From the NCBI GenBank assembly GCA_016214905.1, contig JACRMQ010000007.1, positions 695,695-759,694 of the forward strand: 64,000 nucleotides of DNA, read 5' to 3'. Below, in pieces: positions 1 to 64,000 of this stretch. The first letter of the stretch is position 1. Each line of letters opens with the position of its first letter. The position numbers were made by a program, and so were the translations under genes. The notes under the pieces were generated by a model. That model did not search any database. It had not been told where the DNA came from and was given only the letters and a program-made list of their open reading frames with translations. The stretch comes from Ignavibacteriales bacterium (GTDB lineage: Bacteria > Bacteroidota > Ignavibacteria > UBA10030 > SZUA-254).

Positions 1-1
1 A

Positions 2-850
2 TATAGCACCTCTCATGTAGTCCCGAATGTTATTGATGTAACGCCGAATGCCATTCGGCGTGTCGAAAATCTAACGCCTATTTCTCTCACCAAACCGGTT
101 CAGCAAATTCATCATCCTGCTGTTCAAATCCAAATGATTAATCAGGCAAGTTCACAAGAGTGCGAATTGCCATCGGATGATCAGCATACAATTGAAGCGG
201 ATGAATTCACAAAGTTCATTCAACAGATTCTCAATTCTCCTATGTCCAAAGACGAAAAGAACGAGGATAAGAAAGCAATTCCAAAAGACTATTTCATTAG
301 TTTAGATAAAACGGAAAATAAAGTTCGACCTGTACAATCCAACGAAGCAACTATTCCCAAACCTTCTTTACCAAATAAAAAACAGGCCAGAAAAAAGATC
401 AAAGTTCCAACACTCAATAAACATAATCAATCATCACCATTTATATCTCATCCTTCATCCACCGGTGATTCATCATCCGTCACCCTTCACCCTGCATCTT
501 TTCAATCATCTGAATATGTTCACTTATTCGAGGTATTGTTTCGCTCATTCCGACAGCAGGTCTTTGAATGTTTTGGCTCCAAATGTGAAGAGGTTATTTC
601 ACAAGCAGAACATAAAGTAAGATTCCTTGTACCTGAATTTGATTGTCATGCTTTAAAAGATGAAACGGTTCTGACCCTCTTGGACTTGATTGAGGAGATT
701 ATTAAGCAATCATCATTATTCAAGCGCTCAAAACTTCGTCAAGCTGCTGTAACGTTGGTTTCTGATCTCTACAATAAACAGTATGAACTTCTCGAGAAGC
801 ATAATGGCATCGATGCGATAGAACAAACTTATTATCGACTCAGGAAGTGA
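2..850 (+). CDS. Hypothetical protein of the mobile element, 5' end outside the window
   Basis: The reading frame is open from the first codon at position 2 to the stop at 848-850, and the residues before the first in-frame ATG (134) read like coding sequence, so the gene probably begins left of the window. The visible part has a low-complexity Ser/Pro/Lys/His-rich linker (about residues 50-165 counted from position 2) and then a predicted helical, charged C-terminal region of about 115 residues. I do not recognise a family. The stop is one base from the next ATG (852), so the two genes are probably translationally coupled and part of the element's replication or transfer operon. If only the internal ATG is used the protein is 238 residues. 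Confidence 0.6.
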   Translation, partial: YSTSHVVPNVIDVTPNAIRRVENLTPISLTKPVQQIHHPAVQIQMINQASSQECELPSDDQHTIEADEFTKFIQQILNSPMSKDEKNEDKKAIPKDYFISLDKTENKVRPVQSNEATIPKPSLPNKKQARKKIKVPTLNKHNQSSPFISHPSSTGDSSSVTLHPASFQSSEYVHLFEVLFRSFRQQVFECFGSKCEEVISQAEHKVRFLVPEFDCHALKDETVLTLLDLIEEIIKQSSLFKRSKLRQAAVTLVSDLYNKQYELLEKHNGIDAIEQTYYRLRK

Positions 851-851
851 T

Positions 852-1907
852 ATGAAATGGTTCCATCACGAATGCGCTGCTCGACACGATCCCAAGCTTC
901 AGGTTCTCGGTTCAACCTACGGAGCGGAAGGGATCGGTATCTATTGGGGATTACTTGAAGATATCGGTCAGCATTCGGATACATTTCATCTCAAACTCAC
1001 CGGAATTTCTCCCGAAATCGATCAAAAGTTTTCCAACACCGCATCTGGTTCCCAATTTCTATTGAGGAATCCTCAGAGCATACCTCGTCTCCCTCTCAAG
1101 ATTCTTTCAAAAAACTTATTCACATCACCCAAAAAGTTAAAGAATGTTATTGAACTTTGTGTTGAGGTCGGATTGTTCGATTCCGATAAGTGGCTGAATT
1201 ATAATCTATTGTATAGTCCCTCGTTCGAACAACGTGCGGATGATTATACAAGGCGTGTACAGAGACAAGCAAACAATATCCGAACAGAGCTTGGACAAAC
1301 TACAGCTGAAGTTCGAAGCATACCTGTCCTGAGCAGAGTCGAAGGATCCGAAGATTCTCAGAATAATATCCGAACTAAGTCTGACAAAGTTCTCCCAGAA
1401 ACAGATACAGAACAGAAAAAGAATATATGCAATACATCTGCTGTGAATAATTTATCAACAGATGAGTCATTCTTAATCGAATTATCGGATGAACTCTTCG
1501 ATCAGTATTGTTTGAAATTTCATTCAGCGCTTCAATTGTGGAATCGTCAGCATGGAAGTACCATCGATTGGAATCCTAAATTGAAGGAGCTAAAAAAACT
1601 TTTTTCCGGTGGTGAGTATCAACATAAACTCGATATGTGTTTTCATGCCTACAAGATACTCGGAAATAAAATCAATTATCCGGAACTCGTGATGCGGGCA
1701 CTGCATCTTTTCTTGGAGAAGTATGAAAAATCAAAGATTGATAATCCATTTGGTTGGTTATGGACATGTTTACACGGCAATGGCAACGGAAAAACACCAT
1801 GGGTTCAACTTATGACAGCTGAGGAAGAACAAAGTTTAACTATCTCCCCATTATCAAGGGGGAGATTAATGCCTGTCCCGAACGAACGTGCGGGAAGGGG
1901 GTCATAA
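852..1907 (+). CDS. DUF4373 (Lin1244/Lin1753-like) domain protein, putative element replication protein
   Basis: The N-terminus (MKWFHHECAARHDPKL then EGIGIYWGLLEDIG) matches the DUF4373 pattern found in phage and element replisome-organiser proteins, which combine this domain with a DNA-binding or primosome-loading C-terminus. Residues about 1-130 form this domain; the C-terminal half is helical and unassigned. An AGGAAG sequence lies just upstream of the start. Two stretches look foreign: residues near 160-175 (PVLSRVEGSE) are encoded by a dispersed repeat with CCTGAGCAGAGTCGAAGG, and the last 20 or so residues come from a CCCC...GGGG repeat. The original C-terminus may therefore have been replaced. 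Replication function is inferred from the family. Confidence 0.65.
   Translation: MKWFHHECAARHDPKLQVLGSTYGAEGIGIYWGLLEDIGQHSDTFHLKLTGISPEIDQKFSNTASGSQFLLRNPQSIPRLPLKILSKNLFTSPKKLKNVIELCVEVGLFDSDKWLNYNLLYSPSFEQRADDYTRRVQRQANNIRTELGQTTAEVRSIPVLSRVEGSEDSQNNIRTKSDKVLPETDTEQKKNICNTSAVNNLSTDESFLIELSDELFDQYCLKFHSALQLWNRQHGSTIDWNPKLKELKKLFSGGEYQHKLDMCFHAYKILGNKINYPELVMRALHLFLEKYEKSKIDNPFGWLWTCLHGNGNGKTPWVQLMTAEEEQSLTISPLSRGRLMPVPNERAGRGS
1321..1346. repeat. Dispersed repeat fragment inside the DUF4373 gene
   Basis: The core CCTGAGCAGAGTCGAAGG resembles the CTGAGC...GAGTC repeat that recurs in many environmental genomes and, when translated, gives the VLSRVEG string. It is in frame, so the gene stays open. 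Its family assignment rests on pattern recognition, not on a search. Confidence 0.4.
1838..1905. repeat. CCCCTTGATAAGGGG-type hairpin repeat forming the end of the DUF4373 gene
   Basis: TCTCCCC and GGGGAGA arms flank ATTATCAAG, followed by a further G-rich tract at 1890-1905. Related hairpins lie at 14505-14524 and 14557-14575. The repeat encodes the odd Arg/Gly/Pro-rich C-terminal tail of the protein and its stop. Confidence 0.5.
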
Positions 1908-1940
1908 TCGAAGTATGGTATTAAATTCTTAGGAGTTTAT

Positions 1941-2000
1941 ATGATGTGTAGAAACAGATCAAATAAAGTCGAATTAACTTGTACTGAGCGAACGGAGTGA
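1941..2000 (+). other. Orphaned ribosome binding site and short leader ORF upstream of the polymerase-like gene
   Basis: A good ribosome binding site (AGGAG, 1931-1935) precedes ATG at 1941, opening a frame of 19 codons that ends in TGA at 1998-2000, inside a dispersed repeat. The polymerase-like gene follows in another frame. The simplest reading is that this was the original start of that gene and the repeat insertion cut it off by frameshift; alternatively it is a short leader peptide. Confidence 0.45.
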
Positions 2001-2011
2001 GTCAAAGTATG
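1980..2011. repeat. Dispersed repeat at the 5' end of the polymerase-like gene
   Basis: The segment ACTGAGCGAACGGAGTGAG followed by TCAAAGTA is typical of short repeats in metagenome-derived genomes and shares the CTGAGC/GAGT core with the copy at 1321-1346. It ends the short frame from 1941 and supplies a GGAG that may now serve the downstream ATG at 2009. Confidence 0.45.
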
Positions 2012-2548
2012 TTTTCAAATAATTTTGCAACAGAAATAGCAGCCGACATTATTGAAAAACTTAAAGATGATTGCGAAAAAATTCAGATTGTCGGTTCACT
2101 TAGGAGAGGAAAGCTCTCGGTAAATGACCTTGATATAATTGCCATTCCCAAGTTCAGAGAAATAAAAGATGATACTCTCTTTGGTGAACCGGTGAAAGAA
2201 AATCTTCTCGATCGCAAACTTTCAGAGCTTTGCCTCGATGCGTACCTTATCCTTGAAGCAAATGGGAGTAAGATAAAACGATTCTTCCGTCCAATTCAAA
2301 AAGTGAATGTACCGATTGATCTCTACATCGCAACAGAAACAACATGGTGGAATTTGCTTTTGATTCGAACCGGAAGCCGTGAACACAATATTAAACTCGC
2401 TTCTCGGGCTCTCGAGCTCCACATGCAACTCAAGGCAGATGGAAGCGGATTACTGACACCCGGTGGGAACATCATTAAAATCCACAGCGAAGAAGAAATC
2501 TTTCAACATTTAAAATTACCATTTCGATTACCAGAAGAAAGGGAGTAG
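2009..2548 (+). CDS. Minimal DNA polymerase beta/X-like nucleotidyltransferase
   Basis: The motif GSLRRGK followed by NDLDII (about residues 29-45) is the family X polymerase palm signature with its metal-binding Asp pair, and the later VPIDLYI supplies the third acidic site. The C-terminal part (WNLLLIRTGSREHNI) matches the PolX palm/thumb. At about 179 residues it lacks the helix-hairpin-helix fingers and the PHP domain of bacterial PolX (over 550 residues), so it is a minimal version as carried by some mobile elements; template use is unknown. The start is uncertain: GTG 1997 gives four more residues but no well-placed ribosome binding site, while ATG 2009 has GGAG 11 bases upstream. An older start at 1941 may have been lost. 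Confidence 0.75.
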   Translation: MFSNNFATEIAADIIEKLKDDCEKIQIVGSLRRGKLSVNDLDIIAIPKFREIKDDTLFGEPVKENLLDRKLSELCLDAYLILEANGSKIKRFFRPIQKVNVPIDLYIATETTWWNLLLIRTGSREHNIKLASRALELHMQLKADGSGLLTPGGNIIKIHSEEEIFQHLKLPFRLPEERE

Positions 2549-2552
2549 AACA

Positions 2553-2825
2553 ATGACACTCAAAGAATTACAACCTTGTACTCACATAAAGCGTAGCGAC
2601 CGCATTATTGAATTTGAGAAGCGTATGAAGCGGTACAATGCCTTGTGTCCGCTTTGTGCAAAACCAATGGTGTGGGAAAACTGGACAAAACTCCACGAAC
2701 CGCTCCGTGCAAAGTGTAACGATTGTGGTCTTACTTTGCCAAGCACAGAAATCAGTCTAGAAATCAAAACAGGAAAGGAGATCAACCATGAATCGTCAAT
2801 ACATCATTCGACAAATTCTTTATAA
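2553..2825 (+). CDS. Small zinc-ribbon protein
   Basis: A 90-residue protein with two Cys pairs, CPLC (about residues 32-35) and CNDC (about 54-57), the spacing of a single zinc ribbon; the N-terminus is basic. A GGGAG sequence precedes the ATG, and the gene starts 4 bases after the polymerase-like gene. The 3' end overlaps the next gene by 38 bases, so the two are probably coupled. A nucleic-acid or protein-binding role is possible but not shown by the sequence. Confidence 0.6.
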   Translation: MTLKELQPCTHIKRSDRIIEFEKRMKRYNALCPLCAKPMVWENWTKLHEPLRAKCNDCGLTLPSTEISLEIKTGKEINHESSIHHSTNSL

Positions 2826-3033
2826 CTGGACTCGCACACTTCAAATTGAAGAACAGAGTGGAGAATCATTTATTACTTCAGAAGATATTGATCGGTTGAA
2901 CGATGAATTAATATCAATCGTAGAACCTCCTCGCATAAGCTTACTTGTGAATAGCGTTCTGGAACGCATTCGTAATCTTAAAGCTCGAATAACTGGAATA
3001 AAAATCTCTGCTAATTTATTTCATCCGTTATGA
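2788..3033 (+). CDS. Small hypothetical protein of the element
   Basis: An 81-residue, mostly helical protein of no family I recognise. It is supported as a gene by a strong ribosome binding site (AGGAAAGGAGATC) 5-6 bases before ATG 2788, and by overlaps with the genes on both sides (38 bases upstream, 4 bases downstream in the ATGA manner). The last residues are hydrophobic, but no transmembrane helix is clear. Confidence 0.55.
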   Translation: MNRQYIIRQILYNWTRTLQIEEQSGESFITSEDIDRLNDELISIVEPPRISLLVNSVLERIRNLKARITGIKISANLFHPL

Positions 3034-4682
3034 TTGCTCCAACACATATAACGTTCGCAGAATTCATCTATCTTCTTATTCTTACGACAACCGGGATTTC
3101 GTTAAGTGCCATTAATTTTGTTACGATCGTTTTTGCCTCGATATTAGCAGATGTCGATACCGCTGCGAGTACCGTTGGCAAAGTTATACCTTTTCTCTCC
3201 ACGAGAATCGAGAGGAGATTTGGTCATCGTACACTCACTCATTCTGCTTTATTTGTCGTGGCTCTCTCCATTGTAACTCTACCGCTCTTCGCTCTAAGCT
3301 CTGATCTCTACATTTGTTTTATCATCGGTTATGCTTCCCATCCTTTGCTCGACACCATGACTGTTACCGGTGTGAAATTATTCTATCCGCTATCTCCGGT
3401 GAAGTGCGTATTTCCATTTGAAGTCAATAACCCGCACCGCTACCGTGTGCAAACTGGTGGCAAGATTGATAAAATGCTTGCAATTCTCTTTTTCATTGGC
3501 TGTATCCCAACGTTTCTTATAGCTTATCAGGGTTATGAGAGGTTTATCAGAACAACACAAAGAAATATCGAAGCAGCTGTCCGGGATTACAATCAGTTTT
3601 CAAAAGATCATCTCGTCTTTGCAAATGTAACTGGTTATACGATGCTAACCAAAGAACCATTGAACGGCCGATTCGAAGTTGTCGGTGCACTGAATCCTCG
3701 TACACTTATTTTCAAGGGCACTGATGGATTGCTGCATACGCTGGGGAAAGATTTTCAGGCTGATTATGTCGCAGAGGAAATCGTTTGCGAGAAAGGTACA
3801 CTTGCTTATTCTAAAGTGAACAATATAGATTTGAGTAATCAACTGCTCTCCCAAATAACATCCTACATCGATACCTCGATTGAAAATTATTTTTTCGGTG
3901 ATCTCTCCACATCGGATAAGATATCACTCCCGGAAAACATCAAACTCTTCAGCCCTGTTTCCGGTAGCAGTGCTACAATCAAGTTCAACTATGCAACATT
4001 CAATGATATCCGTGAATATAATCTCGAATACGTATTCATAACAAAAGGGATCATTACTGTAAAATCGATTATTCGAAAGGGACCAGAAACATATCAGAGT
4101 AGTGAAACGCCATCGCATCACGAAAATTATGCCCAGTTTTCTTTGACAATTAATGCTAAGGAGACAATCACATTCCTCAAAGAAAAAGGTGATACAGTCA
4201 GAGAGAAAGAAGTAATTGCCAGAAGAGATCTTGCTCAGTTTTTCGAGGAACAAATAAATCTAAATGACGATAAGATTCAAATATTAGTGAACCAGGAATC
4301 TGCCTCGCTAATGGATATTAATCAAAAGATATCGGCTGCCGAACAATCGGTCAGAATAGATTCTATTGACCATGGTAATAATCTTGATCTCACTAAAAGC
4401 AGTTTTGTTACTAAAGCAGTTCTCGATATTAGCAGATTAAAACTTCAAAAAGATAAACGCATCCTATCTGAACTGATTTCCTCACGAAGCACCATAGTAG
4501 AAAAGACATCTCACGAGATTCGTAAGTTACGATTATCGAATCAACAACTGAGAGCAAAGCAAAAGGCAGCCGAGATGCAGGTGGATATCCGATCAACCGC
4601 AACCGGAATTCTTGTGGATGTTCGCCAGCATCAACAAAACAATAAACTTCAAATCACATTTATAATTAAGCGAATCCCATGA
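3030..4682 (+). CDS. YdjM/DUF457 membrane hydrolase fused to an HlyD-like adaptor region
   Basis: Residues 1-170 are a membrane-bound DUF457 (YdjM-type) domain: hydrophobic segments at about 10-40, 73-105 and 148-170, with candidate metal ligands H6, D41/D43, H66 and H71 in HRTLTHS, and H104/D108 in SHPLLD. The remaining 380 residues are soluble and end with the plan of a membrane fusion protein: a half lipoyl-like motif (EKGDTVREKEVIAR, about 390-403), a long coiled coil, then the matching half (TATGILVDVRQ, about 526-536). I know no described protein with both parts. It overlaps its neighbours by 4 bases at each end, so it is co-translated with the ATPase genes downstream. Domain calls are from motifs; the function is unknown. 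Confidence 0.7.
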   Translation: MIAPTHITFAEFIYLLILTTTGISLSAINFVTIVFASILADVDTAASTVGKVIPFLSTRIERRFGHRTLTHSALFVVALSIVTLPLFALSSDLYICFIIGYASHPLLDTMTVTGVKLFYPLSPVKCVFPFEVNNPHRYRVQTGGKIDKMLAILFFIGCIPTFLIAYQGYERFIRTTQRNIEAAVRDYNQFSKDHLVFANVTGYTMLTKEPLNGRFEVVGALNPRTLIFKGTDGLLHTLGKDFQADYVAEEIVCEKGTLAYSKVNNIDLSNQLLSQITSYIDTSIENYFFGDLSTSDKISLPENIKLFSPVSGSSATIKFNYATFNDIREYNLEYVFITKGIITVKSIIRKGPETYQSSETPSHHENYAQFSLTINAKETITFLKEKGDTVREKEVIARRDLAQFFEEQINLNDDKIQILVNQESASLMDINQKISAAEQSVRIDSIDHGNNLDLTKSSFVTKAVLDISRLKLQKDKRILSELISSRSTIVEKTSHEIRKLRLSNQQLRAKQKAAEMQVDIRSTATGILVDVRQHQQNNKLQITFIIKRIP

Positions 4683-5482
4683 CCTATATTTGCTCAAAAT
4701 GTGATCGCTCGTTCCCGACATTTCATCTTTCGTGTCCTGATTGCGGCACTTGGAATTCTCTCAAACAGAATGCAAAGCATTTTTCACACGAGGATGCGCA
4801 TCCGATAGCATTACCTAACATCGATTCTTTTGTTGTGCCCCGGAATAAAACAAGAATTGAACAACTTGATATGTTGCTTGGCGATGGTTTCGTTCCCGGA
4901 AGCTGTGTGCTTCTCATTGGCCCACCGGGTGCTGGAAAATCCACTTTAGTTATGCAAATACTCAAAAAGATGAATGTCCCGTCTCTCTATGTTACCGGTG
5001 AAGAATCGGTTCAGCAATTAAAGCTCAGGGCAGACCGATTAAGGATTAACTCGAAGTGCGTTTTCCTCCTTTTTGAAACGAATGTTAACAATATCGTTTT
5101 ACATGTCAATGAAACATCAGCAAAGGTATTGGTTATCGATTCCATTCAAACGATGTATACCGATGTGTCTGATGCTCTACCGGGAAGTTCGACTCAGATT
5201 CGTAAGTGTGCTTATATCCTTCGTCGACTTGCGCAACAGCAGAATATAGTTCTCATGATTGTCGGGCAAGTAACAAAGGATAAAAAGGTTGCCGGTCCGA
5301 AACTTCTTGAACATGCAGTCGATGTTGTACTATATATAGAAGTGGAGGAAGACAAACATCATCACCGCATTTTGTTCACTACAAAAAATCGGTTTGGCTC
5401 GACCGTTCCTCGTTGCCTCCTTTATATGCGAAAAACCGGTTTAGTTTTTTCACGAAGTGATGCCCTCGGCACACAAGATTGA
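4679..5482 (+). CDS. RadA-like ATPase lacking the Lon-like C-terminal domain
   Basis: The order of parts is that of RadA/Sms: an N-terminal C4 zinc finger (CSKC, CPDC within residues 4-22), Walker A GPPGAGKST (about 81-89), Walker B LVIDSIQT and the RadA signature KNRFGST near residue 235. RadA is about 450 residues and carries a Lon protease-like domain after this; here the protein stops at 267 residues soon after KNRFG. Host RadA is a branch-migration helicase in recombination; this shorter copy could do a similar job for the element or power a partner. The ATG lies inside the stop of the upstream membrane fusion gene (ATGA), so the products are probably made together. Confidence 0.8.
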   Translation: MTYICSKCDRSFPTFHLSCPDCGTWNSLKQNAKHFSHEDAHPIALPNIDSFVVPRNKTRIEQLDMLLGDGFVPGSCVLLIGPPGAGKSTLVMQILKKMNVPSLYVTGEESVQQLKLRADRLRINSKCVFLLFETNVNNIVLHVNETSAKVLVIDSIQTMYTDVSDALPGSSTQIRKCAYILRRLAQQQNIVLMIVGQVTKDKKVAGPKLLEHAVDVVLYIEVEEDKHHHRILFTTKNRFGSTVPRCLLYMRKTGLVFSRSDALGTQD

Positions 5483-5485
5483 AAT

Positions 5486-6502
5486 ATGAACGATCAACAA
5501 ACAATGGATCTCCGTCAGGATACAACATTCTTTGGAAGGACTGAAGAACTGTATCAGCTCGTAAGAAGTCTTCAACGAGGTCGTCATGCGCTAATTGTCG
5601 GCGATAAAGGAATCGGCAAAACCCGACTCATGACGGAAGCAAAATGGATCCTTTCGGGTCGGACGAAAAGGATCGACTTCTCTGCTAACATTATAACCCA
5701 GATCAGAGGCCAGCTTGGAGTTCGTATTAATCCAAACCAATACAAGATTCTTTTCATAGAGCATTCCAGCCCGCTCGGTGATTGCATGAAAGAAATGACA
5801 GAAAAACTATTTTATAACGGTGATCTTCATATCGATCTTGATGAGGAGCGAGCAGATTGGCAAACAATGAAAAAACACCTTTCTGGTTTTGGTAGTATCA
5901 AGCTTCAGTCGATCATCTTCGAAGGTATTTCTCAGTCCGATAAATCATACCTCATTTTCTTCGATGAGCTTGATAGAATATCTCCGAGTCAACAGAAATT
6001 CATAGAGACCTTACTCAACATTGCTGTCATTTGTACTGCAGTCGTACAGATGAAAGAGAATTTCCTTTTCAAACGAATCTGGGCATCATTCTCGCGAATC
6101 AACTTAGAACCGTTGCCAGAACAAGTAAGCATCCAGCTTATCAATTACTTTCTTCAGAATTATCCTTTACATATTATCGATTCAGAGCTATATCGGCGAG
6201 AAATATTGAAAGCTTCTAATGGAAATCCATTCCACATTAAAAATATGCTCTGGCATGGATCAAGGGAAAAGTATGTTGATGCTGAAGAAATTCGAAAACT
6301 CAGACAAGTAGATGAAGGACACTATTTCAATATGGGACCGATCTATATCTTTGGAATTGCCATGTTTACCTTATTCAAAATCTTTTCCATCGGTACCGAT
6401 AATCAGGAATTCTATATTTACTTCTCCGCACTCGGTTTCTTCGCATACTTGGTCTTTCGGGTATTCAGAGCTTTCTTCCTCTTCCGCCCACAGAAATACT
6501 AA
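5486..6502 (+). CDS. AAA ATPase with C-terminal membrane anchor
   Basis: Residues 15-290 are an ORC/ExeA-like AAA ATPase: FFGRTEEL at the N-terminus, Walker A GDKGIGKT (about 39-46) and Walker B IFFDELDRIS (about 157-166). Two hydrophobic segments near residues 288-306 and 312-331 should anchor it in the inner membrane with the ATPase in the cytoplasm. It starts three bases after the RadA-like gene and so belongs to the same transcription unit as the membrane fusion protein. A membrane-linked motor or switch is an inference; no substrate is visible. NTPase domains of the NACHT/STAND type were considered, but no sensor repeats follow. Confidence 0.7.
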   Translation: MNDQQTMDLRQDTTFFGRTEELYQLVRSLQRGRHALIVGDKGIGKTRLMTEAKWILSGRTKRIDFSANIITQIRGQLGVRINPNQYKILFIEHSSPLGDCMKEMTEKLFYNGDLHIDLDEERADWQTMKKHLSGFGSIKLQSIIFEGISQSDKSYLIFFDELDRISPSQQKFIETLLNIAVICTAVVQMKENFLFKRIWASFSRINLEPLPEQVSIQLINYFLQNYPLHIIDSELYRREILKASNGNPFHIKNMLWHGSREKYVDAEEIRKLRQVDEGHYFNMGPIYIFGIAMFTLFKIFSIGTDNQEFYIYFSALGFFAYLVFRVFRAFFLFRPQKY

Positions 6503-6516
6503 TAGAATTGACTCAA

Positions 6517-6690
6517 ATGGATAGAAGAAAAAAATACGAAGAGGACGTCAAAATCGAGATCATTGAAGAAGAAGAAATGACAGCTAAGGAAGTTGATTTA
6601 GCATTAGAACATATGGCCGAAAGGTTGATTGATGATTGGCTGAAGAAGAATAATGTTGGCACTATAACTAAAAGAGAGCAAACAATTTGA
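6517..6690 (+). CDS. Small acidic helical protein upstream of the recombinase
   Basis: A 57-residue, highly charged peptide (Glu-rich centre, basic N-terminus) beginning at ATG 6517; a TTG at 6508 could add three residues. No clear ribosome binding site precedes either start. It sits between the ATPase gene and the recombinase, where elements often carry a small DNA-binding or directionality factor, but no helix-turn-helix is evident. Function unknown. Confidence 0.45.
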   Translation: MDRRKKYEEDVKIEIIEEEEMTAKEVDLALEHMAERLIDDWLKKNNVGTITKREQTI

Positions 6691-6759
6691 TTTTTATCGA
6701 AATATTATGGAGTTTAATAGAAATGATTGTTTATAAAGCAACAGCTTTAAGGTGATTAA

Positions 6760-8493
6760 ATGAATCTTGCTGTAGGTTATGTTCGCTGTTCTACTGACAT
6801 GCAAGATGATTCTGTTCCACAACAGAAACGTGCGATTCAGGATTGGGCGGACAAAAACGATTACAAAATAGTTGATTGGTATATTGATGAGGGGAAAAGC
6901 GGTACCTCATTTGAGAAACGTCCCGGTTTCATGAAACTTGTACGTGATGTCGAATCATATCCTTTATTTAATTCTGTACTTGTCTATGATGAAAGCAGAT
7001 GGGGTCGACCGAATAATCCAAGAGAGAATACATATTGGAAGGTTCATTTTGAACGGTATAATGTTCGGGTTAAAGTGATTAATAGTCAATCACGAAATGA
7101 AAATGATATCGGCAGCTTTGTAGTTGAAGTAGTTGAAAGTGCCGAGGCAAGTGAATATTCAAAGAAACTTTCACGCGCTACGCTCCGAGGTGCATTTGCA
7201 AATACTGAAAGAGGATTTAGTAGTGGTGGTTTTGCTCCATACGGTTACAAGCGTGTAGCTATCGACAAATATACAGGTCATCAGAGAGTATTAGGAGCTA
7301 TCAGAGATGAAAATGGTAAAGAACGAACCGAGCCATCTAACAAAAAGCAAGAAAAAGTAATCTGGGAATTGGGCGATCCCTTTGAAGTCGAAACCGTGAA
7401 GCGGATCTTCGATCTCCGATTAAAGGGTTACGGTTATGTTGCAATTGCAGATATACTCAATGAAGATAGAATTCCTTGTGCAAAGAAAGGTCGCTGGCGT
7501 AACAAAGATATGAAATGGAGCGGTGGCACAATACGCTATATTCTGACTAATCGAACTTACGCTGGTGTGAGAATTTATAACCGCCATCCACTAAGTCATC
7601 AAAGAATGCCTGTCAAGGCAAAATGGGAAAATGATATAAAAGATTTCGTTATTAAGGAGAACGCTCATCCAGCTATTATATCGAAGGAGATTTTTGAGAA
7701 AGCGAATTTGATAGGTGTCGGTAAATGGGCAAAGGGTGCAAAAAACATTGTAAAAAGCGAATATCTTTTAAGTGGACTCATCAAGTGCGGTAAATGCGGT
7801 TTCAATTTTCAGGGCTGGACTCATTCATCACATGCTGGTAAAACGAGGATTGGTTATTACGTTGATGGTGGATATGCAAACAAAGGCAAATCGGTGTGCT
7901 CGCAGTTCTTGATTAGAAGGGATAAACTTGAAAGTTTTGTTATCAATCATATCAAAAAGTACTTTCTTACACCAAACATTTTCGATAGACTTCATCAAGT
8001 TATTGAACGCAAAATCGCTCGTTTGGGATTGAACAAGCAGTCAAGGTTAGAACAGCTCAAAACTCAACGAATAGATCTCGATGGTCGAATTGACAATCTT
8101 GTGAGAGTCATAGAAACTGGTGTTGATATTGAGAATCTTGTTAAGCGAATTAAGGTTTTGGAAGAAGAGCGTAAATGTATTGATGAAGAAATAACGAAAT
8201 GCTCAGAAGCTAATATTAATCGCGGAGATATTCAGGATCTTGCAAGTCAGATTGCAGAAGGTTTGAAGGACTTAGAGATTGATCTTGAAAGCGATAATAT
8301 ATTTGAGAAGAAGCAACTCATCCGGCGGTTCGTACGACAAATAATTGTCGACAGGGTAAACATGAAAGCTGTCTGCTACATAAAGAAAATTCCGACAGTA
8401 ACCCACAAATTAGCGGATTTATTTGCACCGTCGGAATCTTCGGTCATTATTGTAGCGGGGGCAGGACTTGAACCTGCAGCCTTTGGGTTATGA
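6760..8493 (+). CDS. Large serine recombinase (integrase)
   Basis: This enzyme catalyses site-specific integration and probably excision of the element. Residues 1-150 are the resolvase catalytic domain, with the nucleophile Ser at position 11 (YVRCSTDMQ). The recombinase domain follows (about 185-300), then a zinc beta ribbon (CGKCG near residue 345, partner Cys near 380) and a coiled coil (about 425-500). The start has AAGGTG 6 bases upstream. The final 13 or so codons (GAGLEPAAFGL) lie inside the tRNA-fMet gene, so the C-terminal tail depends on the chromosome side of the junction and would change on excision. Length (577 residues) is normal for the family. Confidence 0.92.
   Translation: MNLAVGYVRCSTDMQDDSVPQQKRAIQDWADKNDYKIVDWYIDEGKSGTSFEKRPGFMKLVRDVESYPLFNSVLVYDESRWGRPNNPRENTYWKVHFERYNVRVKVINSQSRNENDIGSFVVEVVESAEASEYSKKLSRATLRGAFANTERGFSSGGFAPYGYKRVAIDKYTGHQRVLGAIRDENGKERTEPSNKKQEKVIWELGDPFEVETVKRIFDLRLKGYGYVAIADILNEDRIPCAKKGRWRNKDMKWSGGTIRYILTNRTYAGVRIYNRHPLSHQRMPVKAKWENDIKDFVIKENAHPAIISKEIFEKANLIGVGKWAKGAKNIVKSEYLLSGLIKCGKCGFNFQGWTHSSHAGKTRIGYYVDGGYANKGKSVCSQFLIRRDKLESFVINHIKKYFLTPNIFDRLHQVIERKIARLGLNKQSRLEQLKTQRIDLDGRIDNLVRVIETGVDIENLVKRIKVLEEERKCIDEEITKCSEANINRGDIQDLASQIAEGLKDLEIDLESDNIFEKKQLIRRFVRQIIVDRVNMKAVCYIKKIPTVTHKLADLFAPSESSVIIVAGAGLEPAAFGL
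8453..8493. other. Probable attachment site (attR) within tRNA-fMet
   Basis: The stretch shared by the recombinase 3' end and the 3' half of the tRNA gene is where element meets chromosome. Insertion here would rebuild the tRNA 3' end and leave a direct repeat of part of it at the other end of the element, which is outside the window. The exact core cannot be defined from one junction. Confidence 0.5.
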
Positions 8494-8525
8494 GCCCAAC
8501 GAGCTACCAATTGCTCCACCCCGCG
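8453..8525 (-). tRNA. Initiator tRNA-fMet (CAT)
   Basis: A 73-base cloverleaf with CAT anticodon. The initiator marks are clear: three consecutive G-C pairs at the base of the anticodon stem (GGG...CCC around CTCATAA) and an unpaired position 1-72 (C1 with T72; E. coli has C-A). The body is close to the E. coli fMet sequence, starting CGCGGGGTGGAGCA. The 3' CCA is not encoded in full (CA after the discriminator A). It is transcribed towards the mobile element and serves as its integration site. Confidence 0.93.
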
Positions 8526-8581
8526 ATCATTTGCACATCAATATACAAAAATATGGCTGGTAAAGCAAACAATTGATAAAA

Positions 8582-9565
8582 CTACTTCAGCCAACCGTGT
8601 TTGCGATACCAATCTACTGTGTCGGTAATTCCTTCTTCAATCGATAACAATTCTCTGAATCCTAATTCACGTTTCGCTTTTTCAACACTGAATATCCACG
8701 CATCTTGAACCATATCTTTAGCTTTTTCAAAATTAATAAGCGCAGGTTTGCTGCTGAATAAAGATGTAAATTCAGCAATGGTTGCAATAACATAAATAAA
8801 TGATTTTGGAATTCGAAGACGAAGAACTTTCTTGTTCATAATTCGGGATGTTAACAGACCAAGTTCTTTCCAGTTATAATATCTCTCACTCGAAATGAAA
8901 TATGTTTGTCCCGCTGATTGGTAATGCTCGCCGGCGAGGATTATACCATTTACCAAATCTTTAACATGTATCAGACTTACATAAGTATCTTTGAAACCAA
9001 CCATCGGTTGCAAACCTTTGTTGATCGTGTTAAAAAATTCAAAAACGTCTTTGTCGCGCGGACCGTAGACTGCAGGCGGTCGCACAATCGTTATCGGTAT
9101 TTTATCCATAAGTCGAAGGCATTCTTTTTCCGCTTCCATCTTACTAATACCATAAGTGGTAATCGGATGAAGCGGGGCATCTTCTTTAATTGGATTTCCA
9201 TCGATGCTCGGTCCCGTTGCCGTTCCGCTGCTGATCTGAATAAAACGTTTCAAATTTTTATTCGATGTTAAAACTGCTTGCAGTAAATTCCGTGTGGAGA
9301 TATGATTTCCGTTGAAGTAACCTTCTTTGGTTTTCGATTTTGTGACTCCTGCCGAGTGATATATCTGATCAACACCTGCAACCGCCTTTTTCAATGAATC
9401 GATATCTGAGTAATCTCCTTCAACATATTCAATTGGCAGATGATTAATCGATTCATGATTCGAGTTTTTTCGAATCAGGCATCGAATGGTGTGTCCTCGT
9501 CGCTGCAGTTCCTCGGTCAGGTGGCTTCCAATGAAACCTGTTGCACCGGTTATTAAAATTTTCAT
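8582..9565 (-). CDS. NAD-dependent epimerase/dehydratase family protein, possible ceramide/3-ketosphinganine reductase
   Basis: An extended short-chain dehydrogenase: N-terminal NAD-binding motif GATGFIGSHL (residues 7-16), catalytic YGISK near residue 150, and a substrate-binding C-terminal half. The start was set at the Met before KILITGATG because the 17 codons upstream are unlike the family. It is divergent from spt, 125 bases away. In Caulobacter a protein annotated as an epimerase is the reductase of sphingolipid synthesis, so this may be its counterpart. That role is inferred from position only; a nucleotide-sugar epimerase or dihydroflavonol reductase-like enzyme is also possible. Confidence 0.8.
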   Translation of the reverse strand: MKILITGATGFIGSHLTEELQRRGHTIRCLIRKNSNHESINHLPIEYVEGDYSDIDSLKKAVAGVDQIYHSAGVTKSKTKEGYFNGNHISTRNLLQAVLTSNKNLKRFIQISSGTATGPSIDGNPIKEDAPLHPITTYGISKMEAEKECLRLMDKIPITIVRPPAVYGPRDKDVFEFFNTINKGLQPMVGFKDTYVSLIHVKDLVNGIILAGEHYQSAGQTYFISSERYYNWKELGLLTSRIMNKKVLRLRIPKSFIYVIATIAEFTSLFSSKPALINFEKAKDMVQDAWIFSVEKAKRELGFRELLSIEEGITDTVDWYRKHGWLK

Positions 9566-9690
9566 AAAAATAGCATAATGAATGAAATTGAAGATAAATT
9601 GCTTTTTAAACGGCAATCAAGTATATTAAAAAAAATTTAGGATAGCAATTTCATTATTCATACCGATTTTATTCAATTCTTTAATATTTT

Positions 9691-10926
9691 ATGAGTCAAT
9701 CCATTGAAAATCAAATAACCGAAACAAAAGTAACAGTCGATCTATTCCAGAAATGTTTGGATTTCACACGCGCAGATGAGGTGAAAGCCGCTGGTTTTTA
9801 TCCTTACTTCAGAGCTATAGAAGAAAACGAGGGTCCCGTAGTTCAGATTGAAGGACGAAAAATAATTATGGCCGGCTCGAATAATTATCTGGGCTTAACC
9901 GCTCACCCGAAAGTGAAAGAAGCAGCCATAAGGGCTGTCCAGCATTATGGAACCGGATGTTCAGGGTCCAGATATCTTACCGGAACGCTCGATCTTCATT
10001 ATCAGCTCGAAGCCCGGCTTGCTAAATTCATGAACAAGGAAGCATGCTTGCTGTTCAGTACCGGGTATCAGACGGGGCAGGGAATTATTCCAACGCTTGT
10101 TCAAAGGGGTGAGTATGTCATAACCGATAAAGATAATCACGCGAGCATCGTAGCAGGATATATGATGGCAAAAGGATTGTTCGCTGAATTTGTCCGGTAC
10201 AAACATAACGACATGCAGGATTTAGAGCGTGTAATTTCGCGGCTACCTTTAGAAGCCGGGAAACTGATTGTAACCGATGGTGTATTCAGCACCACCGGAG
10301 ATATTGCCGATCTTCCCGCGTTGATCGCGGTCGCAAAGAAATTTAATGCGCGTGTTTTAGTAGACGATGCACACTCGATCGGTGTGATAGGAAAGGGCGG
10401 ACGCGGCACTGCGAGCCATTTTGGATTGGAAAATGAAGTGGATCTTACTTTCGGTACATTCAGCAAGACTTTCGCGTCGCTCGGCGGATTTGTTGTCGGT
10501 GATGAAAGAATAATAAATTATCTTAAGCATCATTCGCCCGCACTTATTTTCAGCGCGAGTCCAACTCCCGCCTCAGTCGCATCAGCACTTGCTGCCTTAG
10601 AAATTGTTGAACAAGAACCGGAACGAATTATTAATCTTATTAAAAACGCGGATAAGATGCGTAAAGGTTTCAAAGCGTTGGGATTCAAAATCATCGAAGG
10701 TCAATCGGCGGTTGTACCCGTTATAGTTGGTGATGATATTCTCGCATTTCGTTTTTGGCGCGAACTGTTTGATAACGGAGTGTTTGTGAATGCTTTCATC
10801 AGTCCAGGTGTGCCACCCGGTTTGCAAATGATGCGTACAAGTTACATGGCTACTCACGAAGATCATCATCTCGAAAAGATTTTAGAGGTATTCAAAACGG
10901 CCGGTAAAAAACTTGGTATCATTTAA
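9691..10926 (+). CDS. spt: Serine palmitoyltransferase (alpha-oxoamine synthase family)
   Basis: A PLP enzyme that condenses L-serine with a long acyl thioester to 3-ketosphinganine, the first step of sphingolipid synthesis. The alpha-oxoamine synthase fold is complete: SNNYLGL near residue 70, [12 protein letters not shown], the [11 protein letters not shown] Asp/His pair, and the PLP lysine in [14 protein letters not shown] (about residues 250-263). The TFSK...ASLGGF form is that of serine palmitoyltransferases rather than AONS or KBL, which usually have TLGKA. Length (411) fits. The GNAT-like gene 15 bases downstream and the divergent SDR gene support the lipid role. Confidence 0.8.
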
Positions 10927-10941
10927 TCGGTGAAATAAACT

Positions 10942-12060
10942 ATGGCATCCGTAGAAGTTAAACCGGTATCGACTTCCAAAGATCTAAATCATTTTATCAA
11001 GTTTCCATGGAAGATTTACAAGGATGATCCATATTGGGTGGCGCCCCTTCTTATGGATAGGAGGAAACTTGTCGACCGTAAAAATAATCCATTCTACAAA
11101 CACGCAGATGTTGAATTCTTCCTCGCATATAAAAACAATGAGATTGTTGGAAGAATCGCTGCCATAATCAATCATAATCATAATAAAGAACATAAAGATA
11201 AGATAGGTTTCTTCGGTTTCTTTGAAAGCATTAATGACCAACAGGTGGCAGACGTGCTCATTCGAACATCGAAAGAATGGCTCAAAGCACGCGGTATGAC
11301 CGGGATGCGGGGACCTGCTAATCCATCCGTCAACGATGAGTATGGTATGCTAATAGATGGCTTCGATAAACAACCGGTCATATTGATGCCGTATAACCCG
11401 CCTTACTATAATTCATTGATTGAAAAAGCAGGCGTTCCGAAAATCAAAGATCTTTACGCGTATCATGTTTCTAAAGAACGGTCGCTCAACGAACGGCTAA
11501 CCAACATTGCGAGCAGGGTTGCACAGCGAGAAGGATTGAAGTTCAGATCCATCGACATGAAAAATTTCGATAAAGAAGTTGATGCCATTAAACAGCTATA
11601 TAATAGAGCGTGGCAATATAACTGGGGAGCAGTGCAGATGACGAACGAAGAGTTCGATTATCTCGCGAAAGATCTTAAACAAATTATTGTACCGGAGCTT
11701 GTTATCATTGCTGAATTCAACGGTGAACCGATTGGATTTTCTTTGTCGATACCCGATTTGAATATCGCTCTTAAGCATAACAAAAATGGTTATCTGTTGC
11801 CGGGAATATTCCGGCTCTTCTGGCATAAAAAGAAAATCAACTGGGTGAGAGTTCTTGTGCTTGGAGTTGTGCCTGAACGATTGAAAACCGGCGCAGCCAG
11901 CGTTTTGTTCTACGAAACCGCTAAGCGTTGCACCGAAAATGGTTATCCCGATGGAGAAGCGGGCTGGGTGCTTGAAGATAATACAATGATGAACCGCGCC
12001 GCGGAATTTTTAAATGCGGAGCGGTCAAAAACATACCGACTATATGAAACATCTCTCTAA
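10942..12060 (+). CDS. GNAT-fold N-acyltransferase-like protein, candidate ceramide synthase
   Basis: The C-terminal half (about residues 240-372) has the order of a GNAT acyltransferase: a strand-rich FNGEPIGFSLSIPD segment, VLGVVPERLKTGAA as the acyl-CoA loop region, and ENGYPDGEAGWVLEDN. The N-terminal half is a second, divergent GNAT-like unit. The gene follows spt by 15 bases and so is probably co-transcribed. The bacterial ceramide synthase identified in Caulobacter is an acyltransferase unrelated to the eukaryotic enzyme; the context suggests that this protein N-acylates the sphingoid base. That assignment is inferred, not read from catalytic residues. Confidence 0.65.
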   Translation: MASVEVKPVSTSKDLNHFIKFPWKIYKDDPYWVAPLLMDRRKLVDRKNNPFYKHADVEFFLAYKNNEIVGRIAAIINHNHNKEHKDKIGFFGFFESINDQQVADVLIRTSKEWLKARGMTGMRGPANPSVNDEYGMLIDGFDKQPVILMPYNPPYYNSLIEKAGVPKIKDLYAYHVSKERSLNERLTNIASRVAQREGLKFRSIDMKNFDKEVDAIKQLYNRAWQYNWGAVQMTNEEFDYLAKDLKQIIVPELVIIAEFNGEPIGFSLSIPDLNIALKHNKNGYLLPGIFRLFWHKKKINWVRVLVLGVVPERLKTGAASVLFYETAKRCTENGYPDGEAGWVLEDNTMMNRAAEFLNAERSKTYRLYETSL

Positions 12061-12074
12061 CTAAAAGTGAAGTT

Positions 12075-12992
12075 ATGCCTGTAAAACCCGTTGAAAAAAT
12101 CTGGATGAATGGAAAACTCGTAAACTGGAACGATGCTACGATTCATGTTTTATCTCATGTGATTCATTACGGCTCAAGCTGGTTCGAAGGCATCAGGTGT
12201 TACAACACGAAAAAAGGTTCGGCAATTTTCCGTCTCGATAAACATCTTGAAAGATTATTCGATTCGGCAAAAATGTACTATACCGAAATTCGTTATTCCA
12301 TTAAAGATTTAGAAAAAGGATGTATTGATACAGTTCATGCCAACAAAATGAAGGCGTGTTATATTCGTCCGGTTGTTTATAGAGGTTATGGCGATGTCGG
12401 TGTCTATCCGCTGAATAATCCGGTTGATGTGGCGATTGCAGTTTGGGAATGGGCTACATATTTGGGAGCAGACGCGCTTGAAAACGGCATTGATGTTTGC
12501 GTTTCATCGTGGAAACGCCCCGCGCCGAACACTCTTCCCACAATGGCGAAGACTGGTTCCAATTATGCAAATTCACAATTAATAAAAGTTGAAGCGTTAA
12601 AAATGGGATTCGTGGAAGGAATCGCGCTTGATGCGAACGGTTATGTGAGTGAAGGCAGCGGTGAAAATATTTTCATTGTAAAAGATAATGTTGTTTATAC
12701 TCCCCCTTTGTCATCCGGAATTTTACCCGGCATCACGCGGTCAAGCGTGATTACAATGCTTGGTGAAAATGGGTTTGATATAAGAGAAGTTCAGGTGCCA
12801 AGAGAGCTTTTATCAATTGCCGATGAAATATTCTTCACAGGCACTGCGGCAGAAATAACACCCGTGCGTTCTGTTAATCATATTAAGATCGGAACCGGAA
12901 AACCGGGACCGATTACGATGAAAATGCAGGAATTGTTTTTCGATATTATCCAGAACGGAAACGATAAACACGGCTGGTTGAAATTTATATAA
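12075..12992 (+). CDS. ilvE: Branched-chain amino acid aminotransferase
   Basis: A fold-type IV PLP aminotransferase of 305 residues that interconverts Val, Leu and Ile with their 2-oxoacids. Visible marks are SWFEGIRCY near residue 35, RPVVYRGYGDVGVYP near residue 97, the KTGSNYANSQ lysine region (about 157-166) and the SEGSGENIF cofactor-binding turn (about 194-202). It starts 14 bases after the GNAT gene. Its products are substrates for the E1 dehydrogenase encoded nearby (14591-16690), which makes branched acyl-CoA primers; iso-branched sphingoid bases would link these genes, but this is conjecture. Confidence 0.92.
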   Translation: MPVKPVEKIWMNGKLVNWNDATIHVLSHVIHYGSSWFEGIRCYNTKKGSAIFRLDKHLERLFDSAKMYYTEIRYSIKDLEKGCIDTVHANKMKACYIRPVVYRGYGDVGVYPLNNPVDVAIAVWEWATYLGADALENGIDVCVSSWKRPAPNTLPTMAKTGSNYANSQLIKVEALKMGFVEGIALDANGYVSEGSGENIFIVKDNVVYTPPLSSGILPGITRSSVITMLGENGFDIREVQVPRELLSIADEIFFTGTAAEITPVRSVNHIKIGTGKPGPITMKMQELFFDIIQNGNDKHGWLKFI

Positions 12993-13021
12993 GGAGAATT
13001 CAAATTGTTAAAAGACAATCA

Positions 13022-13057
13022 TAACCCCTGAATCATTCGATTGGTTTAGGGTTTTTT
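13022..13057 (+). terminator. Rho-independent terminator after ilvE
   Basis: AACCC (13023-13027) and GGGTT (13049-13053) form the stem, with partial pairing continuing inward (CTGAA with TTTA), followed by a run of T. It closes the spt-GNAT-ilvE unit. Confidence 0.65.
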
Positions 13058-13087
13058 ATTTGTTGAATTTGTAACAGGAGAAATTTT

Positions 13088-13600
13088 ATGAAACTCAAAA
13101 ACAAATCGAAGAAAGAAAAACCGGTTCAGAAAAAACAGTTCATCACAAGCGGCACATTGAGTATCCGTAAAATTCTTGTGCCGATAGATTTTTCAGAGCA
13201 TTCTAAAAACGCTCTCCAATATGCAATCTCTTTCGCAAAGCAATACAACGCTGGTTTGGTGCTTGTATATGTTGTAGAGCCGACGATTTATCCGGCAGAT
13301 TTCAGCTTCGGACAGGTTGCCGTGCCGAGCATGGAAAAAGAGCTGCGCGAACGCGGCGAGATTGAGTTGAAACAACTTGCCGAAAAGATGGTAGCCGGAA
13401 TACTTCCCGCGAAAACATTCGTGCGTACGGGCAAACCATTCCTTGAAATAATAAATGCAGCGACTGAAGAAGAAGTGGATATGATCATCATTGCCACGCA
13501 CGGACATACCGGTGTTGAGCATATCTTATTCGGCGGAACTGCAGAGAAAGTTGTCCGCAAAGCGCCATGCCCGGTGCTGGTTGTAAGACCGGTGGAATGA
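13088..13600 (+). CDS. Universal stress protein (UspA family)
   Basis: A single Usp domain (about residues 25-168) after a basic N-terminal tail of about 25 residues. The core begins IRKILVPIDFSEHSKNAL and ends with the ATP-binding pattern GHTGVEHILFGGTAEKV (a G-2x-G-9x-G/T type) and the usual CPVLVVRP terminus, so it is likely the nucleotide-binding class. CAGGAG lies just upstream of the ATG. It stands alone after a terminator. The substrate or partner is unknown. Confidence 0.9.
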   Translation: MKLKNKSKKEKPVQKKQFITSGTLSIRKILVPIDFSEHSKNALQYAISFAKQYNAGLVLVYVVEPTIYPADFSFGQVAVPSMEKELRERGEIELKQLAEKMVAGILPAKTFVRTGKPFLEIINAATEEEVDMIIIATHGHTGVEHILFGGTAEKVVRKAPCPVLVVRPVE

Positions 13601-13692
13601 TTTGCGTTGAAAAATAAAAAGGTTGGGATTGTAAGACCATTTTTCATTACAGCACTGATATCAAAGAAGATTTTAAAAAATAAATGTAAATT

Positions 13693-14151
13693 ATGCATTG
13701 GAGTTGGAAGTGTTTGGTAATAATGTTTGTTCTGACAATAGTACTTATTACTATAATAATGGGGATAAGGTTTTCATGTAATAAAATGCTTGAGAATAGT
13801 TACCATGAAATTGGGAGATTATCGTCACCTGATTCTTTACATGATGTTATTATTTTTAAAGATACAACAAGTACAGAGCCGCGATTAGTGAGATTGTACA
13901 TCTCAAAAACAGGAAGTTCATTTAAAAATTTTGATGCAGTGACACTTTTAGCAGATCATCTATATGGATTATCAATAATTTGGAGGAATCCAAAACTATT
14001 AGAAATTCATTATAGAAAAGCACGGATATTCAAATTTTATAACATATGGGGAAGCGATTTACTATTAAATAATGGACATCCCATGCTTAATACAATTGAG
14101 ATCAAATTGATAAAAGATGGGGATGAAAAGTTAGATGTTTTACGGGACTAA
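13693..14151 (+). CDS. Small membrane-anchored protein of unknown function
   Basis: A 152-residue protein with one N-terminal hydrophobic segment (about residues 8-25) and a soluble remainder. The body (SPDSLHDVIIFKD, later RNPKLLEIHYRKARIFKF) resembles small proteins in which an SPDG-like opening is followed by a strand-rich domain ending in an L-x-I-x-Y-x-x-ARxF pattern. The gene is clearly more AT-rich than its neighbours and has no strong ribosome binding site, suggesting late arrival. It lies beside a decayed dehydrogenase fragment and repeats, so the locus has been rearranged. Confidence 0.5.
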   Translation: MHWSWKCLVIMFVLTIVLITIIMGIRFSCNKMLENSYHEIGRLSSPDSLHDVIIFKDTTSTEPRLVRLYISKTGSSFKNFDAVTLLADHLYGLSIIWRNPKLLEIHYRKARIFKFYNIWGSDLLLNNGHPMLNTIEIKLIKDGDEKLDVLRD

Positions 14152-14164
14152 TGCAGGCATAAAA

Positions 14165-14257
14165 AGAAGTAGTAAGCTTTAGCGCTACTCTCAATATTTT
14201 ATCTTCCTGAACAAAAACCGCGCGTTCAAGTATTCTTGCAAATTACACAGATGAATT
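14165..14257 (-). pseudogene. Decayed C-terminal fragment of a second E1 dehydrogenase gene
   Basis: Read on the minus strand, this stretch gives FARILERAVFVQED, then K-ILRVALKLTT, matching FSRILERAVLVQED, then D-ILNAALKLAA at the C-terminus of the intact E1 gene 330 bases away. A stop codon replaces a Pro codon just before the Phe, and homology fades beyond 14257. No further E1 sequence is present, so it is a remnant of a duplicated or replaced copy. Confidence 0.8.
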
Positions 14258-14334
14258 CTATTGTGGATGGTAAAATGATTTTGGTGATGTAAAGTTAGGA
14301 AGGTTCACTCCAGCTCGACCACTTATCGAGGTTG

Positions 14335-14387
14335 TCTAAAAAGGTTCTCTCGATACTCCATAATGAAACTATGAACTCGAGAACCAA
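14335..14387. repeat. 53-bp dispersed dyad repeat, copy 1
   Basis: The outer arms CTAAAAAGGTTCTCTCG (left) and ACTCGAGAACCA (right) contain the inverted pair GGTTCTC/GAGAACC. The copy at 62435-62487 has the same length and nearly identical arms but a different middle, the pattern of a palindromic extragenic element kept for its ends. Confidence 0.7.
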
Positions 14388-14410
14388 CATGTTTAGCCGG
14401 TTTTCGAGTG

Positions 14411-14433
14411 TTCTTCGACGACAAGTCGAAGAA
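14411..14433. repeat. Perfect 9-bp hairpin
   Basis: TTCTTCGAC, a five-base loop GACAA, then GTCGAAGAA. It lies just after the dyad repeat in a gene-free stretch and is flanked by further CGAG/ACGAGAAAAC sequences like those near 62665, so it probably belongs to the same repeat cluster. Confidence 0.6.
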
Positions 14434-14504
14434 TGTAACGAGAAAACAAACTTATTGGTCAGCCACAAAAACATTGGAACCACAGATTAAACATGGCGAT
14501 ACTT

Positions 14505-14575
14505 TTCCCCTTGTGAAGGGGGAAATACAAAAGGGGTCAAAATAACAGCCGCATTTTTTCCTCTTGATAAGGGAG
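14505..14575. repeat. Two CCCCTT...AAGGGG hairpin repeats in the intergenic region 14152-14590
   Basis: TTCCCCTT-GTG-AAGGGGGAA at 14505-14524 and TTCCTCTTGATAAGGGAG at 14557-14575 are copies of the hairpin also found at 1838-1866. The 439-base gap between the small membrane gene and E1 thus holds the E1 remnant, the dyad repeat, a hairpin and these two copies; I see no intact gene in it. Confidence 0.6.
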
Positions 14576-14590
14576 TAACTCGCAAGCGAA

Positions 14591-16690
14591 TTAAAAAGCG
14601 GCAAGCTTAAGCGCCGCATTCAGAATATCATCTTCCTGAACAAGTACTGCCCGTTCAAGAATTCTTGAAAACGGTACCGGTGAATTTTTAGAGGCAACCC
14701 GCATAACCGGCGCGTCTAAATATTGAAATGCTTGTTCCGATACTATCGATACGATCTCGCCACCGAAGCCGCCGAACAATTGATGTTCATGCACCACAAG
14801 CAGCCGTCCCGTCTTCTTTACTGATCGCAATATCGAATCAACATCGAGGGGATTTATGGAACGGAGATCAATAACTTCAGCATCAATTTTATGTTCGGTC
14901 TCTAACTTCCTTGCAACTCGCAGCGAAAAATGAAGCGGAGTTCCCCACGATACAATTGTTAAATCATTGCCGGTTTTTCTAATACGGGCTTTACCGAAAG
15001 GTGTCAGATGATTTTCGCTTGGTCGCTGAGTTTTTGTGAAGAACTGGTTGTACAGAAATTTGTTTTCGATGTAAATTGTTACACCACGACTGCGCATTGC
15101 GGATCTCATCAAACCAACGGCATCATCTGCGAACGATGGCATAACAATTCTTAAACCCGGAATAGTCGCGAATGTTCCATCAAGACTTTGCGAGTGATAT
15201 AATCCGCCGCCGATATAACCGCCGGATGCAAGCCGTATAACTATGTTTGGAGTAAATTTTCCGTTTGTTCTGTAATAATCGTGTGCGCATTCTATTAATT
15301 GCTCCATCGCGGGCCAGAAGTAGTCGGCAAATTGTGCTCCTTCAATCACCACGCAAATATCATCGCGGTAACGACAAAATCCGTTTGCGGTTCCGACAAT
15401 AAAATCTTCTGCAATCGGTGCATTGAATATTCTTTCGTTGCCGAATTCCTGAAGCATCCCTTTGGTTACATTGAAAACGCCACCTTTATCTTTCGATGCA
15501 ACATCCTGTCCCCATAAAAACGTATTCTTATTTCGTCTGAATTCTTCTTTCAGTGTTTCGTTGATCGCTTCTCTTAAAGTAATCGATGGAACGTTGGGGT
15601 TAGGATGAATAGAATCGGGATCTTCCGTTATGTTTTCTATAGAAGATGGAATTACAAAGCTTGTCGCTGTTTCCGGATCGGTATCTGGTTCATTCTCAAC
15701 TTTTGTTCCGGCATCTTCCACTTTTTTTAAATTTTCATTTTCAATCGATGACAATTCTTCGTCAGAAAATAATTTTTTAACGATCAAATATTTACGGAAT
15801 CTCTTCACCGGGTCAAATCGCTGCGCGTTTGCGATTTCTTCTGGTGATCTGTATAGTTCCTGCTTGTCGGAATTGCTGTGAGAATTCATTCTAACACAAT
15901 CGGCGTGAAGAATTGCGGGACCTTTCCCGTTCTTTACATATTCAATCGCCTCCTGTGTGCCTTTCCATGAATCGAAAACATTTGTTCCGTCAATATTTAC
16001 TATCTTAACGTTTTTAAATCCGACAAAATTTTCTGAAACGATTATGTTAGCGGCTTGATCTTTATTAGGGACTGAAATTCCATATTTATTATTTTGAATG
16101 ACAAATATAACCGGCAGCATCTCTCTCGCGGCTCCGCTTATGGCTTCGTAAACATAACCTTCCGACACCGAAGAATCACCAAAGCTTGCAAATGTAATTT
16201 CATCTCCTTTGTATCTCTTTATTGCCCGTGCGACACCAACTGCATGAAGTGCGTGGTTGCCTGTTGCAGATGAAACATTTTGAATTCTGATTTCGGGCTT
16301 TGCAAAATGATTGCTCATATGTCTTCCGCCGCTCGCAACATCACTCGGTTTCGATAATCCGTTTTCAATTATTTCCTCAATGGATAAGCCCGCGGCGAGT
16401 GATGTCATGAGATCGCGGTAATATGGAAACAGAAAATCTTTTCCCTGCCGAAACGATAAGCCAAGTGCGAGTTGAATTCCTTCGTGTCCCGCGCATGAGG
16501 AATGGTACGACCAACCTTTAGCCATCCGAACATAGGTTGCAGCTTTTAAATCTAATGCCCGGCCGAGATGAATCAACGCGTACCATTGTTTAAGTTTGTT
16601 TTTCTGAATCTTTATTTGAACATCTTTCAAAGGTTCAAGTTCAATATTTTTTATTTCTGTGTTTAAAGTAGTATTCACAATTATATTCAA
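14591..16690 (-). CDS. Branched-chain 2-oxoacid dehydrogenase E1, alpha and beta subunits fused
   Basis: This is the TPP-dependent E1 of a 2-oxoacid dehydrogenase complex (probably 2-oxoisovalerate), which decarboxylates the acid and passes the acyl group to E2. The alpha part (about residues 30-335) carries the TPP motif GDSSVSEG...NNKYGISVP. A charged, Glu/Pro/Asp-rich linker (about 335-375) leads to the beta part (about 375-699), with IAEDFIVG, the GGYIGGGLYHSQS region, and the VHEHQLFGGFGGEI segment of the transketolase C-domain. Fused E1 genes of about 700 residues are common in Bacteroidota. E2 and E3 are not in the window. A decayed copy of its C-terminus lies downstream. Confidence 0.88.
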   Translation of the reverse strand: MNIIVNTTLNTEIKNIELEPLKDVQIKIQKNKLKQWYALIHLGRALDLKAATYVRMAKGWSYHSSCAGHEGIQLALGLSFRQGKDFLFPYYRDLMTSLAAGLSIEEIIENGLSKPSDVASGGRHMSNHFAKPEIRIQNVSSATGNHALHAVGVARAIKRYKGDEITFASFGDSSVSEGYVYEAISGAAREMLPVIFVIQNNKYGISVPNKDQAANIIVSENFVGFKNVKIVNIDGTNVFDSWKGTQEAIEYVKNGKGPAILHADCVRMNSHSNSDKQELYRSPEEIANAQRFDPVKRFRKYLIVKKLFSDEELSSIENENLKKVEDAGTKVENEPDTDPETATSFVIPSSIENITEDPDSIHPNPNVPSITLREAINETLKEEFRRNKNTFLWGQDVASKDKGGVFNVTKGMLQEFGNERIFNAPIAEDFIVGTANGFCRYRDDICVVIEGAQFADYFWPAMEQLIECAHDYYRTNGKFTPNIVIRLASGGYIGGGLYHSQSLDGTFATIPGLRIVMPSFADDAVGLMRSAMRSRGVTIYIENKFLYNQFFTKTQRPSENHLTPFGKARIRKTGNDLTIVSWGTPLHFSLRVARKLETEHKIDAEVIDLRSINPLDVDSILRSVKKTGRLLVVHEHQLFGGFGGEIVSIVSEQAFQYLDAPVMRVASKNSPVPFSRILERAVLVQEDDILNAALKLAAF

Positions 16691-16727
16691 ATTTGATAAT
16701 ACATAACAATTTTATAGCTCCAAGATA

Positions 16728-16743
16728 TAACAATTTTTTGTTA
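16728..16743. promoter_or_regulatory. Inverted repeat in the divergent E1/ymdB promoter region
   Basis: TAACAA-TTTT-TTGTTA lies in the 78-base gap between the divergent E1 and YmdB-type genes. It could be an operator, but it is short and AT-rich and may be chance. Confidence 0.25.
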
Positions 16744-16768
16744 AGACAAATTTCATTATATTCTTGCC

Positions 16769-17566
16769 ATGAATCAGAAAACAATAAATATCTTATTTAT
16801 CGGCGATATAATCGGAAAACCGGGTTTAGAAATCACCGAAACACTTCTCAAAAATTATATTCAAAAATACAACGCCGATATATGTATTGCAAACGGTGAA
16901 AATCTTGTTGAAGGAAAAGGAATTGATGAAAAATCTGCCGAAAAGGTTTTCTCACTTGGAGTTAATGTCATAACCGGCGGTAACCATCTTTGGGATAATT
17001 GGAATGCACGGAAACTTCTCTCAGGCAACCGTAATGTTCTCCGTCCCTTAAACTATCCTTCCGAAAATCCTGGAAACGGTTTCGTAATTTACGATCTTGG
17101 TGAAAAGGGGAAAGTGGGTGTTCTCAACTTACAGGGACGTGTTTATATGCAGCCGATAGATTGTCCTTTTAAAAAAGGAGATTGGGCGGTTGAAAAAATC
17201 AGGGAGCAAACAAAAGTGATTTTTGTTGATTTCCACGCGGAAGCCACAGCGGAGAAAATGGCACTCGGCTGGTATTTAGACGGGCGGGTGAGCGCGGTAA
17301 TTGGAACGCATACCCATGTGCAGACATCTGATGCCAGAATATTACCGCAGGGCACAGCATATATAACTGATACAGGTATGACAGGTCCTTACGATTCGAT
17401 AATAGGAATGAAAAAAGAAATTGGATTGAAGCGGTTTATCCTTCAAACAACTTTTAAATACGAAGTTGCTGCTTTTGATGTGAGATTATGCGGCGTGTTT
17501 GTACAGGTAGATGCGGAGACAGGCAAAGCGATAAAGATGGAAAGATTCTGCTTTCCGGAATTTTGA
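16769..17566 (+). CDS. ymdB: YmdB-family metallophosphoesterase
   Basis: A 265-residue member of the TIGR00282/YmdB family of calcineurin-like phosphodiesterases, which hydrolyse 2',3'-cyclic nucleotides in Bacillus and influence motility and biofilm choice there. The metal sites are in order: FIGDIIGKPG (residues 10-19), NGENL near residue 46, TGGNHLWD near residue 72, FHAEAT near residue 154, and GTHTHVQTSDAR near residue 179. Length is typical. It is divergent from E1 and stands just before folD, with which it may be transcribed; physiological role here is inferred from the family. Confidence 0.88.
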   Translation: MNQKTINILFIGDIIGKPGLEITETLLKNYIQKYNADICIANGENLVEGKGIDEKSAEKVFSLGVNVITGGNHLWDNWNARKLLSGNRNVLRPLNYPSENPGNGFVIYDLGEKGKVGVLNLQGRVYMQPIDCPFKKGDWAVEKIREQTKVIFVDFHAEATAEKMALGWYLDGRVSAVIGTHTHVQTSDARILPQGTAYITDTGMTGPYDSIIGMKKEIGLKRFILQTTFKYEVAAFDVRLCGVFVQVDAETGKAIKMERFCFPEF

Positions 17567-17637
17567 ATCGATATGAGATATTCGATGTGCGATATGAGTT
17601 CTGATACTGCAATCAGTAATTTTCGGAGATTTGGATT

Positions 17638-18528
17638 GTGTCGGCAGTGATTATTGACGGTAAGAAAATTGCGGAGGATATCAGGCATGAAATTAAACTC
17701 GAAACTGAAAAACTTAAAATCGAGAAAGGAATCATTCCGGGTTTAGCTTTTATTTTAGTCGGGGAAAATCCTTCATCTCAATCATATGTTAAGATGAAAG
17801 GGAAGGGATGTGATGAGATGGGATTTTACTCCATCACCGAAAAATTACCCACCGATGTTTCCGAAGAAAATGTTCTACAGCTTATCAACCAATTTAATCA
17901 CGACCCGAAAATTCATGGAATATTAGTTCAGCTTCCGCTGCCGAAGCATATCAGCGAAGAAAAAATAGTTGCCGCTATCGATTATAGAAAAGATGTCGAT
18001 GGCTTTCATCCTTTAAATTTAGGCCGCTTGATGATCGGACTGCCGTGTTTTAAACCATGTACACCGGCGGGCATTCAGGAATTGCTCATCAGGAGCGGAA
18101 CCGATCCGGCAGGAAAGCATGTGGTTGTGGTTGGACGAAGCAATATTGTAGGCAAGCCTGTTGCAAATATTTTCCTTCAAAAACAAATAGGTGCAAATGC
18201 TGTTGTAACAATCACCCACACAGGTGCAAAAGACATTTCTTTATTTACAAAGCAGGCAGATATCTTGATTGCGGCAATCGGGAAAGCCGAATCAATAACC
18301 GGAGATATGGTGAAACGGGGAGCGGTTATTATTGATGTTGGAATAAATCGAATTGAAGATAATTCAGTTAAATCCGGTTACCGCATTGTGGGCGATGTTC
18401 ATTTTGAATCAGCAGCAAAAGTTGCCGGTGCAATTACACCTGTTCCGGGAGGAGTAGGACCAATGACGATAGCGATGGTCTTAAGAAACACACTCTTTTC
18501 TGCTCAGAATAAAATCTATAAATTGTAA
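17638..18528 (+). CDS. folD: Methylenetetrahydrofolate dehydrogenase/cyclohydrolase
   Basis: A bifunctional one-carbon enzyme converting 5,10-methylene-THF to 10-formyl-THF with NADP. The catalytic Lys lies in SYVKMKGKGC (about residues 52-61), the cofactor site in VVVGRSNIVGKPVA (about 162-175), and the C-terminal signature PVPGGVGPMTIAM is present. The start is GTG at 17638, with GGAG about 10 bases upstream; the normal N-terminus (AVIIDGKKIA) fits. The stop lies 7 bases from the convergent phoU stop, with no obvious terminator between them. Confidence 0.95.
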   Translation: MSAVIIDGKKIAEDIRHEIKLETEKLKIEKGIIPGLAFILVGENPSSQSYVKMKGKGCDEMGFYSITEKLPTDVSEENVLQLINQFNHDPKIHGILVQLPLPKHISEEKIVAAIDYRKDVDGFHPLNLGRLMIGLPCFKPCTPAGIQELLIRSGTDPAGKHVVVVGRSNIVGKPVANIFLQKQIGANAVVTITHTGAKDISLFTKQADILIAAIGKAESITGDMVKRGAVIIDVGINRIEDNSVKSGYRIVGDVHFESAAKVAGAITPVPGGVGPMTIAMVLRNTLFSAQNKIYKL

Positions 18529-18535
18529 CAAGATA

Positions 18536-19228
18536 TTATTGCTTGTTTTTTGAATTACCTTTTTCATCAGCGTGATGTTTCACTATTTTTGCCTGTGCAA
18601 TAAATATCACTTCTTCGGCAATGTTTGTAGCAAGATCGGCAATTCGTTCTAAATTCCTGCTTACACGGATCAAATGCATTCCCGCTTCTATTGATCGTTG
18701 ATTGTTCTTCATACGTTCAATCACGCGGGTGAAAATATCTTTGTTGAAATTATCTATTGTGTCATCCATCTCCAAAACAACCATTCCTAATTTTGTGTCG
18801 GAATGAATAAAACTATCTAAAGCGTTGTGGAGCATTTGTTCCGCAATCTCTGCCATCTTCGGTAGATAGATGTACGAATCCTTTTCACACTTTGCCAACG
18901 AAAAAACCGATTCCGCAATATTCACGGCATGATCGCCTATGCGTTCAAGATCGTTATTGATTTTCAATGCCGAAAGAATCATCCGAAGATCGACTGCAAC
19001 CGGTTGTTGAAGTGCCAGAATGTCTACTATAGAATTATCAATCTCGATTTCGAGAGAATTAATTCTTTCCTCACCGTCGATTACCCGTTGTGCAATGTTT
19101 GTATCGTCGTTAAGAAGCGCCTGCAGTGAATCGTGCACCGCTTTCTCTGCCAGACTGCCCATCTTGATTAAATTGATTTTAAGACCGTCGAGTTCTTGTT
19201 CAAAATGTCGTTGCATAATCTCTTTCAA
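18536..19228 (-). CDS. phoU: Phosphate transport regulator PhoU
   Basis: A 230-residue, all-helical protein with two repeats of the PhoU three-helix domain (about residues 10-110 and 120-215); each holds the conserved ERIGDHAVNIAE / ERIADLATNIAEE metal-contacting motif. PhoU restrains the PhoR kinase when phosphate is plentiful through contact with the Pst transporter. It is the last gene of the pst unit on this strand, downstream of a small membrane ORF and pstB. A start at Met5 is also possible. Confidence 0.93.
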   Translation of the reverse strand: MKEIMQRHFEQELDGLKINLIKMGSLAEKAVHDSLQALLNDDTNIAQRVIDGEERINSLEIEIDNSIVDILALQQPVAVDLRMILSALKINNDLERIGDHAVNIAESVFSLAKCEKDSYIYLPKMAEIAEQMLHNALDSFIHSDTKLGMVVLEMDDTIDNFNKDIFTRVIERMKNNQRSIEAGMHLIRVSRNLERIADLATNIAEEVIFIAQAKIVKHHADEKGNSKNKQ

Positions 19229-19240
19229 TAAAAAGTATTG

Positions 19241-19363
19241 CTAGTTATTCCCAAAGTCGGAAAATCTTCTTTCAATTATTTCCATCCATTTAGGAAAATT
19301 CTTCATGGTAAAATATGTTAAGGCAAGTGCCGATATCGTGATGATAACATTTATAATGAGCAT
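19241..19363 (-). CDS. Small single-pass membrane protein between pstB and phoU
   Basis: A 40-residue frame with a good ribosome binding site (AAGGA about 9 bases before ATG at 19363). Residues 2-19 form one hydrophobic helix; the rest is soluble and amphipathic with both basic and acidic residues. It fills the otherwise empty gap between pstB and phoU in the same direction and ends 13 bases before the phoU start. Such a peptide could modulate PstCAB or PhoR signalling, but that is inference; no family is recognised. Confidence 0.55.
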   Translation of the reverse strand: MLIINVIITISALALTYFTMKNFPKWMEIIERRFSDFGNN

Positions 19364-19381
19364 AACTTTTGTTCCTTGTTT

Positions 19382-20143
19382 TTATCCGAATCTGCCTGTG
19401 ATATAATCTTCGGTCTGTTTTTGTTTTGGTGTCGTGAAAATCTTTTTCGTCTCGTCATATTCAATTAAACTGCCTATGTAAAAGAAAGCGGTGTAATCGC
19501 TCACGCGTGCGGCTTGCTGCATGTTGTGTGTAACAATGACGATTGTATAGTTCTCTTTCAACTCGTAAATAAGTTCTTCAATTTTTGCAGTAGCAATCGG
19601 ATCCAGTGCGCTCGCAGGTTCATCCATCAAAAGAACGTCAGGATTAACTGCTAATGCACGTGCGATGCAAAGCCGTTGCTGCTGACCGCCGGAAAGCGCA
19701 AGTCCGCTTTTTTTCAGATCGTCTTTGACTTCATTCCATAGCGCCGAACGTTGTAAACTCTGTTCTACAATTTCATCGAGAACTTTTTTATCGTGCAATC
19801 CATTAATTCGGGGACCATACGCTACGTTATCGTAAATAGATTTTGGGAATGGATTAGATTTTTGGAAAATCATTCCAACCTTTTTCCTTAACTCAACAAC
19901 ATCAATGCCGTTATGGTATATATCGGTTCCGTCAATTAAAACCGAACCATCTATTTTTGCGTTATCAATAAGGTCGTTCATCCGGTTAAGAGAGCGGAGG
20001 AAAGTGGATTTACCGCAACCCGATGGACCGATCAACGCGGTAACACGGTTTACCGAAATATCGAGCGAGATATTCTTTAGCGCGTGTTTTTCTCCGTAAT
20101 GGAGATTGAGATTCTTTGTTATAATTTTTGTTTCAGTCGTCAT
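19382..20143 (-). CDS. pstB: Phosphate ABC transporter ATP-binding protein
   Basis: A complete ABC ATPase of 253 residues: Walker [13 protein letters not shown] (about 38-49), Q-loop [10 protein letters not shown], signature [15 protein letters not shown], Walker [14 protein letters not shown], and the switch His in VTHNMQQA. The [16 protein letters not shown] segment and the RMNDLI stretch are PstB-specific. It powers phosphate uptake through PstCA. The gene lies 2 bases after pstA. Confidence 0.96.
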
Positions 20144-20145
20144 AC

Positions 20146-21042
20146 TTATATCGCTTTTGCCCGCAATCTGTATCGTAAAAATACAGTCGAAAAATTTAAA
20201 AGAAACGTTAACGCAAGCAAAACAAGAGCCGTTGCGTATTGGATACCAATTGTCGCTTCAACATCTGTGGATTGAGTCGACATCACATAAAGGTGGTAGC
20301 CGAGCTGCATGAATTGATCTGATAGCGACGACGGAAGATGAGGCAGAAAATATGCAACTCCGGTAAATAGAATCGGTGCTACCTCGCCCGCGCCACGACC
20401 CACTGCCAATATTGCACCTGTTAGAATTCCGGTGTATGCGTTAGGTAGAACTACTTTTATAATCGTTTGAAATTTTGTAGCGCCAAGCGCGAGACTTCCT
20501 TCCCGTAAATCTCTCGGAACTGCCCGCAGCGATTCTTCAACAGAAACAATCACAACTGGAAGTGTTAAGAGTGCCATGGTAAGACTTGCCCAGAGAATAT
20601 TCGGCTGACCCCAATGCAACTGCGCGTCTCCTGAAATAAATTTGTCGATACCACCACCCACGAATTGTACAAAGAATCCAAGTCCGAAAAGTCCGAAAAC
20701 AATTGCAGGAACTCCCGCGAGAGTGTTCACCGCAAAGCGTATCAGCTTTGTGAAGATTGAATTACGGTTTGCATATTCACTGAGATATATTGCGGTGATC
20801 GTCCCGATTGGAACTGCCGCTACCGACATAATGAGAACAAGCAACACAGTACCGATAATGGCGGGGAATATTCCGCCCGCCGTCATACCTTCAGCAGGTG
20901 CGCCGGTAAGAAATTCCCAGGATATCTTTCCCCACCCGCCTCTGATGATTTCAAACAACATGAAACCAATAACTGAAACGATCAGCAGGGTTGCCGCGGC
21001 AGTTGAAAAGACAAACATCCATCCGATAATTTTCTTTTTCAT
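20146..21042 (-). CDS. pstA: Phosphate ABC transporter permease PstA
   Basis: A 298-residue inner membrane permease with six hydrophobic segments and the EAA-type loop ([20 protein letters not shown]) that docks onto PstB. The [18 protein letters not shown] stretch is typical of PstA. It overlaps the end of pstC by 4 bases and precedes pstB by 2 bases, so it is translated as part of the operon. Confidence 0.94.
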
Positions 21043-22166
21043 GCGGTTCCCTGAAATTTCTTCTGGAGTTTATTTCGGACATAAAACTCGGCGACTGCAT
21101 TCAATATAAATGTAAAGACGAAGAGGATAGAACCGATGAAAAATAAAACGTTGTAATGTGTATCGCCGAAGACAACCTCCGCCATCTCTGCGCCGATAGT
21201 TGCCGACATTGTGCGAATTGGTTCAAAGAAATCGATCGACATCAAAGCGGCATTGCCAGTTGCCATCAGAACGATCATAGTCTCGCCGAATGCGCGTCCA
21301 ACACCAAGTAGAAGCGCAGCGAACACGCCCGGAGTTGCCGCAGGTAAAACGACGAAAAGCGCTGTTTGCCACTTGGTTGCACCCAGCGCCAGACTCGCTT
21401 CGGTCATAAATTTTGGAACAGCCGAAAGAGCATCCTCCGTCACACTGTAAATAATCGGTATGGCGGCAAGAGAGAGAGCAATACCTCCGACGAACGCGTT
21501 AAGTCGGTACTGGTATCCGAAAAGATTTTGGAATAAACTTGCCAACGTAACAAGCGCGAAAAATCCGATTACAACGGATGGGAAGCCGGAGAGAAATTCA
21601 ATCGCCGGTTTAAGGAATTCCCTTAGTTTTCTCGGAGCGAAGAACGATGTGTACAAAGCGGCAAGTATCGCTATCGGTGCGCCTATAAGAACTGCAATAA
21701 ATGTTACTTTAAAACTTCCGACAATTAACGGAAGCAATCCATATTTTGGATTTTCTGAAACGGGCTGCCACTCATTGCCGAGCAAATTCTTGGCAGTCGC
21801 ATCACCTTCGGAGCCGGATGATTCCACCGATTTATTTTTCTGCTCGGTAACAGTCTCGCTTGCGGCAGATGATTCTTCGCCGTAGGTTTCCTGAACTAAT
21901 TCAGTGTTAGTGGTAGATGTTTGTTTGGTGGGTGAAAATATCGGCGCCGCTTCACGGAAGACAAATATAAAAATCAAAACTATGACTGCAAATGAAATGA
22001 ACGATACGCCTTTGATTATTTTCTCAGCAATAAATTCACCGAAACGAAAACGTTTTTTCAGATTTATATTTCCGCCGACAATTTTGGATGCGGTATAATG
22101 ATGGGCGGATGATCGTGTGTTTCGATCAGTTGAGATACCGTTCGTTTGTGTTCTGTTTAGAAGCAA
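21039..22166 (-). CDS. pstC: Phosphate ABC transporter permease PstC
   Basis: The permease core (about residues 145-370) has the SGFPSVVIGFFALV segment and the EAA loop [21 protein letters not shown]. Compared with the usual 300-320 residues it is longer (375): the N-terminus has about 45 extra residues before TM1, and a low-complexity Ser/Thr/Glu stretch (about residues 78-125) lies between TM1 and TM2, on the periplasmic side. A four-unit Pho-box-like array lies 68 bases upstream of its start, giving pstCAB its own phosphate-responsive promoter. Confidence 0.93.
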   Translation of the reverse strand: MLLNRTQTNGISTDRNTRSSAHHYTASKIVGGNINLKKRFRFGEFIAEKIIKGVSFISFAVIVLIFIFVFREAAPIFSPTKQTSTTNTELVQETYGEESSAASETVTEQKNKSVESSGSEGDATAKNLLGNEWQPVSENPKYGLLPLIVGSFKVTFIAVLIGAPIAILAALYTSFFAPRKLREFLKPAIEFLSGFPSVVIGFFALVTLASLFQNLFGYQYRLNAFVGGIALSLAAIPIIYSVTEDALSAVPKFMTEASLALGATKWQTALFVVLPAATPGVFAALLLGVGRAFGETMIVLMATGNAALMSIDFFEPIRTMSATIGAEMAEVVFGDTHYNVLFFIGSILFVFTFILNAVAEFYVRNKLQKKFQGTA

Positions 22167-22216
22167 TTTGTTTTTTTACGACATGATGTTATGATGTATA
22201 CTATTATCCTGCATAA

Positions 22217-22225
22217 CAATCTATA
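22217..22225 (-). promoter_or_regulatory. Probable -10/-7 element of the pstC promoter
   Basis: Read on the minus strand this is TATAGATTG, similar to the TAnnTTTG element of Bacteroidota promoters and placed about 9 bases downstream of the Pho-box array, as at the porin gene. Position rather than exact sequence supports it. Confidence 0.4.
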
Positions 22226-22232
22226 TAATAAA

Positions 22233-22277
22233 GATTACCGGCAGGTTATTGCAATGTTAAGAAATTGTTAAGAAATG
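22233..22277 (-). promoter_or_regulatory. Pho-box-like array of four 11-bp units upstream of pstC
   Basis: On the minus strand four units follow at exact 11-bp steps: CTTAAC, CTTAAC, AATAAC, GGTAAT; the first two units are identical over all 11 bases. PhoB/PhoP regulators bind direct repeats with an 11-bp period (TTAACA in Bacillus). The same array, in the same order, lies before the porin gene. It should bind the PhoB encoded nearby and activate pstCAB. Confidence 0.75.
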
Positions 22278-22343
22278 AGGGGTTTATTGGGAAATTGAAG
22301 AGGTAGTCGCGGGACTGAAATCTGTGGCTACCGCTTAATCCTT

Positions 22344-23168
22344 TTATTTCACCGGAAAATATCCAACCTTTGTTACAATCTCTTGTCCTTCTTTGCTCAA
22401 TATCCAATCGATGTATTCTTTCATAACGCCGGTTGGTCTGCTGCGTGTGTACATGTAAAGGTAGCGGGAGATAGGATAATCACCCGACTTCACATTTTCT
22501 TCTGTAGGTGGATACGCAGTTGAGTTGGCGTCTTTTTTGACTTTGAGAATGTTAATTCCTTTTGCGTATGCCTCACCACCGTATCCAATACCGTATTTGT
22601 CTTTCGAAACTGCATTCACCACCGCGGCTGTACCGGGAAGCGTTTGGACCGATGGAGCAAAATCTTCGCTATCCAAAACGTTGTCTTTGAAATAAACATA
22701 AGTGCCGGAACTGTTTTCCCGTCCGTACACAATTATTTTTGCATCAGGTCCGCCAACTTGTTTCCAGTTTGTTATATTACCTGTGTAAATATCTTTAAGT
22801 TGTTGAAGAGTTAATTCAGTCACTGGATTATTTTCTCGCACATAAATAGCAAGACCATCTTTTGCCACTTTTATTTCAACACCGAGGGTATTGAACCGCT
22901 GCTTTAGTTTCTCTTTTTCAGATTTTTTCATCGGTCGCGAGGCATTGCAAATATCCGTTGTGCCGTTGATGAGCGCCGAGATACCGACACCCGATCCACC
23001 GCCCGTTACCTGCACGGTAACATCGGGATGTTTCGACATATACAACTCAGCCCACCTCTGAGCAATAATCACCATCGTATCGGATCCCTTTACTGTGATC
23101 GTTTCATTTTTTTGCGAGAAACCAAATGCAATTATACCTGTCAATAAGATTAATATGTTTTTTATCAT
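22344..23168 (-). CDS. pstS: Phosphate ABC transporter substrate-binding protein
   Basis: A periplasmic phosphate-binding protein (274 residues) with a signal peptide (about residues 1-18, MIKNILILLTGIIAFGF). The mature part begins with VKGSDTMV, then TGGGSGVGISALINGTTDI and the GRENSSGTYVYFK segment, whose Ser/Thr/Arg residues bind phosphate in this family. It lies between the porin and pstC genes; a 187-base gap with an imperfect inverted repeat separates it from the porin. Confidence 0.93.
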   Translation of the reverse strand: MIKNILILLTGIIAFGFSQKNETITVKGSDTMVIIAQRWAELYMSKHPDVTVQVTGGGSGVGISALINGTTDICNASRPMKKSEKEKLKQRFNTLGVEIKVAKDGLAIYVRENNPVTELTLQQLKDIYTGNITNWKQVGGPDAKIIVYGRENSSGTYVYFKDNVLDSEDFAPSVQTLPGTAAVVNAVSKDKYGIGYGGEAYAKGINILKVKKDANSTAYPPTEENVKSGDYPISRYLYMYTRSRPTGVMKEYIDWILSKEGQEIVTKVGYFPVK

Positions 23169-23194
23169 TTTATATGTCTCCTATAAGTTTATTA

Positions 23195-23320
23195 AATATC
23201 AAATTCTAATATCGAAACTCTAAACAAATCCGAATTATCAAATTCTAAGCATTCGTTGTTCTTTGAAGAATTAGGATTTAGAATTTGTTTAGGATTTCGA
23301 ATTTCGTGTTTCGGATTTTT
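23195..23320. repeat. AT-rich imperfect inverted repeat between the porin and pstS genes
   Basis: The left part (ACTCTAAACAAATCCGAA and AAATTCTAAGC) is repeated inverted on the right (TTAGGATTTAGAATTTG, TTTAGGATTTCGAATTTCG). It resembles short AAATTCTAAATCCTAAAC repeats dispersed in many bacterial genomes; a shorter related patch lies at 58150-58206. No Pho-box is seen here, so pstS may be read from the porin promoter. Confidence 0.5.
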
Positions 23321-23355
23321 TCTGCTCATTGTTCTCTCTATAAACAAATCAATTC

Positions 23356-24720
23356 TTAAAATTTGTACTGCATTCTTAAAGTTAAAACATTATCTTTCAA
23401 ATCGTTTTTGAACGGTGCCAATGTGCTTGTTGCAAGCGGATTAACTTTCTCGTTCTTCACCCAATCGTAGTAAAGAACAAATTTCACATTCGAATCCCAA
23501 TGATATATCCAGCCCAAACCGAGTGTGCTGAATTTGATATCACCTGCATTCAAGTTACTGCCAACTGCGCCTATATCGTTCGCGGTGACGTCCTTATTCG
23601 GAATGTAAACATCATATTTCGCAATAAACTGGTTTTTCAATCCGATGTTTTGGACATAATTAATATACCACCCGTTGAAATTTCTCAGATAAAGATCGGT
23701 AACTTTCTTTCCGTCAATTATCGATTTTACATCTGACAAACCTGCCGCATCCGGATTGTAGAAAGAACTTGATTTATCTGTGCCGGGCTGTGTTCCCCAA
23801 AGATATTCGCCGTGTAGTGTAGCACCGCCGATTACAGGCACATCGTAGTAAAGCTGTAAATCGAATCCGTAATAATTTCTGTCGAAGCCATCACCCAGAT
23901 TCGTTATAGTGGAGTCAACTTTATACTTTTTGTTCGAACTTGAATTATCAATCTCATTTATTTTTTTTGAATTTGCAGTGACCGCTCCTGCATAAACCGA
24001 GAAACCGCCGTCGATAGCAAGTCCTTCTTCATCGAACGGAAGCTGAAAGCCCGCCCTTCCGATAAAATCTTTGTGGCGGTCGGTTTCATTCGCATTATTT
24101 AAAACACCGTTAAAAACTCCGGCTTTGAGGTTGAAATAACTCAGAGGTCCGTTCTCAGGTGCAAGCTCGATTTTTGCGCCAAGCTCTCGCTCGCCGGGAA
24201 ACAAAGTTTGAAACAATCGCGATCGCTCCGGAGTTTCGCGATTACTTGAAGAGTATGAAATCTCAAATCCAAACGGACGGTCGAACACACCTGCGGTAAA
24301 AGTTGCCACCTTTAACCATGGTTCTTTAATGGAAGCATACGCATCCTTAATTCCCACTCCACTTTGTGTAACATCCAACTGAATAACGTATTGTGTGAGA
24401 TCGTTATCGTAATTGATTTTGAATCTTCCACGTCTGACTTGAAAACGTGATTTTACATTCTGAGGAAAATTACCACCTGCATAAGAGCCAATACTTGCCG
24501 ATTCGGCAACTTGATATTGTGCCTGTATATAGCCGCTGATTTTAATTTTCTTCAGCACGTCTAAAGCTGATTTCATCTCAAGAACTGTTTCATTTATTCC
24601 ATCGACTGCACCCTTTACTTCTGCAACTTCGTCTTTGGTCGCAACCGAAGAGCTATCCTGCGATTTAGCTTTTAGGTAAACTGCAATAAGAAGTGAAATG
24701 ATAAAGATTATTCGTTTCAT
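23356..24720 (-). CDS. Phosphate-selective porin (OprP/OprO family)
   Basis: An outer membrane beta-barrel protein of 454 residues that should admit phosphate to the periplasm. It has a signal peptide (about 1-20), a short coiled coil (about 27-60, typical of trimeric OprP-like porins in this lineage), then a barrel beginning ISGYIQAQYQ, with RFQVRRGRFKINY, the TAGVFDRPFGFEISYSSSNRE segment and a terminal ...LRMQYKF ending in Phe as barrel proteins do. The Pho-box array 61 bases upstream and the adjacent pst genes support phosphate, though OprP-like porins may also carry polyphosphate or other anions. Confidence 0.88.
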   Translation of the reverse strand: MKRIIFIISLLIAVYLKAKSQDSSSVATKDEVAEVKGAVDGINETVLEMKSALDVLKKIKISGYIQAQYQVAESASIGSYAGGNFPQNVKSRFQVRRGRFKINYDNDLTQYVIQLDVTQSGVGIKDAYASIKEPWLKVATFTAGVFDRPFGFEISYSSSNRETPERSRLFQTLFPGERELGAKIELAPENGPLSYFNLKAGVFNGVLNNANETDRHKDFIGRAGFQLPFDEEGLAIDGGFSVYAGAVTANSKKINEIDNSSSNKKYKVDSTITNLGDGFDRNYYGFDLQLYYDVPVIGGATLHGEYLWGTQPGTDKSSSFYNPDAAGLSDVKSIIDGKKVTDLYLRNFNGWYINYVQNIGLKNQFIAKYDVYIPNKDVTANDIGAVGSNLNAGDIKFSTLGLGWIYHWDSNVKFVLYYDWVKNEKVNPLATSTLAPFKNDLKDNVLTLRMQYKF

Positions 24721-24763
24721 TAAATCTCCGATAATTTGTAATAGATGTTGATTAGCATCGATA

Positions 24764-24771
24764 CAAATATA
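24764..24771 (-). promoter_or_regulatory. TAnnTTTG-type promoter element of the porin gene
   Basis: Minus-strand TATATTTG, an exact match to the Bacteroidota -7 consensus TAnnTTTG. It lies about 10 bases downstream of the Pho-box array and about 44 bases before the start codon, the place expected for an activator-dependent promoter. Confidence 0.6.
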
Positions 24772-24780
24772 GAGAATGGA

Positions 24781-24821
24781 TATTACGCGGAGGTTACGAC
24801 GAGGTTATGAAATTGTTAAGA
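24781..24821 (-). promoter_or_regulatory. Pho-box-like array of four 11-bp units upstream of the porin
   Basis: On the minus strand the units read CTTAAC, CATAAC, CGTAAC, CGTAAT at exact 11-bp steps. Over its length the array aligns without gaps to the one before pstC, including CTTAACAATTTC at the upstream end. It sits in the gap between phoR and the porin gene. Confidence 0.75.
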
Positions 24822-24857
24822 GTTTTGAGGAAAAATGTTGAAAATCTCTATCAAGAA

Positions 24858-26300
24858 TCAAGTTTTAAGAACAAAGCTAAACGTGCTGCCTTTTCCTACC
24901 TCGCTTTGCACTTCAACTTTACTCCCGTGAGCTTCAATGATATGTTTCACGATTGCAAGTCCAAGTCCGGTGCCGCCTGCCTCGCGGGAACGTTCTTTAT
25001 CAACGCGATAAAACCGTTCGAATATGCGGGGAAGATTTTCTTTTGGAATTCCGACACCCGAATCTTCAACAATTATTCGGACAGCAGAAGCGAGGTTTTC
25101 GTACCTGACTTTTACCCATCCACCTGTAACATTATATTTCAGTGCGTTATCTATCAAATTAATCAGTGCCTGTCTTAATCTTTCCTTGTCGCCATAAACT
25201 TCTGTAGGATGAGATGGTAAATCAAGATTGATTGGAATCTGAGGATGGTGCAAAGAAGAATTAAATTCTGCGACGATCGATTTTAAGAAATCGTTTATCT
25301 CAAAATATCGGAAACTCATTTTCATTTCACCCGATTCTATTCTGGATATTTCGATTAGATCTGCAAGAAGTGTATTGAGCCGAAGGGTGTTCTGGAGTGC
25401 CCGATCAATAAAATCGCGGTTGACTGTCTTATCGTCGATTGCTCCGTTGAGCAGCGTTTCCAGCATCCCCTGGATTGCAAATATAGGAGTTCGTAATTCG
25501 TGGGAAACATTTCCCAGAAATTCGTTTCTAACACGCTCTAATTTTTTTAATTGAGCTATATCTTGCTTCAGTTTTTCAACCATCCCGTTTATTGTCTCGG
25601 CAAGTTTACTGAATTCTTTTGTGGAGGAGTGTGGTAAACTTATTTCATAATTTCCGTTTTTAATCTGTTCCGAATAGAATGCCATCTGCTCGATTGGTCG
25701 GGAAGTTTGTCGTGAGATAATGAATGCTATTCCTCCCACAAATAACAGAATCACTAGACCAACGAGAATAATTTTACCGTGAATGTCGCTCATTACTTCT
25801 TGAACACTGGTCAATGGCATACCCAGTCGGATATACATAACTTCAACATATCCGGTTTGAGCGGGGAATGGTGCCACTAATTTCCTTGCCAAGTATAACA
25901 TATCCGTGTTCAGGGTCGAACTGTGCCGTGTGCTCACACCTACCGATTTATCGTTCGCCTCTTTGATTTCAGGCCGGTCTGAATGATTCTCCACAGCCGC
26001 TAACTGATTTTGACTGAGCTCTGATTCAAAAACAACCAATCCTTTTTCAGTAATCAACGTCAATCTAAGATGTGCTGATAATGCGAATTGTTGAAGAGTA
26101 GAATAAGCCGATTCATCGGTTGTAATAGAACTTCTGATGAAATATTCAATTTCTTCCGATTGAATTTTCATTTCAGTAACCAAACGCTCCCGGAAATAAT
26201 TATCCAGGGAGAATGAGGAGAATACCCCCATTGAAATAATGATTGCAGTCGATAAAATCAGAAGAAGTAAAATAAGTTTTATTCTAATAGTCATAATCAA
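24858..26300 (-). CDS. phoR: Phosphate regulon sensor histidine kinase
   Basis: A membrane histidine kinase of 480 residues: TM1 (about 7-30), an extracytoplasmic region of about 145 residues, TM2 (about 178-200), HAMP, the HisKA box FLGNVSHELRTPIF (about residues 260-273), and an HATPase domain with NLIDNALKYN, GVGIPKENLPRIFERFYR and GGTGLGLAIV. The position between phoB (4-base ATGA overlap) and the pst/porin genes identifies it as PhoR. No PAS domain is obvious, unlike E. coli PhoR. Confidence 0.88.
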   Translation of the reverse strand: MIMTIRIKLILLLLILSTAIIISMGVFSSFSLDNYFRERLVTEMKIQSEEIEYFIRSSITTDESAYSTLQQFALSAHLRLTLITEKGLVVFESELSQNQLAAVENHSDRPEIKEANDKSVGVSTRHSSTLNTDMLYLARKLVAPFPAQTGYVEVMYIRLGMPLTSVQEVMSDIHGKIILVGLVILLFVGGIAFIISRQTSRPIEQMAFYSEQIKNGNYEISLPHSSTKEFSKLAETINGMVEKLKQDIAQLKKLERVRNEFLGNVSHELRTPIFAIQGMLETLLNGAIDDKTVNRDFIDRALQNTLRLNTLLADLIEISRIESGEMKMSFRYFEINDFLKSIVAEFNSSLHHPQIPINLDLPSHPTEVYGDKERLRQALINLIDNALKYNVTGGWVKVRYENLASAVRIIVEDSGVGIPKENLPRIFERFYRVDKERSREAGGTGLGLAIVKHIIEAHGSKVEVQSEVGKGSTFSFVLKT

Positions 26301-26974
26301 TCACGTAAACGGTAACCGACGCCCTTGATTGTTTCGATAATATCTGCATGAGCATCCAATTTTTCACGGATCTTCCTTATGTGAACGTCGACCGTGCGTT
26401 CTACAACACGCACATCATCTCCCCAAATCACGGAAAGCAGGGTTTCACGTCTCACTACCTGATTCGGGTGAGACGCAAGATAACGCAATACTTCAAATTC
26501 TTTTTTAGGGAAAAATATTTCAACGCCGTTAATTTTTATAGTGTGTTCTAATGGAGATATTTCTACCGCTCCGATTTTAATTGTTGTAAGCTTCGATTCT
26601 TTTTCCTCATATTTTCTGAAAACATTTCTGATGCGGGCAAGCAGTTTTGGAATACTTATCGGTTTTACAATGTAATCATCTGCTCCAAGCTCCAATCCGA
26701 GAACTTCATCGGCTTCGGCACCTTTAGCAGTAAGAAATATTATCGGAATCTTCGATGTCTGGCTTTTTTTCTTCAACTGCCTGGCAATTTCCCAGCCGTC
26801 TAATCCCGGCATCATCACATCAAGAATGATCAAATCGGTTTTTTGATTTGCTTTTGCAATCGCTTCGTTTCCATTGCGGGCAACCATAATATCGAATCCG
26901 TCTTTTTGAAGATTATACTTCAATAGCTCAAGTATATCTTTTTCATCATCTACTATTAAAATTGTTTTTGGCAT
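26297..26974 (-). CDS. phoB: Phosphate regulon response regulator
   Basis: An OmpR/PhoB-family regulator (225 residues): receiver with acidic pair DDE (10-12), phospho-acceptor Asp in ILDVMMPGLDGWE (about residue 53), Thr in IFLTAKGA and Lys in DDYIVKPIS; then a winged-helix domain (about 130-225) whose recognition region ends RTVDVHIRKIREKLD. It heads the minus-strand phosphate unit and is expected to bind the two 11-bp arrays. No array is seen before phoB itself. Confidence 0.92.
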   Translation of the reverse strand: MPKTILIVDDEKDILELLKYNLQKDGFDIMVARNGNEAIAKANQKTDLIILDVMMPGLDGWEIARQLKKKSQTSKIPIIFLTAKGAEADEVLGLELGADDYIVKPISIPKLLARIRNVFRKYEEKESKLTTIKIGAVEISPLEHTIKINGVEIFFPKKEFEVLRYLASHPNQVVRRETLLSVIWGDDVRVVERTVDVHIRKIREKLDAHADIIETIKGVGYRLRD

Positions 26975-26996
26975 AAATGCGCAAATCTACTGATTG

Positions 26997-27020
26997 AAAA
27001 GAGTCGCCAGTTAGGCGCTC
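26997..27020 (-). terminator. Terminator-like hairpin overlapping the end of the PH-like membrane gene
   Basis: On the minus strand GAGCGCC-TAACT-GGCGACTC folds into a stem with one bulge, followed by TTTTC. It includes the stop codon of the upstream gene and would separate it from phoB. Confidence 0.5.
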
Positions 27021-27454
27021 GTTATTTTATTAGATTGAATTGCTCGAGCAAGCAATTCCGGTTCATCTGTACCTATGCGAAACTTTTTACCGTTTTTCAA
27101 TGTCAGTTCCACAGCTTGTAAGCCCGACACATTCCATAACATATATTTCCCGGGTATCCACCGAATTCCCCATCCGGCGAGCCAGGAATTAGTCACAGAT
27201 CGAACCTCAGTTATATCCGATAGCTTGATCTCTTTTCTGATAAGTCCGGGTCCGAAATAACATGTAACATTTCCATGGTTGATTTCTACGGTGAGTGACG
27301 CGAAGAGGAATACCATAATCAGGAGTAAGATCGCGACTCCCGCTTCGATGGGGTGAATCAATCCACCGATCAGGGAATGAACCAGAATTGCCAGGATGAC
27401 AATTCCAACGGCTACGATTATTACAGCGCCAAATTGTGTATGACGGTATTCCAT
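27011..27454 (-). CDS. Membrane protein with a PH-like (bPH) domain
   Basis: Two hydrophobic segments (about residues 8-32 and 36-55) are followed by a soluble domain with ITEVRSVTNSW, WGIRWIPGKYMLWNVSG and VELTLKNGKKFRIGTDEPE, the pattern of small bacterial membrane proteins with a PH-like fold (147 residues). The function is unknown. It is upstream of phoB on the same strand, separated by a likely terminator, so it is probably not part of the phosphate regulon. Confidence 0.65.
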   Translation of the reverse strand: MEYRHTQFGAVIIVAVGIVILAILVHSLIGGLIHPIEAGVAILLLIMVFLFASLTVEINHGNVTCYFGPGLIRKEIKLSDITEVRSVTNSWLAGWGIRWIPGKYMLWNVSGLQAVELTLKNGKKFRIGTDEPELLARAIQSNKITSA

Positions 27455-27654
27455 AGTTTGTCCTTTTCAGTATGCACCCTTGCGTACAAGTTAGTAAATG
27501 TCCTGTTTAAGTTCAAATATCTATGTTAAAAATCGTATAAGCACCATCTCCCAAATCAGATTCGTCACAACCTTCTTGCAAATAACATCCTTTTTATATA
27601 CTTTTACACAAATAAAAATTGTTATGAAATCGTGCGAAAAGAACAATAAATCCG

Positions 27655-28590
27655 ATGGGTGAGTTGAGAAAATATGTAATCGGCATCGACGGCGGCGGGA
27701 CTAAAACCAACGCATTGCTTGTAAATTTTGACGGGACTGTTGTTTCGGAAGCATCGACCGGCTCAACTCAATTGCAAACCATAGGAATTAAAGAATCATC
27801 TCAAATTCTATTTGATCTGATCTTCCAGTGTTGTCAACAAGCCGCTTGCACAGCCGATTCTGTTCACAATGTTGTAATGGGAATCGCGGGTGCAGGCAGA
27901 GCATCCGACAGATCCAATTTGGTTTCTTCGCTTCAATCCATTGCCGTAAAGAAAAAATTTCCTCTCAACAACATCACAGTTGAGACAGATGCCCGGATAG
28001 CACTTGAGGCCGCATTTGCCGGAGGTCCCGGTATAATAATAATCGCAGGGACGGGATCAATCGCGCTTTATCGTACGGAAGATGGAAAACTATTACGCAC
28101 GGGCGGTTGGGGAAAAATTCTGGGTGACGAAGGAAGCGGATTCTCGGTTGGCAGAGGCGCGTTGAATGCGGTTATGCGTCAGCACGATAATCGGGGAGAC
28201 AAAACTGAGCTAACTAAAAAAGCCCTGGATCATTTTCAGGTTTCTACAATTGACGATCTTATTCAGAAAATATATCACGGTTCTGCGGATGTCGCATCGT
28301 TCGCGCCGCGAGTTTGTGAAGCGGCATCCGCTTTCGATCATGTTGCACGCTCTGTTCTGGTAAAGAATGCCAACGAGTTGATGGATCATGTCAGAGTTCT
28401 TATAATGCAATCACGTCCGAAGAAAAAAATTCCTGTCGCACTTATGGGTGGAATGCTTGAAACAGATACACCATATTCAAAAATGGTAAGAGAAAAAATC
28501 ATAAGTTCTCTTCCGAATGTTGTCGTCCAAAAACCGAAATTTCCTGCCGCTTTCGGAGCTGCAATAATGGGATTGAACGCGTTCAAGTAA
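27655..28590 (+). CDS. N-acetylglucosamine kinase-like (BadF/BadG family) ATPase
   Basis: An ASKHA-fold sugar kinase of 311 residues. It opens with the phosphate-1 motif GIDGGGTKTNALLV (residues 10-23), has the GIAGAGR and AGTGSIALYR loops (adenosine and phosphate-2 regions) and the GGWGKILGDEGSGF signature found in GlcNAc/N-acetylmuramate-type kinases. The next gene encodes a wall-recycling hydrolase, so phosphorylation of GlcNAc released from peptidoglycan is the likely role. Glucosamine kinase is an alternative. Confidence 0.8.
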   Translation: MGELRKYVIGIDGGGTKTNALLVNFDGTVVSEASTGSTQLQTIGIKESSQILFDLIFQCCQQAACTADSVHNVVMGIAGAGRASDRSNLVSSLQSIAVKKKFPLNNITVETDARIALEAAFAGGPGIIIIAGTGSIALYRTEDGKLLRTGGWGKILGDEGSGFSVGRGALNAVMRQHDNRGDKTELTKKALDHFQVSTIDDLIQKIYHGSADVASFAPRVCEAASAFDHVARSVLVKNANELMDHVRVLIMQSRPKKKIPVALMGGMLETDTPYSKMVREKIISSLPNVVVQKPKFPAAFGAAIMGLNAFK

Positions 28591-28701
28591 TATTTTTTCA
28601 CTCTGAGATTACCGGGAATTATTCGAGATTTATCGGTAAGGTATTTTTGCTTTCCACTTCTTTTTTGATTAAAATTGGGTGTCAATTTATCATAATTGCA
28701 G

Positions 28702-31584
28702 ATGAAAATTTCCCCTAATTTATTCCCGATCTTTATTTTTTTCTTTTTATTATTGATTCTTATCCAGGGATGCGCTCCTGTATCAAGTGTCAAACCGATG
28801 AGTGAGAATGAATGGATCGGATCGACTTTGAATCGTTTAACGTTAAGAGAAAAAATTTCTCAGATGATCATGTCTCGTGCTTATGGTTACTATTACAGCG
28901 ACCGGAGTGACGAGTTCAAACGTATCGAACGATTGGTGAAGGAGCAAAAAGTGGGGGGATTGATTTTTTTTCAGGGCGATGTTTATGAAACTGCTACTCT
29001 TATCAACCGATTTCAGGAAATGTCGCATGTGCCGTTGTTGATCGGTGCGGATTTCGAATGGGGGAGCGCGATGCGTATTCGGAGAGGAACAAGATTCCCC
29101 GAAGCAATGGCGATTGGAGTGACTCAGGATGGGGCTCTGGCTTTTAAAGTAGGTGAAGCAATAGGCAAAGAATCACGAGCGCTCGGTGTGCACCAGGTTT
29201 TTGCGCCGGTTGCCGATGTAAATAATAATCCGAACAATCCTGTAATTAACACCCGCTCGTTCGGTGAAAATCAATATCTCGTTGCCGATATGGCGTCTGC
29301 ATTTGCAAAAGGACTGGAATCGGGCGGAGTTATAGCTACAGCGAAACATTTCCCCGGGCACGGCGATACGCAAACCGATTCGCATCTCGATCTTCCCTTT
29401 ATCGATAAGACCGAAACAAGGTTAGACAGCATAGAATTATTTCCATTCCGTCAATTGATCAATCAAGGAATATCGTCTATAATGGTTGCGCATCTCGAAG
29501 TTCCTTCTCTTGAATCGAAAAAAATTCCGGCAACATTATCTTCATCAATTATCACAGGACATTTAAAAAAGGAATTGGGATTTCAGGGACTTGTAGTAAC
29601 AGATGCGCTTGATATGGGCGCTATAGTGAATAGATTCACACCCGATTCCGCCGCTGTTAAAGCCGTCGAAGCAGGTGTGGATATCCTTCTTGTTCTTCCC
29701 GATGAAGAAAAAGCGATAGATGCGATTGAAAACGCTGTTAAGAAAGGAACGATTTCCGAAGCGCGTATAAATGAATCCGCACGAAAGATTTTAAAATACA
29801 AATGGTCGATGGGATTATCCGTGAACCGTTTGGTTGATTTGAAAAAAATTCCCGAAATTATTGCCACCCCCGATCATCTCGCGCTATCGAGCCAGGTTGC
29901 GAGAAATTCGATAACTGTTTTAAAGAACGATTCAATTCTTCCGCTCGAGCGTTTTGGTGAAAAACGTATACTCGAAGTTGTACTTTCCGATGCAGATAAT
30001 TACCGGACAGAGATTCATCGCAGTTCAACTACTTCACCGAACGAAGCAGTCGGTGATTATTTCACAGCGCAACTAAAGAAGCGATATTCAAATTTACAAA
30101 CTGTCAAAATTAATCCGTCGGGTGACTCACTAGATTATAATTCAGTCTTCAAAAAAGCAAATGATGCCGATTTGATTATTTGTCCGGTATTTTCCAAGGC
30201 GCGTTCCGGTTCCGGTTCGTTTGGATTTTCTCCGGATCTGATTGGCGTTGTCGATTCACTCAATAAGCTTGGTAAGCCGTTGGTGCTGATCGCGTTAGGA
30301 AGTCCGTATGTTGTCGGTGCATTCCCGAATGCAGACGCTATTATTTGTACATATTCTGATTGCGAAGTTTCAACAGAAGCAGTTAACGAAGCGTTATTCG
30401 GAGAAATCCCGACGAAAGGGAAATTACCCGTGACAATTCCCGATTTGTTTTCATACGGAAGCGGAATTAATTTATCCCAATCTATATTGAGGAAAGATAT
30501 TCCGGAGAATGTTGGAATGATTCGTGATAGTCTTGCCCGGCTCGATTCGATCATGACTGATGCGATTCAAAATCATGCTTTCCCTGGCGGGCAGCTTCTG
30601 GTGGCGAAAGACGGCGCGGTGGTTTATAATAAATCGTTCGGGTCATTCGAGTTTAATTCTAAAAGCGCTAAGGTGAGTGCCTCCACTGTCTACGATATCG
30701 CATCGGTAACTAAAGTTATTGCAACCACATCGGCAATCATGAGATTGTATGATGAAGAAAAGATTCGACTTGATGATTTGGTGATGAAATATATCCCTGA
30801 ATTCGGAAATAATGGTAAAGAAAAAATAACAATCAGAAATTTACTTCTGCACAACGGTGGACTGCCCGCTTTTAAAAGATTGTTCCTGACATGTAAATCG
30901 CCTGAGGAAGTTTTGGATTCCGTTTATCAGACAGAAACGATTTATCCAACTGGTGATTCAACCATTTACAGCGATTTCGATTTCATACTGCTTGGAAAGA
31001 TTGTTGAAAAGATTTCCGGTGTAACGCTGGATAAATATGTCGATTCAGTTTTCTTCAAACCTTTAGGTATGACATCAACAATATACAACCCCCCATCATC
31101 CATTTGGAGAAAGATCACACCGACTGAATACGATTCTGTTTACAGAAAACGATTGATCCAGGGTGAGGTTCACGATGAAAATGCGTTCGCGCTGGGCGGT
31201 ATATCCGGTCACTCAGGATTGTTCTCAACTGCAACCGACCTATCAATATTTTTGCAGATGATAATGAACGGTGGAAATTACGGTGGCAAGCAACTCTTAA
31301 AACCTGAGACAATAAAACTTTTTACAGCACGGCACGGTAAACAAAGCACACGCGCGCTTGGCTGGGATACCAAAACAATGAACGGTTATAGTTCGGCAGG
31401 TACTTTATTTGGAGAGAAATCTTTCGGGCATACCGGTTTTACCGGAACATCTGTTTGGGTTGAGCCGGAGAAAAATATTTTTGTTATATTACTGACCAAT
31501 CGTGTTTATCCGACGCGAAATAATCCCAAAATCATGCAAATTCGACCGAAAGTGCATGATACTGTTATGAAATCAATTTATTAA
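28702..31584 (+). CDS. Lipoprotein fusing GH3 beta-N-acetylglucosaminidase and a beta-lactamase-fold domain
   Basis: An N-terminal lipoprotein signal (hydrophobic run ending LIQGCAPVSS, lipobox Cys near residue 24) places it in the envelope. The GH3 part (about 40-370) has the NagZ motif KHFPGHGDT (215-223) with the His/Asp dyad and the nucleophile D301 in VVTDALDMGAI; a GH3 C-terminal sandwich follows (about 400-590). Residues about 610-958 are a class C beta-lactamase/DD-peptidase fold with S668-x-x-K671 (SVTK), YSD in place of the usual YxN, and HTG as the third motif. Such fusions are known in Bacteroidota and suggest joint cleavage of glycan and peptide in muropeptides. A TTG at 28696 would add two residues; ATG 28702 fits better. 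Confidence 0.9.
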   Translation: MKISPNLFPIFIFFFLLLILIQGCAPVSSVKPMSENEWIGSTLNRLTLREKISQMIMSRAYGYYYSDRSDEFKRIERLVKEQKVGGLIFFQGDVYETATLINRFQEMSHVPLLIGADFEWGSAMRIRRGTRFPEAMAIGVTQDGALAFKVGEAIGKESRALGVHQVFAPVADVNNNPNNPVINTRSFGENQYLVADMASAFAKGLESGGVIATAKHFPGHGDTQTDSHLDLPFIDKTETRLDSIELFPFRQLINQGISSIMVAHLEVPSLESKKIPATLSSSIITGHLKKELGFQGLVVTDALDMGAIVNRFTPDSAAVKAVEAGVDILLVLPDEEKAIDAIENAVKKGTISEARINESARKILKYKWSMGLSVNRLVDLKKIPEIIATPDHLALSSQVARNSITVLKNDSILPLERFGEKRILEVVLSDADNYRTEIHRSSTTSPNEAVGDYFTAQLKKRYSNLQTVKINPSGDSLDYNSVFKKANDADLIICPVFSKARSGSGSFGFSPDLIGVVDSLNKLGKPLVLIALGSPYVVGAFPNADAIICTYSDCEVSTEAVNEALFGEIPTKGKLPVTIPDLFSYGSGINLSQSILRKDIPENVGMIRDSLARLDSIMTDAIQNHAFPGGQLLVAKDGAVVYNKSFGSFEFNSKSAKVSASTVYDIASVTKVIATTSAIMRLYDEEKIRLDDLVMKYIPEFGNNGKEKITIRNLLLHNGGLPAFKRLFLTCKSPEEVLDSVYQTETIYPTGDSTIYSDFDFILLGKIVEKISGVTLDKYVDSVFFKPLGMTSTIYNPPSSIWRKITPTEYDSVYRKRLIQGEVHDENAFALGGISGHSGLFSTATDLSIFLQMIMNGGNYGGKQLLKPETIKLFTARHGKQSTRALGWDTKTMNGYSSAGTLFGEKSFGHTGFTGTSVWVEPEKNIFVILLTNRVYPTRNNPKIMQIRPKVHDTVMKSIY

Positions 31585-31641
31585 CAAAATTCTTATTTAT
31601 CTGCATCTTAAATCTTGAAACGTTTTACTTAGGAGTAACTT

Positions 31642-33198
31642 ATGTCAATCCCAAAATTTAAAAATGAACCATATATCGATTGGTCGAAACCGGCTAACCG
31701 GAAAAAACAAGAACAAGCAATAGCAAAACTTGAATCGCAGTTCGGTAAAGAATATCCGAACATAATCGGTGGTGAGAAAGTGTTTACAACTACAAAACTT
31801 AATTCTCTCAATCCATCCGATCCGAATCAGATTGTAGGTGTGTTCCAGAAAGGAACTGCGGATGACGCGCTCAAGGCGCTCGATATCGCACTCAAGAAAT
31901 TTGAAGAGTGGCGATGGGTTCCGCCAGTGAAACGTGCACAATATCTTTTTAAAGCGGCGAAGGTAATGCGCAAGCGTAGATTTGAAATTAATGCCGCGAT
32001 GATTCTTGAAGTCGGCAAAACCTGGCCCGAAGCGGATGGCGATACCGCCGAGGCGATTGACTTCCTCGAATTCTACGCCCGGGAAATGTTACGCTATGCA
32101 AATGCAAAAACAGCAGTTCAACTCCCCGGTGAGAAGGACGAACTTCAGTATATCCCGCTCGGTGTCGGTTTGGTTGTGCCACCATGGAATTTTCCGATGG
32201 CTATTCTCGCGGGTATGACGACTGCCGCAGTTGTTTCGGGAAATACGGTTGTGCTAAAACCATCAAGTGATTCTCCGCTTATCGGTTATAAATTTATGGA
32301 AGTGATGGAGGAAACCGGAATACCTGCCGGTGTTATTAATTTTGTCGCCGGTCCCGGAGGTGCTGTCGGTGATACTTTAGTGAAACATCCTAAAGTTCGC
32401 TTTGTTTCATTCACCGGATCAAAGGAAGTCGGAATTCATATTTATCAGGAAGCAGCGAAGGTTCAACCCGGACAAATCTGGCTGAAGCGTGTTGTCGCAG
32501 AGATGGGCGGCAAGGACGCAATTATAATTGACAGCGAGGCGAATCTTGAAGAAGCCGCCGCAGGTGTTATAGTTGCGGCGTACGGATTCCAGGGACAAAA
32601 ATGTTCCGCATGTTCACGTGCCATCGTTGATGAGAAAGTTTATGATAAATTTGTACAAATGTTGAAGCCGAAAGCTGAGTCAATCACAGTCGGTCCATCA
32701 AAAATCTTGAGCAACTTTATGGGTCCCGTCATTAATAAAGGATCATTGGAAAAAATGTTGGAATATATCCAGATTGCTCAGAAAGAAGGGGGACGTTTAA
32801 TAGCAGGTGGCGATCGTGCATCCGGCGAGGGGTATTTCCTCCGCCCAACAATAATAGCAGATGTTGAACCGACCGCGACTATAGCGCAGGAAGAAATTTT
32901 CGGACCTGTGCTTGCAGTTATTAAAGCGAAGAATTTCGATCACGCGCTCGAGATTGCGAATAATACCGAGTTCGGTTTAACCGGCGCGGTTTATTCGAAA
33001 AATAAAAAGAAAATTGAGCGTGCAAAAAAGGAATTCCATTGCGGTAATCTGTATCTCAATCGCAAATGCACGGGCGCAATGGTTGGCGCACATCCTTTTG
33101 GCGGATTCAATATGAGTGGAACAGATTCAAAAGCAGGCGGACAAGATTATTTGGGGTTGTTCACACAAGCAAAATCGATTGCGACAAAAATTAAATAA
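31642..33198 (+). CDS. L-glutamate gamma-semialdehyde (1-pyrroline-5-carboxylate) dehydrogenase
   Basis: An aldehyde dehydrogenase of 518 residues that oxidises glutamate semialdehyde to glutamate with NAD, the second step of proline breakdown. The N-terminal region with NSLNPSDPNQIVG, the VPPWNFPMAI segment, FTGSKEVG, the general base in VVAEMGGKDA and the nucleophile Cys in QGQKCSACSRA are those of the RocA/PruA type. Proline dehydrogenase is not adjacent. A clear AGGAG precedes the ATG. Confidence 0.9.
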   Translation: MSIPKFKNEPYIDWSKPANRKKQEQAIAKLESQFGKEYPNIIGGEKVFTTTKLNSLNPSDPNQIVGVFQKGTADDALKALDIALKKFEEWRWVPPVKRAQYLFKAAKVMRKRRFEINAAMILEVGKTWPEADGDTAEAIDFLEFYAREMLRYANAKTAVQLPGEKDELQYIPLGVGLVVPPWNFPMAILAGMTTAAVVSGNTVVLKPSSDSPLIGYKFMEVMEETGIPAGVINFVAGPGGAVGDTLVKHPKVRFVSFTGSKEVGIHIYQEAAKVQPGQIWLKRVVAEMGGKDAIIIDSEANLEEAAAGVIVAAYGFQGQKCSACSRAIVDEKVYDKFVQMLKPKAESITVGPSKILSNFMGPVINKGSLEKMLEYIQIAQKEGGRLIAGGDRASGEGYFLRPTIIADVEPTATIAQEEIFGPVLAVIKAKNFDHALEIANNTEFGLTGAVYSKNKKKIERAKKEFHCGNLYLNRKCTGAMVGAHPFGGFNMSGTDSKAGGQDYLGLFTQAKSIATKIK

Positions 33199-33205
33199 AC
33201 TCTTC

Positions 33206-33248
33206 ATGATTCACGATTCAAAGTTACGCAACTTGAATCGTGAATCAT
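33206..33248. repeat. Perfect 16-bp inverted repeat between the P5C dehydrogenase gene and sucC
   Basis: ATGATTCACGATTCAA and its exact inverse are separated by 11 bases, and the stem can continue inward past one bulged A. No T run follows. A third partial copy (ACTTGAATC) lies at about 33252-33260. It could be an mRNA-stabilising hairpin, an operator, or a repeat element. Confidence 0.6.
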
Positions 33249-33283
33249 ACGACTTGAATCCAATATAGTATAACGGAGAAAAA

Positions 33284-34447
33284 ATGAAAATACACGAATA
33301 TCAAGGAAAAGAAATTTTAAAGAAATTTGGTGTGGTTGTTCCACAAGGTGGAGTTGCTTTCTCTGTGGAGGAGGCGGTGAAAGTCGCTCAAAGTATCGGC
33401 GGAAATGTGTGGGTAGTAAAAGCGCAAATCCATGCTGGCGGCCGTGGCAAAGGCGGTGGTGTGAAAATTGCAAAAAGTTTGGATGAGGTACAACAACTTG
33501 CTTCACAAATTCTTGGTATGAGATTGATTACTCATCAGACAGGACCGGAAGGGAAAATTGTAAAACGACTTCTCATCGAGCAAGGAATTTCGATTGCGAA
33601 AGAGTTGTATGTTGGAATCACTCTCGATCGCGCGAAATCTCAAAATGTAGTTATGGCATCGACGGAAGGTGGAGTTGAAATTGAAAAAGTTGCAGCGGAA
33701 ATGCCCGAAAAAATATTGAAGGAGACGATCAATCCTTCTATCGGTTTCAAAGATTTTCAAGCGCGTAAGCTGTCATTCGGATTGGGATTATCGGGTGACG
33801 CGCTAAAAAATGCAGTTAAATTCCTGATGTCACTTTATCGTGCTTATGAAGAAACAGATGCGTCGTTAGCGGAAATAAATCCGTTAGTCATTACTACCGA
33901 TGGAAACGTGTTAGCGTTAGATGCGAAAATGAACTTTGATGATAACGCACTTTTTCGCCATCCCGATATTCTCGCGATGCGCGACCTTGACGAAGAGGAA
34001 CCGTTAGAAATCGAAGCATCGAAATATAATCTTAATTACATCAAGCTTGACGGTAATGTGGGATGCATGGTTAACGGTGCCGGGCTTGCCATGGCAACTA
34101 TGGATATTATCAAGCTCGCAGGCGGTGAACCGGCAAATTTCCTGGATGTCGGAGGTGGCGCCAATGTTGAAACAGTTTCGAACGGTTTTAAAATTATTCT
34201 TTCGGATAAAAATGTCAAAGCAGTTCTAATAAACATATTCGGTGGAATTGTACGCTGTGACCGCGTGGCAAATGGTGTCATTGAGGCGGCGAAGCAGGTG
34301 AATATTACTTTACCTGTTGTTGTTCGTCTTGACGGAACGAACGCCGAAGAAGCAAGAGAAATACTTGCAAATTCAGGATTGAACTTTGCCGTGGCTACGA
34401 GTTTCGAGGATGCGGCACGAAAAGTTACACAAGCAATTCAAAATTAA
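33284..34447 (+). CDS. sucC: Succinate-CoA ligase, ADP-forming, beta subunit
   Basis: A 387-residue TCA-cycle enzyme subunit. It starts with [17 protein letters not shown], has the ATP-grasp [14 protein letters not shown] loop (about residues 46-59), AEINPLV near residue 200 and the C-terminal [12 protein letters not shown] and [10 protein letters not shown] stretches that meet the alpha subunit. sucD is not in the window, so the subunits are encoded apart. Confidence 0.95.
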
Positions 34448-34463
34448 AAAGGAAAAATTAAAA

Positions 34464-34997
34464 ATGAAAAAGATTAATAAAGCATCGCTTAAGAATAATC
34501 CATACGCCAAACAATTGACACTTTATGTGGTCGATAAAACACCGCTGCAGGTATTCGAGGCGACCCCGAAAGAGATATCAAAAACTATTCGCGGCTTAAC
34601 AAAAAGTCAATTGCAAAAATCTATTAAGAAAGGCAAATGGTCGATAGCGCAGATTGTAGCTCATCTGACTGACGGTGAAATAGTTCTGAGTTATCGCTTC
34701 AGAAAAGTTATTTCCGAACCGGGATCAAAAATAGATTTCTACAACCAAAATAAATGGTCGAAGAATCTTCATTATGAAAAAGCGGATTGCATGAAAAAAC
34801 TTGCATTGTTTACTGCTATTCGAAAAGAAAACGTAGAACTATTGAAATCTCTCTCTTCGAAAGAATGGAAACGTTTCGGGATGCATTCGGAACGCGGTAA
34901 AGAAACAATCGAGAAAATGCTTTTGCTTTATGCCGGTCACGATATGAATCACTTGAAACAGATTGAAAACATCAAGCAATTATTGACTTCAAAATAA
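34464..34997 (+). CDS. DinB/YfiT-like four-helix protein
   Basis: A 177-residue protein with the DinB-superfamily plan: a helix with WSIAQIVAHLTDGEIVL (candidate metal His), a middle helix, and a final helix with LLLYAGHDMNHLKQIENI, whose His residues complete the usual metal triad. These proteins often bind metal and some are thiol transferases; the substrate here is unknown. ATG 34464 follows an AAAAGGAAAAA ribosome binding site 16 bases after sucC; an upstream in-frame start would overlap sucC and is unlikely. Confidence 0.75.
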   Translation: MKKINKASLKNNPYAKQLTLYVVDKTPLQVFEATPKEISKTIRGLTKSQLQKSIKKGKWSIAQIVAHLTDGEIVLSYRFRKVISEPGSKIDFYNQNKWSKNLHYEKADCMKKLALFTAIRKENVELLKSLSSKEWKRFGMHSERGKETIEKMLLLYAGHDMNHLKQIENIKQLLTSK

Positions 34998-35023
34998 AAA
35001 CAGTTGAGCGCGAAGAGGAAATA

Positions 35024-35794
35024 ATGCGAAAAAAAATAATTGCCGGCAATTGGAAGATGAACAAAGACATCCATGAAACCGCATCCTTGATTGCAGAATT
35101 ACGGGAACGGATGAAAGATTACAAGAATGAAGTTGATGTTGTAATCTGTCCGCCTTACACATCTTTGGTCGTGGCGAAATCATTGATCAAAGATTCTCCG
35201 ATCAAGCTTGGTGCTCAAAACATGTCGCAATATGATGATGGGGCTTACACGGGTGAGACATCGGCGAAAATGCTGACCGTTATCGGTTGTCAATATGTTA
35301 TACTCGGTCATTCTGAAAGAAGACAATATTTTAAGGAAACCGATGAGATCGTGAATGCCAAAATCAAAAAAGCGCTTGGTGCCGGGCTAACTCCCATTGT
35401 CTGCATAGGAGAGACGCTCGAAGAACGAGAAACCGGTATAACCGATAAAATTATTACAACTCAAGTTCAAGGTGTGTTAAAAGAGTTGGCGTCATCCGAA
35501 GTGGAGAAAATAATAATTGCTTATGAACCTGTGTGGGCAATCGGCACAGGTAAAAACGCAACACCTGAACAGGCTAATCAGGTTCATAAACTAATCCGAA
35601 AACAGATCGGACAAATCTATTCATGGACTGTAGCGGAGAAACTCATTATCCAATATGGTGGAAGTATGAATGCACAAAACGCGTCTGCACTTTTAGCGCA
35701 ATCCGACATAGATGGCGGATTAATTGGGGGAGCAAGCTTAAAAGCCGATGCGTTTATGGCGATCATTCAGGCTGGTGTTGAATCTTCCCTATAG
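35024..35794 (+). CDS. tpiA: Triosephosphate isomerase
   Basis: A 256-residue TIM barrel of glycolysis: substrate Asn/Lys in AGNWKMNKD (residues 7-15), catalytic His in VILGHSERRQYF (about residue 95), catalytic Glu in AYEPVWAIGTG (about residue 169), and the phosphate loop YGGSMNAQN with GGLIGGASL. All key residues are present. It has GAGG upstream of the ATG. Confidence 0.96.
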   Translation: MRKKIIAGNWKMNKDIHETASLIAELRERMKDYKNEVDVVICPPYTSLVVAKSLIKDSPIKLGAQNMSQYDDGAYTGETSAKMLTVIGCQYVILGHSERRQYFKETDEIVNAKIKKALGAGLTPIVCIGETLEERETGITDKIITTQVQGVLKELASSEVEKIIIAYEPVWAIGTGKNATPEQANQVHKLIRKQIGQIYSWTVAEKLIIQYGGSMNAQNASALLAQSDIDGGLIGGASLKADAFMAIIQAGVESSL

Positions 35795-36045
35795 CATATT
35801 GCTTGGTTCAATCCTAATCCGATAAATATTCTTTAAATTCCATCTTTATTAATGAATTTGATTGCTTTCGCCTTCATTTTTTATTATATTTCAATGAATT
35901 TTCATTAAAGAACGGCGTTTTTTTATCTTTTTCGTACTTTCTGAAGGTAGATTCCTTTAGAATGTAACTTGTTCATTCACAGACGGGCGAGAAACCCATA
36001 ACTAAAATATCTAAAGCACATACGAATGGTTGGAGCGTTTTCATA

Positions 36046-38616
36046 TTGGAGCTCCTTTTTGTTGTTCTTCCACTTGTCGGATATTCCCAAATCACACCGG
36101 CATATTCCAACATCCCTTTTTATATCAACGGTAAACCCACAACTACGGGTGCAGACGCTGCATTATTCCCTGATACCCCTTCCAGATTTAAAATCGACTT
36201 AGCAGGAACGTGGGAGTATAGCATCGATAAAAAAACCTGGAGCAAAATTGAAGTCCCCAGTTGTTATGATTATTCCGGTAAGATGATTTTTCAACGATCC
36301 TTTGACATTAAGTCGGAGTATCTGGATAAGTATACCTTCCTTCTGGTAGCATATGGCATAAATTATCAGAGCGAAGTTACTATCAACGGGAATTTTATTG
36401 GAAGACACATTGGCGGCGCGAATTCTTTTATATTTCCAATCCCGAATAATACTCTTCAGGTAGGAGCCAATAACTCGATAAACATTTCCGTTAACAGCGA
36501 GCTTACTCCGCGCACAACTCTCCCATTGAAGCAACATGTTGGCGGATGGAAAACTTATGGCGGTATATTCCGCGATATATATATACTCGCTGTTCCAAAA
36601 CTTTTCATCGAAGATGCATCCATAACCTCAGCACTTTCTCCCGATTTTAAAACCGCAAAATTGAACCTGAAAATTGATATAGCGGATCGATGGTCGGGGT
36701 TGAAATCGGAAACAGGGAACATGCTTGCTTGTCAGGTCGAAGTTTTTGATAAGCTTACGACTGAATTGGTTGGGCGGAGCGGATTGTTGCAGATTATGCC
36801 GAAGATAAACAAAACAATTTTTTCTTCCGCCGAAGTTCAAGTGACATCCCCGAAGTTATGGTCGCCCGAAACCCCCGATCTCTACACTGTTAAATGTCAG
36901 CTTGTTAGTGTAATCGGAAAAGAAATTTCCGTCATTGATGAATTTATTTTCGATCACGGATTCAGAGAAATAAAATGGAAAGATGGCAAGTTAAGCATCA
37001 ACGATAAGATGGTACCGTTTAAAGGTATTTTGTGGCGCGAAGATCACGAATCATTCGGAGCGTCGATATCATACGACATGCTGGAACGCGATGTAGCTTC
37101 GATGAAGACGCTCGGAACAAATCTTGTCAGGTTTTTATATCCTCCGCATCCTTATATTCTTAACCTGTGTGATAGATACGGAATATTCGTGTTGGAGGAA
37201 ATTCCCGTTGATAATGTTCCCGCAGAAATACTATCGAAAGATTACTTCCAGGAGATAGCCACGAATTATGCGAAAGAAATGGTATCGCGCGACCGTCGGC
37301 ATGTATCGATACTCGGATGGGGTATCGGTAATGAGTTCGAGGCGGCAAATAATTCAGTTTGTGAATTTGTGAACGGACTGAGAAACGTTATCAAATCACT
37401 CGATAAGCGCAGCGTTTATTTTGCATCTAAATCTCTGCAAAATCCATGCTTTGAATATGTTGATCTGATCGCCCTCAACAATTTTGGAGAAGATCCGAAA
37501 TCTTTTAAACAGTCTTTAATTTCATGCGTCGCGCGATATCCCGAAAAACCAATTATTGTTGCTAGGTACGGCATCGATGTTGAACACGGCAACCATAACG
37601 GCTACAGCGATCCTTATTCCATGGAAGCACATGCGCGCTACGCAATGTTATTCTTCAACATGATGAAAGATGTAAAGATTGCCGGGTCTATTTTTTGGTC
37701 TTATAACGATTGGCGTACCGACCGCCCATCATTAGTAACGCGAGCCACCGATCCGTTTGTTGTCTCGATGGGACTGGTTGATTTAAGCCGCGAGAAGCGA
37801 ACTGCGTTCGATGTTATACGCGCGCTTTTCAACGACGAGAAAGTTCAGGCGCTACCCGTTGGCAATTATTCTTCGAACACACCGATCATTTATGTCATCT
37901 CCGGCTTTTTGATGCTGATTCTTTTCGCTTTTATGTATAATGCGAATCGTCGGTTTCGCGACAGCGTTAATAGATCTCTCTTCAGAACATACAATTTTTT
38001 TGCCGACGTGCGCGATCAACGTATCATCAGTAATTTCCATTCAATTATTTTAGCTGTTGTCATTGCCATTACATTGGCAACAGTTTCATCAAGTATTATC
38101 ACTCATTATCGTTCAAATTTATTATTTGATAATATAATGAGTCAGTTTCTTCCCGATTTCATAAAAGAATGGCTTATACGATTAGTATGGAATCCTGCAA
38201 AATTTATATTATTGTTTTCGGGCATCATTCTGGTAAAATTATTACTTATTGCTCTGGTAATTAAATTGTTTTCGATGATTGTAAAAACACGCGTAATGTT
38301 CTATCATGCTTTTTCGGTATCGATCTGGTCTTCTCTTCCTTATATCATTTTAATTCCGATAGGGATGATTCTTTTTCGACTTATGGAAACTGAATTTTAT
38401 ATTCTCCCCGTCTTCATCATTCTCGGAGTTATAACATTATGGGTTTTCGTTAGATTGTTGAAAGGAATTTCAATTATTTACGATATCTATCCGGGAAGAG
38501 TATACGCTGTCGGAATAATGATATTGATTTTAATCGGTGTTATTTTTTACGGTTATCTTGATTACACGCAATCGACTTCGCTATATCTAAAATATTTTTT
38601 GGAGGCGACGAAGTAA
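36046..38616 (+). CDS. GH2-like glycosidase with C-terminal multi-pass membrane domain; nucleophile residue replaced
   Basis: Residues about 20-600 follow the glycoside hydrolase 2 plan: a sugar-binding domain (FKIDLAGTWEYSIDKKTW), an immunoglobulin-like domain and a TIM barrel with FKGILWREDHESFG. The acid/base Glu is kept (E430 in WGIGNEFEA), but where GH2 enzymes have a nucleophile Glu in a TEYG-like motif this protein has ARYG (Arg 507), so normal retaining activity is doubtful. Residues about 620-856 form five or so membrane helices resembling a Yip1-type domain. The start is uncertain: TTG 36046 gives a short hydrophobic leader, and the frame is open back to 35968 without a standard start. 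It is followed two bases later by smc. Confidence 0.75.
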   Translation: MELLFVVLPLVGYSQITPAYSNIPFYINGKPTTTGADAALFPDTPSRFKIDLAGTWEYSIDKKTWSKIEVPSCYDYSGKMIFQRSFDIKSEYLDKYTFLLVAYGINYQSEVTINGNFIGRHIGGANSFIFPIPNNTLQVGANNSINISVNSELTPRTTLPLKQHVGGWKTYGGIFRDIYILAVPKLFIEDASITSALSPDFKTAKLNLKIDIADRWSGLKSETGNMLACQVEVFDKLTTELVGRSGLLQIMPKINKTIFSSAEVQVTSPKLWSPETPDLYTVKCQLVSVIGKEISVIDEFIFDHGFREIKWKDGKLSINDKMVPFKGILWREDHESFGASISYDMLERDVASMKTLGTNLVRFLYPPHPYILNLCDRYGIFVLEEIPVDNVPAEILSKDYFQEIATNYAKEMVSRDRRHVSILGWGIGNEFEAANNSVCEFVNGLRNVIKSLDKRSVYFASKSLQNPCFEYVDLIALNNFGEDPKSFKQSLISCVARYPEKPIIVARYGIDVEHGNHNGYSDPYSMEAHARYAMLFFNMMKDVKIAGSIFWSYNDWRTDRPSLVTRATDPFVVSMGLVDLSREKRTAFDVIRALFNDEKVQALPVGNYSSNTPIIYVISGFLMLILFAFMYNANRRFRDSVNRSLFRTYNFFADVRDQRIISNFHSIILAVVIAITLATVSSSIITHYRSNLLFDNIMSQFLPDFIKEWLIRLVWNPAKFILLFSGIILVKLLLIALVIKLFSMIVKTRVMFYHAFSVSIWSSLPYIILIPIGMILFRLMETEFYILPVFIILGVITLWVFVRLLKGISIIYDIYPGRVYAVGIMILILIGVIFYGYLDYTQSTSLYLKYFLEATK

Positions 38617-38618
38617 TA

Positions 38619-41600
38619 ATGTATTTATCGAAGATTGAAGTTATCGGGTTCAAATCGTTCGCACAAAGAATCAATGTTAATTTTGATACCGGAGTGACGG
38701 CGATAGTCGGACCTAACGGTTGCGGGAAAACGAACATTGTTGATGCTATCCGCTGGGCGCTTGGCGAACAAAAGTACAGCACGCTGCGAAGCGATAAAAT
38801 GGAAGATGTAATTTTTAACGGAACTAAAACAAGGAAACCGCTGGGTCTTGCGGAAGTATCTCTGACAATCGAGAATACAAAGGGGATTCTTCCTACCGAT
38901 TATTCCGAGGTTACAATCACACGACGCGTTTTCAGATCGGGTGAGAGCGAATATCTGTTGAACAAAGTTCCGTGCCGTTTGAAAGATATCGTAGACCTTT
39001 TCATGGATACCGGAATGGGAAGTGATGCGTATTCTGTCATCGAACTGAAAATGGTTGAAACAATTCTCTCCGATAAAACAGACGAACGACGAAAATTGTT
39101 CGAAGAAGCCGCCGGTGTAACGAAATATAAAGTGCGCCGTAAGGCAGCTCTGCGCCGTCTGGATGACGTGCAGCAAGATCTCGCTCGTGTCAATGACATC
39201 GTAAAAGAAGTTCAAAAAACGGTGAACTCGCTTGAGCGTCAGGCAAAAAAAGCCGAGCAGTTCAACGAAGTTACGGGAAGATTAAAAGCGCTTGAAGTCG
39301 ATTTGCTGGAGCGGGAGTATTCTCATCTGCACGGCAAGCTTAATCCGCTTGAATCGAAATTCAAAATCGCCACAGCCGATAAAACCGAAATAGATACAGC
39401 TTTGCGTGCGGAAGAAAATCGTGTTGAATTGATGCAGCAAGAATTGAACGAGTGTGAAAAAGAACTTGCATCGGCACAAAAATCATCTGCATCGAAGTTT
39501 GATGAAATTCACCGAATCGAGGAACGTGCTCTCGTTGCAAAAGAACGGCGCAGCTCGCTTGAAGTGAATATCGAAAGATATCAAAACGAAAAAGTCGATC
39601 TGATTCAGCAGCAGGAAACACTTTCAATAGAACATTCCGCGTATCAACAGCGAAAAACAGAGCAAAGCCGTCACCATTCCGAAGTGGAAAATATTTTCGA
39701 TCATGAAAAGCAACTATACGCCGAGATCACAAGAGAATATGATGAGGTGCAATCGAAAGTAACTTCACTGAAAGATAAAATTTTAAAAGCAGCTCATGAA
39801 AATGTTGAGAAGCGTGGTGAGATGGAGCGTATCAAAACGCGCATCGATAATTTAAAGGGGAGAATAGATAGAGCTGCCGAAGAAAGTGCATTATACGATT
39901 CAGATATCCTGCGGGTTGAAGAACAGATAAAAGAATTATCAGCCAAGGATCGCGATTTACGGAAACAATTTGCAGAGGCAGAGGTGCATCTGTTCACACA
40001 TCAGCAAACGAAAGAGCAGCACCGCCGCGATATCGACCTGATCAGAAAGAATGGGAACGATATTTCATATGAAATTGAAAGAAAAAAATCGAAGATTGAA
40101 TTTCTCCTCCGCATGCTCGAAGGTTATGAAGGATCATCAGAGGGAACACGATTTCTTTTAACGGATGAGGTTTGGAAGAAGAAAAATTTTGCAACTGTCG
40201 GAGATTTGATTCAAGTCGATGAAAAATACCGGGAGCCAATTGAGGCGGCGCTCGGAGATTTTGCTCAGGCAGTTGTGGTAGATACCATTCAGGATGGTTA
40301 TTCCGCAATTAATGAATTAAGACGCTTAAGTAAAGGCAAGGCGAGTTTCATCAGTTTGGATTCGTTGCCTATCAAGAGGAAGCGCGGAAGGATAGCGCTG
40401 CCGAATTCATGCGTCAGTGCTGTTGAAGTTGTAAAATGCGAATCTAAATATAAACCTTTGATTGAATTTTTACTGGATGATGTTATCATATTAACGGAAG
40501 AATCGAATCAATCGGAATTATTAAATCGGGTAACCGGTAAAAGATTTATTACGCTCGAAGGTTCTTTGCAATCCAGTTCCGGTTTTCTGCGCGGTGGCAG
40601 TAAGAAACCGGGTGAAGGCGGATTCATCAACAAGAAATCCCAAATCTCTGATCTTGAGAGAGAAATCTCGATTCTTCAGTCCGAACTTAAAGAGATTGAA
40701 GATCAGCACAATCAAAAGCTGCAGGAATTAAATCTCATAAATCTGGATGATGACCGTAAGGTTGTAAAGTCGGTAGAAAAAGAGATGACTTCAATCGAGA
40801 TGCGGATTGCGCAGTTGGAATTCGAGAAGAAGCGCGCCAACGACGGTCTTGAACGAAATCGTCTTGAAATTAACACCGTGCAGGATGAAATCATCACGAT
40901 GGAAGATCAATACCAGAAATTAGGTGATGAACTCACGCTGCTCGAAGACCGTAAATCTCAAAATGATACAGAACTTGAAAGTGCCGAACGATTGCTTGAA
41001 CAAACAGAATCGGCATGGACAGCTAAAGCCAAGCATGTTAACGAGCTCGAAATCAAAGTGGTAACATTACAGGGCGAGATAAAAAATCTCTCCCGCGACA
41101 TTGAAAGAGCCGAAGAACGACGAAAAGATATCGAATTGACTCTGGAACGTCGCGATTCTGAAATTAAACACGCGCAAACTGAAATATCCCGCTTGGAAAA
41201 TGAAAGCAATGAGATCGATAAACAAATAGCTATTTTGCAAAATGAGTACAGTCTTCTTCTTGATCAGAAAAATGATATTGAACAAAAATACGTGGCATTG
41301 CGGACAGATATTCATAAAATCGAATTAAAAATAAAAGACGAGCGGAGGTTGCACGATGATTCTGTGGCTGCCGCCCACGATCTTGAAATGAAGCTGGCGG
41401 AAATACGCTCAAGTATTGAACATGTAAAATTGCGTGCTCAGGAAGAATTCGAATTGGAGCTTGAGATAAAAAGTTATCCCGATGACGAATGGGTTAATTT
41501 TGCTCACCTCCGTGAAGAGGTGAAAATATTGAAAGATCGCATCAAAATTCTTGGCGCCATCAATTTTGCTGCTTTTGATGAGTTTAACAGCGAGAGTGAG

Positions 41601-42182
41601 CGCCTCAATTTTCTCACTCAGCAACGCGACGATCTGTTGGAAGCCGAGAAAACACTCCTCAGCACCATCGAGGAAATAAACAATACCGCGCAGAGAAAAT
41701 TTCTTGAAACATTCGGTGCTATTCGTACTAACTTTATTGCAACATTCAAGGAATTGTTCATGGAGGGTGATGAGTGCGATCTGAAGTTAGAAGAGGGTGT
41801 AGATCCGCTTGAAGCGAGTATCGAAATAATCGCAAAACCGCGTGGTAAAAGACCGACTTCGATAGATTTACTATCCGGCGGAGAAAAAACGTTGACTGCA
41901 ATTGCACTTCTCTTTGCAATATATCTGGTCAAGCCGAGTCCGTTCTGCATTTTAGACGAAGTTGACGCGCCGTTAGACGATTCAAACATCGATCGGTACA
42001 CGCGGATTTTGAAAAAATTTTCCGGCAACACACAATTTATTGTAGTAACACATAACAAGAGAACAATGGAATCGGCGCAAGCCCTTTACGGCGTTACGAT
42101 GGAAGAGGAGGGCGTGTCGAAAATAGTTACGGTAAGGTTCAACGAAGAAGCGCGCGTTCGTTCTGCCACTGTCACAAATTGA
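38619..42182 (+). CDS. smc: Chromosome segregation protein SMC
   Basis: The structural ATPase of bacterial condensin: Walker A GPNGCGKTNIVDAIRWALGE (about residues 32-51), a long coiled coil, a hinge (about 505-660, with GDLIQVDEKYREPIEAALG), a second coiled coil, then the signature LLSGGEKTLTAIAL and Walker B FCILDEVDAPLDD (about 1115-1127). Length (1187) is normal. GGAGG lies upstream of the ATG, inside the preceding gene. ScpA and ScpB are not nearby. Confidence 0.96.
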   Translation: MYLSKIEVIGFKSFAQRINVNFDTGVTAIVGPNGCGKTNIVDAIRWALGEQKYSTLRSDKMEDVIFNGTKTRKPLGLAEVSLTIENTKGILPTDYSEVTITRRVFRSGESEYLLNKVPCRLKDIVDLFMDTGMGSDAYSVIELKMVETILSDKTDERRKLFEEAAGVTKYKVRRKAALRRLDDVQQDLARVNDIVKEVQKTVNSLERQAKKAEQFNEVTGRLKALEVDLLEREYSHLHGKLNPLESKFKIATADKTEIDTALRAEENRVELMQQELNECEKELASAQKSSASKFDEIHRIEERALVAKERRSSLEVNIERYQNEKVDLIQQQETLSIEHSAYQQRKTEQSRHHSEVENIFDHEKQLYAEITREYDEVQSKVTSLKDKILKAAHENVEKRGEMERIKTRIDNLKGRIDRAAEESALYDSDILRVEEQIKELSAKDRDLRKQFAEAEVHLFTHQQTKEQHRRDIDLIRKNGNDISYEIERKKSKIEFLLRMLEGYEGSSEGTRFLLTDEVWKKKNFATVGDLIQVDEKYREPIEAALGDFAQAVVVDTIQDGYSAINELRRLSKGKASFISLDSLPIKRKRGRIALPNSCVSAVEVVKCESKYKPLIEFLLDDVIILTEESNQSELLNRVTGKRFITLEGSLQSSSGFLRGGSKKPGEGGFINKKSQISDLEREISILQSELKEIEDQHNQKLQELNLINLDDDRKVVKSVEKEMTSIEMRIAQLEFEKKRANDGLERNRLEINTVQDEIITMEDQYQKLGDELTLLEDRKSQNDTELESAERLLEQTESAWTAKAKHVNELEIKVVTLQGEIKNLSRDIERAEERRKDIELTLERRDSEIKHAQTEISRLENESNEIDKQIAILQNEYSLLLDQKNDIEQKYVALRTDIHKIELKIKDERRLHDDSVAAAHDLEMKLAEIRSSIEHVKLRAQEEFELELEIKSYPDDEWVNFAHLREEVKILKDRIKILGAINFAAFDEFNSESERLNFLTQQRDDLLEAEKTLLSTIEEINNTAQRKFLETFGAIRTNFIATFKELFMEGDECDLKLEEGVDPLEASIEIIAKPRGKRPTSIDLLSGGEKTLTAIALLFAIYLVKPSPFCILDEVDAPLDDSNIDRYTRILKKFSGNTQFIVVTHNKRTMESAQALYGVTMEEEGVSKIVTVRFNEEARVRSATVTN

Positions 42183-42229
42183 TTGAAGAGCGGAACCATC
42201 TCACACAAATTTATTATTATTGCACCTCG

Positions 42230-42970
42230 ATGATAAAAATCTTTATCGATTTTGACGGAACTATAACAACCCGGGATGTGGGTGATGCTATGTTCATTTC
42301 ATTCGGTGGAGATATTTGCAGAGAGTATATCCGGAAATATCGGGCTGGAGATTTAACTGCCGAGGAATGCTTCAATCTTGAATGCCGGTCTTGTAACGGA
42401 ATATCAAAAACCGATCTGGATCTTTTTCTTGATAGTCAAAGTATCGATTCCACGTTCATAGATTTTCACCGGTATTGTAAAGAGCAGGAGATTCCGCATT
42501 TTATTCTGAGTGACGGAATGGATTATTATATTAAAAGAATTTTAGAGAATAACGGAATCGCTGATATTCCTTTTTTTACCAATCATCTGGAGGTCATTTC
42601 TCTTGGTTATGAAAGAGGGATTTTACTCGAACCTTCATTTCCTTTTCTTGATGAAAATTGCGATCGTTGTGCATGCTGTAAAAGAAATCATATGCTTGCA
42701 CAAACGGCGGATGACGATATTATAGTCTATATCGGAGAAGGTTTCTCGGACCGGTGCCCTGTTCGTTATGCCGATATTGTTTTTGCTAAGGACGAACTTT
42801 TAACATACTGTCAGCAAGAAAATATTTCATACTTCGAATACCGCACATTTTCAGATGTTAAAGCACGCCTCCAGATGTTGGTGTCAAAAAAGCAATCGAA
42901 GAAAAATTATGGGTTACACAAGCGCCGTCAGGCGCAACTTGCAACCCGCGATGTTTATTTAGGTGGATAA
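42230..42970 (+). CDS. HAD-family phosphatase (MtnX/phosphoserine phosphatase-like)
   Basis: HAD motif I is FIDFDGTITTRD (residues 4-15), motif II lies in HFILSDGMDYYI, and a cysteine-rich segment (CDRCACCK) precedes motif III/IV, YIGEGFSDRCP. This order is that of the MtnX group, whose members dephosphorylate methionine-salvage intermediates, but no other salvage gene is near. The substrate remains open. ATG 42230 was preferred over an upstream TTG because motif I then begins at residue 4. The C-terminus is basic. Confidence 0.75.
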   Translation: MIKIFIDFDGTITTRDVGDAMFISFGGDICREYIRKYRAGDLTAEECFNLECRSCNGISKTDLDLFLDSQSIDSTFIDFHRYCKEQEIPHFILSDGMDYYIKRILENNGIADIPFFTNHLEVISLGYERGILLEPSFPFLDENCDRCACCKRNHMLAQTADDDIIVYIGEGFSDRCPVRYADIVFAKDELLTYCQQENISYFEYRTFSDVKARLQMLVSKKQSKKNYGLHKRRQAQLATRDVYLGG

Positions 42971-43551
42971 TGGATATACGACAAACTCTTTTTAAATACA
43001 GAAGCTACACACCTATTCCTTTTTTATTAGTGTTGCTTTTGTTGGCTCAGCCGACAATCATCAGTTTTGTTGCCGGATTTTGCTTTGTTCTGGTTGGCGA
43101 GTTTTTTCGTTTATGGGGTGTCTCCTTCGCCGGGAGTGAAACAAGAACAACCGGACCTGTTGGGGCTTCATCATTAATAACGAGCGGTCCATTCAGCTAT
43201 GTTCGAAATCCGCTCTATCTCGGTAACCTGCTGATGTATACAGGTTTCGGGGTGATGGCAAATTTACCGGCTCTAGCTTTAGCAGGATTTCTTTATTTCT
43301 TTTTGCAGTATACGCTTATCGTCAGCTTAGAAGAGGAACAGTTAACCAAGAAATTTCTTGATGAGTATGTTCGGTATTTTGAATCCGTTCCACGTTTTAT
43401 TCCGGTATGTAAAAAATATGAAGGAGCAAAAGATCCTCAACCTAAAATCGATTGGGGAAAAGGATTGAGATCGGAGCGAAGAACTCTTCAAGCAACGATA
43501 TTGGTAATCATTTTAATCGTGATTATCTGGATTGTCAGGGGGCAACAATAG
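42970..43551 (+). CDS. ICMT/PEMT-like integral membrane methyltransferase
   Basis: A 193-residue membrane protein with about five hydrophobic segments and the conserved SAM-binding half of the isoprenylcysteine methyltransferase family: GPFSYVRNPLYLGNLL (about 72-87) and EEEQLTKKFLDEYVRYFESVPRFIP (two parts, about 137-161). The target in bacteria is generally unknown; a lipid or small hydrophobic thiol/acid is likely. The ATG overlaps the stop of the phosphatase gene (TAATG), and the stop overlaps the GTG of lpxB, so it is co-translated with the lipid A genes. Confidence 0.75.
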   Translation: MDIRQTLFKYRSYTPIPFLLVLLLLAQPTIISFVAGFCFVLVGEFFRLWGVSFAGSETRTTGPVGASSLITSGPFSYVRNPLYLGNLLMYTGFGVMANLPALALAGFLYFFLQYTLIVSLEEEQLTKKFLDEYVRYFESVPRFIPVCKKYEGAKDPQPKIDWGKGLRSERRTLQATILVIILIVIIWIVRGQQ

Positions 43552-44675
43552 TGCGGGTAATGATGATAGCCGGTGAGGCATCGGGTGATTTGCATGGAGC
43601 CGGAGTTGTGAAAGAGATTATGAAACGAGAACCCGACAGTGTAATCTTCGGTATCGGCGGAGATAAAATGCGAGCGGCCGGAATGGAACTCGTTTATCAT
43701 TTAAAAGAAATTTCGGTGATGGGATTCTTGGAAGTTCTTCAACATCTTCCTCTTTTACGATCGGTTGAACATACGATGCGCGTCTTGCTGAAATTAAAAA
43801 AACCGGATGTAGTTGTGTTGATCGATTATCCCGGCTTCAATCTCCGCTTCGCTAAAATCGCGCGTGAAGCGGGGATGAAAATAGTTTATTATATCAGCCC
43901 TCAAGTGTGGGCTTGGCATCCGGGCAGAGTTAAAAAAATGAAATCGATAATTGATAAGATGCTGGTTGTATTTCCATTCGAACCAGAAATTTATCAACGG
44001 GAAGGTATCGACGCGGAGTTCGTCGGGCATCCGCTGCTCGAAGCATTTACCGAACCGCAGGGGCATTCGGAGTTTTGCAAGAGAAATAACTTTGATCCGG
44101 AAAAACCTATACTCGGATTGTTCCCAGGCAGTCGCAGGCAGGAATTAGAACGCATCTTCCCGGCAATGCTTGGCGCAGCGCGGATTTTAAACAGAATGCA
44201 CGGTATACAGATTGCAGTTGGAGTTTCTTCCATACTCGATTATGAATATGTTAAATCGTTTGTTCGGGATGAAAACGAAGTTCACCTGATTCAACACGCT
44301 ACATACGATTTGATGAAAAATTCGGATCTTGCTATCGTTACTTCGGGTACCGCGACGCTCGAAACGGCATTTTATCAAACACCGATGATAGTTGTATATA
44401 AAACTTCCTGGCTCACATACTTAATAGGCAGGATATTTGTTCAGATCAAAAATATAAGTCTGGCAAACATAGTGGCGGGAGAACAAATTGTTCCCGAAAT
44501 ATTGCAATCGAAAGTTAATCCGGAAAATCTTGCATTTCACGCATCTAAATTATTAACGAATCCTGACGAACGAAAAAAAATGTCGGAGAAGATGTCGGTA
44601 ATTAAGGAACGGCTAGGCACTAAAGGGGCATCGGCTCGGGTTGCAAATAGAATATTATCGATGAAACAAGTATGA
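43551..44675 (+). CDS. lpxB: Lipid-A-disaccharide synthase
   Basis: A GT19 glycosyltransferase that joins lipid X to UDP-diacylglucosamine. Its N-terminus MMIAGEASGDLHGAG, FGIGGDKM, VVLIDYPGFNLRFAK, YYISPQVWAWHPGRVKK and GLFPGSRRQE are the family signatures; length 374 residues is normal. The start is GTG at 43551, sharing its G with the preceding stop; ATG 43560 is an alternative. It overlaps lpxK by 4 bases. Confidence 0.94.
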   Translation: MRVMMIAGEASGDLHGAGVVKEIMKREPDSVIFGIGGDKMRAAGMELVYHLKEISVMGFLEVLQHLPLLRSVEHTMRVLLKLKKPDVVVLIDYPGFNLRFAKIAREAGMKIVYYISPQVWAWHPGRVKKMKSIIDKMLVVFPFEPEIYQREGIDAEFVGHPLLEAFTEPQGHSEFCKRNNFDPEKPILGLFPGSRRQELERIFPAMLGAARILNRMHGIQIAVGVSSILDYEYVKSFVRDENEVHLIQHATYDLMKNSDLAIVTSGTATLETAFYQTPMIVVYKTSWLTYLIGRIFVQIKNISLANIVAGEQIVPEILQSKVNPENLAFHASKLLTNPDERKKMSEKMSVIKERLGTKGASARVANRILSMKQV

Positions 44676-45724
44676 CAGATCATTCGAATAAGATTATGCT
44701 TTTACCATTATCCTGGGTGTATGGATGGATAATGAGTTTACGCAACATATTGTTCGATTTTAAAATATTTCGGACTCGATATTTTAGCATACCAATCATC
44801 TCTGTGGGTAATATCACTGCGGGCGGAACAGGGAAAACACCGTTTGTTGAATACCTCGTCCGTTATTATCTGGAATTTGGTGTCAAGGTATGTGTAATAA
44901 GCCGCGGGTACAAGCGATCAACGATCGGGATGCGTGTTGTTTCGGACGGGAATAAAATATTTGGCGACGCTCATTCAAACGGTGATGAACCGCAGCAGAT
45001 TTCAGAAAAATTCATCGGTGTCATCGTGATTGTGGATGAAAAACGTGTTCGCGCTGTTGAGTATGCAATAAAAAGATTTCAACCGAGCATAATCATTTTA
45101 GATGATGCGTTTCAACATCGTTCGCTCGGGAGAAATATCGATATAGTGATGATTGACGGGAAAATTAATCTCCGGAAAACAAAAATGATACCGGCAGGTA
45201 ACAGACGTGAATCACTCGGTGGTTTAAGACGTGCGGATTTATTGGTGTTCTCAAATGTTTCGGCAACTTCGCAAAATGTGTTAAATAGTCTCAAGCCGTA
45301 TTCATCTGCGTCATCAGTTGGTATAAAATATAATATAAAAACAATTAGATCCTTATCTACAAATCAAACAATATCAGTTAACGATTTGGTTGGAGCCTCT
45401 TGTATTGTTTTTTGTGGAATCGGAGCCCCTGCCGCGTTTCGTCAAACGCTGGCAGAGTTGAAAGTGAATGTTGTTGAGTTCATGGTTTATCCCGATCATC
45501 ACTATTACACAATCGACGAAATTCAGAATATCAAAAGGTATTTCGATATTAGAAAAGCAAAATATATTATTACGACTGAAAAAGATGCAATGCGTTTACG
45601 TAATCAGGGTGAACAATTCCCGCTCCAATCTTGTTACTTTATTGAAGTGGAAGTCTCTTTTATAGCAGGGGAAACATTGCTTCATTTTGCTTTGAAAGAG
45701 AAAATTGACAAACTTTTTTTATGA
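44672..45724 (+). CDS. lpxK: Tetraacyldisaccharide 4'-kinase
   Basis: An inner membrane-associated kinase that adds the 4'-phosphate of lipid A. It shows VGNITAGGTGKTPFVEYL (Walker A, about residues 48-65), ISRGYKR, DEPQQI, the IILDDAFQHRSLGR motif with DDxFQH, and YPDHHYYT near residue 273. Length (350) fits. Coupled to lpxB by ATGA and to the next gene by a 4-base overlap. Confidence 0.94.
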   Translation: MTDHSNKIMLLPLSWVYGWIMSLRNILFDFKIFRTRYFSIPIISVGNITAGGTGKTPFVEYLVRYYLEFGVKVCVISRGYKRSTIGMRVVSDGNKIFGDAHSNGDEPQQISEKFIGVIVIVDEKRVRAVEYAIKRFQPSIIILDDAFQHRSLGRNIDIVMIDGKINLRKTKMIPAGNRRESLGGLRRADLLVFSNVSATSQNVLNSLKPYSSASSVGIKYNIKTIRSLSTNQTISVNDLVGASCIVFCGIGAPAAFRQTLAELKVNVVEFMVYPDHHYYTIDEIQNIKRYFDIRKAKYIITTEKDAMRLRNQGEQFPLQSCYFIEVEVSFIAGETLLHFALKEKIDKLFL

Positions 45725-46419
45725 AAATAGCAATCACGGACACGATAACATCGGAAGATAAATTCAGATTGTATGCAGATTGGATAGATTCTGCTAATAC
45801 CGAATCGCGGTGGATTAAACTTTCGTATTTGCTTGATAATCTGGAGGAGATAGAAAAATCGGATGGGTTACTGATAACAGGAGGCGGTGATGTTAATCCT
45901 GCTCTTTACGGTGGCGTAGACAACCATCCTACTGTAAAAGGTATTGATGAACGAAGAGATGCATTCGAACGAAATCTTCTCGATTGCGCGATGAAAAAAG
46001 ATATTCCTATACTAGCGATATGCCGTGGTATGCAGTTGGTAAATGTTCATTTTGGAGGAACGTTATTGATCGATATTGAAGAAGCCGGATATCAATTGCA
46101 TCGTAGCGATACAAAAATTGAAAAATATCATCCGGTTAAAATTATTGATGAGTCGAAGCTTAAGGAGATCCTCGGTACTGAAAGTGGTGAAATAAACTCG
46201 GTTCATCATCAGGCAGTTAATAGACCGGCAACCGATTTTGATATCACCGCCATGGCTGATGACGGAATCATTGAAGCCATGGAACATAAAAATAGATCAC
46301 ATTTTTTTCATCTTCTTCAATGGCATCCTGAGCGGATGAATGGAGAATCAATTTTTTCAAAAAATATATTAAAAGAATTTTTAACAGAAGCATTTTATTA
46401 TTCAACATCTAAAAAGTAA
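45721..46419 (+). CDS. Class I glutamine amidotransferase-like hydrolase (peptidase C26, PuuD-like)
   Basis: A 232-residue protein with the C26 catalytic set: GLLITGGGDVNPALYGG, the nucleophile Cys in LAICRGMQLVNVHFGG (about residue 102), VHHQAVNRP, and the His/Glu pair in LQWHPER. Members include gamma-glutamyl-GABA hydrolase. The gene overlaps lpxK by 4 bases and has no link to polyamine genes, so the substrate is not established. Confidence 0.8.
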   Translation: MKIAITDTITSEDKFRLYADWIDSANTESRWIKLSYLLDNLEEIEKSDGLLITGGGDVNPALYGGVDNHPTVKGIDERRDAFERNLLDCAMKKDIPILAICRGMQLVNVHFGGTLLIDIEEAGYQLHRSDTKIEKYHPVKIIDESKLKEILGTESGEINSVHHQAVNRPATDFDITAMADDGIIEAMEHKNRSHFFHLLQWHPERMNGESIFSKNILKEFLTEAFYYSTSKK

Positions 46420-46430
46420 AGGTTACAAAA

Positions 46431-49181
46431 ATGGCAAATAAATATGTTTATTTTTTTGGCGGCGGAAAAGCCGACGGAAATGAAAGTATGAAAGAACTAC
46501 TCGGCGGAAAGGGAGCCAATCTTGCAGAGATGGCAGGGCATAAAAATTTGAAACTTCCCGTTCCACCCGGATTTACAATTACAACGGAAGTTTGCGGACA
46601 TTATTATAAGAATAAAAAACAATACCCGAAAGGTTTGAAAGAAGACGTTGAAAAAAGTTTGAAGCGTGTGGAAAAATTGATGTCGAAAAAATTCGGCGAT
46701 GTGGAAAACCCTCTTCTTGTTTCGGTCAGATCGGGAGCGCGCAAATCGATGCCCGGCATGATGGAGACCGTTCTGAATGTCGGATTAACCGAAAAAACGA
46801 TTCCCGGATTGATTAAAAAGACAGGCGGGAATGCGAGATTTGTTTACGACGCGTATCGCCGGCTGATCATGATGTATTCTGATGTAGTGATGGAGAAAGC
46901 CGCGGGCATAGAACCGAAGGATGATGAAAGCGGAATCCGCAAGCAGTTGGAAAAAATAATGTCGAAGATGAAATCGGAAAAAGGATATAAAACCGATACC
47001 GATATGGAAGTTGAAGATCTGATTTCGTTATGTGCCGATTTTAAAACACGCGTCAAAGAAGTTTTAGGAAAACCGTTCCCCGACGATCCTTACGAACAGC
47101 TTTGGGGTGGAATAGGTGCTGTATTCTCTTCATGGAACGGAAAGCGTGCTATCAGTTATCGCCGGATCGAAGGAATACCGGATGAGTGGGGTACGGCGGT
47201 AAATGTTCAATCGATGGTCTTTGGAAATATGGGCGAGGATTCCGCAACGGGTGTTGCCTTCACACGAAATCCCGGAAACGGCGCGCCGCAATTTTACGGT
47301 GAATATTTAATCAACGCGCAGGGTGAAGATGTTGTTTCCGGAATTCGAACTCCGGCTCCGATAAATGAATCTTCAAAATCGGAACACAACAAAAATCTTG
47401 TATCGCTTGAAAAAGCAATGCCGAAATTATACAAAGAGTTATTCCAGTATCAAAAGAGACTGGAAAAGCATTACAAAGATATGCAAGATCTCGAATTCAC
47501 GATTGAAAAAGATCGACTCTTCATGCTTCAATGCCGTGTTGGGAAAAGAAACGGTCCGGCCGCGGTTCAAATAGCCATGGACATGCTGAAGGAGAAATTG
47601 ATCACCAAGGAGACGGCAGTTTTGCGTGTTACTCCCGCGCAGTTGGATGAATTGCTTCATCCGATTATCGATCCGAAAGTTGAAGCGGGTCAAAAAATTC
47701 TAGCCAAAGGTTTACCCGCCGGACCCGGTGGTGCAACCGGACAAATTGTATTCCTCGCTCAAGATGCAGTTGCGTGGGCTAAGCTTGGTAAGAAAGTGAT
47801 ACTCGTTCGCGAAGAAACAAATCCCGAAGATGTCGAAGGCATGCGTGCCGCTCAGGCAATTTTAACGGCGCGCGGTGGCATGACTTCACACGCGGCGCTT
47901 GTCGCACGTGGATGGGGAAAATGTTGTATTGTTGGATGTGGTAGCCTTCATATCGATTCGATGAAAAAAGAAATGATTGCCGACGGGAAAAGTTATAAAG
48001 AAGGCGATTGGATTACGCTGAACGGCACAAAAGGAAATGTATATGAAGGTCAGCTTTCAATGATTGATGCTTCGGAAGAAAATAAAGTATTCAACGATTT
48101 TCTCAAGATGTGCGATTCAATACGGCGTCTTGGAATAAGAACGAATGCCGATACACCTGAAGATGCGAGAAAAGGCAGACAGTTCGGAGCGCAGGGTATA
48201 GGTCTGTTCCGTACAGAGCATATGTTCTACGGTAAAGGATCGGAAGAACCGTTATTCCGTCTTCGCAAGATGATCATGTCGAAAACAGAAGAAGAACGGC
48301 GTAAAGCGTTGGACGAATTATTCCCTTACGTGAAAAAAGATATTAAAGGAACATTAGAAGCGATGGATCCGTATCCGGTAGTTGTCCGTCTTCTTGATCC
48401 GCCGCTACACGAATTTGTTCCCCGCGATGAAGAAAAACTTCGCCAGTTAGCGAACGATTTAAATATTTCTATGCAAGAATTATCGAAACGTGCTGAAAAT
48501 CTTCATGAAACAAATCCGATGATGGGTCATCGCGGTGTCCGGCTTGGTATTACCTATCCCGAAGTCAGTGAGATGCAGATAAGGGCGATCTTTGAGGGTA
48601 CCGCTGAATTGCTGAAAGAAGGAAAGAAGCCGTATCCTGAAATAATGATTCCTGTTCTCGGTGATGTGAAAGAATTGATTCATCAATTCGAGATCGCCAA
48701 AAAAGTTTATGAAGATGTTTTGGCAAAATACAATCTCAAAAAGATCAAACATATGTTCGGAACGATGATCGAAATACCGAGAGCCGCGCTTGTATCGAAT
48801 AAGATAGCGCAGGTAGCGGAATTTTTCTCATTCGGAACAAACGATCTTACGCAAATGGGATTCGGTTTTTCACGCGATGATTTCGGCGGTTTCTTGCCGG
48901 ATTATCTGAAGAAGGGAATTCTACCCGAAGATCCATTCCAGAGTATAGATCAGGAAGGAATCGGAGAGTTGATAAAAATTAGCATAGAGCGCGGGCGCGG
49001 CGCAAATAAAAATCTTGAAATCGGGATTTGCGGCGAACATGGCGGCGATCCACGATCAGTGGAATTCTGCCATCGGGTTGGAATGGATTACGTAAGTTGT
49101 TCTCCGTTCCGTGTTCCTATTGCCCGACTTGCCGCGGCTCAATCGGTTTTGAAATTCGATAAATCAGGAAAGAGGAAATAG
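46431..49181 (+). CDS. ppdK: Pyruvate, phosphate dikinase
   Basis: The 916-residue enzyme interconverts pyruvate + ATP + phosphate and PEP + AMP + PPi. The parts are in order: an ATP-grasp domain beginning GGKGANLAEMA, with VSVRSGARKSMPGMM; the swivelling phospho-His domain (GGMTSHAALVARGWGK, about residues 482-497); and the PEP/pyruvate barrel, with QGIGLFRTEHMF and the C-terminal GICGEHGGDPRSVEFC motif holding the catalytic Cys near residue 860. It suggests PPi-linked carbon metabolism. Confidence 0.96.
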   Translation: MANKYVYFFGGGKADGNESMKELLGGKGANLAEMAGHKNLKLPVPPGFTITTEVCGHYYKNKKQYPKGLKEDVEKSLKRVEKLMSKKFGDVENPLLVSVRSGARKSMPGMMETVLNVGLTEKTIPGLIKKTGGNARFVYDAYRRLIMMYSDVVMEKAAGIEPKDDESGIRKQLEKIMSKMKSEKGYKTDTDMEVEDLISLCADFKTRVKEVLGKPFPDDPYEQLWGGIGAVFSSWNGKRAISYRRIEGIPDEWGTAVNVQSMVFGNMGEDSATGVAFTRNPGNGAPQFYGEYLINAQGEDVVSGIRTPAPINESSKSEHNKNLVSLEKAMPKLYKELFQYQKRLEKHYKDMQDLEFTIEKDRLFMLQCRVGKRNGPAAVQIAMDMLKEKLITKETAVLRVTPAQLDELLHPIIDPKVEAGQKILAKGLPAGPGGATGQIVFLAQDAVAWAKLGKKVILVREETNPEDVEGMRAAQAILTARGGMTSHAALVARGWGKCCIVGCGSLHIDSMKKEMIADGKSYKEGDWITLNGTKGNVYEGQLSMIDASEENKVFNDFLKMCDSIRRLGIRTNADTPEDARKGRQFGAQGIGLFRTEHMFYGKGSEEPLFRLRKMIMSKTEEERRKALDELFPYVKKDIKGTLEAMDPYPVVVRLLDPPLHEFVPRDEEKLRQLANDLNISMQELSKRAENLHETNPMMGHRGVRLGITYPEVSEMQIRAIFEGTAELLKEGKKPYPEIMIPVLGDVKELIHQFEIAKKVYEDVLAKYNLKKIKHMFGTMIEIPRAALVSNKIAQVAEFFSFGTNDLTQMGFGFSRDDFGGFLPDYLKKGILPEDPFQSIDQEGIGELIKISIERGRGANKNLEIGICGEHGGDPRSVEFCHRVGMDYVSCSPFRVPIARLAAAQSVLKFDKSGKRK

Positions 49182-49231
49182 AACAATGAAATTAATCAAC
49201 AACATCAATCATCAATACAGAGGGACGAGTT

Positions 49232-50269
49232 ATGAAACTCTCTGATTTTAAATATCCGTTACCACGTAATCTCATCGCGAAACACCCGGCCAAACCGCGT
49301 GATTCATCACGCCTTATGGTTTTAAACCGTGAAGATGATTCTATAATTGAACGGAAGTTCAGTGATATAGTGGATTACTTCAAGAAGGGCGATTGTTTGA
49401 TAGTGAATCAGACGAAGGTATTCCCGGCACGGCTTTTCGGTAAAAAGGAAAAAACAAATGCCAAGATCGAAGTGTTTCTTCTTCGTGAATTAAATCATGA
49501 AGACGCTATATGGGATGTCATCGTCGATCCTGCGCGAAAAGTCCGGATCGGGAATAAAATATATTTCGATGACGGAAAAATCTGGTGCGAGGTAATCGAT
49601 AATACCACATCACGCGGCAGAACGGTCAGGTTTAATTACAAGAACGATTTGTACAAAGTAATTGAACGCATCGGTGTGACTCCGTTGCCGTACTATATCA
49701 AACGCGATGCAGTTGAAGACGATAAAGAATCGTACCAAACGGTTTACGCGAAAAATATCGGTTCGGTTGCGGCGCCAACTGCAGGTTTGCATTTCACAAA
49801 ACGTTTAATCGCAGCACTCGAGAAGAAAGGTGTGAAGATCGCGCCTGTTACACTTCATCTGGGATTGGGTTCGTTCAGGCCTGTTGAAGTGGAAGATCTC
49901 TCGAAGCATAAAATGGATTCTGAGTTTTATGAGATAACTCAACCGACGGTCGATATCGTGAATAAAACTATAGATAGCCGCGGTACCGTGTTCGTTGTCG
50001 GTACAAGCGTTGCGCGGGCAGTTGAATCGAGCGTAATGACAACCGGACACCTGAAGGCATTCCGGGGGTGGACAGATAAATTTATCTTTCCGCCTTACGA
50101 TTTTAAAATCGTAGATAAGTTGATTACCAATTTTCATATGCCGGAATCTACTTTACTGATGCTTGCGTCGGCTTTCGGCGGAAGAGATTTAGTGATGAAA
50201 GGTTATAAGAAAGCCATTAAAGAAAAATGGCGTTTCTTCAGTTATGGCGACGGGATGTTGATTCTCTAA
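49232..50269 (+). CDS. queA: S-adenosylmethionine:tRNA ribosyltransferase-isomerase
   Basis: QueA adds the ribosyl moiety of SAM to 7-aminomethyl-7-deazaguanine in tRNA during queuosine synthesis. The protein (345 residues) starts with FKYPLPRNLIAKHPAKPRDSSR (in two parts), has VNQTKVFPARL, APTAGLHFT and LITNFHMPESTLLMLASAF, all diagnostic. A GAGGGACGAG stretch precedes the ATG. Confidence 0.96.
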   Translation: MKLSDFKYPLPRNLIAKHPAKPRDSSRLMVLNREDDSIIERKFSDIVDYFKKGDCLIVNQTKVFPARLFGKKEKTNAKIEVFLLRELNHEDAIWDVIVDPARKVRIGNKIYFDDGKIWCEVIDNTTSRGRTVRFNYKNDLYKVIERIGVTPLPYYIKRDAVEDDKESYQTVYAKNIGSVAAPTAGLHFTKRLIAALEKKGVKIAPVTLHLGLGSFRPVEVEDLSKHKMDSEFYEITQPTVDIVNKTIDSRGTVFVVGTSVARAVESSVMTTGHLKAFRGWTDKFIFPPYDFKIVDKLITNFHMPESTLLMLASAFGGRDLVMKGYKKAIKEKWRFFSYGDGMLIL

Positions 50270-50277
50270 GCTGTATT

Positions 50278-50976
50278 ATGTTTGAAGGAAAGAAAATCGG
50301 CGTTGTAATCGCTGCTGCCGGACAAGGCATAAGAATGGGCGGCAGCCTGAGCAAACAATTTCTCATACTTGGCGGAAAACCGATTGTAGCTCATACAATC
50401 GGAAATTTCCAACAATCAACAGAAGTTGACTTTATTGTTCTGGCTGCTCACCATGATTACGAATCGGAATTGCGTTCGTTGGTGACTGGATATAATTTTT
50501 CAAAAGTGATGCAAGTTGTTCAGGGGGGCAAAGAACGGCAAGATTCTGTGTGGAACGGATTGCTCGCTTTACAAGAATATAATCCTGATATTGTTTTGAT
50601 ACACGATGCAGTTCGTCCGTTTATCAATAATCGGCTAATACGTGAATCGATTGAAGCGGCGCTCGTTTTTAAAGCTGCCATTGTAGCAGTCAAACCGAAA
50701 GACACGGTGAAGATGTCTGCCCAAAATGGATTTATAAATCAAACACCCGATAGAGATAATTTATGGCTGGCACAAACACCGCAGGCGTTCCATTACTCTT
50801 TGATAATAGAAGCGTTCAAAAAAGCGATTGATGATGGTTTCTATGGGACGGATGATGCCGCTCTTGTAGAACGTCTGGGTAAACATGTTAAGATTGTCGA
50901 AGGAACATACGACAATATCAAAATAACCACACCGGATGATTTATCCCTATCCGAGATTATTTATAAAAAGAGATAA
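50278..50976 (+). CDS. ispD: 2-C-methyl-D-erythritol 4-phosphate cytidylyltransferase
   Basis: The third step of the MEP isoprenoid pathway, coupling CTP to MEP. The nucleotide-binding motif IAAAGQGIRMGGSLSKQF (about residues 11-28), GGKERQDSVWNGL, LIHDAVRPFI and the terminal KITTPDDLSLSE are present, at 232 residues. ATG 50278 lies 8 bases after the queA stop; an upstream start inside queA would add 17 atypical residues. Confidence 0.94.
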   Translation: MFEGKKIGVVIAAAGQGIRMGGSLSKQFLILGGKPIVAHTIGNFQQSTEVDFIVLAAHHDYESELRSLVTGYNFSKVMQVVQGGKERQDSVWNGLLALQEYNPDIVLIHDAVRPFINNRLIRESIEAALVFKAAIVAVKPKDTVKMSAQNGFINQTPDRDNLWLAQTPQAFHYSLIIEAFKKAIDDGFYGTDDAALVERLGKHVKIVEGTYDNIKITTPDDLSLSEIIYKKR

Positions 50977-51057
50977 ATAGAGCACATGGGGTATTGAATC
51001 TTTTACAATTTTATACTATCTTATTAATAGTAAATTACATTAAAACATTGAAATAAT

Positions 51058-51729
51058 ATGGATTCTTTAGCGATTGTCGTAATTCTGAGCTATATAGTCG
51101 GCTCAATTCCAACTGCCATTATCGTTACAAAGCTTGCGAAAGGGATAGATATCCGCAAGTATGGAAGCGGAAATGCCGGCGGTACAAATGTAATCCGCGT
51201 GCTCGGTTGGAAAATTGGAGCCGGCGTGATCGCATTCGATATCTTCAAAGGATACGTTGCAACCATGCTCGTCACCAAGTTGATGTTCGGACCTGTACCT
51301 TTCACAAACATCACACCGTTCGATGATATTACTGTTATTAGAATTATTGCCGGATGCGCGGCGATACTCGGACATATATGGACTCTCTTCGGTAGTTTCA
51401 AAGGTGGAAAAGGAATAGCGACTGCAGGCGGTGTTCTACTGGGCTTAGCTACGATAGAATTTCTCGTTGCGATGGCTATTTTTACAATCGTATTTGCATT
51501 GTTCCGTTACGTTTCCCTCGGTTCGATCTTGAGCGCGTTGTCTTTTCCTGTAACTATGTTCTTCAGGCATAATATTTTTAACGCTTATCTTGAAGGATAT
51601 AACACGCTAATCTTCTTCAGTATCGGAATCGCCATGCTGATCGTCTATACGCACCGTGAAAATATCAAAAGACTCAGAGACGGAACTGAAAATCGTCTGG
51701 CGCGAATTCATTTATTCCATAAAAAATAA
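51058..51729 (+). CDS. plsY: Glycerol-3-phosphate acyltransferase PlsY
   Basis: An integral membrane enzyme (223 residues, about five to seven hydrophobic segments) that transfers an acyl group from acyl phosphate to sn-glycerol 3-phosphate. The three PlsY motifs are visible: GSIPTAI with YGSGNAGGTNVIRVLG (about residues 37-52), GHIWTLFGSFKGGKGIAT (about 102-119), and the later HRENIKRLRDGTENRL. It precedes gpsA by 12 bases, pairing synthesis of glycerol 3-phosphate with its first acylation. Confidence 0.94.
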   Translation: MDSLAIVVILSYIVGSIPTAIIVTKLAKGIDIRKYGSGNAGGTNVIRVLGWKIGAGVIAFDIFKGYVATMLVTKLMFGPVPFTNITPFDDITVIRIIAGCAAILGHIWTLFGSFKGGKGIATAGGVLLGLATIEFLVAMAIFTIVFALFRYVSLGSILSALSFPVTMFFRHNIFNAYLEGYNTLIFFSIGIAMLIVYTHRENIKRLRDGTENRLARIHLFHKK

Positions 51730-51741
51730 TTTAAACAGGTT

Positions 51742-52740
51742 ATGCGCATCTCTGTCCTCGGAGCGGGAAGTTGGGGAACAACACTCGCAATCTTGCTTCA
51801 TTATAATGCGCATCATGTAACTCTCTGGACGTACGATCCGAGCCACTCCCGCAGGATGAACGAGATGCGGGAGAATAAAGATTTCCTCCCCGGTTTCAAT
51901 ATCCCAACCGATATAAAGATTACGGACGATCTTTTTGCCGCTATTCACGATTGCGAAATTATCGTAACGGCAGTGCCCACACAGTTTTTACGTTCCGCAA
52001 TTAAACCTCTCGCATCCCGGCAATTCACAAACACTGTTTTCGTAAATGTTGCCAAGGGTATCGAGAACCAAACTCTTCTCACCGTCTCCGAAATTTTAAC
52101 AGACGTCCTTCCTTCTTTGAAGCTGGAAAATATTGCCACTCTTTCCGGTCCAAGCTTTGCAGAGGAAGTCAGCAGGCAAATTCCAACGGCTGTTGTTGCC
52201 GCATCGGTAAATCTAAATTTAGCCAAGCAGGTACAGCAGGCATTTATGACGCCGTATTTCCGCGTTTATTCAAGCGACGATATACGCGGTGTTGAATTAG
52301 CGGGTTCGCTAAAAAATGTTATCGCGGTTGGTGCTGGTATCGCCGACGGAGCGGGATTCGGAGATAACACCAAAGCTGCCATCATGACTCGCGCGACTGC
52401 AGAAATTGCGCGGCTCGGTAAAGTGATGGGTGCGCGGCAAGAAACTTTTGCCGGACTTTCAGGCATCGGCGATTTGATTGTTACCTGCATGAGCAAACAC
52501 AGCCGCAACCGGCATGTCGGTGAAGAAATCGGGAGAGGAAGAAAATTAAGCGACGTTTTGGGAGAAATGAAAATGGTAGCAGAGGGCGTTCCCACAACGC
52601 GCTCCGTTCACGATCTCGCGATTAAACACAACGTGGAGCTTCCGATCTGCAACGAAGTGTATGAAGTCCTTTTCGAATATAAAGACCCCATCATTGCAAC
52701 ATCCGATTTGATGACACGCGACGCAAAGGGTGAGCATTAA
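51742..52740 (+). CDS. gpsA: NAD(P)-dependent glycerol-3-phosphate dehydrogenase
   Basis: A 332-residue reductase giving sn-glycerol 3-phosphate for phospholipids. The N-terminal GAGSWGTTLAILL (residues 7-19), VNVAKGIENQTL, LSGPSFAEEV, catalytic Lys in ELAGSLKNVIAVGAGIADG, and GLSGIGDLIVTCMSKHSRNR are the family marks. Directly downstream of plsY. Confidence 0.96.
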   Translation: MRISVLGAGSWGTTLAILLHYNAHHVTLWTYDPSHSRRMNEMRENKDFLPGFNIPTDIKITDDLFAAIHDCEIIVTAVPTQFLRSAIKPLASRQFTNTVFVNVAKGIENQTLLTVSEILTDVLPSLKLENIATLSGPSFAEEVSRQIPTAVVAASVNLNLAKQVQQAFMTPYFRVYSSDDIRGVELAGSLKNVIAVGAGIADGAGFGDNTKAAIMTRATAEIARLGKVMGARQETFAGLSGIGDLIVTCMSKHSRNRHVGEEIGRGRKLSDVLGEMKMVAEGVPTTRSVHDLAIKHNVELPICNEVYEVLFEYKDPIIATSDLMTRDAKGEH

Positions 52741-52776
52741 TTAAAATCAATACTTATTAAACCTCCGGTATCTCAA

Positions 52777-52823
52777 GTGCGACTCACGTCAAACATTGAG
52801 TCATACCTGAACGTGAGTCGCAC
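52777..52823. repeat. Perfect 13-bp inverted repeat after gpsA
   Basis: GTGCGACTCACGT at 52777-52789 and ACGTGAGTCGCAC at 52811-52823, with a 21-base loop that includes a further GAGTCA. No T run follows, so it is not a classic terminator; it may be a dispersed palindrome or an mRNA-end hairpin. Confidence 0.6.
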
Positions 52824-52892
52824 ATTTAGAAAATACATAGGGTTTTTCTTTGTAGATTTGATTTCCAATGAATAAAATCTTACATTTTTAAC

Positions 52893-53234
52893 ATGGAAGA
52901 GCAATATTACAGAAAAGAAAAACCAAAGTTTAAATCGTGGCTCACCAAGACACTCAGGAAAAAAAGTGTTCTTATCGGGTTATTGATTGGTTTGCCGTTG
53001 TTATCGTTCATGCTGTTCAGTAATAAAGGAGTTTTACAACGAATCAGCTTGGAATCGGAAAAGAAAGCCGCGCAGGAGAAAGTCAATCTCATCAAGATCG
53101 AACAGCAAAAGTTACTGAAGGAATCGAAAGCGCTCGATAACGATCCGAAAGCGATCGAGCGTGTGGCACGCGAGAAATACGGAATGATTAAGCCGGACGA
53201 AACGGTTTATAAAGTCAAACGGAAGCAGGAATAA
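52893..53234 (+). CDS. Septum formation initiator (DivIC/FtsB family) protein
   Basis: A 113-residue bitopic protein: basic cytoplasmic N-terminus (1-26), one transmembrane helix (about 27-44), a coiled coil (about 50-82) and the family C-terminus DPKAIERVAREKYGMIKPDETVYKV. FtsB/DivIC joins FtsL and FtsQ/DivIB to activate septal wall synthesis. Its position before rarA is not informative. Confidence 0.88.
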   Translation: MEEQYYRKEKPKFKSWLTKTLRKKSVLIGLLIGLPLLSFMLFSNKGVLQRISLESEKKAAQEKVNLIKIEQQKLLKESKALDNDPKAIERVAREKYGMIKPDETVYKVKRKQE

Positions 53235-53302
53235 ACACGCGAAACGCGGTTCAATAAAAAAACAGATTTCACAGTTTATCGATCATATGATCATATACCG
53301 CG

Positions 53303-54640
53303 ATGGAATTATTTGAAAAAACTCCCCCGATAAAAAACTCCGGATCTCAAAATGCTTTCGCTCCGCTTGCCGAGCGGATGAGACCTTCTTCGCTTCACGA
53401 ATTTGTTGGACAAAGCCATCTTGTTGGAGACGATAAACCGCTTCGGTTGTTGATCGAACGGGATGAAACACCATCGATGATTTTCTGGGGTCCGCCCGGT
53501 TGCGGTAAAACAACACTTGCCAGAATTATTGCCGCTCAAACCAAAGCCGAGTTTCATCAATTGAATGCGGTATCTTCGGGCGTTCAGGATGTGCGAAAAG
53601 TTATTGAGCGGGCGACAATAAACAAAAACCGTTTGAATAAAAAAACAATTTTGTTCATCGATGAAATACACCGGTTCAATAAAGCACAGCAAGACGCGTT
53701 ACTGCACAGTGTTGAAGACGGAGTGCTGGTTTTAATCGGTGCCACAACCGAGAATCCTTCTTTCGAAGTCATATCTCCGCTTTTATCGCGCTGTCTTGTT
53801 TATCTTCTTAATCCGTTAAGCGCAGAAGATCTCAATTCATTGATCGATTCTGCTCTTAAATCGGATGATAAGTTGAAAACATTAAAAATTGAAATAGGAA
53901 AAGATGAGAGATCGCAATTAATGCTTCTTGGCGGCGGAGACGCGCGGATTGTATTGAACGGTTTAGAAACTTCGATCAGGTTGGTGAAACCGGAGCCGGA
54001 TGGCAGACGTATATTAACAACACGGCATATAGAAGAGGCGTTTCAGCGGCGGAATTTAAAATACGATAAGAAGGGTGAAGAGCATTACAATATTATTTCC
54101 GCGTTCATCAAGAGCATGCGCGGATGCGATCCGGATGGCGCCGTATACTGGTTGGCAAGGATGCTTGAAAGCGGAGAAGATCCAAAATTTATTGCCCGGC
54201 GTATGATAGTGCTCGCCTCCGAAGATATCGGTAATGCCGATCCGCACGCATTGCCGCTTGCGACAAGTTGTTTTACGGCAGTGGATTATATCGGAATGCC
54301 CGAAGCGAGAATAATTTTGTCTCAAACCGCGATTTATCTCGCAAGCGCTATCAAGAGCAACGCGTCGTATCAGGCGATAGAGTCTGCGCTTGAAGATGTG
54401 AGAAAAGGTGTCCATGGAGATGTGCCGCTTCATTTAAGAAACGCCCCGACTGAATTGATGAAGAATCTCAATTACGGGAAGAATTACAAGTACGGTCATT
54501 CGTTCGAGAATCATTTTACCGAACAACAATATCTACCCGATGAATTGAAAGATAAAAAATATTACATTCCATCGGATGAAGGGGAAGAGAAGCAGATAAA
54601 AAAACGGCTTAACGAATTATGGAGTAAAAAACAACGATGA
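53303..54640 (+). CDS. rarA: Replication-associated recombination protein A (AAA ATPase)
   Basis: RarA/MgsA is a clamp-loader-like ATPase acting at stalled replication forks. The 445-residue protein has LAERMRPSSLHEFVGQ (residues 22-37), Walker A FWGPPGCGKTTLA (about 58-70), Walker B ILFIDEIHRFNKAQQDALL (about 117-135) and the C-terminal AEDIGNADP-type motif (SEDIGNADP) with MPEARIILSQ. It overlaps the following ROK gene by 4 bases. Confidence 0.95.
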   Translation: MELFEKTPPIKNSGSQNAFAPLAERMRPSSLHEFVGQSHLVGDDKPLRLLIERDETPSMIFWGPPGCGKTTLARIIAAQTKAEFHQLNAVSSGVQDVRKVIERATINKNRLNKKTILFIDEIHRFNKAQQDALLHSVEDGVLVLIGATTENPSFEVISPLLSRCLVYLLNPLSAEDLNSLIDSALKSDDKLKTLKIEIGKDERSQLMLLGGGDARIVLNGLETSIRLVKPEPDGRRILTTRHIEEAFQRRNLKYDKKGEEHYNIISAFIKSMRGCDPDGAVYWLARMLESGEDPKFIARRMIVLASEDIGNADPHALPLATSCFTAVDYIGMPEARIILSQTAIYLASAIKSNASYQAIESALEDVRKGVHGDVPLHLRNAPTELMKNLNYGKNYKYGHSFENHFTEQQYLPDELKDKKYYIPSDEGEEKQIKKRLNELWSKKQR

Positions 54641-55605
54641 GTGTACCGAAAAAATTTTCGATAGGCGTTGATCTGGGAGCCACAACCGTTAAAGCAGGGA
54701 TTGTTGCGCTGAATGGAACGATCCCCGATCAGATTTCTGCCGACGCGAAGGCAAAAGACGGACCACGAGCAGTTATACAACAAATTTCTTTCGTGATTCA
54801 GGAATTGCTTGGGAAACGAAAAATATCCGAGTGTATCGGAATCGGAATAGGCGCGCCGGGTATAATTTCTGCTATCGATGGGACGGTGAATCATCCCCCG
54901 AACTTCAGCGACTGGATACAGGTTGATGTTGCAAAAGAGATCAGAAAAAAATTCAAGATTCCTGTCGCTATAGAAAACGACGCGAATTGTGCGGCGATAG
55001 CCGAAGCGCGATACGGAGCCGGTATTGAGTTTAAAGATTTTTTATTCGTTATCTGGGGAACAGGTGTGGGCGGTGGAATTATCATTAACCGGAAAATTTA
55101 CCGCGGACCAAAAGGCGGAGCGGGGGAAATAGGTCACGTTTCCATCGATTATAACGGACGGTTGTGTAATTGCGGCAATCGAGGTTGCATAGAAAGTTAT
55201 ATCGGGCAGAAATATCTTTCTCAACGAACGAAAGAAATAATACACGGATCCGAGAAGAGCAACAATATTAACCATCTCGAAAAATTAATCGGCGGAGATT
55301 TTAGCAAACTTGAACCTGCCATAATATCACAGGCGGCAGAAATGGGCGATCAGATTGCCATAGATGTTATGGAAGAAGCAGGCGAGCTGCTCGGGTGCGC
55401 ATTGGCATCGGTAATGAATGTGCTCGATCTCGATGTTGCTGTGATCGGCGGCGGGATATCGGCGGCACCGGCGTTCGTTTACGAAGCTATTATTAAGAGT
55501 GTTCGCGCAAGGGTGTTAAAACCGCACAAAGGAAATGTCCGAGTGATTCGCGCGAAATTAGAAAACACAGCCGGCATTGTTGGCGCGGCAAGTTTGGTGA
55601 TGTAA
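54637..55605 (+). CDS. ROK-family sugar kinase (glucokinase-like)
   Basis: A 322-residue ASKHA kinase beginning GVDLGATTVKAGIV, with IENDANCAAIAEARYGAG (substrate and catalytic Asp), GTGVGGGII, the GEIGHVSIDYNGRLCNCGNRGCIES zinc motif (described here by its Cys residues in CNCGNRGC) and IGGGISAAP near the end. The lack of an N-terminal helix-turn-helix means it is a kinase rather than a ROK repressor. Glucose is the usual substrate; other hexoses are possible. Confidence 0.88.
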   Translation: MSVPKKFSIGVDLGATTVKAGIVALNGTIPDQISADAKAKDGPRAVIQQISFVIQELLGKRKISECIGIGIGAPGIISAIDGTVNHPPNFSDWIQVDVAKEIRKKFKIPVAIENDANCAAIAEARYGAGIEFKDFLFVIWGTGVGGGIIINRKIYRGPKGGAGEIGHVSIDYNGRLCNCGNRGCIESYIGQKYLSQRTKEIIHGSEKSNNINHLEKLIGGDFSKLEPAIISQAAEMGDQIAIDVMEEAGELLGCALASVMNVLDLDVAVIGGGISAAPAFVYEAIIKSVRARVLKPHKGNVRVIRAKLENTAGIVGAASLVM

Positions 55606-55610
55606 CAAAA

Positions 55611-58115
55611 ATGCGATTTATCTTTCTTTTGATATTTTTTCTTTCTTTTGTCTTCCCTTTGCGCGGAGAAAATTTTGCATGGCTCGATTCCGTGATAGTT
55701 AAGTCCGACTCGGTTAAAGCCGATACAACAACCACACGTGACACAACATCGACATCCGGCATCGATACTGTCGTGATATATTCGGCAGTTGATTCCATAG
55801 TTTATACACCCGATTCGAAGACGATGACATTATATTCGAAGTCGGATATCAAATATAAAGATATGGATTTAGCTGCGGAGATTATCGACATTGATTGGGA
55901 CACGTCGACGTTAACAGCGAACGGAGTTGTTGACAGCGCCGATACGAGCGGAAGGATGCTGGGCGGCGCTCCTGTTATGAAAGACCGCGGCGAAGCTTAT
56001 GAGGGTAAAGAGATCGGTTATAATTTTAAAACCAAACGCGGAAGAATTGTTGTCGCTGATACCAAAATGGCCGAGGGATTTTATCACGGTGAGAAAATAA
56101 AGAAATTAGGGAAAGATGTTCTATTCGTCGAAGACGGCAGATACACTACATGCGATAGGAAAGATCCCGATTATTATTTTTATTCTCAAAAAATGAAAGT
56201 TACGATGCAGGATAAAGTTATAGCCGAACCGATATACATGTATATTGAAGACGTTCCGGTGTTCTGGTTTCCTGTGGCGGTTTTTCCGAATAAAGGCGGA
56301 CGCAGGTCGGGCATTATTCCGCCGGCAATCGCAGAAGACGCGACGCACGGACGGTTATTAAGAGGCCTCGGATATTATTGGGCGATGAACGATTATATGG
56401 ACTTAAGCGCCACATCCGATCTTTACTCAAAAGGCAGTTGGGCTTTATTCTCAAATTTTTCTTACAACCTCCGATATCAATTTTCAGGCGGACTTTCGGG
56501 TGAATACCGTAAGATGTTAGAAGGTGAATCGAGCGATCCGAATCGTAAAAAAGTTACATCATATAATTTTCGCATCACTCACCACCAGGAGATTGATCCA
56601 ACATCCCGATTTGATGTCAATTTTACATTCGCCAGCAATAATTCGTATCGTAACACTATCGATTTGAATCAGGCGCTCAACCAGGAAATAACTTCGAACG
56701 CAACAATATCAAAATCGTGGGAAGGAACACCGAACAGCATCAGCATCAATGCCTCGCGCAGGCAAAATCTTTTAAACGGTAACATCAATGAGACTCTTCC
56801 ATCGATGAGTTTCAATCACAGTCAAAGTTATCCGTTCAGATCATCGAAGAAAAAATCCGCGTCAGCCGATCTTTCCTGGTACGAGATGATTGGAGTAAAT
56901 TACCACTCGAATTTTTCCAACTTTCGATCAAAAACAAAACAAAGTGTGAAAGGTATTCTGCAATCTGTTGGCGGCATTGACACGTTAACGAGTGTTGATA
57001 GTTACCGACTCGATCACAATTACCGATTGTCTCAGGGTGCGAGTGTCAGCATTGCACCGAAGTTAGGTTACTTCACAATTTCACCGTCGTTCAATTACAG
57101 TGATGAACGATCTTTGATTAAAAATAGAATCCCGGATAGTTCTCAAGGTACTCTCATTAATCGCACAGAAGAGCAATGGCTCAGGCGTGGAGTGTTATCG
57201 ACAGGTGTTTCTATAAACACAAAGCTGTACGGAATAATACAACCGCAGATGCTGGGTGTGGAGGCATTTCGGCATACGATGACTCCCAGTTTGAGTATCA
57301 GCTACTCCAAAGAAATAGTGGGAGATAAAAATCAGCCGAAGCAGATGACTGCAAATTTTGGTCTGGGAAATAATTTTGAAATGAAAACAATTCCGGAATC
57401 GGAAGGTAAGGAAGCTGAAAAAATTCAGTTGTTGAATTTAAGCACCGGTATCTCATACAATTTTTCTGCCGATTCTTTGAACTTTTCTCCATTCAGTTTG
57501 AATTACAGAACGAGTATCGGAACACTCTTAGACGTTGGCGGTTCAGCCGGTTTCGATTTATATAAGTTAGAACAGGTGCGTCCGGGTGTTTATAACAAGG
57601 TGAATAAATACCTCATCGCGGAAGAAGGGCGGCTTGCGAGGATGACAAATTTCTCGATCAGTTTATCCACATCTCTTTCGGGCGAGCGATTAAAGGGAAG
57701 CTCCGAGCAAACAGATACAACTCCGCCTGTCGTATCCACTGCAGCGTACCGAGGTCTGAAACGAGATTTGGAAGATCCGGATTTCAGTATTCCGTGGAAT
57801 CTTTCTTTATCGTGGGATTATTCGGAAAACAAAATTCCTCCGGGGCATTCGCGTTCATCTAACCTGCGCGGCAATCTTGATTTCAATCTAACGAAGAACT
57901 GGAAATTTTCGGTGAGCGGCGGTTACGATATTGTGAACAAAGAGATCGTAGTCCCGCAAATTAATGTAAGCAGAGATCTGCATTGCTGGAGTTTGAATTT
58001 TAGCTGGGTACCTATCGGAATGTACAGGTATTATTCGTTCGAACTGAGATTAAAGGCGCCTCAACTGGAAGATATCAAGATAACGAAATCAGGAAGCGCC
58101 AGCGGAATATATTAA
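55611..58115 (+). CDS. lptD: LPS-assembly protein LptD-like outer membrane protein
   Basis: A signal peptide (residues 1-19, MRFIFLLIFFLSFVFPLRG) is followed by a Thr/Ser/Asp-rich spacer, an OstA/LptA-like jellyroll (about 60-200, with LYSKSDIKYKDMDLAAEI) and a large beta-barrel (about 215-834) opening with PVFWFPVAVFPNKGGRRSG, the conserved LptD junction. It inserts LPS into the outer leaflet. Together with lpxB and lpxK it shows that the organism makes lipid A. LptE-linking Cys residues are not obvious, as in other Bacteroidota-type LptD proteins. Confidence 0.82.
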   Translation: MRFIFLLIFFLSFVFPLRGENFAWLDSVIVKSDSVKADTTTTRDTTSTSGIDTVVIYSAVDSIVYTPDSKTMTLYSKSDIKYKDMDLAAEIIDIDWDTSTLTANGVVDSADTSGRMLGGAPVMKDRGEAYEGKEIGYNFKTKRGRIVVADTKMAEGFYHGEKIKKLGKDVLFVEDGRYTTCDRKDPDYYFYSQKMKVTMQDKVIAEPIYMYIEDVPVFWFPVAVFPNKGGRRSGIIPPAIAEDATHGRLLRGLGYYWAMNDYMDLSATSDLYSKGSWALFSNFSYNLRYQFSGGLSGEYRKMLEGESSDPNRKKVTSYNFRITHHQEIDPTSRFDVNFTFASNNSYRNTIDLNQALNQEITSNATISKSWEGTPNSISINASRRQNLLNGNINETLPSMSFNHSQSYPFRSSKKKSASADLSWYEMIGVNYHSNFSNFRSKTKQSVKGILQSVGGIDTLTSVDSYRLDHNYRLSQGASVSIAPKLGYFTISPSFNYSDERSLIKNRIPDSSQGTLINRTEEQWLRRGVLSTGVSINTKLYGIIQPQMLGVEAFRHTMTPSLSISYSKEIVGDKNQPKQMTANFGLGNNFEMKTIPESEGKEAEKIQLLNLSTGISYNFSADSLNFSPFSLNYRTSIGTLLDVGGSAGFDLYKLEQVRPGVYNKVNKYLIAEEGRLARMTNFSISLSTSLSGERLKGSSEQTDTTPPVVSTAAYRGLKRDLEDPDFSIPWNLSLSWDYSENKIPPGHSRSSNLRGNLDFNLTKNWKFSVSGGYDIVNKEIVVPQINVSRDLHCWSLNFSWVPIGMYRYYSFELRLKAPQLEDIKITKSGSASGIY

Positions 58116-58184
58116 TCGCTGTGTCAGTTATTAATGTTTACCTGTAAAATATCGAAATACTAAATTCGAATTTCTAAACATGCA

Positions 58185-58206
58185 CGAATTTTCAAATGAA
58201 AATTCG
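58185..58206. terminator. Hairpin between convergent lptD and clpX
   Basis: CGAATTTTC-AAAT-GAAAATTCG is a perfect 9-bp stem with a 4-base loop, containing T and A runs on both sides, midway between two convergent genes. A bidirectional terminator is the simplest reading; it also resembles the AATTCGAA-type repeats at 23195-23320. Confidence 0.45.
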
Positions 58207-58238
58207 GTCGCCTCAGCCGGGTAATGATTGGAAAATAA

Positions 58239-59495
58239 TTAAGCCGATGCTTTTCGCTCTTTGAATTGGTAGATCGGTTCTTTCTTTTTAAGAACAGTAT
58301 CTTTCGTGATCCTGCATTTCGATAAATTCTGGCGTGATGGAAGGTGAAACATAATATCGAGCATCATATCTTCCATGATAGATCTCAACGCACGCGCGCC
58401 CGTAGAGCGTTCAATTGCCCTGCCCACAACAGCTTTCAACGCGTCATCCTCAAACTCTAACTCCACTCCTTCAAGTCGGAATAATTTTTGATATTGCTTC
58501 ACCAAAGCATTCTTTGGAACGGTTAAAATATTGAGAAGCGCCTTTTCGTCTAACGAATGAAGCGAAGCTACAACGTGCAGCCGCCCGATAAATTCAGGGA
58601 TTAAACCGAATTTCAACAAATCATCCGGCTCAACCATCGGGAGGTAATCATCGCTGGAATGGTCTTTTTTACCTTTAATGACCGCGCCAAATCCGATGGG
58701 GTTGGTGCTGACGCGCCTGGCAATAATTTTTTCAATCCCTTCGAAAGCCCCGCCGCAGATGAACAGAATATTTTTTGTGTTCACCGAAATTAATGCCTGC
58801 TCAGGATGTTTTCTCCCGCCTTTTGGGGGAACACCCGCCACCGTTCCTTCTAAAATTTTCAATAATGCCTGCTGCACACCTTCGCCCGACACATCACGCG
58901 TGATGGAAGTGCTTTCACTTTTTCGCGCAATTTTATCTATCTCGTCGATGTACACAATTCCACGTTCAACACGGTCAACATCGTAATCGGCTTTTTGCAG
59001 AAGATGAACGAGAACAGTCTCCACGTCATCGCCGACGTATCCCGCTTCAGTCAGAGTCGTGGCATCGGCAATCGCGAACGGAACATCGAGGATACGTGCC
59101 AGAGTTTGCGCTAATAATGTTTTACCGGTTCCTGTTGGTCCTAATAACAGTATGTTGCTCTTTTCTATTTCGACATCGTCGATGTGATTTTGATTCTTCG
59201 CGTCGATACGTTTGTAATGATTGTAGACGGCGACGGCGAGAGTTTTCTTCGCGACTTCCTGACCGATTACATAATTATCTAACGACTTTTTAATTTCACT
59301 CGGCGTGAGCAATCCTTTTTGATTCGCTTTTTTAGATGTGGCAGCCAAATTTTTGCGCAGAATGTCTACTGAACTTGAAACGCACGAATCGCAAATGTAC
59401 GCTTCAGGTCCCGCTATTAAGCTAATAACCTGATCGGCGTTTCTGCCGCAAAATGAACAATGAATCTGACCTTCCGGCTTCTGTCGTTGTGCCAT
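58239..59495 (-). CDS. clpX: ATP-dependent Clp protease ATP-binding subunit ClpX
   Basis: An AAA+ unfoldase (418 residues) feeding ClpP. The N-terminal zinc-binding domain has [10 protein letters not shown] and CDSCV (residues 18-40), followed by Walker [18 protein letters not shown] (about 112-128), the GYVGDDVE pore region, Walker [11 protein letters not shown], and the R-rich sensor [13 protein letters not shown]. The IGF loop contacting ClpP is visible as NPIGFGA. It follows clpP by 4 bases. Confidence 0.97.
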
Positions 59496-59499
59496 TATC

Positions 59500-60123
59500 T
59501 TACCTGTCTTTTTTCTCGACTTTTGGTTTTTTGATAAGCATGTTATCTACAAGTCCGTATGTCTTGGCTTCTTCCGAAGACAAATAATAATCGCGGTCGG
59601 TGTCTTTTTCAACCTGCTCAATCGGCTTGCCGGAATGATGCGCCAGGATTTCATTGATCCTTTTTTTCATGCGAAGAATTTCTTCTGCCTGTATGCTTAT
59701 GTCGGTAGCAGTTCCCTGAACGCCACCCCACGGCTGATGAATCATGATGCGTGAGTTCGGAAGGGTTTGACGTTTCCCTTTCGTCCCGCCCGCCAGCAGT
59801 ACAGCCGCCATGCTCGCCGCCATACCGATGCAGATAGTGGATATATCGGGACGGATATATTGCATGGTATCGTAAATTGCCAATCCTGCTGAAACAGAAC
59901 CACCCGGACTGTTTATGTAAATATTTATATCTTTATCCGGATCTTCTGATTCTAAAAAGAGAAGTTGCGCGATAATTAAACTCGCTATCATATCGTCTAT
60001 CGGTGTGCCGATAAAAACGATTCGTTCTTTCAGCAAGCGGGAATATATATCGTACGCCCGTTCGCCCCTGCCGGTTGATTCAACAACTATCGGCACCAAC
60101 TGATTCATTATTTTTTGACTCAT
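59500..60123 (-). CDS. clpP: ATP-dependent Clp protease proteolytic subunit
   Basis: A serine protease of 207 residues forming the degradation chamber. The catalytic Ser is in [14 protein letters not shown] (about residue 103), the His in [10 protein letters not shown] (about residue 128) and the Asp in the DTDRDYYLS region. It lies between tig and clpX in the common tig-clpP-clpX order. Confidence 0.97.
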
Positions 60124-60156
60124 TTATTTTCCCTTTAAATTAATTTCTTGAAAAAT

Positions 60157-61419
60157 TTAATCAACGATCTTATCTGTTACGACTGCCGAATTTCTAAGTG
60201 TCGTCATCAATTTATCGGTAAGGATTCGCTCCTGAACCGAATTCGATGTTTTGTAGAATTCAATTAATCGCGCTTTGTCGATCCCGACCTTTCCAGCTTC
60301 TTTCTCCGCTTGCTGAGTTAAATCGGTATCTTCAACCTTTAGTTGTTCTTTCTCAATAATTTGTTCGCGGATTAAAAACCATTTCGCTTGAAAGAGGGCG
60401 TAGTCCCGGTTCTCGTCGCGGTATTTCTTTTCATCGAACGATTGCGGCAATGTTTTGTTGGGATATTGATATTTTAACTCTTCCACAAACGAATCGAGAA
60501 TGCTTTTCACCAGCGATTCGGGAACATCGAATGTATGCTTTTTGACGAGTTCGTTTATCAGATCATCCGCGAATTTACGGTCGGAATTTTCTATCCAGTA
60601 ATTTTCAATATCTTTTTTGATTTGTGCAGTGAAATCCTGAACGGTGGTAACTTTATCTTTGGTTAATTTTTTCACCAACTCGTCGGTTAAATCGGCAGGA
60701 ACGATCTGATCTATTTTCTTTACGGTGATCTCAAGATTCTCTGTATGCTTATGACCATCGTGCTCACGCTCGATTTTCACTTTCTTCGTTTCTCCAACCG
60801 AACAGCCGATAAGCGCGTCGTGAATTTCGGGATATAACGATTCGCTCGCAAGGTAAATTTTTGTATCGGTTGTATTCTTGCCGCTGACCGGTGCTCCGTT
60901 TTCATCGAACGGTTGAATATCAGTAATCAGGATATGTTCCGAGTCGGTTGCTTTTTGAGCTTCGATAGTTGTGTGGTTTGCCTTTCGGATGCGCGTTACT
61001 TCTTCATCGATTTCTTTTTGCGAAACGGTGTGCTTGATTTTTTCGATCGGAATTCCTTTATAATCGTGCAGTTCAAAGACAGGTTTAATTTCGTATTTTA
61101 CTTTGAACGATAGATTCTCGCCCGGTTTATAATCAACATCGATGAGTGCCGGCTCGCCAATAGGGTGTATACCGCGGTCTTTGATCACTTGCCGGTATAT
61201 ATCGCTCGCTATCGTATCGAGTTCGCTGTATTCTATCGATATCCCGTGCATGCTTTTTATCAAATGCAGAGGTGCCTTACCTTTTCGAAATCCTTTTATC
61301 TCAATCTTCGGTTGGTATCGTTTGTATGCTTCTTCAATGTGGGGTGCAAGTTCGGATTTATCGGCGATGATATGAATTTCTTTTTCAACGCTTGTTTTAT
61401 CCGTGATATTTATTTCCAT
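60157..61419 (-). CDS. tig: Trigger factor
   Basis: A ribosome-bound chaperone and peptidyl-prolyl isomerase. The ribosome-binding signature is GFRKGKAPLHLI (about residues 43-54), the central PPIase-like domain spans about 150-235, and the helical C-terminal chaperone domain follows to residue 420. ATG 61419 is chosen because TTAGGA lies just upstream; a GTG further back would add nine atypical residues. It heads the clp unit. Confidence 0.93.
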   Translation of the reverse strand: MEINITDKTSVEKEIHIIADKSELAPHIEEAYKRYQPKIEIKGFRKGKAPLHLIKSMHGISIEYSELDTIASDIYRQVIKDRGIHPIGEPALIDVDYKPGENLSFKVKYEIKPVFELHDYKGIPIEKIKHTVSQKEIDEEVTRIRKANHTTIEAQKATDSEHILITDIQPFDENGAPVSGKNTTDTKIYLASESLYPEIHDALIGCSVGETKKVKIEREHDGHKHTENLEITVKKIDQIVPADLTDELVKKLTKDKVTTVQDFTAQIKKDIENYWIENSDRKFADDLINELVKKHTFDVPESLVKSILDSFVEELKYQYPNKTLPQSFDEKKYRDENRDYALFQAKWFLIREQIIEKEQLKVEDTDLTQQAEKEAGKVGIDKARLIEFYKTSNSVQERILTDKLMTTLRNSAVVTDKIVD

Positions 61420-61488
61420 TCTTCCTAAAAAATCCTTTCGTGTCACCGGTCGTTATCGGTCTGTTTAGAATTCCGTGTGAATCCTTTG

Positions 61489-61571
61489 TGGGTAAGGGGG
61501 GACTTGAACCCCCACCCTTATTCAGGACTAGATCCTAAGTCTAGCGCGTATGCCAATTCCGCCACTTACCC
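61489..61571 (-). tRNA. tRNA-Leu (TAG)
   Basis: An 83-base class II tRNA: acceptor GGGTAAG pairing with CTTACCC, D-arm TGGCGGAATTGGCA, anticodon loop CTTAGGA (anticodon TAG), a long variable arm and the T-arm GGGGGTTCAAGTCCCCC (17 bases). The discriminator is A. It lies upstream of tig, in the same direction. Confidence 0.95.
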
Positions 61572-61766
61572 GAATTCAGGCGATCGATATTACAACCGAT
61601 TGTATAGGTTAAAAAATAAATTTGAAAGCTTTGATAGAGTGACTTATCAAAGCTCTAAAATTCTTTAAATTTATAAAAATTTCAATTATAACAGTATCAA
61701 TATACTGCTTTTTCAGGGGAACTACAACCGTCGAGATAACTGGTTGTGAACGATAGGAGGGACGAT

Positions 61767-62135
61767 TTACTCCTTAATAACACGCTCCATGCAGGCGAGA
61801 AGAGTTTTAAATTCGTACGGTTTTGTGAGGAAATCGTTCGCGCCTAAATCTAGAGTGTCGCGAGCGATTTTCAATTCGTTCACTCCCGTTAGCATTATTA
61901 CTTTGTCGGCGAGGTTTTGTTCGCGGATTAAGCGTAGCACTTCAAGTCCGTCTTTACCCGGCATTTTTATGTCGAGAATGATCAGTGTGTAGCGCATATC
62001 TTTCATTTTCTCGAGAGCTTCGTCACCGTCGCAAGCTTCATCAACATAGAAGCCGCGTTCTTCTAATTCGGCGCGGACAAGAGTTCTGAGTGTATCTTCA
62101 TCGTCAACGATCAATATTTTTTGAGGATCCGGCAT
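61767..62135 (-). CDS. Stand-alone response regulator receiver protein
   Basis: A 122-residue CheY-like protein: acidic pair DDED near residue 10, phospho-acceptor Asp in LIILDIKMPGKDG (about residue 54), Thr in IMLTGVNEL and Lys in FLTKPYEFKTL (about residue 105). No output domain follows. AAGGTG precedes the ATG. Its kinase is not nearby; it could act by protein contact in a phosphorelay or motility pathway. Confidence 0.9.
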   Translation of the reverse strand: MPDPQKILIVDDEDTLRTLVRAELEERGFYVDEACDGDEALEKMKDMRYTLIILDIKMPGKDGLEVLRLIREQNLADKVIMLTGVNELKIARDTLDLGANDFLTKPYEFKTLLACMERVIKE

Positions 62136-62277
62136 TTATTCACCTTTTAAATTTTGATAAATATACAATTACGATATCGTAAAAGCAAACAGGGAGGCGG
62201 GCAGATCACATTGTTTGCTCGAAAGGAAGAAAAATGGTATATTTTTTCAGTCTGATAAATTATCCCTTTAAAAAACG

Positions 62278-62351
62278 GGGCCCGTAGCTCAACTGGATAG
62301 AGCAACAGCCTTCTAAGCTGTAGGTTACGCGTTCGATTCGCGTCGGGCCTA
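62278..62351 (+). tRNA. tRNA-Arg (TCT)
   Basis: A 74-base cloverleaf: acceptor GGGCCCG with CGGGCCT (one G-T at the end), D-arm TAGCTCAACTGGATAGAGC, anticodon loop CTTCTAA (anticodon TCT) and T-arm GCGTTCGATTCGC. Discriminator A; CCA is not encoded. Confidence 0.95.
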
Positions 62352-62434
62352 CTCAAGAATCCACAAACGCGGTATCATAGCTGCGTTTTTTTATTGTTTT
62401 AAAACGGATTCTATGGATTTCCTTACGGACTCCT

Positions 62435-62487
62435 CCTAAAAAGGTTCTCTCGTTACACTGGATAAAGCTTATTGACTCGAGAACCAT
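62435..62487. repeat. 53-bp dispersed dyad repeat, copy 2
   Basis: The arms CTAAAAAGGTTCTCTCG and GACTCGAGAACCA match copy 1 at 14335-14387 in sequence and in spacing, while the centre differs. It lies 84 bases after tRNA-Arg, in a gene-free stretch (62352-62829) made mostly of repeats. Confidence 0.7.
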
Positions 62488-62555
62488 CTTTAATATCCTT
62501 TGGCTGAGGCAGTTATTGCAGAGGGCCGAATGGAGGTTGACTAACAAATAAGAAA

Positions 62556-62640
62556 AGGAGTCATTCCGAACTTGTTTCGGAATCTGAATATCGCAAAACG
62601 GTTTGCTCTTGTATAGATGCTGAAATAAATTCAGCATGAC
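62556..62640. repeat. Repeat cluster with two hairpins downstream of tRNA-Arg
   Basis: ATTCCGAAC-TTG-TTTCGGAAT and GCTGAA-ataaa-TTCAGC flank a GATATCGCAAAACGG-like centre. On the minus strand the stretch resembles the common CATGCTGAATT...AAGTTCGGAATGAC repeat seen in many FCB and other environmental genomes. The family identity is from recognition, not from a search. Beyond it (62660-62680) is an ACGAGAAAACCATCTTAA sequence like one near 14437. Confidence 0.55.
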
Positions 62641-62773
62641 CCTGAATTTTTTGGTCAATCCCCAAACGAGAAAACCATCTTAAGTGACAACCACACACAC
62701 TCTTTCTTGTTTAAACAACTTTCCCTTTTGTACAAATTGTAACAAAAATTGTTTTTCTTAGCCAGTTTTGTAC

Positions 62774-62807
62774 AGAAAAGAAAACCCCAACCGGAATAGC
62801 TGGGGCT
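62774..62807 (-). terminator. Rho-independent terminator of the T9SS-tailed gene
   Basis: On the minus strand CCCCA, an 11-base loop, TGGGG, then TTTTCTTTT: a compact stem with a T-rich tail 23 bases past the stop codon. Confidence 0.75.
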
Positions 62808-62829
62808 CATATTTCATACAAGAACTTTA

Positions 62830-63657
62830 CTAACGCATTAATATCATTTTCTTGGTTTGGATAAAATCTCCCGCTGATAATTTATAAAAATATACACCGC
62901 TTGGAACGTTATTAGCACTCCATGTTACAGTATATTCACCTTGTTGTTTTTTGTCTTGAACAAGCGTTGCTACTTCTCTGCCAAGCACATCATAGACTTT
63001 AAGTGTGATGAAACTTTCTTTTGGTACTGAGAATGATATTTTTGTTTGTGGGTTGAAGGGGTTGGGATAATTTTGAAACAATTGAAAATTATATAGTTGA
63101 CTAACTATGTTGGGGGCATAGACTAATGTTCCGAATTCCTTCCCATTTATTTTTGCATAAATAAGTGTAGACCGATATGGCCAACCACCACCATAATTTT
63201 CCTGAGAAATTATACCGAATCCGAATGCAAAACCACAAACACCATCCGTGGGTCCAGCATATAGAACACAGGTTGGAATACCAAGTATCGTATCAAATTT
63301 GGATGAATTTGAATGTGATAGGTCATATATGATTGATTCATGTCCTGGGTCTACCCAAGCGCAAACATATCCACTTGATGTATCTATCCGCTGATAATAG
63401 ACAGATGGGTATATGTTACTTGTGAATGCATAATATCTGATTCCGTTTGACATAATAGAATCATGCAATATTTCCCACTTCTCGTAATACATATGAGAAG
63501 GTGGATTGCTAATCCCATTTCTCCAATCAAATTGCCACACATTTCCAACTTGGAGAGGATAGAAAGATGTCAACGAATTTTTTAATTGAGAAATGGCTTT
63601 CGAAGAAAGGAGAGTCAATGTACAAAATAAAATGTAGGCTGAAATATATAGTTTCAT
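62830..63657 (-). CDS. Secreted protein with type IX secretion C-terminal sorting domain
   Basis: A 275-residue protein with a signal peptide (about 1-24) and a type A T9SS sorting domain at the end: FQNYPNPFNPQTKISFSVP (about residues 193-211), LKVYDVLGREVATLV, and the final QTKKMILMR. The central 165 residues are a strand-rich region starting with SFYPLQVGNVWQFDW, an opening seen in many secreted proteins of Ignavibacteria and relatives; no enzyme motif is visible. It would be exported by Sec and then moved across the outer membrane by T9SS. No T9SS machinery gene lies in the window. Confidence 0.88.
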   Translation of the reverse strand: MKLYISAYILFCTLTLLSSKAISQLKNSLTSFYPLQVGNVWQFDWRNGISNPPSHMYYEKWEILHDSIMSNGIRYYAFTSNIYPSVYYQRIDTSSGYVCAWVDPGHESIIYDLSHSNSSKFDTILGIPTCVLYAGPTDGVCGFAFGFGIISQENYGGGWPYRSTLIYAKINGKEFGTLVYAPNIVSQLYNFQLFQNYPNPFNPQTKISFSVPKESFITLKVYDVLGREVATLVQDKKQQGEYTVTWSANNVPSGVYFYKLSAGDFIQTKKMILMR

Positions 63658-63793
63658 TGAAATCTCTTGATCCTTTATAGCGCAACTGTCTAACTACTAA
63701 TTATCTTGCGCAGTTGTATATCTATGTAATCGCAATAATGTAATTGAATGTTTTGTAAAAGTCAACCAACATTCGCCCCGACTGATGACATTC

Positions 63794-63832
63794 TTATTTC
63801 ATCAAAACCATTTTTTAGTTTGGATAAATTTT
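63794..63832 (-). pseudogene. Remnant of a T9SS sorting-domain end
   Basis: On the minus strand the bases read KFIQTKK and then, after a shift of one base in a run of six A, MVLMK and a stop, matching FIQTKKMILMR at the end of the neighbouring T9SS protein. No more of that gene is visible, because the receiver gene ends immediately upstream. Confidence 0.5.
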
Positions 63833-63836
63833 CGAA

Positions 63837-64000
63837 CTATCGATGGGCAAGATTCTCGATATTGTAACGCAAGGTTTCCAAATCGTATGGTTTTGTCATG
63901 AACTCGTCGGCGCCGCCATCGTGCGACATGATCTTATGTTTTAAATCGGCGTATGCCGTGAGCATGATTGTTTTTGTGGCAGGATATTCTTTTTTTATGA
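63837..64000 (-). CDS. Response regulator receiver domain, C-terminal end only
   Basis: The frame enters from the right edge and ends at TAG 63837-63839. The 54 visible residues hold the second half of a receiver domain: Thr in TIMLTAYAD and the conserved Lys in DEFMTKPYDLETL. The acidic pair and phospho-acceptor Asp lie outside the window. The protein stops soon after the domain, so it could be a stand-alone receiver like the one at 61767-62135 or the end of a longer signalling protein. Confidence 0.8.
   Translation of the reverse strand, partial: IKKEYPATKTIMLTAYADLKHKIMSHDGGADEFMTKPYDLETLRYNIENLAHR

Follow-up and report, generated by a model that had tools for sequence, protein, structure and literature searches.

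Sequence comparison delineates a core of three genes, coding for a TolC-like protein, a YdjM protein, which may be extended by a HlyD part, and a membrane AAA ATPase. At this level, conservation of the pair shows the YdjM-HlyD protein and the AAA ATPase to be partners across many lineages. These genes probably form a passage across the entire cell envelope, operated by the membrane-anchored ATPase, and they occur on plasmids and integrated elements of many bacterial phyla, laboratory cyanobacteria among them. The reading preferred here, to which a probability of about 0.4 is assigned, is that of a mobile-element conduit across both membranes, through which DNA would be exported with no type IV secretion system involved.

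The gene row and its host element

The window, i.e. the whole stretch of 64,000 nucleotides analysed, contains the following features.

1..850, + strand: 3' part of the gene for F476, a conserved 476-aa protein with no Pfam match above cut-off and no NCBIfam match
852..1907, + strand: Lin1244/DnaD-like replication initiator, backbone (PF14297, E 3e-13; phrog_2562, replication initiation)
1997..2548, + strand: small PolX/DNA polymerase beta-like protein, backbone (PF14791, E 5.7e-13)
2553-2825, + strand: CxxC ('zinc ribbon') protein, 90 aa, outside the conserved core
2788-3033, + strand: 81-aa protein of no family, outside the conserved core
3030-4682, + strand: YdjM-HlyD protein, 550 aa, core
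4679-5482, + strand: RadA-like ATPase, 267 aa
5486-6502, + strand: AAA ATPase, 338 aa, core
6508-6690, + strand: 60-aa acidic protein
6760..8493, + strand: large serine recombinase (PF00239, PF07508, PF13408)
8452..8525, - strand: tRNA-Met (CAT), presumed integration target

The five genes from the CxxC protein to the AAA ATPase had been described in an earlier note on this DNA as overlapping or abutting, which proved correct: the open reading frames were found at the same positions, all on the + strand, and adjacent genes either overlap or are separated by 3 bases. The set as drawn there held for the YdjM and AAA genes, which recur elsewhere, but not for the 90-aa and 81-aa genes, which, like the 60-aa gene, have no relatives in 12 related loci. 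It was also incomplete, as it left out a member of the set, a TolC-like gene that lies upstream of the window. A Pfam scan of the 90-aa protein gave nothing at the family cut-off, and its zinc assignment is weak.

The 550-aa protein is composed of a YdjM, membrane metal-hydrolase-like domain (residues 1-190), matching Pfam PF04307 with E 7.6e-27 over residues 1-157, a beta domain (194-349) and a HlyD-type membrane fusion domain (367-548). No match was found for the YdjM profile in PDB. In the AlphaFold2 model of the HlyD part (mean pLDDT 83), a 2 x 55-residue helical hairpin is placed between two barrel halves, and Foldseek comparison gave the MacA and EmrA adaptors as best matches (E about 1e-5), with HlyD at 2e-4. 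The feature of periplasmic adaptors of tripartite systems, a barrel-sandwich with a helical hairpin, is present in the model, and a HlyD architecture is predicted for the window protein with good confidence. The PF04307 match and the adaptor fold together support the fusion originally noticed. Gammaproteobacterial YdjM proteins in the alignment do not include the HlyD half, and a single cyanobacterial HlyD profile detected no separate HlyD-like protein in the gammaproteobacterial sets.

The AAA protein matches Pfam PF13191 (AAA_16) with E 7.5e-10, and its proposed C-terminal membrane pair was confirmed as two hydrophobic segments, at residues 286-304 and 315-333. Comparison of its profile with PDB returned generic P-loop proteins only, among the 60 of 549 matches listed. 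The identification of the 267-aa protein as a short RadA-like ATPase agrees with its match to TIGR00416 over residues 2-256, which is under that model's own cut-off and reaches no further than position 278 of its 454, and with its similarity to solved RadA (5lkm/8rxc, E about 3e-54). The earlier idea of two ATPases coupled to a membrane protein applies to the window, but not in general, as the RadA-like ATPase is limited, among the loci examined, to the Ignavibacteria branch.

That the row lies in a mobile element is borne out by the serine recombinase, whose 3' end runs into the tRNA-Met gene, presumed to be the right end of the element. Similar recombinases overlap tRNA-Met in loci L030 and L035, and tRNA-Leu in L089. 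A search of about 60 kb of upstream DNA for a direct repeat of the tRNA-Met region, which would mark the left end, gave nothing but a single match of 12 bases. The element also encodes a tyrosine recombinase that has lost the HxxR motif of this family. The whole F476 gene (contig positions 695114-696544) starts 580 bases before the window; its product has relatives in L030, L031, L032, L034, L035 and L037, and further HMM matches in L036, L069, L089, L090 and L091. Relatives of both the replication initiator and the PolX-like gene were found in L030, L031 and L035.

Recurrence of the core across lineages

Of 55 genome loci retrieved through their similarity to YdjM, 37 contain a same-strand AAA ATPase. 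The other 18 include 7 loci cut by a contig end, 9 with short, weak YdjM matches and 2 unexplained cases. The AAA gene is present at 37/46 stronger YdjM matches vs 0/9 short weak ones, the split, by E-value and length, having been chosen after the results were seen. YdjM taken generically was consequently dropped as key gene. Among the nine weak loci, L076 and L077 could represent pieces of the long form. Conversely, YdjM was also matched in 40 of 42 cyanobacterial plasmids retrieved by the AAA ATPase. The pairing is repeated in many loci, but its order is not constant: AAA lies 5' of YdjM in the gammaproteobacterial, Thermus and cyanobacterial plasmids seen, and 3' of it in Ignavibacteria. 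When 198 genomes of the phylum were searched with single proteins, AAA and YdjM each had, outside the window's own genome, only two matches, both weak and partial. Single-protein and small-alignment scans of viral contigs detected no relatives, a wider alignment matched one viral contig (L029), carrying both YdjM and AAA, and the AAA query had no match in phage records.

TolC-like proteins are found with the YdjM and AAA proteins in Thermus, gammaproteobacteria, Ignavibacteria and cyanobacteria. Pfam OEP was matched by 10 of the 29 pooled members (best 1.4e-15) and by 4 of the 8 Ignavibacteria-type members (best 1.3e-10), the window element's own protein not being among those matched. In PDB, the pooled profile, including Thermus and cyanobacterial members, matched CmeC (1.3e-5) and TolC (9e-5); the Ignavibacteria-type and gammaproteobacterial profiles, each taken alone, gave no TolC match, and profile-profile comparison revealed no significant link between branches. 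A relative was modelled with low confidence (pLDDT 69): its structure matches were weak, with nothing under E 0.1, and many high-Z matches were discounted as long helices. The TolC assignment of the window element's own protein is weak. The usual TolC length is about twice that of these proteins.

Cyanobacterial sets contain an additional HlyD-like protein and a HerA/TrwB-like ATPase, matching PF10412 (E 3.5e-9) and DUF87 (E 1.8e-6). For the latter protein, 28 plasmids gave matches covering 80% or more of its length, all 28 being present in the YdjM list (compared by eye). In Synechocystis 6803 pSYSX the gene order is AAA, YdjM, DUF87, HlyD-like, TolC-like, thermonuclease, and a Picosynechococcus PCC 7002 plasmid carries the AAA and YdjM pair. 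The pSYSX genes for AAA and YdjM are SGL_RS01390 and SGL_RS01395, and matches at two places in the record suggest a second copy. ArdA antirestriction genes are located on pSYSX and on a Picosynechococcus plasmid. Around the sets seen in gammaproteobacteria and Thermus, the gene annotations include no ATPase of the DNA-pump type. A tyrosine recombinase domain is fused to AAA in a Flammeovirga plasmid and in a WOR-1 contig, and some recombinase domains have lost catalytic residues.

A literature search for this gene set found no description. The proposal of an undescribed envelope-linked system is supported by the recurrence of YdjM and AAA together in many lineages, and the DNA handling, transfer or defence role suggested for it is plausible.

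Proposed function and alternative explanations

In the preferred reading, the core genes, carried by plasmids and by elements that integrate into tRNA genes, would form a conduit spanning the envelope. The YdjM domain is predicted to lie in the inner membrane, which its active site would open or condition. The periplasm would be bridged by the HlyD-like extension of this protein or by a separate HlyD-like protein, and the small, single-repeat TolC-like protein could oligomerise to provide the outer-membrane exit. The AAA ATPase, for which the two hydrophobic segments at the C terminus are the predicted anchor in the inner membrane, would recruit or remodel the substrate, taken to be element DNA. 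Delivery may be aided by lineage-specific DNA ATPases, HerA/TrwB-like in cyanobacteria and RadA-like in Ignavibacteria, as well as by DNA-binding and tyrosine recombinase-like proteins. We infer the assembly, the substrate and, for the window's element, the TolC role.

DNA as substrate is indicated by the HerA/TrwB-like and RadA-like ATPases and the recombinases near the core, which argue against the first alternative, an exporter resembling type I secretion that would release a protein, a peptide or some small molecule of benefit to plasmid carriers, with AAA and YdjM in place of the usual transporter. Tripartite export is characterised by TolC-like and HlyD-like parts, thermonuclease/NucA-type nucleases, several with signal-like N termini, are found on several carriers, and MacAB-like genes lie near the set in L033 (by eye); however, no cargo gene recurs among the families present in at least 4 loci (representatives judged by eye), and such an exporter appears unlikely.

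Still less likely is a role in plasmid maintenance, with plasmid DNA anchored to the envelope so that it is partitioned or its multimers are resolved, much as membrane-bound FtsK acts on XerCD. The ParA or ParAB genes that neighbour AAA in Thermus and on two plasmids of cyanobacteria, the AAA-tyrosine recombinase fusions in two lineages, and a gene annotated as DNA-binding 5' of AAA in Dolichospermum and Anabaena would fit this role, but the catalytic losses in some recombinase domains speak against it, and partition needs neither an outer-membrane TolC-like protein nor a periplasmic HlyD arm. An envelope exclusion or defence system, blocking incoming phage or plasmid DNA, is improbable: an AAA ATPase with a membrane protein is a frequent theme in defence, and several plasmids carry genes for restriction-modification or other defence close to the set, but PADLOC analysis of 10 proteins revealed no defence hallmark and only weak P-loop matches (best 1.6e-7, to mad8).

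If the conduit exports DNA, its distribution bears on the spread of plasmids typed as non-mobilizable, for which a conserved, unnamed envelope module is a direct candidate. Nearly all cyanobacterial and Thermus carriers found are so typed. For plasmids found by AAA queries, the records typed as non-mobilizable were 10/11, 48/50 and 25/25, in overlapping lists, with no base rate for these counts and a typing that is weak for understudied phyla; two carriers in the second list are typed as conjugative. More tentatively, plasmids and integrated elements of many phyla may be moved by a DNA-export machine that resembles conjugation but has no relation to type IV secretion, made up of the TolC-like exit, the YdjM-HlyD bridge and the membrane AAA ATPase. 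Such a machine would explain the mobility of many 'non-mobilizable' plasmids, including those of model cyanobacteria. The Synechocystis 6803 pSYSX and Picosynechococcus PCC 7002 plasmids are carriers open to deletion of these genes.

Comparison with known systems

Conjugation by type IV secretion shares with these sets the TrwB-type DNA-binding ATPase domain (PF10412) of a cyanobacterial member. It differs in that neither VirB4 (PF03135; control matched in Caulobacter) nor MOBP-type and MobA/MobL relaxases (PF03432, PF03389; controls matched in Lactococcus) were found in the host genome. The PF01076 relaxase profile had no match anywhere, controls included, and TraG-D_C, used for the coupling ATPase, gave one host-genome match just over cut-off, on another contig.

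Thermus transjugation (TdtA, NurA; ICETh1) is presented in PMC5365140 and PMC7767461 as element-borne DNA donation by unconventional conjugation. By this description, it resembles the proposed conduit in using a FtsK/HerA-family ATPase for this donation, and differs in that TolC, HlyD and hydrolase are not mentioned in the main text of PMC5365140.

The RadA-like protein of the window shares with bacterial RadA/Sms the N-terminal cysteine finger, the ATPase core and the KNRFG motif, as seen in the alignment to 5lkm, but does not contain the C-terminal Lon-like domain.

Type I secretion and tripartite efflux systems, in which TolC operates with HlyD, MacA or EmrA, are similar in the HlyD/MacA/EmrA-like adaptor fold and, in relatives, in the TolC/OEP-like partner. 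No ABC, RND or MFS transporter was detected by Pfam in the window set, which contains YdjM and AAA_16 instead. The MacAB-like genes of L033 are on the opposite strand, and a RND-like gene lies downstream of the set in L032 and L034 (by eye); neither is common to other loci. Even with a substrate other than DNA, an envelope-spanning machine in which a YdjM-fused adaptor is paired with an AAA ATPase would have a new layout. In tripartite efflux systems the adaptor meets an ABC, RND or MFS transporter, where that of the window set is joined to YdjM; further differences are the AAA-type ATPase, TolC-like proteins only about half as long as usual, and carriage on plasmids and integrated elements.

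Elements and proteins in the window's genome

The five genes which the earlier note had described as coupled are present, with ends overlapping or nearly touching, and are followed by a serine recombinase running into a tRNA gene. The window corresponds to G000:C7:695695-759694, in a genome of 3.3 Mb. The element's left end was sought and not found. The relevant features are listed below, in window positions unless G000:C7 is specified.

2553-6502, +, five genes (90-aa CxxC 'zinc-ribbon', 81-aa, 550-aa YdjM-HlyD, 267-aa RadA-like, 338-aa AAA)
6760-8493, serine recombinase
8452-8525, tRNA-Met, overlapped by the recombinase end
G000:C7:691533-692435, +, tyrosine recombinase-like gene, upstream, outside the window
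G000:C7:692936-693808, +, lipoprotein-like gene, upstream, outside the window
G000:C7:694090-694728, +, TolC-like gene, upstream, outside the window
G000:C7:695114-696544, +, F476 (conserved gene, 476 aa), partly outside the window
after F476, in the window, Lin1244-type replication initiator, then PolX-like protein

A 135-aa protein encoded between the TolC-like gene and F476 (G000:C7:694698-695105) gives a sub-threshold match to the type IX secretion sorting tail. Upstream of the window, a metal-resistance-like gene run (RND pumps, adaptors, P-type ATPase, cation efflux) was recognized by eye (G000:C7:657000-689300; L002, L003). Elsewhere in the genome, a TraG-D_C match just above cut-off is located within a 1013-aa frame (G000:C6:685168-685368; L094).

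The 550-aa protein contains a YdjM domain (PF04307, E 7.6e-27), a beta domain and a HlyD-type adaptor. In its AlphaFold2 model (mean pLDDT 83, pTM 0.50) two barrel halves flank a helical hairpin made up of residues 402-456 and 462-516, and the best Foldseek matches are MacA and EmrA (E about 1e-5), HlyD scoring 2e-4; an adaptor fold joined to YdjM is predicted. Residues 175-258 (gene at 3030-4682) resemble the C-terminal domain of the archaeal regulator TrmB (3qph, 2f5t; Z 11.3, rmsd 2.2, 83 aligned). H6, D41, D43, H66, H71, H104 and D108 are invariant among 26 aligned YdjM sequences; in a separate alignment, the cyanobacterial proteins lack H104. The 267-aa protein consists of a RadA cysteine finger and ATPase core. 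The 338-aa protein matches AAA_16 (E 7.5e-10); G42, G44, K45 and D160 are invariant in 13 sequences, 11 of which, including the window's, have both C-terminal hydrophobic segments by a hydropathy threshold (L015 has one, L017 none).

A conserved YdjM-AAA pair on mobile elements

YdjM and AAA genes form a conserved pair, carried by mobile elements. Scanning genomes with an alignment of six YdjM sequences yielded 55 loci, 37 of which contain a same-strand AAA gene matching profile A1, built on window and plasmid proteins, none from the 55 loci; these matches include fragments (L051, L063, L065, L075) and a weak one (L052). By a split made after the results were seen, all 37 fall among the 46 stronger YdjM matches (L030-L075), and none among the nine short, weaker ones (L076-L084), where L076 and L077 are possibly fragments of the long YdjM kind, leaving seven clean controls. 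Among the AAA-less strong loci, L071 has enough flanking sequence and L073 is incomplete; in L031, L040, L041, L045, L064, L067 and L069 the side where AAA is expected is too short. Phylum labels of many records are uncertain, since these are MAGs. Matches to the AAA profile are rare among genomes of the window's phylum (3/296 at E 1e-12, counting the window's own).

Reciprocally, a Nostoc AAA query retrieved 50 plasmid records, which were compared by eye with the Nostoc YdjM list (best 60 of 66 records). Forty of the 42 cyanobacterial AAA rows (H52-H93, at least 62% of the query covered) are also among the YdjM matches listed, the two places being less than 5 kb apart in 38; the CP143873 pair meets across the record start, and for CP073019 the listed places belong to different copies. 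The two remaining records, CP117772 and AP017376, do not appear in the best 60 of 66. A DUF87 query found 140 records, and all 28 with at least 80% coverage are in the same YdjM list (best 60 of 66). The window AAA query detected 11 plasmid records (three Nitrosococcus, Allochromatium, Methylobacter, Flammeovirga, Thermus, four cyanobacteria), all with a YdjM gene nearby. The window YdjM-HlyD query matched 137, of which 108 are typed non-mobilizable, many matches covering the YdjM part only.

The recurrence anticipated in the earlier note is thus borne out for the pair, but not for its order: AAA precedes YdjM on the gammaproteobacterial, Thermus and cyanobacterial plasmids compared and follows it in Ignavibacteria. 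Thermus plasmids carry AAA, in most of them small genes, a TolC family gene, small genes and YdjM-HlyD (~545 aa); gammaproteobacterial ones a TolC-like gene (annotated hypothetical), AAA and YdjM (~370 aa), preceded in Nitrosococcus by small genes; cyanobacterial ones AAA, YdjM (~347 aa) and, in most, a DUF87 ATPase. A HlyD-like gene is clustered in six cyanobacterial loci; in Nostoc, Tolypothrix and pSYSX, HlyD-like and TolC-like genes come after DUF87/YdjM. Synechocystis 6803 pSYSX has the full set AAA, YdjM, DUF87, HlyD-like, TolC-like and thermonuclease (L093 4346-10895), with two matching places in the record.

On pTthSNM7-6d the YdjM-HlyD frame is split in two (L028 14682-16315), the sole such case among the Thermus plasmids compared. 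YdjM and AAA also occur, with a tyrosine recombinase-like fragment, on an IMG/VR contig catalogued as viral (L029 4848-7676), which may instead derive from a plasmid or an integrated element. Thermonuclease/NucA-type nucleases, several with signal-like N termini, were observed in L015, L017, L018, L020, L023, L024, L025, L026, L028, L092 and L093.

The smallest shared set

In the Ignavibacteria branch, YdjM-HlyD and RadA occur together in L030, L031, L032, L034, L035 and L089, followed by AAA in all except L031, whose contig ends first; a similar serine recombinase overlaps tRNA-Met in L030 and L035, and tRNA-Leu in L089. RadA, proposed earlier as a member, is missing from L033 (TolC-like, YdjM-HlyD, AAA) and from L036, L037, L090 and L091 (the last two being copies in genome G231), which contain tyrosine recombinase, YdjM-HlyD, lipoprotein-like, TolC-like, F476 and AAA genes. 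The smallest shared set is therefore TolC-like, YdjM(-HlyD) and AAA. The zinc-ribbon and 81-aa genes, also proposed as members, drop out: like the 60-aa gene at 6508-6690, they have no relatives in 12 of the related loci.

The name 'TolC-like' is given on homology of relatives, position and pattern; structure evidence is weak. Pfam OEP is clear in the Thermus brockianus protein (E 3.6e-13) and found in 10/29 pooled members and 4/8 Ignavibacteria-type members, the window's own protein giving no match. A pooled profile, including Thermus and cyanobacterial members, reaches CmeC and TolC in PDB (1e-5 to 1e-3); neither the Ignavibacteria-type nor the gammaproteobacterial profile does so by itself, and comparison between branch profiles was not significant.

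Putative function and relation to known systems

The set might form a conduit joining the inner and outer membranes, with the AAA protein powering or gating it and DNA as the putative substrate; we put DNA export at roughly two chances in five. DNA is suggested by the accompanying HerA/TrwB-like and RadA-like ATPases, by AAA-tyrosine recombinase fusions, by ArdA genes on two carriers and by the lack, in the host genome, of those transfer genes that were looked for. In Tolypothrix, the DUF87 protein gives matches to both the TrwB DNA-binding domain (PF10412, E 3.5e-9) and DUF87 (E 1.8e-6), and 'type IV secretion system DNA-binding domain-containing protein' is among the names under which its relatives are annotated. 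By eye, catalytic motifs are kept in the Flammeovirga fusion (L017 9284-10876) and lost or degenerate in that of WOR-1 (L047 232-1701). Two plasmid records from the Nostoc AAA query, Dolichospermum being one, are typed conjugative; some carriers therefore also own a classical transfer system.

The ParA neighbours and the link with recombinases would suit a role in segregation as well, and the secreted-looking nucleases on carriers one in export or in DNA processing. Ordinary efflux is possible at L033, L032 and L034, given nearby genes noted by eye: MacAB-like ones beyond AAA on the opposite strand (L033 13234-16790) and an RND-like gene downstream (L032 6623-9820, L034 15622-18825).

Type I secretion and efflux systems have an ABC, RND or MFS partner; by Pfam, none is among the window's set, which is therefore not of this class by membership. 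Nor, by membership, is it type IV, since the host genome lacks VirB4. Among the open-access papers listed by literature searches, no title or abstract beginning describes the set. In composition it matches no class with which it was compared, and its function is putative. By function, the nearest published idea is transjugation (PMC5365140, PMC7767461).
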